Positions 1 through 64,000 of a stretch of DNA of 64,000 bases are shown here, piece by piece. Each line of letters begins with the position of its first letter. Positions within the stretch are counted from its first letter, which is position 1. The position numbers and the translations under genes are program-made. Source of the stretch: Ilex aquifolium (taxonomy: Eukaryota > Streptophyta > Magnoliopsida > Aquifoliales > Aquifoliaceae); contig OX637395.1 in the NCBI GenBank assembly GCA_951799425.1, positions 41,221,173 through 41,285,172 of the forward strand. Direction: 5' to 3'. The notes beneath the pieces are model-generated. The model was not told where the DNA came from, searched no databases, and saw nothing but the letters and a program-made list of their open reading frames with translations.

Positions 1-65
1 ATGGTCGAGGAATGAGTGCGGAGAAGTGTTGACTGTCGATTAGGATGAGGGTGATGGCTGGTGGA

Positions 66-120
66 TTGGTACTGATGTATACATACATACATACATACAT
101 ACCTATACATATGTATACAC
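66..120. repeat. (CATA)n-rich microsatellite
   Basis: About eight near-perfect CATA units around 80-103 grade into mixed TATA/TACA sequence. It is a simple repeat in the PI4K-alpha intron that runs off the window, with no sign of function. Confidence 0.85.
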
Positions 121-712
121 GTACACATATATATATAGACACAGAGAGAGCGAGAATTCAAGATAGATAAAGGGACATATGATTGTTTTGTTTGGAAGGG
201 TATTTTTGTATTTTGGTCAACATATTTCGATATGGGTTTGAACCACAGGGCAGTTACTTTGTGTTAAATAACCCCAAAAGTAAGGTATATACCCAGTCTA
301 TCCCTCTCATGGACTAAACTGGGTGTTATCTTTTTGAGTTTGACATGGGAAAAGATTTTTTAGTCAAACTGCCAAACAGGCTGTATGTCACAATTACAAT
401 CAATTTGGACAAAATTTGTAACAGTAGTAGCACTTAAGTCCAAAACCACATGAAGGTTATGTAATGTATTAGAACCATCGAGGGTAAAGTGCTCCAAGGA
501 CAAACCGTGGGAAGTAAAGTAGAATTTGGCTAAAAAAATTAGCTTCACTTTTTTTCTTTCGGGTAAGAAGCTCATATAAAACAAAAAGATAAAACAGATC
601 CAGACAAGGAAGCACACCAGGCCCCTAGGATCAGCAGGTAACTTAGGACAAAACATGCAATGATGTCCTACAATGCTCATTAAGAACCATAATATTAAAA
701 AGAACATATTGA

Positions 713-954
713 TGCTTTGAAAGCATATAGATACTCAAGTTACATCCTCCCTAACATCAAAGTGAATTGTTCTTTAACATAGTATCAAAACAGGAGGTGT
801 TGCATTCGAATCTCACCACCACTTATAATTATATACTTGCACGTGCTTGAACCAAAACTAGCCCGTACATGAGGGGGCGTGTTGAAATATATAAATTCTT
901 GAGTTACACCCTCTCAAACAGCTAAAAACTTTTAGAGTGGATGATTGTTTAACA
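713..954 (+). mobile_element. SMART/TRIM miniature LTR retroelement, about 242 bp
   Basis: Two related direct repeats, 713-779 and 880-954, both end in TTTAACA and share a GAGTTACA(C/T)CCTC-like core. They flank an internal part of about 100 bp. Right after the first repeat is a TAGTATCAAAAC stretch that resembles the initiator-Met-tRNA primer-binding site common to plant Copia and TRIM elements. Just before the second repeat is a purine run (GAGGGGGCG) suited to a polypurine tract. ATTGA (708-712) and ATTGC (955-959) look like a slightly diverged 5-bp target duplication. There is no coding capacity, as is normal for this class. LTR divergence suggests an old copy. It lies in a PI4K-alpha intron. 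Confidence 0.75.
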
Positions 955-1271
955 ATTGCCATTCGACAAATGGCTAGTTATTTATTTTAAAAAATTCTTC
1001 TTTTTTCCTAGGTATGTGTGCATGGTTGGGAAGATGTCAGTATTGAATATGTCCATATCTTAATGATAAAATGTTCATTAATGCAATTACATGACTAAGT
1101 CAACCTAGTTGAATGATATATATTTTCTAAACTGTATAAAGATCAACTTTCGCGCAAGGTGCACCACCAATGTCATGTACAATATTCTCCAAAGAAAATA
1201 TTTTCTAAACAGAGAAATTAACAATAAGAAAATAGCATTGCTCAACAAGCCTAATAAGAAAAGAAGAATAC

Positions 1272-4200
1272 CAGCCATAGCAATGCTGTTTCAAAAGCAC
1301 GGTGGACAATTGCTGTCAAGCACTGAAGCACAGCCGGCATAAGATTCGGACTTTTCAAGTATTCAAAGACACAGCTGAAAGCACTTCTAGAAGCAGTTGA
1401 ACTAGGGCTACCATTGAGGATGCCGCCATTGCTGCTGAAGCGTATTATTTCTAAAAAAGTAACTGCAAGGAGATATGTTGCCTTGACACCTGTAGAAGTC
1501 AGAAAGAAGGCGACATTTCAACACTATATGTATAAACTACGACGTCTAATCAAGAGGATTTTATAAAGCAGGGAAGCCTACCAAGCACAGTGATAAACCC
1601 ACCTAATTTGATCAGTATTTGAAGCCAGCAAGTACTGGCTTGCAAAACAATCACAAAACATAGAGAATTCATATCTGTTTCACCACTAAATATTAAGGAG
1701 ATCACTATACCAGATATTGTGCTCATTGCTGCAACCTCAACTCGCCCTCCTAAAGCAGAAGAAAGAGCAGCTCTTTGGCTTACAGCAGCTTTCTCATTGC
1801 CACTCCCTTGGCGACTACCAGGGTTATGAAGAGCATTGAGCTCAAACTCATCTTCAAGCCACTTCACAGAACTAACAACCTAGAGAAAAGCATGTTGCGT
1901 CAAAGCTTCAAGTTCATATTTACTAATACAAAGACAAGGCACCATTTTAATGATGAAACAGACTAATAACAGTACAACCATATCATTCCACATAAAAGTA
2001 GCGAGGACATTATTAAAGGCAGATGTGTTCTTGTCAGATGAGACAATATTCTGCACTCTTGGAAACATACAAGACATGCCACAAAAATGTTCCATAATGA
2101 TGTAAAGAAAAGAAAAGGCAAAAGATATTATTGCATCACCCACAGAAGTCAAGCAGGTAACAGACAATTCAAAATACATAAGAATTATTCAGCAGTATCT
2201 TGCAACTAACATATACGATAACAGACGGATATTATCAGCGACGTTAATAGATTCAAAATGTAATCAAAATATTACTTCACTTGTGCTTCATCATTCAATG
2301 AATGTTATAACTTATAACAACATAGAAGTTCAGATATATTAATCAGCATCATATGGCTGTCCTCTATGTATGCAGTGATGCGAGTCCTCTAAGTACTTTA
2401 ATTAGTCAGCATTAATAGTCGTGCCAGTAACTGAAGTGTATGGAGGTTTATTGTCGCATCCGCATCATGTCTCTGTGTCACTGTCCAATATTAGCCACCA
2501 GTGTAGGTAGCCAAACTAAATACAAAGGTAGCAAAACAGACCTCTGCCATGTTGGCTAGATAGAGACATTGCGAAAAAACTGGAACAACCAAGTTAAACC
2601 ACCAACAGAGCTGGATTTTTATAATGATGTTTCAAAATACACGCGCACACACATGGGTACAGCTCAGACAAAATCTGACAACATTTATCTCCAAAACTAC
2701 AATTAAGCCACAATACTTACACGTGAAAAAAACCACTGATATAATTAATGACACAGATACATGCAATATATATGCATCGCTGCGATGTGAAGGTCATATT
2801 AGATTTCTGAGATGTGAATCAAATTTGACTTTTTTTATCAGCATTAAAACATGACAAAATTGATCTCCAGAAGCAGCAATAAATTGCTCGAATTCCTACA
2901 TATGAACAAGACATCCATAAAAAGAGTCAGCAGAATTTAGCTAAATCTTGGAGCAAAATATAAAGAAATATAGATGATTAAGTCAAATGGAGAACAGAAT
3001 CAGGGAAGATTTTTTATTCAAGGTCAACTTACAAGAGGTGGGGTCCCTTGAGAAATACGCTGAACAGCAGAAGACCAATGAGTATTCCACATGTATGGCC
3101 CACCTACTGCTTGAAGAGCAATTGCACCCATGCTCCCCACACTAATCAGATTGTGGGAAACTGACTTTATCGGAGACAGAGTTTTCTGTATCGGAGGTGC
3201 TAACCCAAAGAGAGCGATATAGAACCACAAATTGCGAAATAACTTCAAAAGTGCAGGTTCCACATCTACAGTAGGATCAAAATCTGAACATATTTCAGCC
3301 ACAGCAGGAAGTAGAGGTCCTAGAAAATCTGCTCCACTCCTGCAAATTTCCAGGTTTCTTCAGTTAGGAAAGCTCTGTACACACGAGGAATAACAAAGAA
3401 ATTCATTCAAAGGGAGCACAATTTATATGAGGATAACTCCACAAGACGAATCGTATTAAATCGAACCATGACATGACATCAGCCAATACTAGTGGAGTCC
3501 TACCTTCCACTTTTAGACTCCGCAGCCAAGCCTACATCTGAGCACAAAGATAGTAAACGATGACGATAGTCGGACCTCAATTTAGTAATGGTAAGACCGC
3601 TAGCAATCAGATGGAATCCTGTAGGAAGAGTCTAGAAATGTGATCGAACCAGTGAGCAACCATTTGGTACAATGAAGTTTGTTAATATCACATACGATTC
3701 ACATTTGAGAGCTAGAACATACCTCAACACGTTCTGTCAAGGCTTCTGGTGCCAGGGTTTTACTTTCAGCAGATCCAACACTGGAGAGCTTACTCAGGTA
3801 GCTTCGTGTCATCAGAACAACAGCTTCACGATAGGATTTCTCAAAACCTAAACTCGCCAGGCGAGAAACAGCATCAAGAAGCTGCAGTAACTCAACAAAG
3901 AAAGGTTGAGAAACCATGCGACAGGCTTAATTTGACACTCAGACATTTGAATGATAAATTCAGGAGAACTAATTTCAAAATCGTAAGCAAATGAAACATA
4001 TAACCATATTAAATACATGCTTGAGAGAGATAAGTTCATACTCGGAGTCGCAATAAGCCAGGAGTCGAAGCATCGCCCTCTTCTAGACTTTCAATAAAGA
4101 GTGGTAATATCATATCCACCAATTCAGGCTTCTTAACAAAAACATTCAGGTCGGCTAGCAAGCGTATAACATTAAGCTGCACAACAGGAACTGCCTGCTT

Positions 4201-6710
4201 TTCTTTCCCCTCCTGAAATTGTATACACAGTGCTGATCACAAAAGGTAATTTAATAAAAGAGAGCAATAATTTAGGGGACGACTGAAAAACAAGAGTCAA
4301 TCACTGAAACCACTAAATAGAATCAAGTAATATGATGCATGATGCTATTCATAGACCTTCCATCCATGTCGATCCTAAAACATTCACTTCCAGAAAGCTA
4401 TCAATGATTGACATAAATAATTTTACACTTGTTCACTAGGAAAAAAGGGTAGTAAGTGACCTTTCAGACAAAAGACAAGAACTTGCATATACTCTCACAA
4501 ATCACGGAATTCTCAACCCGAATAAATTTCCCACCTTCAAAGATAAATCAAGTAAATCCATCCACCAAAGAAAGTAAGTAAACAAACTTTTTGAAGACAC
4601 CGCTAACTGAACAGGAAGTGGTAAATGGCAAGTAAGCTTAATCTACCATCAGCTAGCTAGTTAAGTAACATATGCACATATTACAGATCAACCTAGAAGT
4701 GTAAAAAATTGAAGTAATAACACTTTAAGCAAAGGGAGCAATGATATAAGCATATGCAAAAGCAACAATAGTCCTCCAACTTTGATATATTACACTTGAT
4801 CACGTAACCATAGAAAAGGATACACGCAACGTGTATGATCCTTCCATTTGCATCCATCCATACACACAAGTGCATGCACAAAATGTGAGTTTATATGCGC
4901 ACATTATTTCTTGGCTTCGTGTCATGTGTTTGCCAATCAATAAGTCTACAAACAGAAACATAACGCTAACCTCTTCCTCATAATCATTTCGTTCACGAAT
5001 ACTTGTAGCTAATCCCATTATAAAAGTGTCCACAGGAGACCGGTCCTTGCTCCATCCGAACTCAATTATCTCACAACTTGTCTTCAAAACACTCTCGAAC
5101 ATGGCACCCTGGCTGCTGCCCCAAGTGTCTGCCTGTTTGAAAAAATATATATTACAATGAAAGTTTACCCAAAAGTGAAACATATTGCAGAATCATGTTA
5201 CCAAGATACGCCCCAGCTGCAGGAGATAGCCCAAAGCAAACAGATAATGTACCTGAGCACATGTACTTAACACAAGGGGTTTGAAGCGAATGAGCAAGAC
5301 ACGCATCAGCTGACCACCACGAGTGAGAGCAATTTGGGAAATCCCAACAAGCAATGAGCCGAAGAGCTCTTCACAAATTCTCAACTTTCGCCAGACACAG
5401 AATAAACATGCTTCAGCAGCTTCTATCAACAATGCCAAAGTTCCATGCAACAACCTTTTCGATGACTTCCCATCCAAATCAACAGATGAAAGACTCTTGA
5501 TTTGTAACCTGGCTGCAGCTTGGTAAACCGACAGCTTTGTATTGATTCTAACTTTCAGTAACTGTCCCTGTTCCGTCCAGTCACGTTTCCTTATCTGCCA
5601 ACAAAACCAAAGATTTTAACCAGCTTTTTCGTTCATTTATATAGTTTTTTCATCAAGACATCAATAAAACACGAAACCAATAGGGTCGATACCCCTGAAT
5701 TTTACCTTTAGGAAAGCCAACATTGATTGGAGTTGCTCCTTTGCGATGGCCCTCACTTGTTCCAAAAGCTTAAGATCAATCTGGACTTTATCCAATATGT
5801 GCCCAATCAGCTTGAAAGCAATCTCCTGTTGTTGAATGCTCTCCACAGGCTCTTCCTCAAAAGAGGCTACCACTCGCTTGTACGTCGAGGAACCGCCTCC
5901 TCCTCCATCATTGAACCCAACACCAGAACCAAATATATCCACATTGCTCTTCCACGCAAGGCTGCCCCCATTCATCACCAATCCTTTCGACGACGATGCA
6001 CTAATCGCCTCATCTGTAACCCTTGAAGCTTCACCGCTCGAAGAACCAGAGGCATTGCTGACCTCATTTCCTGGACTGGTTCTCTCATTTGATTGATAAT
6101 GGTTTGCACTGAGCGGCGAACTCTGAAACGATGACGCTTCAGGTGTTACCGAAACTAGCTCCCTCGGTGAACTAGGAACCGAAATTTCAAATCGATCTAG
6201 AAGAGTGGACACTAATTTGTTTGCATCGGAAGGAAGAATTGGAGGAAAATTCTGCGACAGAGCATTCAAGAAAACCCTTGAAACCCCCACATCTCCACTG
6301 ACATTGTTAATCGCCGACATCACAATCTCTCCCGTATACTCCGCAACGGCCATGGCAAAATCCGAGGACAACTCACTGGCTTTATTCACATAACTCAAGA
6401 AATCGTTAAAGAACGAAGCGATTGCATCGCTTCCAAACGACTGTGGCCAAAAAGATTGGGCGAAAGAATACGGAATCAAACGAAAAAACCCTAGGACTGC
6501 CGGTATGGGTCTCGTGTCGTCGAAATTGGGGCATTTAGAAAGAAATCTAGCGGTGGCGAGAACTGCATTAAGCTGTGACCTCGAAACCCTCAAGGATCCG
6601 GCAGGAACAGAGTCAATTGGTGGACATCGGCCACAAATCCAAGCCAATTTATCAGCAAACTGCGAAGGATTTTGAGCGATCAGATCGCAGAGTTCGATCA
6701 ACGACTCCAT
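1272..6710 (-). CDS. PI4KA1: Phosphatidylinositol 4-kinase alpha, N-terminal exons 1-9 (gene continues off the left edge)
   Basis: The product makes PI4P, mainly at the plasma membrane. Nine coding exons join in frame on the minus strand: 6710-5706, 5594-5253, 5132-4971, 4212-4042, 3881-3723, 3631-3504, 3339-3033, 1879-1711 and 1489-1272. All have GT-AG introns, and every phase fits. Together they give about 887 residues of a protein that is about 2,000 long in plants. The start MESLIELCDLIAQNP and the blocks LAWICGRCP, WGSSQGAMFESVLKTSCEII, SIRERNDYEEE, KLRSDYRHRLLSLCSDVGLA, EICSDFDPTVDVE and KWLEDEFELNALHNPGSR match, from memory, plant PI4K-alpha-1 N-terminal helical-repeat regions. The lipid-kinase catalytic domain would lie left of position 1. 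After residues ...FETALLWL the ninth exon ends at a GT donor; I found no further exon in 1-1271. Exon 1 has a Ser/Gly-rich linker, around residues 190-285. No lesion is seen. Confidence 0.93.
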
Positions 6711-6960
6711 TGCTTGACAATGCTGAAACTTTTCGGAGAGAGGAGAGAGAAATCAAACAAACGGAGGTGAAGAATTGATCTGGTGGTGGAATTTAGGGTT
6801 TACGGAGAGACGATCGCAGACGGAGGGGGACTCGGGAGGTTCGATGCCGTCCCGTTCGCTGTTCTTCTTTCTGTGACTTTCTGATTTTATGGAAGAGAAC
6901 TGCCGTTGGCTGTGTAGCTGATGACGAGATCTTTGGTTCTAACGTCTCTGATTTTGTTTC
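6711..6960 (-). promoter_or_regulatory. 5' leader and proximal promoter of the PI4K-alpha gene
   Basis: Sequence directly upstream of the minus-strand ATG is GA/CT-rich (GAGAGAGGAGAGAG at 6735-6750), typical of a plant housekeeping-gene leader. I see no convincing TATA box. The transcription start is inferred only. Confidence 0.4.
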
Positions 6961-7614
6961 CTTTTTGGTTAGCCTTTTAATTACCCGCGCCCGATTTGAT
7001 GAAATTTGGAAACCAAATCAAACTTTACCTTCAAGTTTCCCAATTGACCGTTTGATTCAATTTTTATTACTTGGAGATAAATTATTAATTTAATTTATTA
7101 TAGTTATAAGATTAATTATGAGTTACGATGTTAGATGGAACAAATTTTTAATCCAACGGTCGTAATTGATTGAGTCCTCAAACTAAGTTTAAACAACATT
7201 TTTTTTCTTTCTTTGGGTCTCTATGCTTGGAATCGAGCATTATGATTTAATGTTTTACTATTTTACAAATATGTTTAATACAAATTTGGGATAGTTGCTT
7301 TTAATGAGTTTTATTTTTACTAATCTATTTGGTCTAAATTGTTTTTAAACCACAAAATATATATATATATATATTTGTAGTTAGAAAGGTAGTAGAGGGG
7401 ACACTCTAATAATGGGGCATAATTGAGAATATTGCATGGCACTGATGATTGAAATGAAAGCATAAGTCAGAAATTACCACCCAAACATGATACTAAAAAG
7501 TGTGCTAGTATATATAGAAAATGTATTTTTTTAATCCCAAAAAAGAGAAGAAAATATTATTAGAGGGAAATGAAGGGAATACTCAAGGAAAGTAGTATTG
7601 GACTGTCGTGGAAT
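6961..7614. other. AT-rich intergenic DNA without recognisable features
   Basis: No reading frame with coding character, RNA gene or clear repeat family is seen. There is a short (TA)n at 7358-7374. Confidence 0.6.
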
Positions 7615-7973
7615 TAGGTTTATCAATGGATCAGATTTGGATAATATTATAACTGATATAAATTCGAATTTAAAATCCAATTTTAAAATGTCGATCCGAT
7701 AAGCCGATGAATTTTATTTTTCGCAATTCATACTTGAATCTGTTAACAATTCAAAATCCAACCCAAAATCAGATTCAATCTAAGCAATTTAATTAACTAA
7801 ATTTTAATAAATTATATCTAAATTTTTCTAAATAATCACTTAATTTTTTTAAAATATTTATATAAAAATTTTGAATCGGATCATAAACAGGTCGAATATA
7901 TGTATATCCAAATTCAAATTATAAAATATTATATATCATATTTGGATCAGAATCCAATCAATTGATAGATCTA
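7615..7973. mobile_element. hAT-type MITE, 359 bp
   Basis: The imperfect terminal inverted repeats are TAGGTTTATCAATGGATC at the left and, read from the right end inward, TAGATCTATCAATTGATT. They are flanked by CGTGGAAT (7607-7614) and CATGGAAT (7974-7981), an 8-bp target duplication with one mismatch, as hAT transposases make. It is non-coding and AT-rich inside. Confidence 0.75.
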
Positions 7974-8310
7974 CATGGAATGAGAGCATCAGTGAGAAAA
8001 TTGGGTTCTTGAGAGTTATTATTAGTTGTACTTTAATACTCAAAATTCTAATTTTGTTAGTTAAGAAGATAACAATAAACATTTGAAAAGCCTTGAAGGG
8101 GATTTATTTATTTTTATCTGCATCAAGGTGAAACTGAGGTGCTTCACTTTCCAGGAGGAAAAAAAGAACGAGGTCTACCAGTAATTCTGCAATACTACTT
8201 GAAGTTTTGTATTTTTCAATTAAATTCTCAAAGTTCACGTATTGAACTAACGTGGTCCTTGATGTTGATAACAACATGCACTTGGGGGAAATTATGAGCA
8301 ATGTTACTTA

Positions 8311-8966
8311 TGCTCCGTTTGGTACGAATGATGGAAAGTAGGAAGGATGGAAAGTAAGAGGGATACACTTTATATCCTTCAAGGAAGGAAAGTAGGAATG
8401 ATACATTTTCCTTCTTTTGTGTTTGGTTTGATGGATGGAAAATACAAATGACTAAATTTTTTTTTATTTTTTTTGTACTGGCTAAGATTAAGGGTGACAA
8501 TTTAGTCGTGTCGTGTCAGATTCGTGTTGAGTCACTACGGGTTTGTGTCGAACATTAGTCAAACCTAACTCAACTCATTTAACTAATTGTGTCATGTCGA
8601 GTTGCAAGTTAACCTGTTTATTTTTATTTTTATTTTTATTTTTTATTATTTTTTTTATTATTTTAAATTTATTTTTAAAAAATATATATTTTATCATTGT
8701 ATTTTTATATGAAATTAATGTATATATAATATATGTATATATTAAAAGATATATAGACAAATAAAATACATCTCAACACAAATAATTAACTTTCCATCCG
8801 ATTTTGGAGGGATTGATTTTAGTGAGTTAGAAGGAAAGTTAATCCATCAACTTTTTCATCCTTCTTACTTTCCTTCCTTACCAAACATATTGTTTTATCT
8901 ATCCCTCCCACTTTCCATCCTTCAAACTTTTCATTCTTCCATTTTTTCATCGTACCAAACGGAGCA
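8311..8966. mobile_element. PIF/Harbinger-like MITE with a nested hAT-related insert
   Basis: The terminal inverted repeat TGCTCCGTTTGGTACGA/TCGTACCAAACGGAGCA is nearly perfect. TTA at 8308-8310 and 8967-8969 is the expected 3-bp Harbinger target duplication. Subterminal DNA is full of GGAAAGTAGGA-type repeats in opposite orientation at the two ends. From about 8488 a foreign segment begins (GGGTGACAATTTAGTCGTG), related to the left ends of the hAT elements at 33902 and 38410. Its right end is not resolved, so it may be a truncated insert. Confidence 0.8.
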
Positions 8967-9047
8967 TTAGACTCTAAAAGTTGACATTATTTAATGACTT
9001 TATCATTCACTGTTATTGATTTAATTGTAAGTTACAGTATTTATTAG

Positions 9048-9204
9048 GGAGCAATGCTATGTAACCCAAATTTACATCTCAAATGAATGGGATAATTGGA
9101 TCAGTGAGTCTCATTTAAAAAAGTTGATGGGACTCACTCATCCAATGGTCTCCTTTCATTTGGGATGCAAATTTGGATTGTAAAATTAGATTACATAGTA
9201 TTTT
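9048..9204. mobile_element. Mutator-type MITE (GCAATGCTATGTAA family)
   Basis: The inverted ends GGGAGCAATGCTATGTAA and (read inward) GAAAATACTATGTAA enclose about 157 bp. The same family, with a perfect 9-bp duplication, is at 18903-19072. Here the flanking duplication (TATTTATTA versus TTTTATTGA) is too diverged to be certain. Confidence 0.6.
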
Positions 9205-10489
9205 CTTTTATTGAGACTCACTACCTATTCAATAGTTATAAACGATGGAGCCAACAAATAATGTCAACTTTTAGAGTAAAAATATCATTTCCCATAAACT
9301 AAATAGACTACCACTTCACTTGTTTTCATTTATAGTGTTGCACTAAGCTTCAACACCATTAAGATGGACCAAGCACACTGGTCCATTGGCCCTTGTGATG
9401 GTCATTGGTCAGGTCTGACATCACTCTTTTCCTCTCAAGGGCACCCAAGGAGGGCCAATTTAACTCAAAAGTGCATATTATTTTTTTCAAATTATCTAAA
9501 AAGTCTGAGATTAAAATGATCCAATCAAAATTAAACTTCAAATTGGGGGTGGGGGAGAGGCGATCACCCCAACCACCCCCCCCCCCCCCCCCCCTCTTTC
9601 ACCCTTCATCACTTTAACCCAACAATATATATAGTTAGCAAGGCAAAGAGGCCGATCATAGAAGCATTGAGATATTGCATTCCCTACTCATTCATCTTTG
9701 CCAAATTCAAGTATTTGAAGGTGTTAATGAAATTATCAAGATAACTATCACTCAACCATAGGAACTGATTTAGAATTGGTGTTAAAAAATGTATTCGACT
9801 CTAAAAAAAAGGATAACTTGTATCCAAAAATCCCATTATTGTAGGGTTTGAAATGCCATGTTGTATTCCACTCTATCTTGTTTAGGGCCTTAATGGTGAA
9901 TTTCTATAACAAAAAAATCATAACGAAGGACTAGAAAGCCGAGGCTGTATTGAAATCAAGATGTCAATTTCAATGTAATTATCGAATTGAAAGTGAGTTT
10001 CATCTAATATTGAAACTTACAACTACTATAGTGATAACACTTAATTAAGTCATCAAATTGAGTCACAAATAATATTAATGTCTAAAAAAGATAATGAAGT
10101 AACAAAGAAATAGAAAACCTGTTGAAACGTAAAGGATGAACACATGCAACTCTGCATTGGATGATGAGGAAAAAGCATCAGAAGAGTTCAACAAATTAGA
10201 GAGCTGTAATTGTGTCAAATGATGTAGTAGTAGTAGTAGTAGTCCTCTACTTGTATGACAAAATGCCAAAACGGTTCCACCGAAAAAGTATGAGATTCTA
10301 TAAAGAAAAACAGACATTTCTCTGGGGATTCAATGCATACATGGCATCTTTACAACTCCAAAAAAAAGCCCTAACAAGAAAGCTGGAAAATAATGTGGCA
10401 ATACTGATGATAAGTACTAAATTTACATATCTAGAAGACTAGAATTTTGAATGCTAAGGATGAACACAAAATACCCAGATCAAATAGAT
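9205..10489. other. Intergenic DNA; C19 run and (GTA)n only
   Basis: An uninterrupted run of 19 C at 9576-9594 follows a G-rich stretch (GGGGGTGGGGG at 9545-9555). A (GTA)n of about six units lies near 10225-10243. No gene is recognised. The right part is probably the 3' flank of the DUF7086 gene. Confidence 0.55.
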
Positions 10490-11425
10490 TCAACTTCGAT
10501 TGAAAGGCCCATTGGGATCAAGTTGTTTGCACAATCCAAGGTATGTGAGATAAAGAACTCGATCCTTAGCACCAGTTCTGTGATTCTTGGTGTGTTTGCA
10601 GAAATACTTCAACTGTTCAAGAGTACAACAACCAAGCATCTGACCCAGAAGCAAAAACAACCAGTTAATCGATTTCTTCTTCTCCGAAATGATCGGTTTC
10701 ACACTGTTTTCTTGCTCGCAGAACTTGCAGGTTGGTAGAATTGGGTTTGTCCACACAGTCGGAGCTCGATCGTGCATGGAGGCTTTGTTTTCCACGATGA
10801 ATGATCCGATTTCGATGAACTTTTCTCTCAGATCGTAATCCATTTCATAGTTCTGTTCGCAACGCTTGCATTGGACTTCGCCGGTGATGGTCAAGATTTG
10901 TTTGGATAGTAAGTGGTTGAGGCTGTGCACGGTTGCGCGGTGGGTTGTGGCCCATGGGAATGGGGCTGGGACGGTGGCGCTCTTCCCCTCTCGCGGACCT
11001 TGTGATGGGTTCCGACGACCACGACACGGCCGCGACGGACCCGCCTCCTGGCGGCTCACCATGGGTGGTATTGGTAATGTCAGTGAATCAGGCAGACGAT
11101 GTGGTGGCGGCGCGTAGTGAGTGTGGGAGGGTGAGAGTTGGAGGGCCTGTTGTGGGTATGGTTGTTGCAAGAATGCTTGGTATGGTAGTGGTTGTTCTTG
11201 CCCTGGTGGTGGCGGTGGTGGCGATGGCGAAGGAGGGACGAGTGGTGGTGGTGGTGGCGGTGGTTGTTGTACTGGTGACATGCGGTGACGTCTACTAGGA
11301 CGAAAAGACAAAGAAAGAGAGAGAAAATCATTGTCTTCTTCTTCAAGTTCAGAAATTCTCTTTCTGTTGATTTCTTGCTCCTTAGTGGTCGCCATTGTCT
11401 TCTTCTTGTTCAAGAACTTGGGCAA
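10490..11425 (-). CDS. DUF7086 domain protein (intronless)
   Basis: A single open frame of 311 residues on the minus strand. Residues about 1-150 are low complexity: acidic/Ser-rich, then long proline and glutamine tracts. From about residue 155 a compact domain follows: FPWATTHRATVHSLNHLL, a CKRCE pair, LREKFIEIGSFIVENKASMH, RAPTVW, a CKFCEQE pair, SINWLFLLLGQMLGCCTLEQ, YFCKHTKNHRTGAKDRVLYL and a C-terminal GLCKQLDPNGPF. This is the plant DUF7086 family, whose two CxxC pairs and later Cys/His residues could bind zinc. Function is unknown. The start at 11425 is the longest; a second in-frame ATG ten codons on, at 11395 (MATTKEQ), may be the real one. CT/GA repeats lie upstream. Confidence 0.85.
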   Translation of the reverse strand: MPKFLNKKKTMATTKEQEINRKRISELEEEDNDFLSLSLSFRPSRRHRMSPVQQPPPPPPPLVPPSPSPPPPPPGQEQPLPYQAFLQQPYPQQALQLSPSHTHYAPPPHRLPDSLTLPIPPMVSRQEAGPSRPCRGRRNPSQGPREGKSATVPAPFPWATTHRATVHSLNHLLSKQILTITGEVQCKRCEQNYEMDYDLREKFIEIGSFIVENKASMHDRAPTVWTNPILPTCKFCEQENSVKPIISEKKKSINWLFLLLGQMLGCCTLEQLKYFCKHTKNHRTGAKDRVLYLTYLGLCKQLDPNGPFNRS

Positions 11426-11479
11426 TGCACAGAGAGAGAGATGAAATTGCAGGAAAAGAAAATGGAAGAGAGAGATTGA

Positions 11480-13150
11480 GAAAAAGAAGTGGGTTTGTTA
11501 GAGAGATATAGATTGGAGATGATGATAGAGATCGAGAGAAATACAGATTCTGTGTAGGAATTTCAATTGGGTTAGAATTCTTTCAAATTCAAAATAAAAT
11601 GTCCATTCAAATTCTTGTTAGATGTTCTAGCTTAGTGTTCTAATTCCCGCCTGACTCTTAGTAGTGGTGTCGGTCTGTAACTAACTCCCCAGTACAGGAC
11701 TAATTCCTTTATGGATGCCACTATATACGGTGACATCTTAGGCTGCGTTTGGCTAGCGTCAAAACACCGGAAAACACAGAAAAATAAAAAAAAACAAATT
11801 AATTTTTTTTTGTTTGACTAATTAGAATGTACAATTTGTCGAGAAAGTTATTTTTTTTTTCAAGTGTCAAATTTTTCTATAAATATCTACTTTGGTTTTC
11901 CATAAATTATGGGGGAAAATTTTTGTTTTTCGTATAAGTTGCCTTATTTTTTCTATTTTACCCACTTAACGTTTTTCTCATTAGATTGATATGATAAGGA
12001 TAATTTAGTCCTTACACTAATTTTTATATTTTTGTTGCAAATTTTTTATTCTAATCAAACGCGTACAAGAAAATAAATTTTATTTTTTATTTCTTTTTCT
12101 TTCATTTCACTTTTTTACCTTTTTTTATTTTTTATCATCAATTTCTTTCTAATAGATCCCACCCATAAAATGAGAGATGTTGATCGAATTTTTATTAATA
12201 TATCTCTACATGACATAATATTAATCGATATGAATTTGATACAATACCATCTGAAAAATAACACGATTTATTAATATGAGTATTAAATGGGTTGGATTAG
12301 TCTTATTAGATGTGAGTAATCCATTTAACTATCATTGTGATATGAACACATGCAATTTTTTTTCAATTTGTAATCTAATATTGTATAAATTACTTTAAAA
12401 TTAAATAACTTTTTTATTGATATATGAATCTTGAAGATATATAACACGATATAAAGATAAAACTACACAACTCGATCGAAACCCCTGAAATTTTAGTTGA
12501 GCATATTGCTTATTTTAAGGCTAATGGAGACCCATTTGTATTTTGGTATATATCCTTTAGATTCGAGATTATATTTTGAATTTTTTGTATTCATGTAATT
12601 ATTTTCACCAATGTGAAGTATTTTTGCACTTTTTTATTTATTGTGTGCATAATCTGTTAGTTTGAAATTAAATAGAAAACGAAAAAAATAGAAAAGGATA
12701 GCAATTGGGCAAAGTAGACGTAATGAAGTAGGACAAAAGTTTGAGAGAATATTAGTCGAGGTGTCTTTGATCAGACCGGAGTGGAGATTAGTCGAAGTAC
12801 ACATAAGTTGGTCTGGATACCATTAATCATTAAACTAATAAAAAAAAGGTCCGATAGAAGATGTGTACACCTCTCTCTCTCTCTTGATAATAAGTGAAAA
12901 TGCTTCAACTTCAATGTTGAACAAGTAATGGGTCTCCTGAAATTCCAGTGTGTCCAAAAGTCTAGTTTAACTGCGTGTGTCTCGTTGGATTACCAGAGGC
13001 AAAGGAATTTTCTTCTTGTTTTTTGCGAACTCTCTTAATTATGAAAGAAAATCATTGACCGTTTTACACAATTTCTCTTAACTATGAATTTAGTGTGAGT
13101 TTTTCACACTGAATTCATTGAATTTGGCATGTTGTTTTGTTTGGGCATTT
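11480..13150. other. Intergenic DNA with a possible TIR-element end and a SINE tail
   Basis: At 11741 GGCTGCGTTTGGCTAGCGTC looks like a MITE left end. A weak partner (AATCAAACGCGT at about 12054-12065) could be its right end, but this is unproven. At about 12755-12850 a 3' SINE-like block (GATTAGTCGAAGTACACATA ... ACTAATAAAAAAAA) is related to those at 29040-29115 and 35083-35251. There is a (CT)n near 12872-12885. No gene is recognised. Confidence 0.45.
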
Positions 13151-13158
13151 ATTTTATG

Positions 13159-13681
13159 CGGGGGCGGCTCGAGTTAATTTGAGGTTTAAAGCGAAAGCAT
13201 TATATAGGGACTTTTTTATTTTTAGTATTATTTAATAAAAAATAATTTATTTTTAATTTTTTATGTGAGAGAGACAAAAGATAGATGTGTTAATATTGTC
13301 GAGAAAGAGATTTCAACTTTTGTTTTTTTTTTTTTACCACAGAGAGGGAGAGAGAGTGTTTAATTTCAACTTTTGTTTTTGTTTTTTAATTTTTTTTTTA
13401 CCTAAGAGAGAGAGAGTGTGGGTGGGACCGTAGGAGTAAATATGAGTAGACTTTTGAGTATTTTTTTTATTTTTTTAATTTCTAAGTTTTTAATGTTATG
13501 AATTGAATTATATGCCTAAATTATTGTAATAAAAATTTTGAATTGATTTAATTTTTTAGGGCTTAAAATTTAATGGATTTAATTTTTTTTTGTGAGTTAG
13601 TGATGTACCTAAAATTATGAGGCATTATAAAAAATTTAGGCCTAAAGCCCATATTTTTTTCCATACTATTGCCCGGCCCTG
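13159..13681. mobile_element. hAT-type non-autonomous element, 523 bp
   Basis: The ends are CGGGGGCGGCTCGAG and, inward from the right, CAGGGCCGGGCAATAG, matching the CAGGGGCGG type common in plant hAT elements. A perfect 8-bp duplication ATTTTATG flanks it (13151-13158 and 13682-13689). It is non-coding. It is related to 27154-27551 in the opposite orientation. Confidence 0.82.
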
Positions 13682-13943
13682 ATTTTATGGGACAAACTAT
13701 GGTACCATTTTTTCAATTTTTTTTATCATACTAAAAAAAAAAACCTCAAAAAGTGATAAAATTCGTCCAAAAAAGTAAAAAAGTAAACCCAAAAGATGAG
13801 GGCATCCTAAAAGTTGGTAGACTGACCCAACGGTAAATGAAAAACACAAAGAAATCATTATTTGTGAGCACAGGAAAACACACACACACACTCTCTCTAA
13901 ATCCACATAAAAAGGAAAGAAAAACTCCTAAAATATTGTATTA

Positions 13944-14806
13944 CTAGTTATTTTTCGTGTCTGAAGATACGGAGTAATCAAAAAAAGGTCAACATATTTG
14001 TATTCACACTCAAAATCAAATTGCAAACATAGAGGAGAGATAAAAAAATTTAACCACCGATTGTAGTGGGAGTGAGCGGTGATAGTGGGGGTGGGCGACA
14101 GTGGTGATGGTGGGAGACGGTGATGGTTGTGGTGGGTAAGACAATGATCGTGGTGGTGGTAGCAGTCGTGGGTGGCAATGGTGATGGTGGTGGTGGGTTT
14201 TGAGTGACGATGATGATAGTGACGATGGCGGCGGCTTTGGTGGTCAACTACCGATTGTAGTGGGGGTGAGCGGTGGTAGTGGTGGTGGGCGACAGTGGTG
14301 ATGGTTGTGGTGGGTAGGGCGATGATGGTGGTGGTGGTAGCAGTCGTGGGTGGCAATGGTGATGGCGGTGGTGGGTTTTGAGTGACAATGATGGTAGTGA
14401 CGGTGGCGATGGTGGTTGTGGTGGTGGAGGTGGGGGCGGTAGTGGTGGTGGCGGCGATGACGATGCAGTGGTAGCGGCGGCGGTGGTGGTGGCGGCGGCG
14501 GCGGCGGCAGCGGTGGTGGTGGTGATGGTGAGGGTGAGGGTGGCGGCGACAGAGGTAGTGGTGGTGAGGTGGTTTTAAACACTATTTTTTTTTTAAAGTA
14601 CTTATGAAAAATAATTTATTGAAGTACTTTTAAAAAATCACTCCAAACACACTATTAGGGACCTATTTTTTCTATTAAATATATGATGTTAATATTAGCC
14701 GTTAGATTAACTTTAAAATAAATTTAAAGTGATATCAATCACGAATAGTAAAAGTCATTTTATTTATTTTTTGAGATTTGAATTATAAACTACTTTATTA
14801 TATAGA
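13944..14806 (-). mobile_element. Helitron A, non-autonomous, GGT/GGC-rich core
   Basis: Read on the minus strand it starts TCTATATAATAAAGTA at 14806, directly after a host A, and ends at 13944 with CTAG before a host T, as Helitron insertion at AT predicts. A hairpin (CGTATC-TTCA-GACACG) stands just inside the CTAG end. The middle, about 14056-14575, is a near-continuous GGT/GGC/GAT trinucleotide tract. It contains an internal tandem duplication of about 190 bp, the two copies starting near 14056 and 14249 (shared ACCGATTGTAGTGGG). No Rep/helicase is encoded. Long frames here are artefacts of the trinucleotide repeat. Confidence 0.85.
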
Positions 14807-14860
14807 TTGACTTAATTAGAAGTTATAATACACAAGGCAACTTAAAGGAATCATCCCATA

Positions 14861-15042
14861 CCAAAGAAGGTTGGCCTGAGTGGAAGGGGCTCTGGTCGCT
14901 TAAGCAAGTGGTCTCGGTTTCGAGTCCTTGTGGATGCAGCACACCTTCTTGGGAGTGGTCCCCGCTTCGGCGCCCGACCGTATCTCGGAGGATTAGTCCT
15001 GAGTGAAGCCTGGGGATACTTTGGGAGACCAAAAAAAAAAAA
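14861..15042 (+). mobile_element. tRNA-derived SINE, full length, 182 bp
   Basis: It has an A box (TGGCCTGAGTGG, 14872-14883), a B box (GGTTTCGAGTCC, 14915-14926), a tRNA-unrelated body and a 3' A12 tail. The perfect 13-bp duplication GAATCATCCCATA lies at 14848-14860 and 15043-15055. A second copy of the same family is at 19149-19342. The clean duplication and pure tail suggest a fairly young insertion. Confidence 0.92.
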
Positions 15043-15055
15043 GAATCATCCCATA

Positions 15056-15903
15056 AAGGTTTTTAAAATAGACCAAAATCCATAGTATTAGAAAAGTTAC
15101 TAAAAATAAATAAAACAATGTCTAATGAATTGACATGTTTTAGGCAGCTAATCATTCTTGAATATTCCTAATTAAAATTTAAATTTAAGAAATAATAAAA
15201 TAAAATATAAATATAAATTTTGTCAATTTCATTCTCCACCAGACCCTTCGTTTAAAAAAAAAAACTCGTCTACGAGTTTCTATTACTTTAAACAATTTAG
15301 TGGGTCTGCACGTACTTCCATCTACCATGTCCTTGATATTAATATTTTATAGTCCTACACGAATTGAAATAATGTCTTTGTCTCCCCTTGTTTGTGGAAC
15401 TAGAGATTGTACAAATATGTTGTATAATATTCAATAGTATCATTGATTTTGAACTATTTCCCAATAGTCAAATCAACATTGGTCATCACCTTGTTATGGT
15501 TGATTGTAACCTTCTCACCATTGGAGTATACTTTGATAAATCTATAGTGCTCTCCCACTTGCTCCCACAAATTGTCATGATAATCAAGAAAATAACCACA
15601 AAAATTGTCTTCATTTGGCAATGAAAAAATATCAAGATCAAATATATTTTAAAAATCATAAAAATAAAAAACTATCTAACAATTTAGAAATACCACCAAT
15701 CCCATAAAATTGAGATCTTTGCTTCTCTCTTTGTCTATCTATATACTCCTTATCGGGAACTTTACTTATGTCTTTTACATCTATTTTATCAAACTCACAT
15801 ATATCATGTTCAACCAAAATAACTTCACTCGGTGTATCATCAACCTTGTGATTATTACTAATTTTGTTTTCATACTTTTCCTCAACATTTTCTTCATGAT
15901 AAT
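15056..15903. other. Intergenic DNA, AT-rich, no supported gene
   Basis: One minus-strand open frame (15961-15656) reaches 101 codons, but its first codons lie inside the hAT element to its right, and I recognise no family. I do not call it a gene. Confidence 0.5.
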
Positions 15904-16623
15904 TAGGATTGTTCACCCGAGCTGACGGGTAGGAATTTTTTGATTCCATGTTCCCAGCCAATGAACTGCGAAAGACTATTCATTTGGCCAACCCTACATG
16001 ATTGAGAGTAATGTGTCGAGCCGAATTTCGTCAAAAAAATAGGCTCGAAAGATCAAGTAAAAATGTGAAATACCTCACTAGACTGTTAAGTAAAAATTTC
16101 ACATTTTAGTAAATACCTAAATTTTAGTAAATGCGAAAGATCAAGTAAAAATTAATAATTTAGTAAATTAGGTTATTTTAGCAACTCAATTTACTATTTT
16201 TTTGGGTTACTACTTTACAATTAGACCGTTAAAATATAATATAAAGATATGTAAACCAACACAATAAACTAATAAAACTAAAAAAAATACAATTAATCTA
16301 ATTAATATGTTATCTAATAGTTTAAAACACTATAAATAAAATATAATCACAAGATATATGCTCCTAAACGATTTTATTTTATGACAAAAAAAACAACGTC
16401 GTTTTATAACACACATATTAATTTTTTTTTTAAATAATATACATGTGAGTCGGGTAGGAGTGTAAAATTTGTATAGGTATTCTGCATTCATATCCGATAT
16501 TTGCAAAATAGTAACAAAATCTTCCACTAGTCAGTCAAAAAAATGCAAAAGTTGAATTATCGGGTAGAATAAAATCAAAATATTGCAGAACGGGTTAAGT
16601 GGACAGAATTTTGGACACCCCTA
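15904..16623. mobile_element. hAT-type non-autonomous element, 720 bp
   Basis: The left end is TAGGATTGTTCACCCG and the right end, read inward, TAGGGGTGTCCAAAATTC. The flanks ATGATAAT (15896-15903) and ATGATAAC (16624-16631) are an 8-bp duplication with one mismatch. The element at 56607-57154 has the same ends. It is non-coding. Confidence 0.78.
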
Positions 16624-16631
16624 ATGATAAC

Positions 16632-17310
16632 TATTCAAGGGTTCCCCAGCATCACCATAAAGTCCACTCAACATTATCATCATGTTCAATCTCTTATTCT
16701 TGATGACCTATGATTTTTTTTTTTTTTTGGATTTACATAATTATTGAATGAGATAATACTTGTTTGGACCATCCCACTACTCTAATAATAGTCCTGCTGC
16801 TGTTGAAATAAAATATATCTATGATCTAGAGGAAAAAACATATTCATTAACAACTGTTTCAATGTTTCATCCTTGACCAAGAACAATTTGGAATTTTTTG
16901 TTGCCATGCACGTAAATACTACGTACACTTGTTCCCACTATGAAAAAACTCTACTCCTCATTTTAAAAGCCACCAATTACACTTTCTCCTAGCCGTTTGT
17001 AACCCTCATATACCTGAAAATTTTCTCAAAACATATTACGTTTTGATATTTTCATATTCTCTAAGTAAATGAGGATGCGATCGCAAGAAAAAAAAAAAAA
17101 ACAACCGCGATGTATAGGCTTTATTTGGGCCAGCCCGTCTCACATGGTCTGGCCCAAAAGATCAACACAGGCTTTAAAAATGAGGCTGAAATATAACCTA
17201 GGCCCAATCTTTCATTGAAAATGATTAATCCTAATCTTTTCTATATTTGGTTGTACAGTCCACTCACGTGAAATGGTTAAATGTTATTGAAGACGAGCAG
17301 TTATCGAGAT
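16632..17310. other. Intergenic DNA, nothing recognised
   Basis: AT-rich with homopolymer runs (T near 16715, A near 17089). No coding, RNA or repeat signal can be supported. Confidence 0.5.
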
Positions 17311-17313
17311 TCA

Positions 17314-17837
17314 GGGCGTGTTTGGTTTGTGTTTCGAAAACTGTTTTTTGTTCTCAAAATTTCAAAAACACCCAAAACCTGTTTGTTTAGCTTTTTTGTT
17401 CTCCAAATTTTAGAAAATTTTGAGAATTGAGTCAAAGAAACAGAAAACAAGTCTAGCTTGTTTTCGGAGTTTTCTTTGAAAATTTTGAAAACAAGGAGAA
17501 CAATTTTGGACTTTAATGAGGTCTGTCCTTCGAGTCTTCTTAGGAGCAAATTTCTTCATTTTTTTTTTTTTTTCACTTCTTCCTCTCTCTCATAATATAT
17601 AATATATATATATAATAGATATTATAATATTATAATATAATATAATATAATATAATATAATATAATATATAATATAATATAATATTATATTATATAAATA
17701 TTATATTGTATAATATTATTAAAATTCGTATATATATTTATAAATTCGTATATAAATATATATAAATTCGTATATAAATATATATATGTATTTATACATA
17801 TATATATATGTATATATTTATCTACGAATTTATATTT

Positions 17838-17885
<48 letters not shown>

Positions 17886-18813
17886 TTATAAATTCGTATA
17901 TAAATATATATAAATTCGTATATAAATATATATATGTATTTATACATATATATATATGTATATATTTATCTACGAATTTATATTTATATATATATATATA
18001 TATATATTTATAAATTCGTATATAAATATATATAAATTCGTATATAAATATATATATGTATTTATACATATATATATATGTATATATTTATCTACGAATT
18101 TATATATATAGATAAATATATACATATATATATATGTATAAATACATATATATATTTATATACGAATTTATATATATATATATATATTTATATACGAATT
18201 TTATATATAAATTCGTAGATAAATATATACATATATATATATGTATAAATACATATATATATTTATATACGAATTTATATATATTTATATACGAATTTAT
18301 ATATATATATATATATATATTTATATACGAATTTTATTATATATATAGATAAATATATACATATATATATGTATAAATATATGTATATATCTACGAATTT
18401 ATATATAAGAATTTATAAATATATATATTATATTATATAATATATTATATAAATATTATATAATATATATATAAATATTATATAATATATATATAAATAT
18501 TATATAATATATAATATATTATATTATAATATATATTATATTTTAAAGTTTGGTTTATTGAATTTTTGTTTTATGAAATTATCAATCTAAAAATAACTTT
18601 CTTATATTTTTTTATTAATGTTTGAATTACTGTTCAAACATATATTTAGGCTGTCCAAACAGGTTTTACTATTTTCTGTTCTGTAAAATTGTTTTTGAAA
18701 TCATCTAACCAAACAAGTTTTTTATCTCAAAAAATATCAAAACCATTTTCTTAAAACTCTTCTCAAAAACTGTTTTCGGATACCTGTTTTTGAAACGCAA
18801 ACCAAACAGGCCC
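17314..18813. mobile_element. 1.5 kb TIR element (GGGC[G/C]TGTTTGGTTTG ends) carrying a giant AT palindrome
   Basis: The ends GGGCGTGTTTGGTTTGTG and (inward from the right) GGGCCTGTTTGGTTTGCG are inverted copies, flanked by TCA at 17311-17313 and 18814-18816. A 3-bp duplication fits a PIF/Harbinger-like element, although TCA is not the usual TTA/TAA. About 270 bp at each end match the element at 45102-46086. The centre is the palindromic array listed separately. Confidence 0.72.
17590..18545. repeat. AT-rich inverted tandem array (about 950-bp palindrome)
   Basis: Units of about 120-150 bp built from AAATTCGTATATAAATATAT, TGTATTTATACATATA and TTTATCTACGAATTT run in one orientation from about 17720 to 18090. 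They continue in the opposite orientation to about 18410, flanked by TATAATA-rich arms. The whole can fold into a very long hairpin. Frames reading YIYIFIYEF are repeat artefacts. Confidence 0.85.
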
Positions 18814-18902
18814 TCAATTCTTACACTCAATAGTACCAAACCCCTGCAACACCACCAGGTAATTTATGGCCACCACCACCACTTCCTCCTCCTTTTCTTT
18901 CC

Positions 18903-19072
18903 GAGCAATGTTATGTATCATAAATTTACAACCCAAATTTATATTTCAAATGAAAGAGTACCATTGAATCAGTGGATCCCATTTAAAAAAGTTAATGTGA
19001 CCCACTCATCTAACGATCCCTTCATTTAGAATGTAAATTTAAATTACAAATTTGAGATACATAGTATTTCCC
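18903..19072. mobile_element. Mutator-type MITE, 170 bp
   Basis: The ends are GAGCAATGTTATGTATC and (inward) GGGAAATACTATGTATC. They are flanked by a perfect 9-bp duplication TTTCTTTCC at 18894-18902 and 19073-19081, the length Mutator transposases make. Same family as 9048-9204. Confidence 0.87.
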
Positions 19073-19148
19073 TTTCTTTCCATGTACAACATTGAAGATG
19101 AATGTTATTGAGAGTTAAAAATCTGATATAATGTATTGATTTAATAAC

Positions 19149-19342
19149 GTGTTTTTTTTGGTCTCCCAAGGTGTCCTCAGGCTTTGCCCAGGACTAATCC
19201 TCCGAGGTACGGTCGGGCGCCGAAGCAGGGACCTCTCCCAAGAAGGTGTGTTGCATCCACAAGGACTCGAAACCGAGACCACTTGCTTAAGCGACCACAG
19301 CCCCTTCCACTCAGGCCAACCTTCGTTGATTTTTGTAGTCTT
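19149..19342 (-). mobile_element. tRNA-derived SINE, second copy, reverse orientation
   Basis: It is the reverse complement of the family at 14861: T-run (tail) at 19152-19159, B-box complement GGACTCGAAACC and A-box complement CCACTCAGGCCA. The perfect 10-bp duplication ATTTAATAAC is at 19139-19148 and 19343-19352. Its 5' end carries about 20 extra bases compared with the other copy. Confidence 0.88.
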
Positions 19343-19352
19343 ATTTAATAAC

Positions 19353-19828
19353 TTGCTAAGTGATAGAATTCTAATTCAAGTTTTATTTGAATTTATGTTG
19401 TGTTAGAATCTTTTTGACCAAAATTTATTAATAACTGAATGAATTCATTGGATTCATCTGTCCAAATTATGCTTCATAGCTGGGAGGAAGACAAGGTTAA
19501 TGTGAGTTAATTATCTAATTACCATAGTTTTAAAATTTATTTACTTAATCTCGATGTAGATGACTTGATTTTGATCTGATTAGAAAGAAAATTAGTCGTA
19601 GTTCGTGTAAGCAGACTCTACAATCCCGTAAATACTGCTATTTTATATTTATGTATAAAACACAATCTTATTTTTGTAAAAAAAATATATTTTTAAAATA
19701 CATATGCAATAAAAATGTGTCCAGATTCCGGTGGTTTAAATATTAATTCAGGTCAAGGTGGATCTTGGTCTTGGGAGTGTTAGGTGGAACCTAACTCGTT
19801 CCCAGCTCTGCTATTTAAAAGTAGTTCG

Positions 19829-19866
<38 letters not shown>

Positions 19867-20491
19867 TCATACCAGCTACAGGTAAACTGAAGGCTCAGTT
19901 AATTAATTTCTACATTTTCTGGAATTTTTCATGCTTTATTAAGGTTGTTTTCTTGATTCTCTCTCCTGGGTATCACTCACTTGTTTAGCCTTTCTCATTA
20001 ATTCATCTATCTTCTACTTTTTCTCCATTTTTTCATGCTTTACCCTTGTTATTTTCTTATTTTCTCTTTTGGGTATATTCATTTGTTTTGTTCTTTGTGA
20101 TTCTTCAGTACTTGGTCTAGTATAGGTGTGAAATTTTCGATACCTTTTCTTACCTGATTACATGCATATTTCAAGAATGTTGTCAGTGGATTTTTGCAGG
20201 TTTTCAGATCCTGTTGGCTTTAAGCTTATTTTTCAGATCAATTATGCTCAAACTTGATTGGTCACGTATAATTACTGCAGCCCACCTGCTAGAATTCAAG
20301 TTAGCTCCTTAAGTTCTCAACTTCTTTTGCTCTTCTAATTTTTTTATTTTGTTATTTATGCTTGTACATATGAAGAATGTTTGGATCATATATTCTGCTA
20401 ATGATGGTATGGGCATTTGTGCAATTAATCCATTTCTTGGGTGGTTGAAGCAGATTTGATGATTTTCTTTTGTTTCTCATTTTTCTGTAGA
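19353..20491 (+). promoter_or_regulatory. Promoter and 5' leader region of the NUS1 homologue
   Basis: A TATTTAAAAG motif at about 19811-19820 lies just before a GA microsatellite (about 19831-19860). A likely leader exon ends near 19879 (CTACAG|GTAAAC donor). A 5'-UTR intron would then run to the acceptor TTCTGTAG just before the first ATG at 20492. Leader structure is inferred from splice-site consensus only. Confidence 0.45.
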
Positions 20492-23400
20492 ATGATGGAA
20501 TTAGGTGATGAAATGCAGAAGATATTATTCTCGATTTCTCAGGCAAGTAATTGTAATTGTATCTACTTTATCTGATTCTCTCTCTCCTGTGTTTCATCAT
20601 TGATATGTTGAGGGCAGAGGTTTTATTAAGTTAATTGGTGATGTATTATTTCCAAAGATAACTAGATAAGAGACTCAATTGCAGAACATGAGGAGGATGT
20701 GCCCTCCTATACAAGACACAAATATATCGAAGCCCAACGAAAATGAACTGGTGGGCATGCATATTCCCCTATACATAATAATCAACCCTACCATCATGAA
20801 ACATGGGTTACTACTTCAGCTACCAACATGTAAACCACACCACATACAATAGTAAGGGAATTTTTTCATACTACTGAGCAAAATCAGCCTCTGGAAACCT
20901 CAATGTGTGCAAGCCAGCAGGTTTCCATGACTTTTTCTACACCAAACCATTTGACAGCAAAGCTCTTCCCATGTACTGGATATCCTCTAGGATGTCTTCA
21001 ATGTATCTATGACCTTACAAAGGCTCTTTGATTCCTCCTAAGCCATGATGCCTAATATGCAATTACAACGAATACCAATTTTCTTAGCCTAACGATGGAA
21101 GTAGCCTAATGAGGACTGTCTTGCCTCCTGGGTGTTGGTTATTAGACCCTGAGTATTGATGTGGAGGTGCCCCAGTGCTTGCTAATTATCCAATTATCAT
21201 TAGTATTATCAATTCCACACCACCTCGCAAACTTTGCCATGAGCACATTTGGATATCATTCCACAACTCCTGTATAGATCTACTCACATGCATGAATACC
21301 TTTTTACTTCTTTCTGCTCAAATCTGGACAAAGGATAAAGCTAGCATCAACTTCTGCATTCTTATCAAGAAAGTCTTACCGTTCAGATTTTGCGCAGTCA
21401 CAATCAATTCTTGTTGCCACCCATAAACACCTCATCTGATGAGACACTGGCAAATCTGTTACAATATTTTCTGAGGATTTCAACGCTCAGAGAACAAATG
21501 TTTAATGCTTTCTTGACTATTTCAGCAGAGCACACTTTGGTTTGAGTTGGTGATCCCCAATTCTATTAAGTTGTCCCTTGTCAATAATAACCTGTCAAAA
21601 CATTCCAAGCACAGAATGGAAGAACACTTGGGTATATTCTGAGGGAGCCAGAGTAAACTATACCAATCAAGTATGGGAAAACATTCCCTAAAAGTTTTCC
21701 ATGTTGAATTGGAGGTGTAGTTCCCTGGATGAAATTATTTCAGGACCTAAAAATTTCATAGGAGTATTTGAGTGATATCCAACAAGGCCAAGATAGCGCT
21801 GGAGGCCATTGACAGATATTTAGAGAAATAACTGAACTCACACTTTCATTTTCTGAGCTTACAAAGCCATACACAGCACAATCTCCATGGTTGACACCTC
21901 TCCACCAAAGGGCCCATAAGATGCAAATATCTATAATCTTGTTCTCCTATTCCTTATGTTAATCTGCACAAACCCCTTTGCAAGGTCCCTTAGCTTCAAA
22001 ATTTTGTTCCAAGTCCACAGACAATTATCAGGTAAAGGAATTTGCCCGAAAATTTACCCCCCTGTATGCATAACATGCACTTATGTTCATTAACTCAAGC
22101 CCTGGCCATAGTAAGATCTCAACGACCTTGTAAATTTTGGGAGTATGTCCTTGTTAGTATTTTTTTTTTATGTATTTTATCCTTGTGATTGACTGTAATG
22201 GGATATTTAAATGATGGGTCTTTATTGTTATTTTATGATTCTAGTTTGCATGTACATTGTTTTATTCAGCCAACGGATAAACTTAATGTATGCATTCTTT
22301 GTGAGAGATGTTGACTCATCCATCATGAAAAACGATTACTGGTATAACATTTGAAAACATGTGGGTTTTTTAGTGGATGTAGGTTACTAAGATAGAAATG
22401 GATTGCGATGGGTAGGAACCATGCCTTTCAGTTTTCAACTGTTTTAACTCCAAGAAAACTTGAGGACTTCAACTTTTGAGGGAATGGTTTGAGGGTTAAT
22501 CATGATCATGAAACTGGTTTAAGACGCTAAAGATGCCACTTTGGTGTAATAGTTCTCTGCCTTTTTGTGGAGATGAATAAGTTAACATGGATAGAAAGAG
22601 GAAAGAATGGAAGATTCCTCTGCGGGGATATATATTATGCTAACACCTCTTTTGTAATTGTTTCTCTTTATCAATCTGTTGGATTCTTACTTATCCTAAA
22701 TTGGTAAAAGAATCTTTATCCCTATGTTGGAAAATCTGGACAACACATTATTACCATGTCTATCAAGAGTCTTTTGGTACAATCTTAATCACCGGGTAAT
22801 TTTTCCTTAGTAGGGACAACCTGTGGCCAATTGCATATATGTATGTGGTATGGTTATGTTTTTTCGAAGTCCCTAATTTATATGCTCATTTGTCTTTAAA
22901 GTTTTGTGCAGAGTGGCAATCTTGCGCTTTGTTTACTCTGGTGTATTATACATTTGATTGTCGGCATATGGTACTTTGCACTGGGTATAGCTGGTGCGCT
23001 TGAAAGCTGTCTTATCTCTATTGGTTTGTTGAAGAGGTACAAAGCCCTTGATATAGGCAAAGTCAGGTACCTGGCAATTGTTATAGACAGTGAAGAAGCT
23101 CGCCAGACATCAAAGGTTATTGAACTTCTGCGGTGGCTTGCAGCTATCGGTGTCAAAAATGCCTGCCTATATGATCCAGATGGTAAGGGCGCCTTGGTGA
23201 GACTGAGTGATGGTGGTGTATTTGTGCTTTTGCTGAAGGTGGTGTTGGAAGACACATATAACTAGTGTGTTTTTGTTGACACTTTGCTTTTGTAGGAGTC
23301 TTGAAGAAATTCAAGGAAGCCTTCATGACAAGACTTGGGGATGTGCAAGTGTCTGAGGTGTAATCTTATACTTCTACAGAATCTCCTTTTTGGCCACCGG

Positions 23401-26200
23401 TTTCCATTCTAGGAGTTTCTCACCATAGGAGAGTCTATTTATTTGATTCCTCCTAATGATCAATTTACAAATGAAGCGTCATGTTTTATTTATCTCTTGT
23501 TCTAGTCAAAGTTACAATATGTCCACTTAACAAAAGAGGAAAAAGGTGACAATATAGGCTTACATCATTATTTAAGAAAAATTATAGGTGTATATCATCA
23601 GCTAGTTCTGTTATTTGTAAGCATGTTTATTCTATTTGGCTAGATTTTATGCAACCTCTTTTTCGGACTAATATGCCAGTGGCTCCCAAACTATGTGCCC
23701 AGTCTCACTTTCTTACCTATTATGAACTGCATTGATATGGTTTATTGGATTTTGAACATTCCAATTGATAATTTTTAATCTTACTTAGATAACAAAAGTA
23801 GTCATCTGTTTCTTATGTGATGTTTCTAAGCAGCATTTGGTGGAAAAAACTAAGGGTTGAAAGATGATCAGTCGTCTTTTCTCTCAAGGCGGCATGACCA
23901 TCACTCAAATCCCATCTTACATCACAATAGCCCCAACCCCAATACTTCCTCGTGCCACCACAATCCCCACCCCACGCTCTCCATTTGTTGGTATCGTTGT
24001 GTATTTGTATATATATGTGTATAATATATACAGAGCTGGCTGTCATGGAGGGGAGCAGGAGTGGGAGAGGGAGAAATGAGAGAGAGAGAGTTGGTGGGTG
24101 TTGCTCACAGCATCGTCTTCTCACCCCCACTCATATTTGATCTCTGAGAGAGAAATATAGGGTTCAACTTTGACCTTACTTCTTTCCTTTTGGTGGTGTT
24201 AATTTTTTCTACAAAATGGCCTTCACTCTTCAGGTACATCACATAAGAAGCACATGACTACTTATATTATCTTATTTACATTGTTGTTATTGATTGGACC
24301 TTTTAATCACACATAATTTGGTGCAATTGGTAGTTGGGGGACCAAATTGCTATTAAACACATACTTAGGGGACCAGGATGTAATTTTTAGTCCTCTTCTT
24401 TTTCTTGTTTCCAGCTGCTGCTGGTATTTAATCTTTTTTATTTCGAACTAATGCGGCAATTTTTCCATTTGAACACGTGTAAAAAAGCTTTACTTGTGCG
24501 TCTTGTTTTGCTTATATTAGAAAATGGTATTTTAGTGTTCTTGAGCCACTGGAATGTCATTAGCAATGGCAATGTTTTACCAATGTAACATTTGTTCCAT
24601 GCAGGAAGCTGCTGTAAATGATCCACTGCTTGACCAAAAGTATATGGCTTTGGAATTTGCTTCATTGTCTGATGGAAAGGAGGCAGCGGCTAAAGCAGCT
24701 AACTTACTTTTTGTGAAGTATTATTTGGGTGGAGCGGATAAAAAACCCATCTTCACTGAATCTCTCATGGCTGAGACATTAAAGGCCGTTGGTTTGTCGT
24801 TTTTTCCCTCTCGTTTTTTGCATAACGTATACACACAGATATCTTATCTTTTAGTTATTGGTGTCATACCTATCAGGTTGTGAGGTGACGGAACCTGACC
24901 TTCTATTAGTGTATGGCCCTGCAAGATGCCACCTAGGGTTCCCAGCATGGAGACTTCGGTACACTGAGATTGTGTGAGTTACTTTATATACTTTTTCCAA
25001 ATACATTTACTAGTTGTCCAAGGAGTCTATGTATGTTGAGCATTTAACTTAGCTGCGGGCAGTGGCTCTTTTATTAGTTTCATAAGTCTTGTGAGTGAGC
25101 TCATGCCAGAGGACAGGATTTGCCCTTCCTGAAGTTTATGAATTGGTAGAGTCCCTCAGTTGTGGGTGAGTTTGGGGGTGGATCCTTGGAAGTCGTATTT
25201 CTGCATGTTAAGGAAACATTAAGAAATCCCAATTTAAGCCTAAATAAAGCATGCCATTCTACAAACAAACTATACACGACAACTCTTGTAGACAGGTCAT
25301 ATACAACATATCAGTCATTTCTTACATATTCCTGCTATTGTAGAACTGAAAGCTCTTTAGTAACCCTTATCTTCAGTTTGTGAGGTGCTTCTTCTTTGTG
25401 TATTCCACAGATTTCGGGGCTGACCTTGAACTATTTTACTGTTGCAGACATATGGGACCATTGAAGTCCATGAAATATGGTTCCCTATTAAAAGTCATTT
25501 GCAAGTTCACAATGGTGCGCCAGAACTATGGTACGTACTTCGTTTTGTATGTAGTTGCAGTTTTTTTTGGTAAAATCTGAGGCAAGTGATGCACTCTTTG
25601 TTCCCAAGTGAACGCTGGCTTGGTAGGGCACCCCAACCAAAAACAAAAAAGAAGGAAAAAAATTCCTTGTCCATTTTATGTGGTCAACATTTGAAACAGT
25701 TCTCCAATTAGCAACCATTATTTCCTTTCATTCGTATGAGGGTTATCTAGTGCTGATCTGATGGCCACAACAGCAACAGCTCTTTTTTTTTTTTTGGGTA
25801 AATCTTCTGGGGAATTTGAAAGCTGCATCCAAGCTATGGATCTACATTTTTTCTAATTTTGTTCATAATTCGTGTGATTGACTGGTGATTCAAGATATGA
25901 TGTTAATACCAACAGAAAAAAAGGCGATATGTAGTTTACTTGTTCTGATGATGTAGTCGATGGTTACTAGTTTTGGTAGGTGAAGGTATATGACCCACAC
26001 CCTTTGCAAGCATGGCCTGAGGTCGGATTTCACTGCCTACGCGTAGTAGCTTCCTATTCTGAGCAATGGAAACTGAATTCACTGCATGTTAATGTGATTG
26101 AGAACAGATTATCAATGATATGTGTATAACCAAATGAACCAATTTACAAAGAAGCTCACTGGGATTACTCTGTTATTTCTGTTTCTTGTCAGGTACATGA
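20492..26200 (+). CDS. LEW1: NUS1/LEW1-type dehydrodolichyl diphosphate synthase subunit
   Basis: This is the non-catalytic subunit of the ER cis-prenyltransferase that makes the dolichol precursor for N-glycosylation. Exons: 20492-20542, 22912-23182, 23296-23357, 24605-24791, 24877-24973, 25448-25530 and 26193-26200. Phases all fit, giving 252 residues, close to the roughly 254 of Arabidopsis LEW1. The first intron uses a GC-AG donor (CAG|GCAAGT). A hydrophobic segment at about residues 19-45 (LALCLLWCIIHLIVGIWYFA) should be the ER membrane anchor. It is followed by RYKALDIGKVRYLAIVIDS, the cis-prenyltransferase-fold blocks KVIELLRWLAAIGVKNACLY and DLLLVYGPARCHLGFPAWRL, and YTEIVHMGPLKSMKYGSLLK. 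The C terminus VRQNYGT is split so that the last exon adds only Thr and the stop. Animal NUS1 ends in an RxG motif; here Asn-Tyr-Gly takes that place, as I recall for plant homologues. No lesion is seen. Confidence 0.92.
20690..22130 (-). mobile_element. LINE 3' fragment in NUS1 intron 1
   Basis: On the minus strand the stretch reads as the decayed C-terminal part of a plant LINE ORF2. TWNKILKLRDLAKGFVQINI (about 22010-21950) matches the usual spacer after the reverse transcriptase. Near 21650-21530 comes LWLPQNIPKCSSIL, then LLLTRDNLIELGITN, then a Cys-containing end, the classic start of the zf-RVT domain. Several stops and frame changes interrupt it, and no RT catalytic motif is left. It is a 5'-truncated, old copy. 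Boundaries are approximate. Confidence 0.72.
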
Positions 26201-26383
26201 GGCCCTTCACGTGGAGGAAATTTTCTTATGTGAAATGTTCAAGAGTAGAGAGAATGGAAAAGACTTGTAGTTCCCAACATTTGCCAGCTGAATTTTATTT
26301 ACCTTTGTTTCATTTTGGTTTATGTTTCATGGAATATTGTTAGATGACCAGGTAGAGTTATGCCACGAGATTGTTGGTTCTCT

Positions 26384-26616
26384 TTTTCTTTTTCTTAAAA
26401 ATGGGTGGGGACAAAAGAGAGCGCTCAGACACCCTCACTAGTGGGATCATGAGGTTCCTAATCGTACCTGTTACTCTTCTTGGGAACGAATCTAGTTATG
26501 CTATCATAGCGGTCAAACATCGTATCCCAATGTGGATTCTAAGATTCGAATCTCTAACCTTAGGATGAGAAGTTCGGTCGATACTCCACTAAACTATCCC
26601 ACTCCGTGGTAGTGGT
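26384..26616 (-). mobile_element. tRNA-derived SINE, different family, in the NUS1 3' flank
   Basis: On the minus strand there is an A-box-like TAGTTTAGTGGAG and a B box GAGATTCGAATC, with a pyrimidine-rich (A-rich on its own strand) 3' end at about 26384-26402. A perfect 16-bp duplication, AGATTGTTGGTTCTCT, lies at 26368-26383 and 26617-26632. About 170 bp downstream of the NUS1 stop, so it may lie in or near the 3' UTR. Confidence 0.85.
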
Positions 26617-26632
26617 AGATTGTTGGTTCTCT

Positions 26633-27145
26633 CTTTTGTCTGGTTCATCGATAGGACTAACAATGTCATGTCATAACTCTCTTGTTGGTTCTATCGATGA
26701 CTCTCTCTTGTCCGGTTCATCGATTGTTGGTTTATGTTTGATGGAATATTGGGATGATACCGACTTTCATAAACTTAAATTCATTAGAATGAAGTACATG
26801 TGGATGAGGCATAGCCAGCAAGGAGATGTTGTGTATGCCATTCTTGTTCTTAATAAAAATAATTGCCTAAGTGGAATGTTGATGGGGTTAAAGCAAATTT
26901 GAAAACTAAAAAGTTATGGAGAAATGCAAAAGCAAACACTATGGAAGCAATTATGACAACTTTTTTAAAAAGCAAAATTGACTTTTTTTTCTTTGAGTTC
27001 ATGAATATCTCTTTTGGGTTGCTTTTACTAAAAATCAAAAGCTACCAGCTTTCCAAATTCTACATCACTTCATAAGTTTCATTTAGTGCATAGTGTGTAA
27101 CACAATTTTACAATCTCCAAAGATGTCAACTATTATGTCAATCTT
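26633..27145. other. NUS1 3' flank, no further gene seen
   Basis: It contains short repeats of GGTTCATCGAT and TCTCTCTTGTC around 26641-26725 and AT-rich DNA. Nothing coding is recognised. Confidence 0.5.
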
Positions 27146-27153
27146 GTCGGATT

Positions 27154-27551
27154 TAGGGCCGACCCAACAGTATTGAAAATAAAGTCTGGGTTTTAGGTTT
27201 TAAATTTTTAGAAGGTCTCATAATTTTAGATATATTATTAACCCACAAAAAATTTAAATCCATTAGCTTTTAAACCCTAAACCCCCCCTCCCCCCCCCCC
27301 CCCCAAAAAAAAAAATGAAGTCCAATCAAAATTTTCATTGCAATAATTTAAGCTTATAATACAATCCATAATATTATAAACCTAAAAATTTAGAAGTTAA
27401 AAAAACAAAAATGTATTTAAAAGTCAACTCATATTTACCCCCACCCATTTTCTCTCTCTTTCACCGATAAAAAATAAAAACAAACGTTAAAACCTCTTTC
27501 TCAACAACATTAACACATCTTTCTTATGTCTCTCTCTCACACATACCCCGG
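27154..27551. mobile_element. hAT-type relic related to 13159-13681, with C15/A11 run
   Basis: The inside matches the reverse complement of the element at 13159 (TAATTTTAGATATATTATTA, then CATTAGCTTTTAAACCCTAA). The flanks GTCGGATT (27146-27153) and GCCGGATT (27552-27559) look like a one-mismatch 8-bp duplication. It holds an uninterrupted C15 at 27290-27304 followed by A11. The right end is worn. Confidence 0.55.
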
Positions 27552-27559
27552 GCCGGATT

Positions 27560-27957
27560 GATTTCACATGCCTTAATCCTCATATCTCTATGTATGTGTG
27601 CGTGTGTGTTGAGACATAGTAATTATAAAAAGTATCTTAAAATGAATAAAAAATTAATTTTTTATTCTATCCTCAACAAATTTTCTATATTCAATCATAT
27701 GCTATCTTTTTATCCTAATTGATCATAACCAGTGAAAATTTAACAATGTTATGCTGATCAAGATTTTTTATCGAGTTTTCATTTCAAATGATGTGATATA
27801 ATGGAGCCAATAACTTCAATTTTTAAAAAGTACCGCAATTTAATAAATAAGTTTAAAAATAACGCATGTAGATTGATACTTAATTCATGAAATTGGATTG
27901 GTCAGATGAACCACAAGTCAAGCTTTGGTACACATGCATGCATGATTCTTCTTCAAG

Positions 27958-27989
<32 letters not shown>

Positions 27990-28458
27990 ATGCATGCATG
28001 ATTATTCAAGTCTCTCTCTCTCTCCTGCCTGAGCTCACCAAATTATTTCTTGTTGAAGTCAACTCGAATCTAGTGATCCATGCTTCGTCGGCTATGGATA
28101 TGTCTGTTTTTCCTCAACTGCAAAACACATGATTACACAGACAAATAGAAGTGCAAGTGGGGAGTTTCTTAGTCCAAAAAACACTATTGCAAGTGAATAT
28201 TAAACTCATGGTCTCTGTGATTTTACATGCATTTGCTTTGCTGCCAAACCCTTTAAAATAAAGAATATTATAGAAAATCTAAGGTCAGCATTTCATCTAG
28301 ATACCTTGAATTTTGGTTAAAGGGACATCAATTGTGGGTCCCCCAACAAGTTGACTCTAAGCTTTATGCACAATGAAGGGGTTTGAGAGAGATGCCCAAT
28401 AGTTGCTTCAAGCCTTGTCAGTGGTACATTATAAAAATATTAAAGAGGGCAAAAAAAA
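27560..28458. other. Intergenic DNA with CT microsatellite
   Basis: A (CT)n of about 29 bp (27961-27989) is bracketed by direct copies of CATGCATGCATGATT at 27932-27946 and 27990-28004. No gene is recognised. AT-rich elsewhere. Confidence 0.6.
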
Positions 28459-28755
28459 AAGGGTAACTTATATTTTGTACCATGAAAGATTTCAAAATTC
28501 TTATTTTATATCATCAAAAATTAATTTTTTTATATTGTACATTTAATGTATCAAAAGTATTGTAATGCGACCATTTTATTAGTTTTTTTGTCAATGTCGA
28601 TGGATTGACTTTTAACAAAAAAATAACAGAAGTTAACAGAAATATCACATTATAATATTTTTAATATATTGAAAGTGTAATATATAAAATTTAATCTTTT
28701 AGGTATAAAATAACAATTTTAAAATCTTTTAAGATGTAAAATAAAAAAAAACCCA
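28459..28755. mobile_element. Long-inverted-repeat MITE, about 297 bp
   Basis: The left half (GGGTAACTTATATTTTGTAC, AAAGATTTCAAAATTCTTAT) is repeated inverted in the right half (read inward: GGGTTTTTTTTTATTTTACA, AAAGATTTTAAAATTGTTAT). The arms are about 70-100 bp and roughly 75-80% alike by eye. No clear target duplication, so the superfamily is not assigned. Confidence 0.6.
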
Positions 28756-28889
28756 AATCAATATTGACTTTTTTTCTTTTATTATTTTTATTTGTTTCTA
28801 GAATACCATCGACACTCATGTTAGGTTTGTCCCCATGTTAGAGTAAACAAATGAATAACAAAATTAGGATGCCAACTCCAACTCTCTCT

Positions 28890-29115
28890 CCTCTATTTAG
28901 TTTATTCCTAATACACATTCAAAGAGTGTGAAGATAAAATGGTCTCTAAATTTGAGTTCGAATCTTGACAATTTTTAGGGTCTAAGTCATAAAAGAATTA
29001 TGCCTTATGAATACCCTAATTCCAGCATGAATGACATGTTTTTGACTGGATCGGAGAGGAGAATAGTCGAAATGTGCGTAAGTTGACTCGAACACCCTTA
29101 ATCGTGAACCAAAAT
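28890..29115 (+). mobile_element. SINE-like element with B box and conserved 3' block
   Basis: A B-box-like GAGTTCGAATC (28954-28964) is followed by a 3' block ending GGAGAGGAGAATAGTCGAAA then TGTGCGTAAGTTGACTCG, related to blocks at 12755-12850 and 35083-35251. The A box and ends are poorly preserved. Confidence 0.5.
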
Positions 29116-29270
29116 AGAATAGAAAAAATCGGAATAACACCGAAAACTTCTGCCTATTGATTAAACTTTCAAATTCGGAAGTAGTATAAATTAGGATCCT
29201 AATTAAAGATGGAAAGAGTATTAATGTTAAAATTTAAATCAAATTATGAAATAGAATCAATTGAAATCTG

Positions 29271-29437
29271 CTAAAATTGTGCTGCCCAAATTTGTCTATC
29301 AAATTTTGTATCCCAAGTAATATGTTAAAATCATATGCATTGAATATTTGGTAGAATTAGTGGACCCCACTAATTCAACTACCTACATTGATTTGAGATA
29401 CAAAATTTGATAAATGATTTGGTCAGCATAACATTGC
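29271..29437. mobile_element. Mutator-like MITE (TATGCTGACCAAAT family, diverged)
   Basis: Inverted ends: left GTGCTGCCCAAATTTGTC with TATCAAATTTTGTATCC; right, read inward, GTTATGCTGACCAAATC with TATCAAATTTTGTATCTC. The terminal TATGCTGACCAAA is also seen at 54245-54427. The target duplication is not clear. Confidence 0.6.
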
Positions 29438-29469
29438 TTCTTTCCATACCTCCTAAGGGTTAGATACCC

Positions 29470-29733
29470 GGATTTAGATCTCCTCTATTACCCTTTTCCT
29501 TCAATTCCCTTCAATACAGTGCTAGATGAGTGACATGTGTATGATTTTGAATTTCAATGGATACGATTTTTTCCTTGTGAGAAAATCCTTAATAATGGTT
29601 AACACTTCACCAACAACAAAAATGAATGAGGAAACATCTTATTCATTGAAGTTCAATATGTTACACGTGTCACTCATCTAGTACTGTATTGAGGGAAATT
29701 GAAGGGAGGAGGTAATGAAGGGAATCTGAATCC
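29470..29733. mobile_element. Mutator-type MITE, 264 bp, long inverted repeats
   Basis: The ends are GGATTTAGATCTCC and (inward) GGATTCAGATTCCC, with pairing continuing for about 95 bp (for example CTAGATGAGTGACA on both arms). A perfect 9-bp duplication TAGATACCC is at 29461-29469 and 29734-29742. It lies about 320 bp upstream of the OSP1 TATA box. Confidence 0.88.
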
Positions 29734-30052
29734 TAGATACCCTTATTCCTCAAGGGACACGTTTTAAATCCGCTCAAGTTACGGTGGTCAATATCCGAGT
29801 TCGAGAGAGTAATCGGCGCAAATACAGACACTTGTAATAAAAAAAAAAACATTTTGAAAGAGTTATAAAATGTTTCTCCGGTCTCTATTTGTATTTGACG
29901 AGTATATTCCAAGAATAGCAATGGGCAGATTATGCTTTCATGCTTAAATGGGTAATATAATTAGGGTACACAGTCTCTAAATATGGAGCACCGACCATGG
30001 GATCATCATCAATCTAAATAAACCCTGTTTTTTTCATTTTCATGGTAAGTGG

Positions 30053-30122
30053 CCTATAAATAAAGAAGCCAGAAGTTGAATAGCCCACCCACCCATACCT
30101 TTGTTTCAAGAAATTAGCAGAC
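30053..30122 (+). promoter_or_regulatory. OSP1 core promoter (TATA box) and leader
   Basis: CCTATAAATAAAG at 30053-30065 is a good plant TATA box, about 65 bp before the ATG at 30123. The leader does not resemble those of OSP2, OSP3 or the BURP gene. Confidence 0.6.
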
Positions 30123-30749
30123 ATGAGATCTCTCTCTCTCGCCACCTTCCTCATTTTCTCTCTCTTCTTGGTAAGAAATTCTCTGCTAGAAAGTCCAAGC
30201 ATCTATTTTTTTGTTGTATCTCAAGTTACTATTCAATCAGATCAAGTCACGATTCAATCAGATTAAGTAAAGATAAATAAAAAATTTGAGGTCAATCTCA
30301 ACTTGTTGGGATTGATGGATACCAGAGAACTTCTGAATCGATTCTAACATGTTAGAATCGGTTCAAAGTTCTTCAAGATCCATCTCAAAACTCGAGATTT
30401 TATTCGGTCGTAACTTGAGTTTGGTATCATTGTTTAATCATATTTTCTTGTATATATGATTCTACATCTTGTGTTTCAGTTTTCAGACCTTAGCAGTGCA
30501 AGAAAAGACCCAGAAGAGTACTGGAATAGCACAATGAAAGGAGAGCCCATGCCCAAAGCAATCAAAGACCTTTTCCATGAAGATCTTGCATCTCAATCCA
30601 CATCTTCTCAGGCTTCAAAAATGGATCATTTCATCAAGGATTTCGATCTCAAGCCTAGTGTTATAATCTATCACAGCCATATCAGGACCCCGAGGCGGGT
30701 TGCGAAACCGAAATCCGGCCCGAAAGCCAGAAATCTTTTGTTAGGCTAA
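30123..30749 (+). CDS. Organ-specific protein (S2/P4 family), OSP1, 105 aa
   Basis: Two exons, 30123-30170 and 30480-30749, phase 0, GT-AG. Exon 1 is 16 codons (MRSLSLATFLIFSLFL), a signal-peptide core that continues into exon 2 (FSDLSSA). The mature part has the family block RKDPEEYWNSTMKGEPMPKA followed by IKDLF, and one short repeat-like FDLKPSVIIYH. The tail is basic (RTPRRVAKPKSGPKA). The family is secreted, organ-specifically expressed and biochemically undefined. This member has one repeat, whereas OSP2 has nine and OSP3 three. No lesion. Confidence 0.85.
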
Positions 30750-30971
30750 GTGTGTAACCCAGGCACATAGAAAGTGCATATGAGCAGTACCTTATTGGGT
30801 AATGAATTATGTGATTAATCTTCTTGATTTATTCTGTTTTAATAATTATATAGGTTTTCGATTATATTTTATTTATAAAAACAATCTATTCTTACATAAG
30901 GTCAGACTGTATGCGTTTGACCCCTCTCTAACAACCCAATAGTGGGAGGCCGAGTAGCGGAAGTCGAGAAT
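30750..30971. other. OSP1 3' flank
   Basis: Contains the probable 3' UTR of OSP1; ATTATATTTTATTTATAAA near 30864-30882 is AT-rich but I see no single clear poly(A) signal. Confidence 0.35.
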
Positions 30972-31269
30972 TTAGAGCAACTCCAGCCCAACTCTTCAAA
31001 ATGATTAGTCAAAATATATTTAAATATTTCGTTCTCTATTTTAGCTAGCCACTTTTACAAGTTCACTTCAACCACGCTCTTTATTTTAATTAACTACTAC
31101 ACCCAACTCTCACTAACTTCCAATAATTTAAAAGAAATTACAATATATATATATAGAGATAAAAAGAAAAAGAGGTAGAGAGGGAATTTAGAGAGGCTAA
31201 ATGACTCTCCATATTTGGAGAGCCATTTTGGTGAAATGGAAAATAGAGAGTGAGATAGAGAGTGGGTTA

Positions 31270-33256
31270 GAGCATCTCCAACCACGCTCAGCAAAGTAGC
31301 TACCCAAAATATATTTAAATATTCAATTCACTACTTTAGCTAGCAACTTTTTAAAATTCACTCCAACCACGCTCAGCAAAATAGCTTACTACTTCAACTA
31401 ACTTTAACTAACTTTCAATAATATAATTCAAAAATGCCACGTGGCATAACACGTAAGCGTCATAATAATGACGTGTCGTGCCACGTCATCAAATTTTAAA
31501 TTTAAAAATTTAAATTTTAAATTTTACAACGGTCATATTTACGATGGCTATATTTACAACAGTCATATTTATAACGGCTATATTTACAACGGCCATATTT
31601 ACAATAACCAGCTCTATGTGCTACAATAAAACAAACCCAATCATGTAAAAACAGTTTTAGATTTACAATAACCTCAACATATAACTCCAATGTCACATGA
31701 ACCCCTCTAATTCGAAACAGTACTTGTTAAATCAATTCACTAATATTACCACAAACCAACTAACTAATTGTCTCAGAAGCCCAATTTCAAACATATGGTG
31801 GCCATGTCATTTGAAGAACTCCCCAGATCACATTACTACATTCTCAACCAAACACTCATCAAATCAAAATCCCAAGAACATATCAAAAGGGAACACCGAA
31901 TGACTGTCATCTTAGTTACTAAATCTTACTTCTGCCATAAGCATGCTTCCAACATGGTATTGAAATATGATCTTATCAACACAATCAATGTAAACAATCA
32001 ATATAAACAATTTTTCTCATCCAATTTTTCAGTATAAACAATCAATATAAACAATCACTCAATTTCAAAAGATTAAAAAAGAAAAGCCACTCTAGAGATT
32101 TAGTTTAAAAAGTCACTCACAGTTCAGTACTTCAGCCATATTTCAAAATTATGCCAAAAAGAAAAGGAAAACTACAAATTGGACTATAAAGAAAATCAAA
32201 TAATAGGACTTCAATTGAGAGTGGAATTCAAGTTCACCCCACTGAAAATTTCGAACAAAGAGGTAACTCTGCTTATTACAAGGAGGTCTTTCTTTTCTTG
32301 TGCAGGGGTACCAAGTGTTCTTGATATAACTATCATCACTCCATATGAAACTCAAGTTATACTAAAGGTACTGAATTGATTCTTTAGTAAGAGGACCTGA
32401 ACTTTGTGGAAATACTAATTTTGCATCATATAAACTATGTAATTAACGTGAATCTATGGTAATGAAGGGTATCTCAACTGACAAGATCCTTGATGTAAAG
32501 AGGCTACTAGCTGCCCATGTTCAAACATGCCATCTTATGCAAACTATTCTTTATCCCATGAGGTAAGTTATAATTATGCACATAACTCCAAGTTCCCTTT
32601 AAACATGCTGGTGTATCAGTTGTAGGAATTTCACCTTTCTATCAAACATATAAGGTCCATGGTTCACACACCCATGTTCTCAACACATCTCAGAAAATAC
32701 ATATCTCATTGAGGCAATACATCAAACACATTGTGAATAATGAAAAGAAACACACTCAAACAATTGGGCAGAAATGCACTCGATTGACCAAAAAATTGAG
32801 CAGAAACACATCTCAAAAAATTGAGCAAAAATTGAGCAGGAGATGAGAATACCAACTGCCCAGCAACCAAATGGAAAGAATACCAAATTAAGCCCTTCGT
32901 TTGGTTCCCGAAAAAATCAGAGAAGAAGCAAAGAAACATGTTTTCTTTCATTTTCTCTCTACTGCCCAGCAACCAAATGGAAAGCCAAAAACAGAGATTA
33001 GAAACCCATCTATGAAACTTCAATACCTGATCTGGCTAGGATGAAGGAGGAAATGGAAGAAACCAATTTGTCGTTGTGCAGAAATGGAGGGAAGGCAGCA
33101 ACTGGCGAGCTGGTAAACCCTCGCCAGATCTGGCTAGCATGATAGCCCTCAGCTATTTGGCGAGCTGGAATAGCTAGGGCGTTGGAGCTGAGATTTGGAA
33201 TTTTGCTCGCTAAAATGGCGTAGAAGCAGCAATTGGCGAGGGCGTTGGAGATGCTC
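31270..33256. mobile_element. Pack-type PIF/Harbinger-like element, 1,987 bp, carrying gene fragments
   Basis: Inverted ends GAGCATCTCCAAC/GTTGGAGATGCTC are perfect, with TTA on both sides (31267-31269, 33257-33259). Subterminal TAGCTAGC-type repeats occur at both ends. At 31525-31610 there is a small tandem repeat of TTTACAACGG(T/C)CATA. No transposase frame is present. The centre holds two captured exons (next entry), so this is a Pack-TIR element. Confidence 0.82.
32306..32562 (+). pseudogene. Two captured exons of a TSS/REC (clustered-mitochondria-like) gene
   Basis: Exon 32306-32367 reads VPSVLDITIITPYETQVILK and ends at a GT donor. Exon 32468-32562 reads [20 protein letters not shown] then [12 protein letters not shown] and ends at GTAAGT. 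Both keep AG acceptors, so the intron was captured too. Together they match, from memory, the N-terminal region of Arabidopsis TSS and REC-family proteins (IEISVETPDESQVTLK, GISTDRILDVRKLLA, HVQTCH). The rest of the gene (CLU domain, TPRs) is missing, so this is a fragment carried by the transposon, not a gene. Confidence 0.85.
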
Positions 33257-33331
33257 TTAGAGATGATTTTTAGTGTTTGGCTAGCTAAGTTAGCTAAAAA
33301 ATTCGAAATTGAGAGTGGGTTGGAGTTGATA

Positions 33332-33900
33332 TTACCCCCCACCCCAGCCAACCTTGGTATGGATTAGTGATGCCAAAGACCCAAGTCGAGCCACTGTTTC
33401 GTTTGTGGACCGGCCCAACCACAAAAGAACAGCCCACAGTTTGCCCCAAAAACTAGGCCGAGCCGACTCATAGCCTGTTGAATCATTGAGTTGGGTTACG
33501 GGCCTAATGGCGACAGCAACGCTATTAAATTGAGAAATTAATTCGTTATAATCATCGTATCAGCAACAAGCCAATACGATTCATTTTTTATTTATCAGCT
33601 ATAATAAATTAAATTTTAAATTAATACAAATACCAATTTCTAGATATAAATACAAAACCAAGTAAGCATTTTTGGTACTCATCAAACATAACATTGATAA
33701 AGCAATAGACCCGGACAAGCTGCAGTTTTGTTCTTTCTGTTTTAATTCATAATATAATATTGTATCGGTTACGATACTATACCAAAAAATAATTTTTTGG
33801 TATGTACTTCTATTTTTTATCTAATAAAAATGTAATCAGTATATTATTTTATATATTTTTTTAAAGTTTTTCAACCAAATGGTTAGGAATTGTCTACACT
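33332..33900. other. Intergenic DNA, nothing recognised
   Basis: No coding frame or repeat family is supported. Confidence 0.5.
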
Positions 33901-33901
33901 A

Positions 33902-34433
33902 GAGATGATAATCGTGTCGTGTTGAGCGTGTTCGTATCGTGTTATTTATGACTTTATGTTGAATAATAGTCAACTCTAACCCTACCTTTTTAACTAATCG
34001 TGCAGTAACAACCTGACTTATTTATTTTCGTGTTCATATTGACCCATATGTAACTCATGAATTAAAAATTTAACGATAAGATTTTTAAGTATAAGATTCC
34101 ATTATCACTTAATCGAACGGATGTTCTTACTTTTTCTATAAACTAAAAATTAATTTAATAAATACAATAACAAAATGAGTAAAAACATTTTTTTTTATTT
34201 ATAATAAGAGGTATTCGTGTAGTGTCAATATACTTGATAAAAACATTCATGTAGTGTTAATCTCATGTTATTCGTCTTTGACACTAACCCAATCCCATTT
34301 ATTATTTGTGTTAACACATATCGTGTCATTTACTAGTTCATATCGAAAAATGTTCAACTCTAACCCGCTAATTTTATATTAATTTCGAGTCGTATTTTTA
34401 TGTCGTGTCAAAAATTATCACCCATAACCTAAA
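33902..34433. mobile_element. hAT-type element related to 38410-39164
   Basis: The left end TAGAGATGATAATCGTGTCG and the right end (inward TATGGGTGATAATTTTTGAC) share the TGATAAT/GTGTCG terminal design with the element at 38410. The flanks GTCTACAC and ACCTAAAC are only weakly alike, so the target duplication is old or the ends are slightly misplaced. Confidence 0.6.
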
Positions 34434-35082
34434 CTAAAATATACGACTATTATCAATTTTTGGTACAGTACTGACAGCGATTCTATAGTCATATCCTACA
34501 ACATAAATTAATGAGTTTGGTAAGTAACGTCCAAATATATTCAATAATAATTATGGATTCGGTAATTAATGTCCAAATTCATTACATTTATGATTTGGGT
34601 AGCTACAAATCTGATTATTATGGAGGTTTCATTGGTGGTTACACAAAAGTTAATGTAGATAATCCTACGTTATGCACAATATAATGATAAGAATAATATA
34701 ATTGAGAATTCAATGAACGCTGCAATTCACGATACATACTTATTTTCATTTAAGTACAAGTTTTCATGGTCCTAATAAAAAGATTTAGCATTTACTCTAT
34801 GATAATAATATTGGATTTTTTTAGCTACCACATCATTATGTTAGGATATTACGTTTGATTATTAAGTCGTCATAGAATACCCATTTGAAATAGTTGATCG
34901 AGCTAAAAATTGAAATAATTGCGGTGGGGAAAAGATTAGTGGAGCAAAAACACAACGCAAATAGACCAGATATGAGATTTATTAATATTAAGTTTATGTG
35001 ATTGACCAAGATCGGATACTAGTTGTATTTTTCTCATATGATCGAAGTACAAATGCTCACTACCAAACCTTATAAACTCTTT
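34434..35082. other. Intergenic AT-rich DNA, nothing recognised
   Basis: No gene or classified repeat is seen. Confidence 0.5.
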
Positions 35083-35251
35083 TTTTTTTGTTCAATGGTC
35101 AGTGGTGTCCAGGCCACCTTACGCGCACCTCGATTAATCTTCTCATCGCTTCAGTTAAAGGCAGACTATCCATGTCAGGACTAGAGAATTCGTGAAGGAT
35201 AAATCTCTCGTGACCTGACCCGAAGGAATTACCAAAATAACCTTTTAAACT
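35083..35251 (-). mobile_element. SINE-like element (GGTGCGCGTAAGGTGGCC 3' block)
   Basis: On the minus strand it ends GGTGCGCGTAAGGTGGCC, CACCACTGACCATTGAAC and an A10 tail. The near-identical flanks ACCTTATAAACTCTTTT (from about 35067) and ACCTTTTAAACTCTTTT (from about 35239) are a target-site duplication. A and B boxes are not clear, so it may be 5'-truncated. Confidence 0.6.
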
Positions 35252-35795
35252 CTTTTGTTCATTGTTATTAATTACTTTTTTTTTTCATTGATTAATTGTC
35301 CATTACTGTTGCAGGTAACCATACACACAGCAATTACTGTTGCAGATAACCATAGAAAGTATGAGTCAGGGCCTAGTATTGCTTACATTTTTTCTTTAAA
35401 TGAGCATGCATAAGCCATTACTTGGCCACATACACATGGTGTAGAAGTTAGAACATGGGTGTCATCATTAAAGATGATTTATTCGAGTGGTTAATGAGGA
35501 ACCCCAAGCCATGAGACCTTATTCTGGTTAAATTTCTGATGTAATCCACTAGAATTTAGCTCAATTGTGATATACAGATTAGATCAGATTTCTGTTCTTA
35601 AAAAGTACGATATAGATAATAAAAAATGATTTTTCGATTGATTTTAATTTGTAATGTTAACTGATTATCGATTTTTAAACACTCAGAAAGTCCGAGAACT
35701 CCTAGTGGGAAGGATTTTTCCGTCTACAATCGTAGGGAAATGAGTTCTCTTCAAGCTTGGGATGACTAAGACTTGCTCTTCGGCCTAGCAATAAA
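35252..35795. other. Intergenic DNA, short GTTGCAG repeats only
   Basis: An AATTACTGTTGCAGGTAACC-like motif occurs twice in 35300-35355. Nothing else is recognised. Confidence 0.4.
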
Positions 35796-35988
35796 TCTTT
35801 AGGAGTGATTTAGTGGTTGAGTCTGAATTTTGATAACTCAGAGGTCTCAGATTGAATTCATTTCCACATTCCCTAATGGCTAGCCATTCTTGTCCCCATG
35901 CTCTAATCCAACTCAAGTTATACTGGCTAGCCGCTGAACTTGATAAAGTAGTCGGTCCAAACTTGAACACCTTGTAATTAAAAAAAAA
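35796..35988 (+). mobile_element. tRNA-derived SINE-like element
   Basis: A-box-like GATTTAGTGGTTGAG (35808-35822), B-box-like GGTCTCAGATTGAATTC (35842-35858), a body with GGCTAGCC motifs, and an A9 tail at 35980-35988. No clear target duplication. Confidence 0.55.
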
Positions 35989-36736
35989 GAGGAATTTAAA
36001 GGCCGGTCCCTAGGCCCAATAGAATTCCACACACAAAAAAAAAACCTATTCACCAAATTTTTTTTGGATTAGGTCTCTATTGAAAAATAAAAATAATTGA
36101 CATAATTAACGCTCTTTACAATTGCAAAAAATAAAGACAATTTCATCACCTAATTTGAACACCTATTCTAAAAGGCTATGTCATTATAATGAACATTTTC
36201 TCCATAACCACAAATTGTAATACATAAACACAGATCGAAAGACTTTTTTTTATACTAAAAATTTAGTAGAACTAAAATTAGTTTATACATCAAAGAAGGA
36301 CCCTAGCCTAATCTAAAATATAAAATAACGTAAGTTTCAATAAGTCTATCTGATGGTCTTAAATAGACTTATCTAATAACCACTAACATTCATCTTAAAA
36401 TTAGTTACCTCGTACGGTGCTTCATACATAAATAACCCTAGTTAACTAAAAAAAAAATCACTTATAGGTGTAGGGCCTTCCCTTGATTTTAATTTGACTT
36501 GCCATGTGTTAGGACTGTGAGTAGTCCATTAACCCGTGCACGTGAGGCATGGACTAGATTTTTTAGGACTGAGTAGCTCAATGGGCTGTCCTGCTTAGCA
36601 TCCGGATATGCTGGCCCAATAAAATCCAATTTGATTTTGTTTTGAAAATCCCACATATGAATTTATTTATTTCTTTTGAAATTATATTTAAATCTAATTT
36701 TTTTTGAAAAAAAAGCCATAAATCAGAAAAATATAT
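35989..36736. other. Intergenic DNA, nothing recognised
   Basis: AT-rich with A-runs. No gene or repeat family is supported. Confidence 0.45.
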
Positions 36737-36952
36737 TGAGTGTAACGATGACACTATGTCATCGTTGATACGTTGTGTCATCATCTAATAATAAACCTAC
36801 AAATAAACAGGTAGATCCCATATATTATAATAACTACTCTACCATGTCATTTAATGACCACTCAAGTGGAGTTCACCTTACCTATTTGTAGGTTTATTAT
36901 TGGATGGTGATCTCACATGTCAATGATAACATGGTGTCATAATTGTACTCAA
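36737..36952. mobile_element. Long-inverted-repeat MITE
   Basis: The left arm (TTGAGTGTAACGATGACACT ... AATAATAAACCTACAAATA) is matched by the inverted right arm (TTGAGTACAATTATGACACC ... AATAATAAACCTACAAATA). The arms are about 80 bp and well conserved. Flanks are TA-rich and a TA duplication is possible but not informative. Confidence 0.72.
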
Positions 36953-37156
36953 TATTTACTCCCTTGGGCAGGCCCATCCATGGGCCTAATTATTCTTTGA
37001 CCTACTGAGGCGATCCCGGCCCATTGATTAATGAAAGCCAGTGTTGCCTGGCCGCATATGGGCTTGGGCCTGATCCTAAGCGGCCTTTTATGGTTTCGTG
37101 AGTAAAAGATTTTTGAACTCAAATATGCTCGTCAGACACGAACGAGAGATAGAGAT

Positions 37157-37330
37157 AGGGATGTCAGTGGACCGAAGCGGGTGGAGGGTGTAGTCTCCAT
37201 TCTCGTACCCGTTTAAAAAAACTTCGTCCATCCCAGTTAGCGGGTATAGTTTTCATCTCCATCCCTGTCCGCGGGTAAATTTCTAATCCCCGCCCTCGTC
37301 CTCGCTTCTCCCGTACCCGCCCAAGCCTAA
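37157..37330. mobile_element. Left-end fragment of a hAT-like element
   Basis: AGGGATGTCAGTGGACCG followed by GGGTACGG/CCCGTACCC-type words resembles the left end of the widespread GGGGATGGCAATGG-type hAT MITEs. No matching right end is seen before 38100. Confidence 0.4.
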
Positions 37331-37479
37331 GCACAAGCCAACATAATTCAAAATTCTAAATAAATCTAACATTTTAAATAATCTAACACAATATAATGTG
37401 ACAACATATTCCAAAATACTGTCCAACATATTCCAACATAAAATATTCAGATGCCATGAGAATCAAACTAAAACCATAC

Positions 37480-37534
37480 CTCATCTAGTATCAGGATTGA
37501 GGCATTCTTGAGCAGAGCCCTAGCAATAGCAACC
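37480..37534 (-). pseudogene. Orphan exon of an ABC transporter (signature to Walker B)
   Basis: On the minus strand, between an AG acceptor (TGCATAG) and a GT donor (GAG|GTATGG), the exon reads VAIARALLKNASILILDE. This is the stretch from just after the ABC signature (usually LSGGQRQR) through Walker B in an ABCB/half-transporter-type nucleotide-binding domain. No neighbouring exon is seen in 37335-38100. It is an isolated gene fragment, perhaps transposon-carried. Confidence 0.7.
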
Positions 37535-38112
37535 CTATGCAAAATAGGTAAGAAGGTTCAGTACTAACCTCTCTCTACTTCTCTCTCCCATAAAAAAAAT
37601 TGTTCGGTGGTCTATATATGATGGTTTCACAACTTGGATACATTTCAAGGTACCAAAGAATGGAGCACTGTACTCATGTCTGGACAGTGTTTATCAAAAT
37701 CAGGTTAGAGAGAGATATAAAATCAAGCGAAGTCAATTTTGCAAATCAATCCAAATAAAGAACACAATTCATGCCTTGACCGAGCTACAAATACAGAGCC
37801 AGCCTTCTACGCTTAGAAAAATTCATCAAATCGGAGAGAGAGAGAAAGAGCAGATACCAAGTGGTGAAGAGAAAAAGCAGAACCAACGGACAGGTCTGAT
37901 GAGTACTCACCGTCGCAAAGCTTGGTTCACTGTGTGTGCGTGATGGGTGTCTGATGAGCAGAACCAACGGCTGTGAGGAGCTGCTGAGTGTAGCGATGGG
38001 TGTTCACCATGTGAGAGAGAGAGAGAGAGAGAGGCAGGCGGCTGAAGGCTGATAAGAGGAATATGTGAATAAATTAGGGCTTTAAGCCTTTAACTGACTG
38101 AGAGTATTTATA

Positions 38113-40091
38113 TCTATATAATAAAATACAATACAATTCAAATCTTAAAAGACAAACAAAATGACTTTTACTTTTCGCGGTTGAGATCACTTTAAATTTT
38201 ACTCTAAAGTTAATCCGACGGCTAATATTAACACCTCAAATTTAATAAGGAAAATATGCATCTAAGAGTGTGTTTGAGATGATTTTTTAAAAGTACTTCT
38301 AAGAATTATTTATCATAAGTATTTTTAAAAAAAAAAAAAATTTGAAACCGCCCCACCACTACCTCTACCACCACCACCACCACCGCTCCACCACCATCAC
38401 CACTGCCACTAGGAGTGTCAATCGTGTCGGGTTAAACGGTTACATGTCGGGTTAAACGGGTGACGGGTGAAAAATATATAAACTCATATACGACACGTTT
38501 AATAAACAGGTAAAAATTTTGAACACGAATACGAACCGTTTAATAAATGGGTAATACGACACGACTCGTTTAATCCATTTAAAAATTAAAAAAAACAAAA
38601 AAATTATTATTTTTACAAACTTTTATACTACATTTTTTTTTTCAACTGTACTTTCCTCAATTAGAGGAGTTCCAGCCAACAATGGTCAGCCACGTTATAA
38701 GCCACACAACAATAGTCAGCCACATGATAAGCCACACCACAGTCCACATGATAACGCAACAGCCACTGCCTCTTATATAGCCAACAACCACTATTCTCTT
38801 CACTCCCAGGCGATGTGAGATTCAAAGAAGTGGTACTCTCTTCACTCCCTAGCCAACAACCACTACTCTCTTCACTTACTGCCTCTTATATAGCCAACAA
38901 CCACTGTCTCTTTTATAAGCCAATATTTTTTTTACTATTTTTTCTTTAATCATTCATTATTATATATAAAATAATTGTTAATTTATTATTATATTAATTT
39001 TATTTAAACGGGTAAACGTGTGATAAACGGTTTGACAGGTCTCACCCGAACACGACCCGTTTATTAAACGTGTTTGACATATCAACCCGTTTATCACCCA
39101 AACCCGCTTAATTCGTGTCGATTCGTGTCGGTTAATCATGTCGTGTCGGATTTTGACAGTCCTAACTGCCACTTCCACCGCCCCACCACCACCGCTGTCG
39201 CACCTTACCACCACCGCTATTGTCCCACCATCACCCCCACTACCCCACTATCACCCTCATGACCATCACAACTACCCCCACCATCGCCAACCCACCACCG
39301 CCACCCTCATCATCACCACTGCCCCACCTCCACCCCCACCCCACCCCACCTTCACTGCCCCACCGCTACCATTGTCACCTACCACCGATTGTTACCATCG
39401 TCGTCCATGGCCACCACTCATCACCATCATCATCTTATTTTTATATTTATTACCATTACCATCATCATCCCACTACCACCGTCGCCCATCGTCAGCACCC
39501 ACCACCATCCATCGTCACCCACCATCGCCACCAGCCATTGTCACTTACCCCATCACACATACCACCACCACTTGTCATCGCCCACCATTGCAGCCACCCC
39601 ATTATCACCTACCCCAATCACACTTACCACCGCCACCATTCGCCAACACCCATTATATCGTCGCCTAGAAACACTCATCGTAGCCCACCACCACCATCAT
39701 CACTGTCCATCACCACTGTCGTCGTCCCACCACCACCACTGTCAACCACCATCATCGTCGTCTACCACCACCGACACCCACCACCACCACCACCATTACC
39801 ACCCACGGCTGCCACTACCATTATCATCACTCAAAATCCACCACCACCATCATCATTGCCATCTATGGCTGCTACCATCACCACAGTCGTTGCCTTACCC
39901 ACCATAACCATCACTGTCTCCCACCATCACCAATGTCGCCCATCACCACTACCACCGCTCACCCCACTACAATTTTGTGCTTAAATTTCTTTATCTGTCA
40001 TCTATATTTGTGATTTAATTTTGAATATAAATACAAATATGTTGACCAATTTTTTTATTATTCCGTGCTTTTAGGCACGTGAAATAACTAA
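38113..40091 (+). mobile_element. Helitron B, non-autonomous, CCA/CAC-rich core, with nested hAT element
   Basis: It starts TCTATATAATAAAATAC after host A (38112) and ends CTAA (40088-40091) before host T. The 3' hairpin CGTGC-TTTTAG-GCACG is at 40064-40079, 8 nt before CTAA. The core (about 38345-38409 and 39165-39975) is a CCA/CAC/ATC trinucleotide tract, the same sequence class as Helitrons A, C and D on the other strand. A 755-bp hAT element plus its 8-bp duplication is inserted in the core. Without it, the Helitron would be about 1.2 kb. Confidence 0.87.
38410..39164. mobile_element. hAT-type non-autonomous element nested in Helitron B, 755 bp
   Basis: Ends TAGGAGTGTCAATCGTGTCG and (inward) TAGGACTGTCAAAATCCGAC. 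A perfect 8-bp duplication ACTGCCAC is at 38402-38409 and 39165-39172. Internally it has GTCGGGTTAAACGG-type repeats in opposite orientation near each end. Its middle (about 38640-38930) has diverged repeats of AGCCAACAACCACT. No transposase. Confidence 0.95.
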
Positions 40092-41390
40092 TATATATAT
40101 ATATACGTACACCGTTCAATACGTATAGTCCATCCTCGGTCCAAAAGAGACAGGTATGAACGAATATCCGTTTTTTATCAGGTCCACTGCCATTCCTAGA
40201 TAGAGAGAACAACCCTTGCCTTCCGGCTTCCGGTGAGATAAGAGAGAGAGAGACAGAGAACAATCCTCGCCTTCCGGTGAGATAGGGTGCTTGCGGCGTC
40301 ACTATGGTGACCTGTGGTGCCTTATGGGGACTGCGAAGGCGGTGACTTCAAAGACTCCAGTTTTCTATATTTAAGCAGCTTTTTCGTCTTCTGTCACAAG
40401 TAAACTCTATAATCCGAAGCTACCGATGTGTATCTCTACGTGATCTTGCTTGATTTCTTGATTCAGTAATCCAATCCATGTGTATTGCTTCAATGATGAT
40501 GAAGTGCATGTGTAGCCATTGTCTTTTTTTTTAAGCCATGGGTGGTGTTGAAATTGGTAAAGTTGGGTTTGTCTTATGTTTATGTGGGCATTACTAGGTC
40601 TTTTTCTTTTGCGATTACAATGTTAGGGTTTGTGAAATTCATAAATTAGGCTTCCTATAACTGAAATTAGGGTTTTTTATGTGTTCTTTTTTTTTCCTGC
40701 CTTTCCTTTTCTGTTTTGTGTTCATGTTCTGTTTTTATATGTTTTTCTGATTAAAATCCCTCCAGTATACTTTCTACAATTTCCTCAATGATAGATGACC
40801 CTTATTGGTAGATCACCATGGAACCCACTTATGGATAGTGGTTCCACTTGAATTTATTGTAAAGATTTACCTTGTGTAAAATTGAGAAAAGTTGTAAATA
40901 AAGATCATTCTTCGATCACTTTGGTTACTATGAGAAAACAAAATCAATTGAGCATTGTGATTATTAATAAAGTAGTCAAATTGGGCATGATGGCAGTTAT
41001 TGCTGCCTGTTTTAGTTCTAATATTGAAGAATGATCTTTATTCGAAGTAGTCAGTTCCAGTCCTCTCCTTTCTCCCTTAACACTATCAATGCTATCTTTT
41101 GTAATTATATGCTTATGCAAGTATTGTATTCCACAAATTGTATATCTATCATAAATTTTTGCAACCCATCATGGAAATTCTGTGTTTTATTATATCCTTG
41201 TTTAATCTATTTAAACATCATTATGATTATATTGCAATATCATCTGTATCTTTTAATGTTTTATTTCTCTGTGTTTGTGCAAAAAATTCTGCATGTTTAT
41301 GCAGTAAAACAAGGCTAAAGATGAGTGGTTGCTTTATTTTGTGTTGATCATTCCTAATCTGCTTACATTCACTTCATTTCAGTATAACAG
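40092..41390 (+). promoter_or_regulatory. Upstream region and possible leader of the UTP23-like locus
   Basis: A tandem pair of TCGCCTTCCGGTGAGATA-like blocks with GA runs lies near 40218-40285. If the locus is transcribed, a leader could start near 40360 and be spliced. There is no coding signal before 41391. Confidence 0.35.
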
Positions 41391-42657
41391 ATGCGATTGA
41401 AAAAGCATATGCAGATATTATGGCAACATGGGCTGCTACTATTGCACATAACAGTGAGGTTATACAATGCTTGCTTTGGCTGTCGTGAGCCCTTTAAGGT
41501 TCTCTGTGATGGAACTTTTGTGTATCACTTCCGCCGATACTGCCCTATCCAACACTCTAGGTGCTACAGTCAAGATCTTTACTACCAGGTCTGCTACTAT
41601 TGTTCCTTTTTTATTATTTAAGAATGTTGGATGATCTCATTTACTTGTAATTTTGTTGACAATTTCATACCCTTTTTTATTTTTTTATTTTTTATTGTGG
41701 GTGGCTGTTGTAGATGAGTTCTTGCGGAGTTGAGAAGCCTTGCCGAATCCTATTCTGAATATCTTAATGCAGCTTGTAACCTTATATCTGCAAGGTCAGA
41801 AATCCCTCTCTCCCTACTTCTTCTCCGCCTGGCTTCATTTTAAGGAAAAAATATCTAAACAAAATATGATGATGGTAGCTTACTTTCATAACTTTGAAAG
41901 TACCATACACTGAAAAACTGTTCAAGTTGAGCAAATCAACCCATACAGTAGTATTTTAACATGATTCCTGTAATTCTGATGGAAACTCATTTTTAGATGT
42001 GACCATGAGAAGCCAAAGAGTACTCAGGAGAAAGCAATCCTGAGCGTTTTTTTGTTGCTACTCTGGATGCTGATTTAAGGAAGAAATTCTTGGAGGTTTG
42101 TGCAATTTTCTTTTGATAGATGCTGATTAATGCTACTGTGTGTTGTTTCTGATATGCCAACTGGTCCTGTTATTTGACTTCGGTGAGATATGAAGTTTTC
42201 TTTCTGAAAGGAAAGGATGATTTTTCTAGTAATGTTCAAGTTAAAATTTCGTACCAATTCTTACCGAATTTCATGGTGTATTTATGTGAGAAAATAGCAT
42301 AAGCTTAAAGGATAAATTATAGTCTCTTCTATTATATGTTTCATGGTTGTTTGTTAATCATCGAGAAAATGTAATGCGAATGATTGGAATATTCCTTAAT
42401 GATGATTTATGTCCTTTGGAATTACCCTATGTTTTATCCTTTCATGGGTGAACTAGGAAGCATAATCCTAATACTAATGATCACCCTGTTCCTTACTTTC
42501 CAATAGCATGTGAACCAATTTTTTTCCCCTCCTAATCAACAATGCCAAAAGGGGTTTGTTTGTTAATCTTTAAGGCACTATGCCTTTTTGAGGTGTTTCT
42601 AAAAATTTGTGGAAACACGGTTTGGTCAAGACTCGAGCAAGACCAGAAAGATTAAAG

Positions 42658-43065
42658 CTTGAAAATATTGATACGCTTGTGCTCTTTACCTGAATGGACT
42701 TATTTGTGACAGAACTTGAGGTGGAGAATAAGAGGCATTTATTCTGTAGACTGCAGATTAACTTATAAATCCCAGGGGTGATAGGGGGGACCAATGCACA
42801 GTCCATGTGCCTAAAGATTGAAGAAAGGGTTAAGGGCCTCCAACGCCTATAAATAGAAGCTTTTTTCAGTCTCTATTTGACAAAGGAAAACTGGGATGGA
42901 CTTAGAAGTCAGCAAGAAAGACTTTGAGAAATGTGTAGAAAAAGAGAGTATACTTTCTATTACTTGAAAATATTGGGATGCTTGTTCACTTTACCTGAAT
43001 GGACTTATTTGTGACAGAACTTGAGATGGAAAATAAGAGACATTTATTTTTGTAGACTGCAGATT
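42658..43065. repeat. Direct duplication of about 102 bp in a UTP23-like intron
   Basis: 42658-42759 and 42963-43065 are near-copies sharing CCTGAATGGACTTATTTGTG, ACAGAACTTGAG and GTAGACTGCAGATT. They are separated by about 200 bp. No MITE ends are seen; this looks like a local duplication. Confidence 0.75.
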
Positions 43066-45101
43066 GGCTTTATTTACGAGTTGCAGACAAACTTGTTTCC
43101 AATAGCTTTTCAATGATGAATACAATCAGTAGGCTTTAGAGCTTATTTTTTCTTTATTTTTTCTTTCACGTGTCAGTGTGTTGTTTAGGTTAGCTTTATG
43201 AGGTAGTTTCCGGTCCTCAGAAAACAGATGTTATTGGTATTATTTGAGATGCATGAAAGTACCTTCTTCTGTCATCCTTGGGCCATGCACCTTCACAAGT
43301 TTTGAATTTGGTCCCCGTTTTGGACTTTGATGATTTGGAGTGTTTTGTAATGATGCTTCATAATCTATCATTAACAATTCAGTATCTGTGGGGGTAGGAT
43401 CAACTTGCACCTTGGTGGGGGTGAGATTGGGTACTTGTGCACCTCACAACTGTTTTTCCTTGTAGGATTCGTACATGACAGAGTCCACCATTTGACCATT
43501 CGATTTTACTGTGCTTATAAGAATGCCAAATCAAGGCTGCTATTTTACACCATCTGTAGGTCCTACCCCAAATATGTAGGTAATCCTGTTCCTCACTCAA
43601 TTTGCCACGTGACTCTATCCCAATTATTCAATCTCTCACAAATTAAAAAAAATCAAATGTTTCGAGAAGTATATACATTCATTTACACGGTATTTATCTC
43701 TGGCTGCAGATACCAGGTGTTCCTGTAATCATTGGTCTTCAAAATGCCCTATTACTCGAACAGCCGTCTGCCTTTCAACACCAGTTTGCCAAATCTGCTG
43801 AGAAGGAACGTTCGCATATGATTGAGTTGGAGTATCAAATGTTAAACATGGGGAAAAAGAAGCTGGTCACTGAGGAAGCCGAGGGATTCCTCTGATTTTA
43901 ATGAAGGTGTGGAAGATCAAATTTCAGGTAGCCAGGTTTTGAAGACAAATAAAGCAAGAGGATGGATGTGAAGGATAAAGTTCAATTTAGGGGAAAGAGA
44001 CCTAAGGTTATGATCAATGACTCTACCATTCTTTTCCCTTATTCTGGTCCTGGTTTGATGTTTTAATCCTGGAATGCTGTTGGCTGCTTTTGTTTTCTAT
44101 TCTCATCTTTAACTGTATATTTATATATCTCCATTTCCATGCGACTGGTTAATACTTGTCTCACAAGTATACTTCATGACTTCATGTGGTTTATTACCTT
44201 AGGCGATCTCATGACAACTATGAACTATAATGTGTGTGGATTACTTAAACCAAAAGGTGGATGTCTTTGGGATAATGGATACTGGAGTGCATGTTGAAGC
44301 GAAGTCTAGTTCTGGGTTGTTGCACCACTGTTACTTTACTAGTTGCAAAGTGGTTCTTCTATACAGGCACTTCCAAATTGTGTCAGCCAGTGCAGCTGTC
44401 CCAGTAGTTATTGGGTTTACTTTTTGTCTTGTACTTTGCAGGGTCCCGGTACTCTCATGTAAGAAGGAAAAAAGTCATGGGAACCTGAATCTTGCTTCAG
44501 GAAAGGTGAGTTTGCACTCTGTTGGGGCTTGAAATCTTTTAAGTCTCCTTGTCTTGACTATTGTGTGGGCGGCATTTTACTCTAAAAAGAGTGAGTACAA
44601 CTAACAAGGGGTATTCCGTAGGTAAAGAAAAGAAAAGAAAAGAAAAGCAAAACAAAACGGCCAAGTTGGAGGGTTTCCCAGCCTAGCAAAGTCAAAACCA
44701 GATCCAAACAGCACAAAAGAACTAATGTCTGCAACCAGTATTAGATACCTAGACAAGCACTGGAAGCAAACAAAGCCTATAAAACATGTTCATTTAAGAT
44801 TCAGGCATAAACTCAAATATATACTGGAACATATTGCTGCCAAAATACATGATGGAAGTATTCTTATGCTTTGTACATCTTAACGAGGTGGTGCATTCAT
44901 CTCTTAAAACTAGTTGCTGCTAGGGAATGGGTGCACACACCCGAAAAAAAAGTGTTTGTGGGTTCTCCTTTGAGAATGCATCTGCTTCAAAGATTGATTG
45001 TCGGCAGAGTGTGATTTTCTGTGTGCTTGCGTAACTTTGCTTTCCCATCCAATCATTATCCAGATTTACATAGATATTGAATCGATGTGGAGAAAATTCT
45101 A

Positions 45102-46086
45102 GGGCCTGTTTGGTTTGTGTCTCAAAAAATAGTATCCAAAAACAGTTTTTGAGAAGAGTTTTAAGGAAGTGTGTTTTGATATTTTTATATTGCAAAATCT
45201 ATTTGGTTATATATTTTTGAAAATAATTTTAAAAAACAAAAAATTGATAAAACCTGTATGGACAATAATACACAAAACCCCCCAATTTTCATCTCCATTC
45301 CCGTCTCTCTCTCTTATTATCTCCCCTCAATCTCGACTCACACAACTCACATAGCAAATATACCCACCCACTCATACAACAAATACACCCACAGTTGCGG
45401 GAGAAGATGAGATAAATAGAGTAAACGACATAGAGACTAAAGAACAAAAAATTCTAATATATTAAACTTGATAAAATACAAAAAAAAAATAAAAAAATTC
45501 TGCCTTATCATACAACATTACAATGGCTTCAACATACCCAAATAAAAAATTCACACACAGAAAATCCAATACACCCAAATAATTAACGACGAAAAAAAGT
45601 GATAAAATGCTTGGATCTAATCCAAATACATCAGATCGGTAAAAAAATTGATCCAGATCTGATTTGAAGTAACCTAGTCGTCGAATATCTGATTTGAAGC
45701 AACCCAGTTGTTGGAGAGCTCTCATCGGAGAAGACGATCTCCGGTCGTCGGAGAACACAATGTGTGTGTGTTCTTGTTCCTTTCGTCTTCGCCGAAGATG
45801 GAGAGCTTCCTTTCGTCTGGTTTCGCCAAAGTATATATAGAGAGAGAAAGGCAAAAAAAAAAAAGGAAGACCTCGTTAATGAGCAAATGTGTTCTCTGTG
45901 TTTCCTTTTTTCCCTTATTTTGTCTCCAAAACACTAAAAAACATGCTGACTTGTTTTTAATTTTTATGCTCCACTTCCCTCTTTTTTTCGAAATTTGGAG
46001 AAGAAAAAACCAAACCAAACAACTTTTCATTGTTTTTAGAGTTTTGAGAATAAAAAACAGTTTACAAAAATCAAACCAAACAGGCC
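45102..46086. mobile_element. TIR element, same family as 17314-18813, different cargo
   Basis: Ends GGGCCTGTTTGGTTTGTG and (inward) AGGCCTGTTTGGTTTGATT. The subterminal 100-200 bp at each end match those of 17314-18813 in swapped order, meaning opposite orientation. The centre has no AT palindrome but GC-richer DNA with ATCTCCGGTCGTCGGAGAAC at 45738-45757, perhaps a captured piece of a host gene. A target duplication is not clear (TAG versus TTG). It lies in the last intron of the UTP23-like locus. Confidence 0.68.
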
Positions 46087-47458
46087 TTGGGGGTTTCTGA
46101 TCCATCAGGAACCAGGTTACTTGTTATAGCAACTGGCATGGGTCCTGAAGAACTCTTACTCTATGCTGTGGTGCTATTTTCGCTGAACTGTTATGAGAAT
46201 GAGAAAGAAAAGAATTCATCTGATTGTGTAATCCCCAGTCTCATTTGGGCACGTGGCTCTGGGGTGTAATGAAAATTTCCATGTGTTCGTACTCATTTAC
46301 TACACTTCGGGGAGCACGATTTGATTATGACTTCTATTATTATGGAATCAAAGTGGTGAAACCCATGACTATTAGGGGACAACTTGAGTTTAATCCGTGA
46401 TCAATGTACAAGATGGTTTTGCAATACCAATGGACATCATAGCATTTCACAAAAATAGTATATAATACATGTTCTGGAGATTTTTTTTTATTCTTTTTTT
46501 TTTTTTGGGTTTTTGGAGATTCCTATTTGTATAGAATTTTTGAAAACCCCACACCATATTTGAACAAATTAGATTAAGGAAGGTGAATGATCTGTTATAT
46601 GTACTTTTTAGTTTTTCATCTTCTTGTTGGTGAGTTGTGGACGTTGAATGCAGGAAAGCAGTGATGGTGATGGAACCATGAGAAGCAGGTGTAGGGAACG
46701 GAATACGTCACCCAAGAGCTCAAGAGTATAGTTTGCAGGCACAATTAGTTAACAGTGCATGCCATTGCTGAAAGCTTCGACCTTTGTGGCTGTCCTGGAG
46801 CTTATAGGTGAATGAACGAGTGCTTTCAAATTTTGAACTTGTTGCGGATAAGGCTTGAGTTTATACGAGCATAGTCTGATGAGTGATAAGCAGGTTTTTT
46901 TTTTTTTTCTCACAGGAAGCGGGAGTATGAGTAGCAATAGCTGCTATTAACCATGCCATTCCTTACATTAGGAAGGAATGGAGTAAGGGATGACTGATTA
47001 GTGAAAGCTGTCCTTTTAAGGTAGAGTTTTCTCTTTTCAGAATTGAGTTGCTGAAGTCATTGTTAGTGCATCGAGGTACTCATCAAAACATCTGTAACTC
47101 CAAGATTCCAATGGAGTAATGTGCAAAAGCAAATTGCATCACCTACTCAACTCAAAAGTCACTAGTTTTTGCTTGCAAGTTGTCAATTTTAAAGGCAGAT
47201 CACAAGCTGTTGTTTTTTTTTTTTGGGTAAGTTGTTGTTTTAAATGCTCAAAATCATACATCTTTCATTCATTTTGTCAAATGTCGTAGGCTCAGAACTC
47301 ATACAACTGAGCAAGAGGTAGTTGATTTCAACTAACTTGAAGGAAATAGAAAAGGGGTGGCAGTAATAATATAGGGAAGGAAAGACACACACAGTGGACG
47401 TTAATACACAGACACTAGTAGATAGTACAACTAGACTGCATAGCAGTCAAACAAGAGA

Positions 47459-48855
47459 TCAAGAAGTAGGCGATGAAATCCATACAAAATGATCTGCTTG
47501 GAAGAAGTGGCAAACAGGAAGCCCCGGCTCAGTGCCGAGCATACGAAAGGACACATGATTCCGGCTCCATTGAGTGGTGTCCGTGTGGCAAACAGCAACG
47601 GCATACACCTTAGCTCCATCCTCACCTGCCAGTAAAACCTTGAATACCCTAATCTTACTTTCTGTACTATGACAGTGGAAAACTGCATAAGGGTAACTCA
47701 GTCTGTGACAAGCCACCAAATTGGTAGCTGATATTTCTTTGGGTGCTGCCACGACAGTATAGTTCTGTACAAGAGTATTGGACTTAGAAGTGAGGTGAGT
47801 AGTGGTTAGAACTTTGATTTGGCTCTTCAATCCCAAAATACTACTCACAAAATCAAGCATCGATTCTAAGGAAGTAGCACAGGTCTTGGTCTCTCCTTCG
47901 ATAGGCTTAAACTCACATTGTCGAAGCGAATCTTCCATGACTTCGGCTTGGGGAGAGCCTTGAGAGAAGGAGAAGAGTTGAAGAATGTTTGTGAGTTCTC
48001 TTGATGAGAAAGGAATGGCATCAGCTTTTTCTCTGGGCAAAAACTTTGGAGATTTAGAAAGGTCCCAGTGTGGAAAATAGATCACCATTTTTTTCCCTGC
48101 TTTTAGATCCTCCATACGAAAGAACACGAACAACGAAGGGTCCATATGATCCATGTTCGATGATGGATAGGCATGGACATGCTCTGTATGTATGCCTCGG
48201 TGAGCATCGTTATCTTGCTTATCATGTACGTTATTGTCATGCTTGATACGAACATCCATGCTATGAAGCCGCAAAACGTTAGGGTGATTATCATCAACCT
48301 GAGCATAGGTCAGAGGATTCAGCTCATTATAGTGATCATTATTATATCCCTCTGTAGTCATGCATCTTTACCTGTTTCTTTACTTGATTTGTATTTGTTG
48401 ACTCTGTCCAATGTTTTTCAGTCATATCCCTGGCTCCACTTCCATGGGCACACTGCCAAAAAAAAAAAAAAACAAATCGAATATATACTTAATCAGGGTT
48501 TCCCTCATATGCTTTCTTAGATTTTCAATCAACTTTGTAACACGAAACTCACATATTCAGAGTGTAAATCCTCCTAAATACAATGAAAACAACCTTTAAA
48601 TGGGGTCTCTTGATGCTGAAATCTATATGCTTCCCTAAGTGAAGCCTCTTTAAACTTGAAAGCTCTCAAACAACAATTATATATATCTTTTACAACAATC
48701 GGAATCAAATGTTAAATGTAATGATAATTAGCTAAGTTCAGTGTCCTGGGTTTTGATTTGGGTTGAAGTATATTGTAAAGGATTTTGAGCTGGCTTATGC
48801 TTATGCTTACCAGGACTATTGAGAGGAGGAGGACGAAAGAAGCAGCTGATTCCAT
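47459..48855 (-). CDS. BURP-domain protein (321 aa)
   Basis: A secreted cell-wall protein of the BURP family. Three exons on the minus strand: 48855-48811 (15 codons, MESAASFVLLLSIVL, signal peptide), 48452-48372 (CAHGSGARDMTEKHWTESTN...) and 48298-47459. The second intron is short (73 nt, GTAAAG...GCTCAG) and is needed to keep frame. Exon 3 starts with a His/Asp/Asn-rich stretch, then the BURP domain: DPSLFVFFRMEDLKAGKKM, IPFSS near its start, C-EFKPIEGETKTCATSLESML, and the signature Cys-His pairs with spacing CH-X10-CH-X26-CH-X24-CH, ending PVCHFF...HFVW. The usual N-terminal EYWKxVLPxTPMP block is weak (ARDMTEKHW). Head-to-head with OSP2, 1.9 kb apart. Its promoter and exon 1 resemble those of OSP2 and OSP3. 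Confidence 0.9.
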
Positions 48856-49003
48856 CTCTTCAAAACTGTATGCTGATAATTTTTTTGATCTATTTAATTG
48901 TATGTAAACTCTTAAGACTTTGTTATTTATAGATGATCAAATGCCAGATATCTTATCCCAAGATGAAACCTCAAGATTCAAGTTGGCAATTTTCAATTAG
49001 CAA
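48856..49003 (-). promoter_or_regulatory. BURP gene proximal promoter and leader (shared module)
   Basis: Minus-strand TATA box TATAAATA at 48931-48924. Upstream is CTTGAATCTTGAGGTTTCA (about 48983-48965), and downstream a leader with AGATCAAAAAAATTATCAG. All three also occur, in the same order and spacing, in front of OSP2. Confidence 0.8.
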
Positions 49004-49547
49004 TATAAACAGTCACTTGGTGATGGAGCTCATTGCTTTCGGAATCGAGCAAGTAAGATTAAACTTGCACGGTTTTCCAACATTTGATATATAGTATAAG
49101 AAGCAAGACTTCAATAATATTTATCTTGTTTTCTTGGATATGAAGCATATTATATGCCATTGACTTCAATAATATTTAGCTTCCTTTAATTGCCAAGGAA
49201 ATGCCCAGCTCCAAAGTATTTGGTAGGCGGACAATCTCGTTGTTTATTATGCAAACCAAAAGGGTTGGAGGGTGCAGCTTTGATGACCGTTAAGTCATCT
49301 ACATTTTCGATGACTTCCTCCTAGGAGCTAGGTAGTTCGGAGAACTGGTTCTTTCTTGTCCATTTCATTTCTTCTATTGCGCCTATCTATTATGAAAAGT
49401 AGGGTCCTTGAACCCCAGTTATTTCAATATCCGTGTAGTAGAATAGGGAATCTGGTTATATCCGATTAGATATGATTCGAAAGTGAGGTCAACGTATTCG
49501 ATAGCACCTAGAAATATTATCAAGAATTTGGCCAAATGTCAAGGTCA

Positions 49548-49788
49548 GTAATTCATCTTCAACCTGGTGAAAATTCAAGTTCAACATTCAAATGAATTTT
49601 TAAATCTTGTGACAATTCATCTTCAACCTCCAAATGAATTTGTCAACTCTTTCGACAATTCATCTTCAACCTCCAAACTAATTTGTCAACTCTGGTGACA
49701 ATTCATCTTCGACCTCCAAATGTCTATCATGACAAGTCAGCTTCAATGTCCAAATCAAGGATCTTATCTAGTGACAATTCTTCTTCAA
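49548..49788. repeat. About 43-bp minisatellite, five imperfect units
   Basis: Units of GACAATTCATCTTCAACCTC plus CAAATGAATTTGTCAACTCT are repeated with growing divergence. It directly adjoins the 161-bp array to its right. Confidence 0.8.
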
Positions 49789-49789
49789 T

Positions 49790-50675
49790 CATGTGAATTC
49801 ATTCCTACTTATAATAGTTGAAATCTTGCTCCTTATATTGCCAAGTGGCTATTATATTGCTATATTTAAGGATCTCTATCACCAAGTGGCTATTATATTG
49901 CTATATTTAAGGTTCCAACTTGAATCTTGAGGTTTCAACTGATGGTCAGATATGTGAATTCATTCCTACTTATAATAGTTGAAATCTTGCTCCTTATATT
50001 GCCAAGTGGCTATTATATTGCTATATTTAAGGTTCCAACTTGAATCTTGAGGTTTCAACTGATAGTCAGATATGTGAATTCATTCCTACTTATAATAGTT
50101 GAAATCTTGCTCCTTATATTGCCAAGTGGCTATTATATTGCTATATTTAAGGATCTCTATCACCAAGTGGCTATTATATTGCTATATTTAAGGTTCCAAC
50201 TTGAATCTTGAGGTTTCAACTGATAGTCAGATATGTGAATTCATTCCTACTTATAATAGTTGAAATCTTGCTCCTTATATTGCCAAGTGGCTATTATATT
50301 GCTATATTTAAGGATCTCTATCACCAAGTGGCTATTATATTGCTATATTTAAGGTTCCAACTTGAATCTTGAGGTTTCAACTGATAGTCAGATATGTGAA
50401 TTCATTCCTACTTATAATAGTTGAAATCTTGCTCCTTATATTGCCAAGTGGCTATTATATTGCTATATTTAAGGATCTCTATCACCAAGTGGCTATTATA
50501 TTGCTATATTTAAGGTTCCAACTTGAATCTTGAGGTTTCAACTGATAGTCAGATATGTGAATTCATTCCTACTTATAATAGTTGAAATCTTGCTCCTTAT
50601 ATTGCCAAGTGGCTATTATATTGCTATATTTAAGGTTCCAACTTGAATCTTGAGGTTTCAGCTGATAGTCAGATA
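49790..50675. repeat. 161/120-bp minisatellite upstream of OSP2, built from promoter sequence
   Basis: Six units begin (TATGTGAATTCATTCCTA) at about 49790, 49951, 50071, 50232, 50393 and 50554. Spacings are 161, 120, 161, 161, 161 and 121 bp. Long units contain an extra 41 bp (GGATCTCTATCACCAAGTGG ...). Units are almost identical. Each ends in CTTGAATCTTGAGGTTTCA and GTCAGATAT, the element next to the TATA box of OSP2 and of the BURP gene. Confidence 0.95.
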
Positions 50676-50769
50676 TTTGACACTTGATCTATAAATGGCA
50701 TTGAGTTTTAGATCTTTCATGCAATCAGACAGATCAAAAAATTTATCAGTTTATTATAGTGTTGAAGCC
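50676..50769 (+). promoter_or_regulatory. OSP2 TATA box and leader
   Basis: ACTTGATCTATAAATGGCA holds TATAAAT at 50690-50696. The leader has AGATCAAAAAATTTATCAG and GTTGAAGCC directly before ATG. An ATG at 50698 lies upstream, but the homologous genes and the signal peptide favour the start at 50770. Confidence 0.75.
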
Positions 50770-51939
50770 ATGGGATCAGCTTATGCCTTCTTGGCTCTCC
50801 TCTCACTTGTCGTGGTAAGTATGAGTCAAACTCAAAATCCTGTTGTTTACTTCAAGCCAACTCACAATTTGGTACAATGAACTTAGCTAATTTATGTTAT
50901 TTATGTAATATTAGCATGATGAGTCTACCCTCTTCATACTTAGACTATAAGTACTTCTGACTCTCTCTCTCCCTCTCTGTTTTTTTTTTTTGTTTGTTCT
51001 GAGCAGTTTGCAAGCATAATAGATGCAAGACCCGACCCTCGAGAATACTGGAAAGGTGTCATGAAAGATCAACCCATGCCTGAAGTAATTCAGAATCTTA
51101 TCCATAAGGGTACGGAGGCACCTCATCTATCTGATAAGAAAACCGATTGTCAAACATCAATGGAGACGGGAAACAATGATAAGCTTGTTGGGAATTTCGA
51201 GAATACAAAAGATCAACTTTCTATGAAAGAATTTCAAGCAAGACATAATTCCAAAAGCTACAGATCCTATGGCAATACTCTACCAATGGAAGACAAGTTG
51301 GTGGTGAAAGAGTTTGAACCAAGACCTAATCCCAAAGTCTACGGAGCCTATGCTGATGCCATGCCAGTAGAAGGCAAGTCTTTGGTGAAAACATTTGAAC
51401 CAAGACCTAATCCCAAAGCCTATAGATCCTATGCAGATGCCTTGCCAATGGAGGACAAGTCATCGGTGAAAGTATTTGAACCAAGACCGAATCCCAAAGC
51501 CTACGGCGGATCCTATGCCAATGCCATGCCAATGAAAGACAAGTATTTGGTAAGAGAATTTGAACCAAGACCTAATCCCAAAGGTTACAAATCTTACGCC
51601 GATGCCTTGCCAATGGAGGACAAGTCATCGGTGAAAGTATTTGAACCAAGACCAAATCCCAAAGCCTACGGCGGATCCTATGCCAATGCCATGCCAATGG
51701 AAGACAAGTATTTGGTAAGAGAATTTGAACCAAGACCTAATCCCAAAGGTTACAAATCCTACGCCGATGCCATGCCGCTGGAAGAAGAGAATTCTTTGGT
51801 GAAAGAATTTGAACCAAGACCTAATCCGAAAGGCTACGGATCCTACATCATGCTGATGGAAGACAAGTTTTTGGTGAAAGAATTTGAACCAAGACCTAAT
51901 TCCAAAGGTTACAAATCCTATGCCGATGCCATGACCTAA
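50770..51939 (+). CDS. Organ-specific protein OSP2 with nine tandem repeats, 325 aa
   Basis: Exons 50770-50814 (15 codons, MGSAYAFLALLSLVV) and 51007-51939; phase 0, GT-AG. Exon 2 starts FASIIDARPDPREYWKGVMK then DQPMPEVIQNLIHKG, the defining organ-specific S2/P4 block. From about residue 90 there are nine repeats of 25-28 residues with consensus FEPRPNPKAYGSYADAMPME then DKSLVKE. Repeats 3-4 and 5-6 are nearly identical pairs, so the last expansion was a two-unit step of about 165 bp. The last repeat is cut short by TAA. Predicted secreted, basic-acidic and low complexity. Function in this family is unknown. Confidence 0.92.
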
Positions 51940-52250
51940 TCCCACCTTGATGGTAACCTAAAATAAGAGAAGCCATTGGTTGGAGATTTCGATCCAAGCC
52001 CAAGGTTTCTATTCTTAAGACTTATGCTTAAAACTTAGTATAATGGTGTCTACAATTTCAAAGCCATGTGAGAAGTAGATGGTCCATGTTTGTGTAATAT
52101 CTGGTGTAAAGTGTGTGATTATGTGTACTTAATAAAAAAGTGTGCGACAGTGGTGATGAAATTGAAGTTGCAAGGTTTTTTTTGTCTCTATAGTAAATTT
52201 ATGTTTTTACCTCTTTATCAAAGACACTGTTTAAAATAGAATACAAGAAT

Positions 52251-52252
<2 letters not shown>
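51940..52252 (+). other. OSP2 3' UTR region
   Basis: It shares AGAAGTAGATGGTCCATGTT and TGTGTAA with the DNA after OSP3. A possible poly(A) signal AATAAA lies at about 52130. Confidence 0.6.
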
Positions 52253-52288
<36 letters not shown>

Positions 52289-52295
52289 AAAAAAA
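52253..52295. repeat. C34 run followed by A9
   Basis: Thirty-four uninterrupted C (52253-52286), then nine A. On the other strand this is a G34 run able to form G-quadruplexes. Confidence 0.95.
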
Positions 52296-54244
52296 CCCTC
52301 AGATTGCAAAAAGGAGTTAAGATCTGTTTGGAAACAACGAGGTTGCATGCCCATTAGGCTGGGATCTGATATTTCTCTTATTTCTTCAGCAAAAAAAGAT
52401 AAAAAATTGTTTTTGTCTAATCAATTCGATCAACCAATCCTTCTTAAAATTGGTAATAACACTTGTATACATTGTGAGCGTACTAAGAAGAGTTTAAAAA
52501 AAATCTAACTGATATCGAATGATAATATACTTGTTGAATGTTAAGTACAAACGATAGAGGTAGATAGAAATTAACACGACTCCCCTTGAGATTTATTAAA
52601 AATACTTTATGTCTCGTTAGGTTTCAGAATTATAAAAAATTCCTTAAAGTTTAAAGTCAAGTAACAGTCAATTCCAACACACCAAATTACCTATATGCAT
52701 CACATACGCCACCAGAACAACCACACCAGCACACCCACCTCCACACAACAATAGCACCACCTAATTATGGGCGGAGTTAGGCTAGGCTACGTGTCTACTC
52801 TGAATATTTTTTGGCCAAAAGTTACAGGATTTTGTCTCTTCTCGATGCATTTTTCATTGGCATTCTTGCCTGCATACTTCCGAACATAACGAAGTAGCTG
52901 AGTGAAAATATTGCTAAGTGGTAACTATTAGTTGAACGGCTAGCTAATATATCCTCCATTATAAATAAGGCTCTCTGGATACATAGAGAACACACTTGAA
53001 AATACCCAATTTGAGAGAAAGCCCATTGAGTGAAAATCTCAACTCTACTACTTTTATATCAAAGAGAATTTCTAATTCTCAAAAACTAGCTCGCAATTCA
53101 GCAAATTTATCAAGTTGTATTTTGTAAATTTCCTACAAAGATGAATCGTCAGCAGATTCGATTATTGATTTCGTGGTAGGCCACACACTCTTATCTTGTT
53201 CCACATAACATGAAGTATGGGAGTGGTTTTCTGATATTGATGACATCATGGGCTATGTCAGGGGCTCCATGTTGCAAGCTGGCTAAGAAAGATGGTTGCA
53301 CATTTATATTCCTAGCCAAAATCATGCAATAACAAACTTTGAATGTCAGCTGAGACGATCTCTCTCAATCAAGAGGGGACCCTCTCAATTATTCAGTATT
53401 ACTTAATCGATTCCGAAAATGGGAAGAACTTAGAATGCATTTTGAAAAAAATGGAACAACTTAGAAAATATAGGGTACCCTCTTATGTTATTTCAATGAG
53501 GGCTCTAATTTACAGCCTTTCATAGGATGTCACTCTGCATAAGCAATTGACAGTATCCCCAACATGGCAATACAGCATTGGAAATCGGGTTCGCTCTATT
53601 CCAACTGATCGATTTTTCAGCCTACTGGCGCTCCATGCCTTTGATTTGACATAAGTTTTTTTATCTGTTTGGTGGAAATTTTGTCAAGAACAAAGTAATC
53701 ATAGGCCTGCTCTTTCGGCCATTTCCAAAGCAAAAAATGCTCACTGTAATTTGTTACGTTTGAATGAGACTCCCGGAATGTAATTTCTGTCAGATTATAT
53801 ATAAAACCTGGGCTAACTGATATACTGAAGGAATTCATATTAGAATCATGACTTTTTTTTTACTACTGCTCTTGTTTAGTTCTTCTTCTACACCTTGGTC
53901 AGGTTATAATGGTCTAGACTTTATCCCATTGTGAGCACTCTGATCCTTTCTCCTCTCTTCTTCCTTTTTTAAGAATAATATAGCAGAAGGGTTGAAGAAA
54001 AGGGAGTACACACACACACACACACATATATATGTATATATAAATATTTGTTGTAAGATACATCAGTATGGTATTTATGGCGCCATCCTGCTACAGCTGA
54101 AAAACTGAAATCAAAGATATGAGGTAGGATAGTGGGAGAGTTTTCTAATTGCATTATGGGGGTGGTCGGGGCTCCATGTTCAAGCTAAGCAATTTGTAGT
54201 ATATCCCCATGCAATAATAATCTGTGACTGTCTGATATCTTTAA
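52296..54244. other. Intergenic DNA between OSP2 and OSP3; an orphan TATA/leader and simple repeats
   Basis: CCATTATAAATAAGGCTCTC at 52957-52976 is a strong TATA box followed by a pyrimidine-rich leader to about 53140, but no long frame follows. GGGGCTCCATGTT with CATGCAATAA occurs near 53262-53331 and again near 54166-54220, a diverged duplication. (CA)n/(TA)n at 54009-54048. No gene is supported. Confidence 0.5.
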
Positions 54245-54427
54245 GAGTAATGCTACGCTGACCAAATTTTAGGACTAAATTAAGAGCCCAAATGACATAA
54301 CAATATATTACTTGGAATTTTTATTGGGGCCCAAATGACATGACACCAAATAAAGAAGCCCAAGTCAGCTGTCATGTCATTTGGGCTCTTAATTTGATCC
54401 CAAAATTTGGTCAGCATAGCATTGTTG
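54245..54427. mobile_element. Mutator-type MITE, 183 bp
   Basis: Ends GAGTAATGCTACGCTGACC and (inward) CAACAATGCTATGCTGACC. Perfect 9-bp duplication TATCTTTAA at 54236-54244 and 54428-54436. Long arms with GCCCAAATGACAT. Confidence 0.92.
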
Positions 54428-54597
54428 TATCTTTAAATCAAGGAGTCACCCACCCCATTGCTCACATTAATTACACAGATTCAAAAAAAAAAAGAAACAA
54501 AGGCAGCTCTATCATGCATAGACTATTACATTCCTATACTTAGTCGCCAACGTGAGCCTTGAAGTTTCAACATATCCTAATCAAAGTATATTTTATG

Positions 54598-54756
54598 CAG
54601 TAATGCTATGTTGATCAAATTAAGAGCCTAAATGACATGACATATTATTTAGAGTCTTTATTGGAGCCCAAATGACATGACACAAAATAAAGAAACCCAA
54701 GTCAGTTGTCATGTTATTTGGACTCTTAATTTGGTCATAAAATTTGGTCAGTACTG
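54598..54756. mobile_element. Mutator-type MITE, 159 bp, inserted in the OSP3 promoter
   Basis: Ends CAGTAATGCTATGTTGATC and (inward) CAGTACTGACCAAATTTTA. Perfect 9-bp duplication TATTTTATG at 54589-54597 and 54757-54765. Same family as 54245-54427. The insertion separates the upstream CTTGAAGTTTCA motif from the TATA box of OSP3. Confidence 0.92.
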
Positions 54757-54857
54757 TATTTTATGTGGTACTTGATCTATAAATAGCAAAGTGTGTTAGA
54801 CCTTTCAAAGCAGTGAAATCCACAGAAAAAACTATCAGTTTATAGGGGTTGGAAGAC
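54757..54857 (+). promoter_or_regulatory. OSP3 TATA box and leader
   Basis: TACTTGATCTATAAATAGCA holds TATAAATA at 54778-54785. The leader has AAAACTATCAGTTTATAGG before ATG at 54858, like OSP2. Confidence 0.75.
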
Positions 54858-55621
54858 ATGGGATCAGCTTCTGCTTTCTTCGCTCTCTTCTCACTTGTTC
54901 TGGTAAGTATAAGCCAACTCAAAATTCCATATAGTATGCTTGTTTAGAAACAATCGAACTAGATGAAACAATTCGGTGATCGAATCAAAATTTTAATCCT
55001 TCAAAGTGTTTCTAAATATTTCAGAATGTTTTCACCAGGAATGTTTTCGAAGTGTTTAAATGGTTGTACATTCAAACTTTCTATTTTTCCTTGATTACTT
55101 ACTTGGACATGCAGTTGGCGAAGACTCTAGATGCAAGACCAGACCATGGGAAATACTGGAAAGGTGTCGCAAAATATCAGCCCATGCCCGAAACAATTCA
55201 AAACCTATTTCAAAAGGGTTCGGAAATGCATCTGTCCAACAAGAAGACCGATTGTGACACATCAACAGAAAAAGGGTTTGAACCAAAGCCGAATGTTTTC
55301 CTCTACGCCTACTCTGATGAAGCCAAGCCAACAGAGGACAGACCTCTAGTGACAGATGCTAAGCAAGGAGGAGAGAAGTCCTCTGCGAAAGAATTTGAAC
55401 CAAAACCGAATTTGCTCTTCTACTACTCTGATGAAGCCAAGCCAACAGAGGACAAACCTCTAGTGACAGATGCTAAGCAAGGAGGAGAGAAGTCCTCTGC
55501 GAAAGAATTTGAACCAAAGCCGAATTTTCCCTTCTTCGCCTACTCTGATGAAGCCAAGCCAACTGAGGACAAACCTCTAGTGACAGATGCTAATCAAGGA
55601 GGAGAGAAGTCCTCTGCGTAA
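54858..55621 (+). CDS. Organ-specific protein OSP3 with three tandem repeats, 183 aa
   Basis: Exons 54858-54902 (15 codons, MGSASAFFALFSLVL) and 55115-55621; phase 0. Exon 2 begins LAKTLDARPDHGKYWKGVAK then YQPMPETIQNLFQKGSE, the family block. Then come three repeats of 37-39 residues, FEPKPN(x4-5)YSDEAKP, TEDKPLVTDAKQGGEKSSAK E. The repeat is longer than, and different from, that of OSP2. Only FEPxPN is shared, so the repeat parts expanded independently after duplication. Secreted by prediction. Confidence 0.92.
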
Positions 55622-56606
55622 TATTCTCGTACAAGAGCCTTAGATGATGATGCTTGTCCAAAATAAGATAAGCCAGTGGTTAGAGATTTCAATCTAAGAC
55701 CAGAGGTTTCTATTAATAAGGATTAGGGTTAAATTTAAGTAGAATGCATCTATGTCTGCAATTTCGATTGTATGCAAGAAGAAGTAGATGGTCCATGTTT
55801 GTGTAACATCCCGTGTGAAGTGTGTGATTAAGTGTGCTTAACAAGATGTGAGTGATGAAATAAAGAACTTGTTTCTTTGCTCTCTATATCATGAAAAGTC
55901 GCTAAATACATGAATTTGTAAACAATACTCAAATTTGCAAGAAGGTATAAAGATCTTTATGGAAATAAAACATGCTGAGAATAAAGAATGAAACGATATT
56001 TATTACGCTAATACAACCAGAAAAAAGTAGATAAAAAATTAACATCTGACGCGAGATTGTAAAAGAAAGTAAAAAAAACTTGCCATACTATCTTCGAAAA
56101 TAGTTTACATGAGAAAAACTATTTGATCAGTTGTTTTTTAAACACTGAGAATAAAAATTGGATAGATTTAAAGAACAAGTTAAAATTATTTTGTGTATTT
56201 TTAAAAAGAATATTTCTAGAATTTAAAAAACACTGCCACCATCACCATTACCATACTTTCACCACCACCACCAGACGAAAAGTTGGATTGCCTCTTTTAT
56301 AGCATATGATGTATCAAATAATTTTTTTACCTAGTCTAGTTGGTATGCAACTAAATGAAAGAATGGACAGTCCATATCCAATGTAAAATTTCAACAGTAA
56401 AGAGACAAAAACTTAAATTACCTCTTTTATAGTATAGGAAATTTTCTGTTTTCAGATGTGTTTCATTAGTATAACCCATTAACCTGGGGATTATTTATAA
56501 GCGAATATAATTCACCATCACCATACAATAATTATATTTGTACCTAACTAGGAGACATAATTTAATCACTTAATGCATTGTGATCAATGAGTTGATAGTG
56601 GGTCTA
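55622..56606. other. OSP3 3' flank and intergenic DNA
   Basis: The 3' flank matches that of OSP2 (AGAAGTAGATGGTCCATGTT, GTGTGATTA). After about 55870 it is AT-rich, with a short CACCACCA stretch near 56263. AACTTAAATTACCTCTTTTA and related TGCCTCTTTTATAGCAT occur in 56285-56440. Confidence 0.5.
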
Positions 56607-57154
56607 TAGAGGTGTTCACCCTACTCTACGGGTAAAAAATATGGTCTTCCGTCTTTCTACCCGATACTTTGCGGAATTTTTTTTTCTTGGCCTACCCTAC
56701 CCAATCAAGTGGGGTATTCCTACCCGACTTTCGGCCAAATTAATCGGGTATGAAGTCGGGTAGGAAATCGGGTGAACACTTTTGTAATTATTAATTTTTG
56801 GATCATTTTAACAATTCAATTAAATAACATGCACAAATTTAATAACACGATAAACCAACAACACTAAAACCTAAAACAATTACAACAACAATTACATTAA
56901 AACACAAGAAAACATAAACATCAATCCATCATAATTGTTGCACAAATACAATAACAATTATTTTAAGTTTAAACCATATGGTTAGGGAATTAAGGTTTTT
57001 AGTTTATATATATATAAATTAATGCGGGTAAGATAGGATAAGAATACGGAAATTAATGGCTATTCCGCATTCCTACCCGATTTTTTCGGCTAACCGTTCA
57101 ATAGGGTCAGGTAGAGTAGAAAATTGCGATTAATTGGAAATTTGAACACCCCTA
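56607..57154. mobile_element. hAT-type non-autonomous element, 548 bp
   Basis: Ends TAGAGGTGTTCACCCTACTC and (inward) TAGGGGTGTTCAAATTTCC. Flanks TGGGTCTA (56599-56606) and GTGGTCTA (57155-57162) form an imperfect 8-bp duplication. Same family as 15904-16623. Inside, TACCCGA and TCGGGTA words are common. Confidence 0.78.
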
Positions 57155-57589
57155 GTGGTCTATATCCGATTCTAAGATCCACTGCTAATTCAAAAGTTAT
57201 TGTATATATATATACTGTTTCTAAAAGTGATTTAAGGAGAAAAGCTTTTAATTTTCTTATTTGCCTTTTAGTAATTCTATAATGTCAAATATGTCATATC
57301 AATTCTTCCATTTCTAAGAGTAAAGACTCTTCACCTTCAATTTTGTTGACTCACTATTATCTATTTTTAGAATTTTTAAATAATTAAATTCTTACATTAC
57401 TCTTTTAAAAATTCTAAAGGCCACTATGTATCATTTAATAACTCCATTAACTACTATCTACAACATGGTACCAATTCCGTAATCCATTGGCAAATCAATG
57501 ACTAAAATAAAATAAATATAAATTAGTAATCAGTCTAGAAAAGAAAATGTAAATTATTGTTAGGGACTTCGGCCTTACATCAATCAAAA

Positions 57590-58205
57590 CTTATTATGAG
57601 GGAGGTTTTGTTTACATGAGCAATAACTGTGGAGTAACTCATTGTTATTGCATCAAGGTACTGGCCCTTAAAAACTCTCTCTATAAATATTATATAATGA
57701 GTGATATTGGTCAGAATAAGTCACTGTTATTGCATCGAGGTACTCACCTTTCATCCATAAGTCACTGTGAGCAATGAGCTAGCTGATCACAAGTTCGTTC
57801 ATGGAAATAAAAAATGGGTGGTGGTGATGATATTGTCACTCTCGCTGAATTGTAAGATAATTCTAATAGTTGATTATTCATTGTAATAGTGATCTATCGA
57901 TTTTATATAAAAAAAAATTCACTTTGAAGCACAATCGTACAAGTAAACATTGTTATCTCCTGGTTCAAAATTTTACATCGAGAGTTTAAGACTTATTCAC
58001 CCCTTTTTGGTTACATCGCTATTAGTCAAGATTATTTCACTCTCACAAGGAAATCCATACAAGATGACCTTCTGGTAAGAAGTGGCACACGGGGGAAGTA
58101 CCCGGCTCAATGCCGAGCAAACCAAAGGCCATATGATTCCGACCCCATCAAGAGGTGTCCATGTGACAAAGAGCAACAGCTTCCACCTTTTCTCCATTAG
58201 CATGT
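57590..58205 (-). pseudogene. BURP-domain C-terminal remnant with duplicated 3' flank
   Basis: About 58203-58035 on the minus strand reads NGEKVEAVALCHMDTS, a stop, WGRNHMAFGLLGIEPGTSPV, CHFLPEGHLVWISL. This matches the last 55 or so residues of the BURP gene at 47459. No upstream BURP exons are seen. Its 3' flank (57640-57790) repeats TTATTGCATCGAGGTACTCA, and the intact BURP gene has TTAGTGCATCGAGGTACTCA near 47065. So this is the worn end of a segmental duplication, not retroposition. Confidence 0.82.
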
Positions 58206-59758
58206 TTAAGAATAGAGATATTGTACCATCTCATTTCCTTAAAGACAGCAATGATATTTGACCCACATAAAAGATAGACCAGGAAATCACAAAGTGCTAA
58301 AAATGTTGTTGAGTGTCGATTGCCACTTCATGAGTGCATTTGTACTAGGTGTTCGTGGAAAAAATATTATTTTATCCTACTTGGTTTAAGGTCATATGTT
58401 TTAGAATTTCTTTTCTCTCTCATGCTGTGTTAGAGATCGTTTTCAATATAGATAAAGTTTGTATTTGGTATGGACTAGACTCTTCTGAGTTTTACGCTTG
58501 TATGTTCTTGTACACATATTTTGACCTCCAATGTACATTTTATGTTATAAATCGTGCAATAAAACATGTTTGTACCACTTGACTAATGCATACTGCGCCA
58601 TGGGTTAGAAACAAATTATTTTGCAAATGCTACTTTATGAACTTCAAGTTGATGAAATTACTTAGCTCAAATTTTAAATAAAGAGCTAAAGCATTAGTAA
58701 CTCTCATGAAAAGTTTGGAAATGTGGGGGTATAATTAAAAAGATATTTGATGGACATGCAATTTGAATTTTCGTTACATGCAATGGTTTCGTTATATGTC
58801 TGTTTGTAATGAGGATTGTAATGAGGATTACAATGATCTGTTGAGATCTTTATTGATTGTGGTGGCACTTAAAATCTTGTCAGACAAATATATTTTAATG
58901 TGGTGTTTATCTTTGATGTTTGAAAGACTGGTCAGGTCAATATCAAATAGAGGAATTAATAAGGCGTGCACGCCCGAGCGACATTCAACTGTGAAAAATG
59001 ATGATTCTATATTAAAATTATAAATTTCAGTCAAACAAAGCTGATAAATAATTATAGAGCTTTCGTGGAAAGTCATGAGATGTAAATATACAAAATATGA
59101 TCTATTTCATTAACGAGCTTTCGAGAAAAGCCGAGCTTTTGAGAAAAGCTGTCTCAAGAACTGTCGTGGGGGATGTGCTCAAGCCCGCAAAGGAGTCACC
59201 TAGGGAGGTAACCCAACTTCTGTGATTGGGGACCCCATGAAGGAAGTTTAATGGGTAGAAACATTTCATACTGCATGACTCATTAGCACCGTTAATGAGA
59301 AAATATCCTAAGAGGAGATATTTTCATGTTCATCCTTATGGCAAAGGTGCATATGTAGTGTGACGGTAAGGAAGAATTTTATCCTGAATGAGACCGAGGC
59401 AGGAACACTCCTGCAGGGTATTGTGCACATGTACTCTTGGATGACTCACCTAAGTGAGAGTAGTCGTGAGGCCGCGACTATGAGGATTGGACTATTCTCT
59501 AGAAACTCTCATGAGAATCAAGATCAAGTGCATGACCATTAAACGCACTAACTCACGAATCCTGATCAATATCGATATTGTGTGTGTGATAGTTGAACTC
59601 TAGCTCAAAGAGTCTAGTTTAAGCCTTTGGTCACTATGATCCTTTAGAGGGAGGTTGTCAATACTAAGTACGGTTCAAGTCCAAAAGAAACATACACCCA
59701 TTGCACACTATTATAGTTGCTCTAATTTTTCTATGTTCATTTTATGCATATATATATA
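58206..59758. other. Unclassified intergenic DNA, possibly an old retroelement relic
   Basis: 59140-59640 is less AT-rich than its surroundings. Phrases such as GGGGATGTGCTCAAGCCCGC and GAGTCACCTAGGGAGG remind me of non-coding parts of large non-autonomous LTR elements (LARD type). I cannot place LTRs, a primer site or coding domains, so the assignment is tentative. Confidence 0.3.
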
Positions 59759-60584
59759 CTAGTTATTGCCTGTGCCTGAAGGCACATAGTAATAAAAAAA
59801 TGATCAACAATAAATATATTTGTATTCACATCTAAAATCAAATCACAAATATAGAGGAGAGAAAGGAATTTAAGCGCGGTTATAGTGGGAGTGAGCGATA
59901 GTAATGGTGGTGGGTGGTAGTGGCGACGGTGGCGATATCAGTGGTGGTGGTGGTAGTGGTGATGATTGTGAGGGGTGGTGGTGGGGCGATAGGGGTAGTG
60001 GTGGTAGGGGTGATGGTTGGACAGTGGCGGTGGTGGTGGGGGTAGTAGGGATGATGGTGGTCGGGCGCTAAGGGTGGTGGTGGTGGTGGTGGTGGTGGGG
60101 TGGCGACAGTAGTAATGACGACGGTGGTGATAGTAGGGGGCAGTGGCGGGGGTGGTGGTGGGGTGGTGGCGACAGTGGTAGGACAGTGGTGGTGGTGGCG
60201 ACATTGGTGGTGGTGGTGAGGTGGCGACATTGGTGGAGGTGGTAGTGGTGATGATGGTTGGGGGTAGTTTGGTGGTGGGGTGGGGTGGTGGTAGTGGTAA
60301 TGGTGGTGGGGAGTGGTGGTGGTAGTGGTGATGGTGGTGGGGTGGTTCCAAACGCTACTTTTTTTTTTTAAAAGTACTTATGAGAAATTATAAGTATTAA
60401 AAACACTTTAAAAAAGTCACCCCAAACACACCCTTAGAAGCCTATTTTCCCTATTAAATTTGGAGTGTTAATATTAGCCGTCAGATTAACTTTAAAGTAA
60501 AATTGAAAAAGATCTCAACTGCGAATAGCAAAAGTCATTTTGTTTATCTTTTGAGATTTAACTTGTATTGTACTTTATTATATA
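59759..60584 (-). mobile_element. Helitron C, GGT/GGC-rich core
   Basis: Minus-strand 3' end: hairpin GTGCC-TTCA-GGCAC, then AGGCAATAACTAG ending at 59759 before host T. The 5' end reads TATATAATAAAGTACAATAC at 60584, where Helitrons A and B have TCTATATAATAAA; the leading TC is not visible because Helitron D abuts it. The core 59880-60355 is a GGT-rich tract. The shared 5' part (TAATATTAGCCG, AGTTAATCTGACGG on its strand) matches A, B and D. Confidence 0.83.
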
Positions 60585-61222
60585 CTAGTTATAGCTTGTG
60601 CCTGAAGGCATAAAATAATAATAAAAAATGGTAAACAATAAACATATTTGTATTCATATTCAAAATCAAATCACAAACATAGAGGATAGATAAATAAATT
60701 TAAGCATCGGTTGTAGTGGGGGTGAGAGGTGGTGGTGGTAGGAGACGGTGATGGTTGTGGTGGGTGGCAATGACCGTGGTAGCGATGGCAACGACGACAG
60801 TGGTGGCGGTGGCGGCGGCGGCGGTGGTGGTGGTGGCGGCGATGGTGGCGATGGTGGTGGTGGTGGTGGTGGCGGCGACAACAACGGTGGTGGTGGCGGC
60901 GACGGCGGTGGTGATGGTGGCGGTGGCGGCGGCGGCGATGGTGGTGGTGGGGGTGGTGGTGGTAGAGGTAGTAGTGTGGCGGTTTCAAACACTATTTTTT
61001 TTTTTAAAGTGATTATGAGAAATAATTTTTAGAAGTATTTTTAAAAAGTCACTCCAAACACACCCTTAGGGGCCTATTTTTTCAAATAAATTTAAGGTGT
61101 TAATATTAGCCGTTAGATTAACTTTAAAATAAAATTTATAGTAATCTGAACCGCGAAAGCAAAAGTTATTTTGTTTATCTTTGAAAATTTGAATTGTAAG
61201 TTACTTAATTATATATATATAT
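60585..61222 (-). mobile_element. Helitron D, head-to-tail with Helitron C
   Basis: Minus-strand 3' end: hairpin TGCC-TTCA-GGCA, AAGCTATAACTAG ending at 60585, directly followed by the 5' end of Helitron C. The core 60715-60985 is GGT/GGC-rich. The 5' end is blurred by a TA microsatellite (61210-61226), so the right limit is approximate. Confidence 0.8.
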
Positions 61223-61576
61223 ATATGTATGTATAAAAATATATTTATCATTGATATTCAAAATTTTAAAACGTGTGGGGGATTTTTATTTTATATGTTT
61301 TAATGGATCGCTTTTAATTTAGGATTTAATTGAATTTTTATATGATTTAAATGAGTAATTATACTTTATTTTAATTGACCATTTGAATGCTTTTAAGTGG
61401 TGGAGGTTACTAGATGGTGGGCTTTAAAAGCCTTTAATGGCTAGCATTCTCAAACATATTTAAAAAGAGCTCATATAATCTACTGGTAGTATGTATTCTT
61501 TTTTCATATATATATTGTAGAAATATCTTCCGATTATGTTTTTGAGCAACTTTGATTCGAGTCAGGTTCACCCAAA
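61223..61576. other. Intergenic DNA, nothing recognised
   Basis: AT-rich. No coding frame or repeat family. Confidence 0.5.
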
Positions 61577-61584
61577 CTTTTCAG

Positions 61585-61716
61585 TAGGGCTGTTAATCGA
61601 GCTGAATTCGAGCCTTTGTCAAGCCTAATTTACACATAAACGAGCTGGCTCGTTTAACAATTAACACATAAACGAGCCTTAAATAATGTTCAAGCTTGGC
61701 TTGATTAACAGCCCTA
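61585..61716. mobile_element. hAT-type MITE, 132 bp
   Basis: Ends TAGGGCTGTTAATCGAGC and (inward) TAGGGCTGTTAATCAAGC. Perfect 8-bp duplication CTTTTCAG at 61577-61584 and 61717-61724. CATAAACGAGC is repeated inside. Confidence 0.95.
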
Positions 61717-61724
61717 CTTTTCAG

Positions 61725-62677
61725 TGGACGTGATCGCTGAGGAGGTGCAACTGTGAGCATATTTGGGTTGGACCTTAGAGCTACATATGTCCGTTAGTAC
61801 CATCACGTGGGGAGGCATAGCTGTTTTAGAACAGTGATTACACGTCTCCCAAATATCAGAGGCCAACTCTTTCTAATTCATAGTATTTATTTTATTTCAT
61901 TCTAAATTGATTGTTATTTTATGTTTGTTTATATATTTTTGTTAGTTTATGATATTGATATTAATTTGTTAATTAAAATAATGTATAATCATGCTAATTT
62001 TCCTAACAGATATGACCATGGCCATGACGTGGGAGATATGACAATAAATGCAATCAGAAAACCAATCTTCTTATCTTGAACATGGATAAGAAAACCATCT
62101 TGAACATATTAAAAAAAAAAATCTTGAACATGGAGCTTCCGGAATAAAAATGAACCATGAGGGGGTCCCTCCTTGATTGAATGATATCAGACATTCAAAG
62201 TTGGGTTAAACTTGGGTACCGAAAACAACTTTTTACTGTAATTTTTTTTTTTTTTTTTTTTATCTAATCACAAGATAACTTAGTGAAGATAGAAGCACCA
62301 TAAATACCCTACTGAGATTGCTGACAAACCACATGGACCTTGTCGATCAACCCTTCATTATTAATTGTGTTTGTTTCTTATGGAGGATCTGAAGATCACC
62401 TACATCCAATTACAACGGACCCATCTTCCTCTTTATTATTGAGTGCAGCTTATTAATACACATGTTTCCACTGGCATGCATGACTATGACGGGTCAGGCT
62501 ACAATACCGAATTCTTCTTTTCGGTACCGTACTGAGATTTATTTTGGGCCTTTGATGAAATTTTTCTATTTTTGTAGCCATTGATCACTTTTTAAAGTGA
62601 ATATCGGTTACCTGGAACCTTTTTTAAAGGGGATACCAGTTACCTGCTAAACCGATAATAACCTCACCCAAAAAAAG
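61725..62677. other. Intergenic DNA, short direct repeats only
   Basis: ATCTTGAACAT(G/A) occurs three times in 62070-62135. T18 run near 62244-62261. No gene is seen. Confidence 0.5.
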
Positions 62678-63663
62678 TTGGAACCCTTATCCAAAAAAGT
62701 TGGAACTTTTACCTAAAAAAGTTGGAACCCCTCCCCCCAAGAGTTGGAACCCCTACTAAAAATGTTGGAACCCCTCCCCCAAGAGTTGGAACTCCTCCCC
62801 CCAAGAGTTGGAACCCTTACCCCCAACAGTTGGAACCCCTACTAAAATTGTTGGAACCCCTCCCCCAAGAGTTGGAACCCAAACCCAAAAAAGTTAGAAC
62901 CCCCCCCCCCCAAAAATTGGAACCCTTACCCAAAAAAGTTGGAACCTCTAACCAAAAAAGTTGAAACCTCTACCCAAAAAAGTTGGAACCCCTCCCCCAA
63001 GAGTTGGAACCCCTAACCAAAAAAGTTGAAATCACCACCCAAAAAAGTTGGAACCCTTACCCAAAAATGTTGGAACCCCTCCCCCCCAAGAGTTGGAACC
63101 CCTACCTAAAAGAGTTGGAACTATTACCCATAAAAGTTGGAATTCTTACCCAAAAGAGTTGGAACTATTAACCATAAAAGCTGAAACCCTTACCCAAAAA
63201 AGTTGGAACCTCTACCCAAAAAAGTTGAAACCCCTACCCAAAAAAGTTGGAACCCCTCCCCCCAAGAGTTGGAACCCTTACCCCCCAACAGTTGGAACCC
63301 CTACTAAAATTGTTGGAACCCCTTCTCCAAGAATTGGAACCCCTTCTCCAAGAATTGGAACCCAAACCCAAAAAAGTTAGAACCCCCCCAAAAGTTGAAA
63401 CCCTTGCCCAAAAAAGTTGGGATCACTACCCATAAAAGTTGGAACCCTTACCCAAAAAAGTTGGAACCTCTACCCAAAAAAGTTGGAACCCCTACCCAAA
63501 AAAGTTGGAATCCCTCCCCACAAGAGTTGGAACCCCTCCCCCCAAGAGTTGGAAACCCTACCCAAAAAAAGTTGGTACCCCTACCCAAAAAAGTTAGAAC
63601 CCCTCCCCCAAGAGTTGGAACCCCTACCCCAACAGTTGGAACCCATACCAAAAGAGTTGGAAC
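62678..63663. repeat. 22-bp minisatellite, about 45 units
   Basis: The unit AGTTGGAACCCCTACCCAAA with small changes (CCCTCCCCCAAG, CCCTTACCCAAAA, CTATTACCCATAA) repeats across nearly 1 kb. Because 22 is not a multiple of three and units lack stops, each frame reads VGTPxPK, SWNPYPK and LEPLPKK in rotation. Larger blocks also repeat (for example 62795-62900 versus 63245-63380), showing multi-unit duplication. I do not consider it coding. Confidence 0.95.
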
Positions 63664-63835
63664 TATTGCCCATAATTGATGAATTGAGTATTAAATTGAT
63701 GAAATTGCATGTTAATTGTTAATTTAATAAATTGAATATTTATTGGATGATTTTGGATGTTAATTTGATGAATTATAATATCAAAAGGTTAAAAGTGTAA
63801 TATTAAAGGGATAAAAGTATAATATGATAGGATAA

Positions 63836-63902
63836 GTAAGTGTAATTATACACAGATCGGTCCACCATTCCTAGGACCGGTCTTAGTTTAAATTACACTT
63901 AC
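63836..63902. repeat. Short inverted repeat (12-bp arms)
   Basis: GTAAGTGTAATT at 63836-63847 and AATTACACTTAC at 63891-63902 are perfect inverses. Inside, GATCGGTCC and GGACCGGTC form a second inverted pair. It could be a tiny MITE or the end of a larger one. Confidence 0.6.
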
Positions 63903-64000
63903 ACCCCTAAACTATAACACTATTTTTATTTTGTTCCCATAACACTATAACATATTACAATATATATTTTTTTTTTCTTGTGAATATTGTGGTCCACTTT

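Follow-up and report, generated by a model that had tools for sequence, protein, structure and literature searches.

A chimeric BURP gene with a PF10950-type 5′ module in an Ilex aquifolium gene cluster

How does a gene of one protein family come to begin like its neighbors of another? The question is raised by the window, the 64,000-nucleotide stretch of the Ilex aquifolium genome that was analyzed (all coordinates are positions in it). Here a BURP gene on the minus strand (hereafter BURPw) adjoins OSP2 and OSP3, two repeat-bearing PF10950 (organ-specific) genes that are separate from it. A preliminary description had reported that BURPw and OSP2, on the plus strand, share named 5′ elements in the same order, and offered either capture or common ancestry, favoring the latter. 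All of these elements are present, the AGATCAAAAAA..TTATCAG leader among them, as is the 15-codon, phase 0 first exon at BURPw (48855-48811), OSP2 (50770-50814), and OSP3 (54858-54902).

The pairing of these families is itself familiar. BURP and PF10950 genes form the split burpitide (cyclopeptide alkaloid) cassette, a copper-dependent peptide cyclase together with a precursor, with ArbB2/ArbA2 of Coffea arabica and USPL1/SST1 of Arabidopsis as examples (available portions of PMC12186524, PMC11253845, PMC11991032). As in those systems, a stand-alone BURP domain gene lies next to tandem-repeat PF10950/ST genes, and a Phe with charged flanks appears to precede a Tyr-containing repeat core. Co-localization of cyclase and precursor is reported to be usual, not universal; the available part of PMC12871766 describes a precursor that is co-expressed but not co-localized.

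The features of BURPw and OSP2 are:

48726..49120, minus strand: putatively captured 5′ module of BURPw, comprising promoter, TATA region, leader, and signal exon of PF10950 type plus intron 1 as far as about base 85 (alignment to OSP4 and OSP2)
48811..48855, minus strand: BURP exon 1, MESAASFVLLLSIVL, a PF10950-type signal exon of 15 codons, phase 0
48719..48726, minus strand: join within the chimeric intron, which is PF10950-like until +129 and BURP-like from +136
48453..48719, minus strand: BURP-native remainder of intron 1 (z 34 to L008, 7.3 to C6a, 7.6 to C6c)
48384..48452, minus strand: first part of BURP exon 2 (CAHGSGARDMTEKHW..), native start of the mature BURP protein
48299..48383, minus strand: putative short intron 2, 85 or 73 nt, required for an open BURP frame
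47459..48298, minus strand: coding part of the BURP domain (PF03181), CH-motif spacers 10-26-24
49882..50660, plus strand: tandem array upstream of OSP2, in which the 19-mer promoter element occurs six times and 161-base units match 100%
50605..50892, plus strand: donor-type 5′ module at OSP2 (-165 to +122; alignments)
50770..50814, plus strand: OSP2 exon 1, MGSAYAFLALLSLVV, 15 codons, phase 0
51007..51939, plus strand: OSP2 exon 2; the full PF10950 precursor-like protein has 325 aa and bears FEPRPNPKxYxSY repeats

Read through the putative intron 2, the BURPw frame is interrupted by a stop, whereas removal of this intron leaves an open frame of 317 or 321 aa. The Pfam BURP match scores 264.9 bits. 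Both BURPw and L007, a second BURP gene 31 kb off, encode one stand-alone BURP domain, and no core-peptide repeats were seen in the N-terminal part. All four CH pairs are present and aligned with those of AhyBURP 8SY2. BURPw (10-26-24), L007 (10-27-24), and L008 (10-26-24) all have a third CH spacer of 24, as opposed to 25-26 in the published copper-site motif CHX10CHX25-27CHX25-26CH (PMC11250218); the remaining paralogues, C6a-d, have 10-26-25. L008 belongs to C5, the cluster that holds the window, and C6a-d to C6, its sister cluster on another chromosome.

The 5′ similarity is longer than had been described. From 49120 to 48726 (minus strand), or from approximately -260 to +129 relative to the start codon, BURPw aligns with PF10950 genes at 72.8% over 390 columns (E 4e-55), so that the shared stretch reaches ~85 bases into intron 1. 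Rather than dropping to background, it stays far above shuffled sequence: positions -265..+130 score 255 against OSP4 (z 93, 300 shuffles), with z values of 67 for OSP2, 34 for OSP3, and 26 for OSP_C6a. Taken in parts (150 dinucleotide shuffles), the comparison with OSP2/OSP4 yields z values of 37/39 over the 200 bases upstream of the ATG; exon 1 reaches 3.8/11, and the opening 100 bases of intron 1 reach 18/17.

The module is also confined to few genes. A genome search with the BURP module matched only BURPw, L007, OSP4, and OSP2, and one with the OSP2 module only OSP2, OSP4, BURPw, OSP3, and L007 plus the array; at this sensitivity the searches missed the PF10950 genes of C6, which local alignment does detect. 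Exact copies of the 19-mer, CTTGAATCTTGAGGTTTCA, number eight in the 800 Mb genome: one at BURPw (48964-48982, minus strand), six upstream of OSP2 (49919 to 50660, plus strand), and one at OSP4, which lies beyond the window. No copy of the reversed control pattern occurs. A search that allowed ≤2 mismatches gave seven matches, those at BURPw and OSP2, compared with zero in 100 shuffles. A dispersed repeat or transposon as the source was rejected, since module and 19-mer are restricted to these genes at the search sensitivity used.

Where does the similarity stop? It switches sharply from the PF10950 to the BURP family between +129 and +136, inside intron 1 of BURPw. Beyond the switch, +136..+386 gives z below 0 against the four PF10950 genes tested, and the remainder resembles the introns of L008, C6a, and C6c as given above, with no similarity to that of C6d. 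The intron is thus chimeric, part PF10950-type and part BURP-type. Intron 1 is phase 0 in all genes compared from both families (first exons of 15, 18, and 19 codons), so the reading frame would have survived a swap placed within it. L007 shows this chimera too, and its intron carries a different insertion; it is an independent copy, which makes misassembly unlikely.

Five BURP paralogues, L008 and C6a-d, start differently, with the signal exons MAPGFHTWSLFLLLLVIL, MGLKLA..SLFLLLLVLL, and MGSGFAFHSLLLCVLLILQ. The 5′ tests covered four of them, C6b being left out because it is 96-97% identical to C6a/C6c. The 5′ parts of L008, C6a, C6c, and C6d showed no similarity to five repeat-type PF10950 genes (all z ≤2.6, 150 shuffles), and the whole 395-base module gave z of about 0 against the same four. 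Across 72 comparisons of native BURP with PF10950 genes, one beat all 150 shuffles (the C6d intron with SST_C6, z 4.5), and two more, both with SST genes, reached z 3.7-3.8. L008 and C6a-c have a 5′ module of their own in common (-24..+80, 74-76%), and C6d has a third type. The module is absent from five of seven cluster BURP genes and present in six of eight PF10950 genes; the other two, of the short SST type, have another exon 1.

We therefore consider it very probable that a single BURP lineage replaced its own start with a 5′ module captured from a PF10950 gene. The lineage would have exchanged promoter, leader, and signal-peptide exon for those of a PF10950 (specific-tissue/organ-specific) gene of the same cluster, with the join in intron 1 and the frame kept. 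Chimera and divergent PF10950 neighbor would later have been duplicated together, giving the head-to-head units BURPw/OSP2 and, 31 kb away, L007/OSP4. No relic of a native promoter was seen upstream of the module at BURPw (E 1e-4, length at least 30).

What might the capture do? By analogy with the known cassettes, the BURP protein is probably an active cyclase on precursors of the OSP2/OSP3 type, a stand-alone copper-dependent enzyme that would act on Tyr-ending cores within the PF10950 repeats. Capture would then give the enzyme the same type of promoter and export signal as its substrate, so that the two would be jointly transcribed and exported. That selection retained the chimera because the cyclase and its own substrate become co-expressed and co-exported is a serious possibility, with something short of an even chance. 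If true, promoter capture would be a direct route to a co-regulated plant RiPP cassette, and no shared transcription factor would need to evolve binding sites in two promoters.

It is also possible, if on the doubtful side, that the capture, though genuine, is neutral: a rearrangement that arose by chance in a cluster prone to rapid duplication and leaves co-expression unaffected. Extra conservation of promoter and leader over the intron was looked for among the module copies and none was found, so there is no sign of added constraint. In L007 the leader block is mostly deleted and the 19-mer broken by four bases, and BURP genes with native promoters persist in the same cluster. Against neutrality, the chimeric genes keep a Ka/Ks of 0.25 after duplication (Ka 0.037, Ks 0.151; 216 codons) and by this ratio look to be under selection; the chimera has also survived since about the BURPw/L008 split, judging by an intron K of 0.26 for BURPw/L008 versus 0.06-0.08 for BURPw/L007.

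Instead of a single capture, gene conversion might have been going on between the two 5′ arms, inverted relative to each other, of every head-to-head pair. Such conversion could take place, since the arms are oppositely oriented and separated by ~1.5 kb. The module pairings nevertheless run between units, BURPw with L007 (100/99) and OSP2 with OSP4 (92/92), and groupings within pairs are rejected (AU p 1.4e-5, 5.9e-11), which excludes within-pair conversion since the unit duplication and makes this explanation highly improbable. An initial inverted copying event may still have been the mechanism of the capture. In the BURP DNA tree, BURPw and L007 join at 100/100 and are nested with L008 at 99/98; the protein tree does not resolve the placement of L008, and a single group of all native BURP genes is rejected only at AU p 0.045. 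Module p-distances (0.25-0.28 throughout) give no order of capture relative to the C5/C6 split, for which Ks is likewise too coarse: 0.469 for BURPw-L008, 0.547-0.569 for BURPw-C6a-c, 0.227 for OSP2-OSP4 (74 codons), and 0.461 for SST_C5-SST_C6 (75 codons).

Descent of both families from one fused ancestor, with the module inherited by each, is scarcely credible. Both families do have a signal-peptide exon that ends at a phase 0 intron, and in both exon 2 opens with an ARxxxxxYW-like stretch (AREMTEKYW in L007, ARPDPREYW in OSP2). However, native BURP genes lack the module, so inheritance from a common ancestor does not explain it and is ruled out as its source. The similarity also ends abruptly inside intron 1, and in the module BURPw differs from PF10950 genes by as much as these differ among themselves (p 0.25-0.28 and 0.23-0.30, respectively), far too little for two families spread over the core eudicots. 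The EYWK..PMP block, previously taken to favor common origin, lies in the BURP-native part and is a separate matter from the module. It is also the older of the two, and a shared consensus Ax6YWx7PMP of BURP proteins is already in print (available part of PMC11991032); here, the EYWK-like trace with which exon 2 opens is weakly supported by profile comparison (hhalign probability 28%, E 6e-4). A possible ancient link between BURP and PF10950 proteins at the N-terminus can now be kept apart from a much later transfer of the 5′ module.

The opposite transfer, from BURP to PF10950 genes, would also put the module in both families, but it is very improbable: PF10950-type leader and exon 1 occur in PF10950 genes on both chromosomes, where similarity continues through their own intron into exon 2, while only two of the seven BURP genes in the two clusters have the module, and the chimeric intron is theirs.

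Capture of a PF10950 module by a BURP lineage can be set beside other shared 5′ regions. Genes for frog skin peptides share an export exon, such that unrelated secreted products have a common 5′ region and signal exon; there peptide shares with peptide, whereas here an enzyme shares with a precursor. Tandem duplications in Drosophila yakuba yielded chimeric genes with shuffled 5′ regulatory regions, which, as here, acquired a neighbor's 5′ end, and there a new expression pattern with it (available part of PMC5460883). Unlike that case, the setting here is a plant specialized-metabolism cluster, the recipient's enzyme probably acts on the product of the donor family, and the junction is visible within an intron. 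For split burpitide cassettes, the available portions of the reports go no further than clustering and co-expression; in the present case the cyclase gene itself bears the promoter, leader, and signal exon of the precursor family, and no account of a capture of this kind turned up in our literature searches. It suggests one way in which enzyme and substrate genes may gain shared control, and so addresses how co-regulation of clustered plant biosynthetic genes arises. Chimeric BURP genes with PF10950-type promoters beside native-promoter sisters in one genome are a natural experiment, and comparing the expression of both with that of the precursors would directly test whether promoter takeover creates co-regulation.

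The remaining PF10950 features of the window are:

54249..54737, no strand assigned: two MITE-like inverted-repeat elements upstream of OSP3
54858..54902, plus strand: OSP3 exon 1, MGSASAFFALFSLVL, 15 codons, phase 0
55115..55621, plus strand: OSP3 exon 2; the full PF10950 precursor-like protein has 183 aa
30123..30170, plus strand: exon 1 of a short (SST-type) PF10950 gene, MRSLSLATFLIFSLFL, with a PF10950 match in exon 2 (30504-30677)

OSP3 was said to have the same module with a MITE in between. Its TATA region, leader, and exon 1 bear this out (z 11 before the ATG), its 19-mer does not, being more than 2 bases off, and the MITE-like inverted repeats are confirmed, at 54249-54423 and 54612-54737. 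PF10950 rows number 17 in the whole genome, all of them within clusters C5 and C6, and the Pfam PF10950 matches score 146.4 and 74.8 bits. By eye, with core borders not fixed, a Phe between charged residues appears to stand ~7 positions ahead of a putative Tyr-ending core in both OSP2 (KEFEPRPNPKAYRSY) and OSP3 (KEFEPKPNLLFYYS).

The window corresponds to C5:41221173-41285172 of the genome (800 Mb, 103 contigs). In a genome-wide search the 26 BURP rows, counted exon by exon, are spread over several contigs, and all 17 PF10950 rows lie on C5 or C6. The rows on these two contigs fall into two clusters, in both of which the pairs are arranged head to head:

C5, window 30123-30677: SST_C5, a short SST-type PF10950 gene with a single DFDLKPSVIIYH segment and a counterpart in the C6 cluster (Ks 0.46)
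C5, window, minus: BURPw, a BURP gene (264.9 bits against Pfam BURP)
C5, window, plus: OSP2 and OSP3, repeat-type PF10950 (Organ_specific) genes (146.4 and 74.8 bits)
C5, window 58052-58240, minus: BURP gene fragment with an internal stop, near OSP3; probably a pseudogene
C5: L008, a BURP gene
C5:41300867, minus: L007, a BURP gene 31 kb from BURPw
C5:41306282-41308015: OSP4, a PF10950 gene
C6: PF10950/BURP pairs a, b and c, and SST/BURP pair d

Among the matches listed, the C5 flank 41310123-41310749 resembles C6 3620707-3620072 (81%, inverted order), which would fit sister clusters derived by chromosome duplication.

The preliminary description held that BURPw and the window's organ-specific genes share a set of 5' elements, and these were found, well beyond chance. 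The 19-mer CTTGAATCTTGAGGTTTCA has eight genomic copies (BURPw 1, OSP2 6, OSP4 1) and none outside this set. A genome search with the BURP module (promoter, leader, signal exon and start of intron 1) returned only BURPw, L007, OSP4 and OSP2 (4/4 rows), and one with the OSP2 module returned OSP2, OSP4, BURPw, OSP3, L007 and five array copies (10/10 rows). These searches are too insensitive for the C6 PF10950 genes, which are detected by blastn on 5' regions: BURPw and OSP_C6a, a C6 PF10950 gene, match at 69.8% over 159 columns (E 1.9e-14).

Intron 1 of BURPw is composed of a PF10950 part and a BURP part, with the junction lying within a 7-base zone. In blastn, with positions counted from the start codon, the match of BURPw to OSP4 spans -259 to +129 (E 3.7e-55) and that to OSP2 spans -165 to +129 (E 8.6e-38); in a full local alignment the start moves to -265. 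L008, a native BURP gene with its own signal exon, has no blastn match to BURPw before +136; from there on the two agree at 71.4% over 175 columns (E 3.7e-17). In split tests with 300 shuffles, the left part scored z 93 with OSP4, 67 with OSP2, 34 with OSP3 and 26 with OSP_C6a, and showed no similarity to native L008, C6a, C6c or C6d (z -0.1 to 0.1). The right part scored 34 with L008, 7.3 with C6a and 7.6 with C6c, with nothing against C6d and z -0.9 to -0.1 against the four PF10950 genes; the intron is therefore of mixed origin. Misassembly is an unlikely source, since L007 shows this chimera too and has an insertion of its own in intron 1. That insertion, of about 200 bases and flanked by a repeat of GAACTTAGCTAATTATC, is probably a mobile element.

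Which family gave the module? The signal exons of the native BURP genes are unlike it (MAPGFHTWSLFLLLLVIL in L008, MGLKLA..SLFLLLLVLL in C6a-c, MGSGFAFHSLLLCVLLILQ in C6d), and L008 and C6a-c have a 5' module of their own in common at -24..+80. Against the five PF10950 genes of repeat type that were tested, z reached at most 2.6 for native L008, C6a, C6c and C6d (C6b was omitted as near-identical). Against the two SST genes three cells were higher (L008 promoter 3.8, C6c intron 3.7, C6d intron 4.5), of which only the last beat all its 150 shuffles. In the BURP DNA tree, BURPw and L007 group at 100/100, L008 joins at 99/98 and the C6 genes fall outside; constraining all native BURP genes together is marginally rejected (AU p 0.045). 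The protein tree does not settle the position of L008. On this evidence, parsimony makes one BURP lineage the recipient of the PF10950 module.

Synonymous divergence is 0.151 for BURPw-L007, 0.469 for BURPw-L008, 0.547-0.569 for BURPw-C6a-c, 0.227 for OSP2-OSP4 (74 codons) and 0.461 for SST_C5-SST_C6 (75 codons). Non-coding K2P is 0.18-0.27 from BURPw to OSP2/OSP4 and 0.257 for the BURPw-L008 intron; within duplicates it is 0.06-0.08 (BURPw-L007) and 0.10-0.12 (OSP2-OSP4). These values therefore place the capture at roughly the BURPw/L008 split, and clearly before duplication of the BURP/PF10950 unit. Within-pair conversion since that duplication is unsupported by the module tree (AU p 1.4e-5 and 5.9e-11), which does not separate capture before from capture after the C5/C6 split. 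The capture could have occurred by deletion fusion of tandem genes or by an inverted copy from a head-to-head neighbour; the matches listed for the region upstream of BURPw include no native promoter relic. No report of a BURP gene capturing a PF10950 5' module was found among the open-licence papers listed, which does not prove its absence.

The preliminary description also favoured common origin of the two families from an EYWK-like block. BURP exon 2, native and chimeric, does open with an AR..-like stretch (L007 AREMTEKYW vs OSP2 ARPDPREYW), and the profile comparison gives a weak match (probability 28%, E 6e-4, one template). This resemblance may stem from an ancient relationship or from a common function, but does not account for the 5' module. 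Ax6YWx7PMP in BURP proteins is already published (PMC11991032).

On the best reading, the BURP gene would have gained the expression pattern and export signal of the precursor family. Stand-alone BURP proteins are described as copper-dependent peptide cyclases whose substrates are separate repeat precursors, a role proposed for PF10950 ST/SST proteins; cyclase and precursor genes are often adjacent and co-expressed, e.g., Arabidopsis SST1/USPL1 (PMC11253845, PMC12186524, PMC11250218, PMC11991032). Aligned with AhyBURP (8SY2; E 1.4e-13), BURPw conserves all CH pairs; its third spacer is 24, where the published motif has 25-26. Candidate cores are the FEPRPNPKxYxSY repeats in OSP2, FEPKPN-LLFYYS-like repeats in OSP3, FEPRPN(A/I/L)SVY repeats in the C6 PF10950 genes and DFDxKPSVIIY-like segments in the SST genes; S/TxY-rich precursors without known product are reported as common (PMC11250218). 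In all three C6 PF10950 genes a-c (L009, L010, L013) the EYWKGV block seen in the other PF10950 genes is degenerate (ENSQGT), while FEPRPN-xSVY type repeats are retained.

The BURPw-L007 comparison gives a Ka/Ks of about 0.25, an argument that selection has maintained the BURP domain. Among the module copies, promoter, leader and intron diverge alike, and most of the leader block is missing from L007, so regulatory constraint left no direct sign here. The BURPw frame is kept only if a putative intron 2 (85 or 73 nt, GT..AG ends; window 48299-48383) is spliced out. In L007, where most of that stretch is absent, 318 aa can be read with no such splicing; the intron was possibly gained from exon sequence. 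The predicted OSP4 precursor is cut to 251 aa because the frame shifts within the repeats, further repeats lying in another frame.

Upstream of OSP2, window 49791-50660 holds a tandem array of 161-base units (3.9 copies, 100% match), each with the 19-mer, giving six copies there vs one exact copy at OSP4; here a promoter segment has been amplified very recently. A 43-base tandem repeat (TCAACTCTTGTGACAATTCATCTTCAACCTCCAAATGAATTTG) at window 49559-49722, also upstream of OSP2, has many relatives ahead of OSP4, and short matches to it precede two native BURP genes (L008 -124..-80, C6a about -670..-630).
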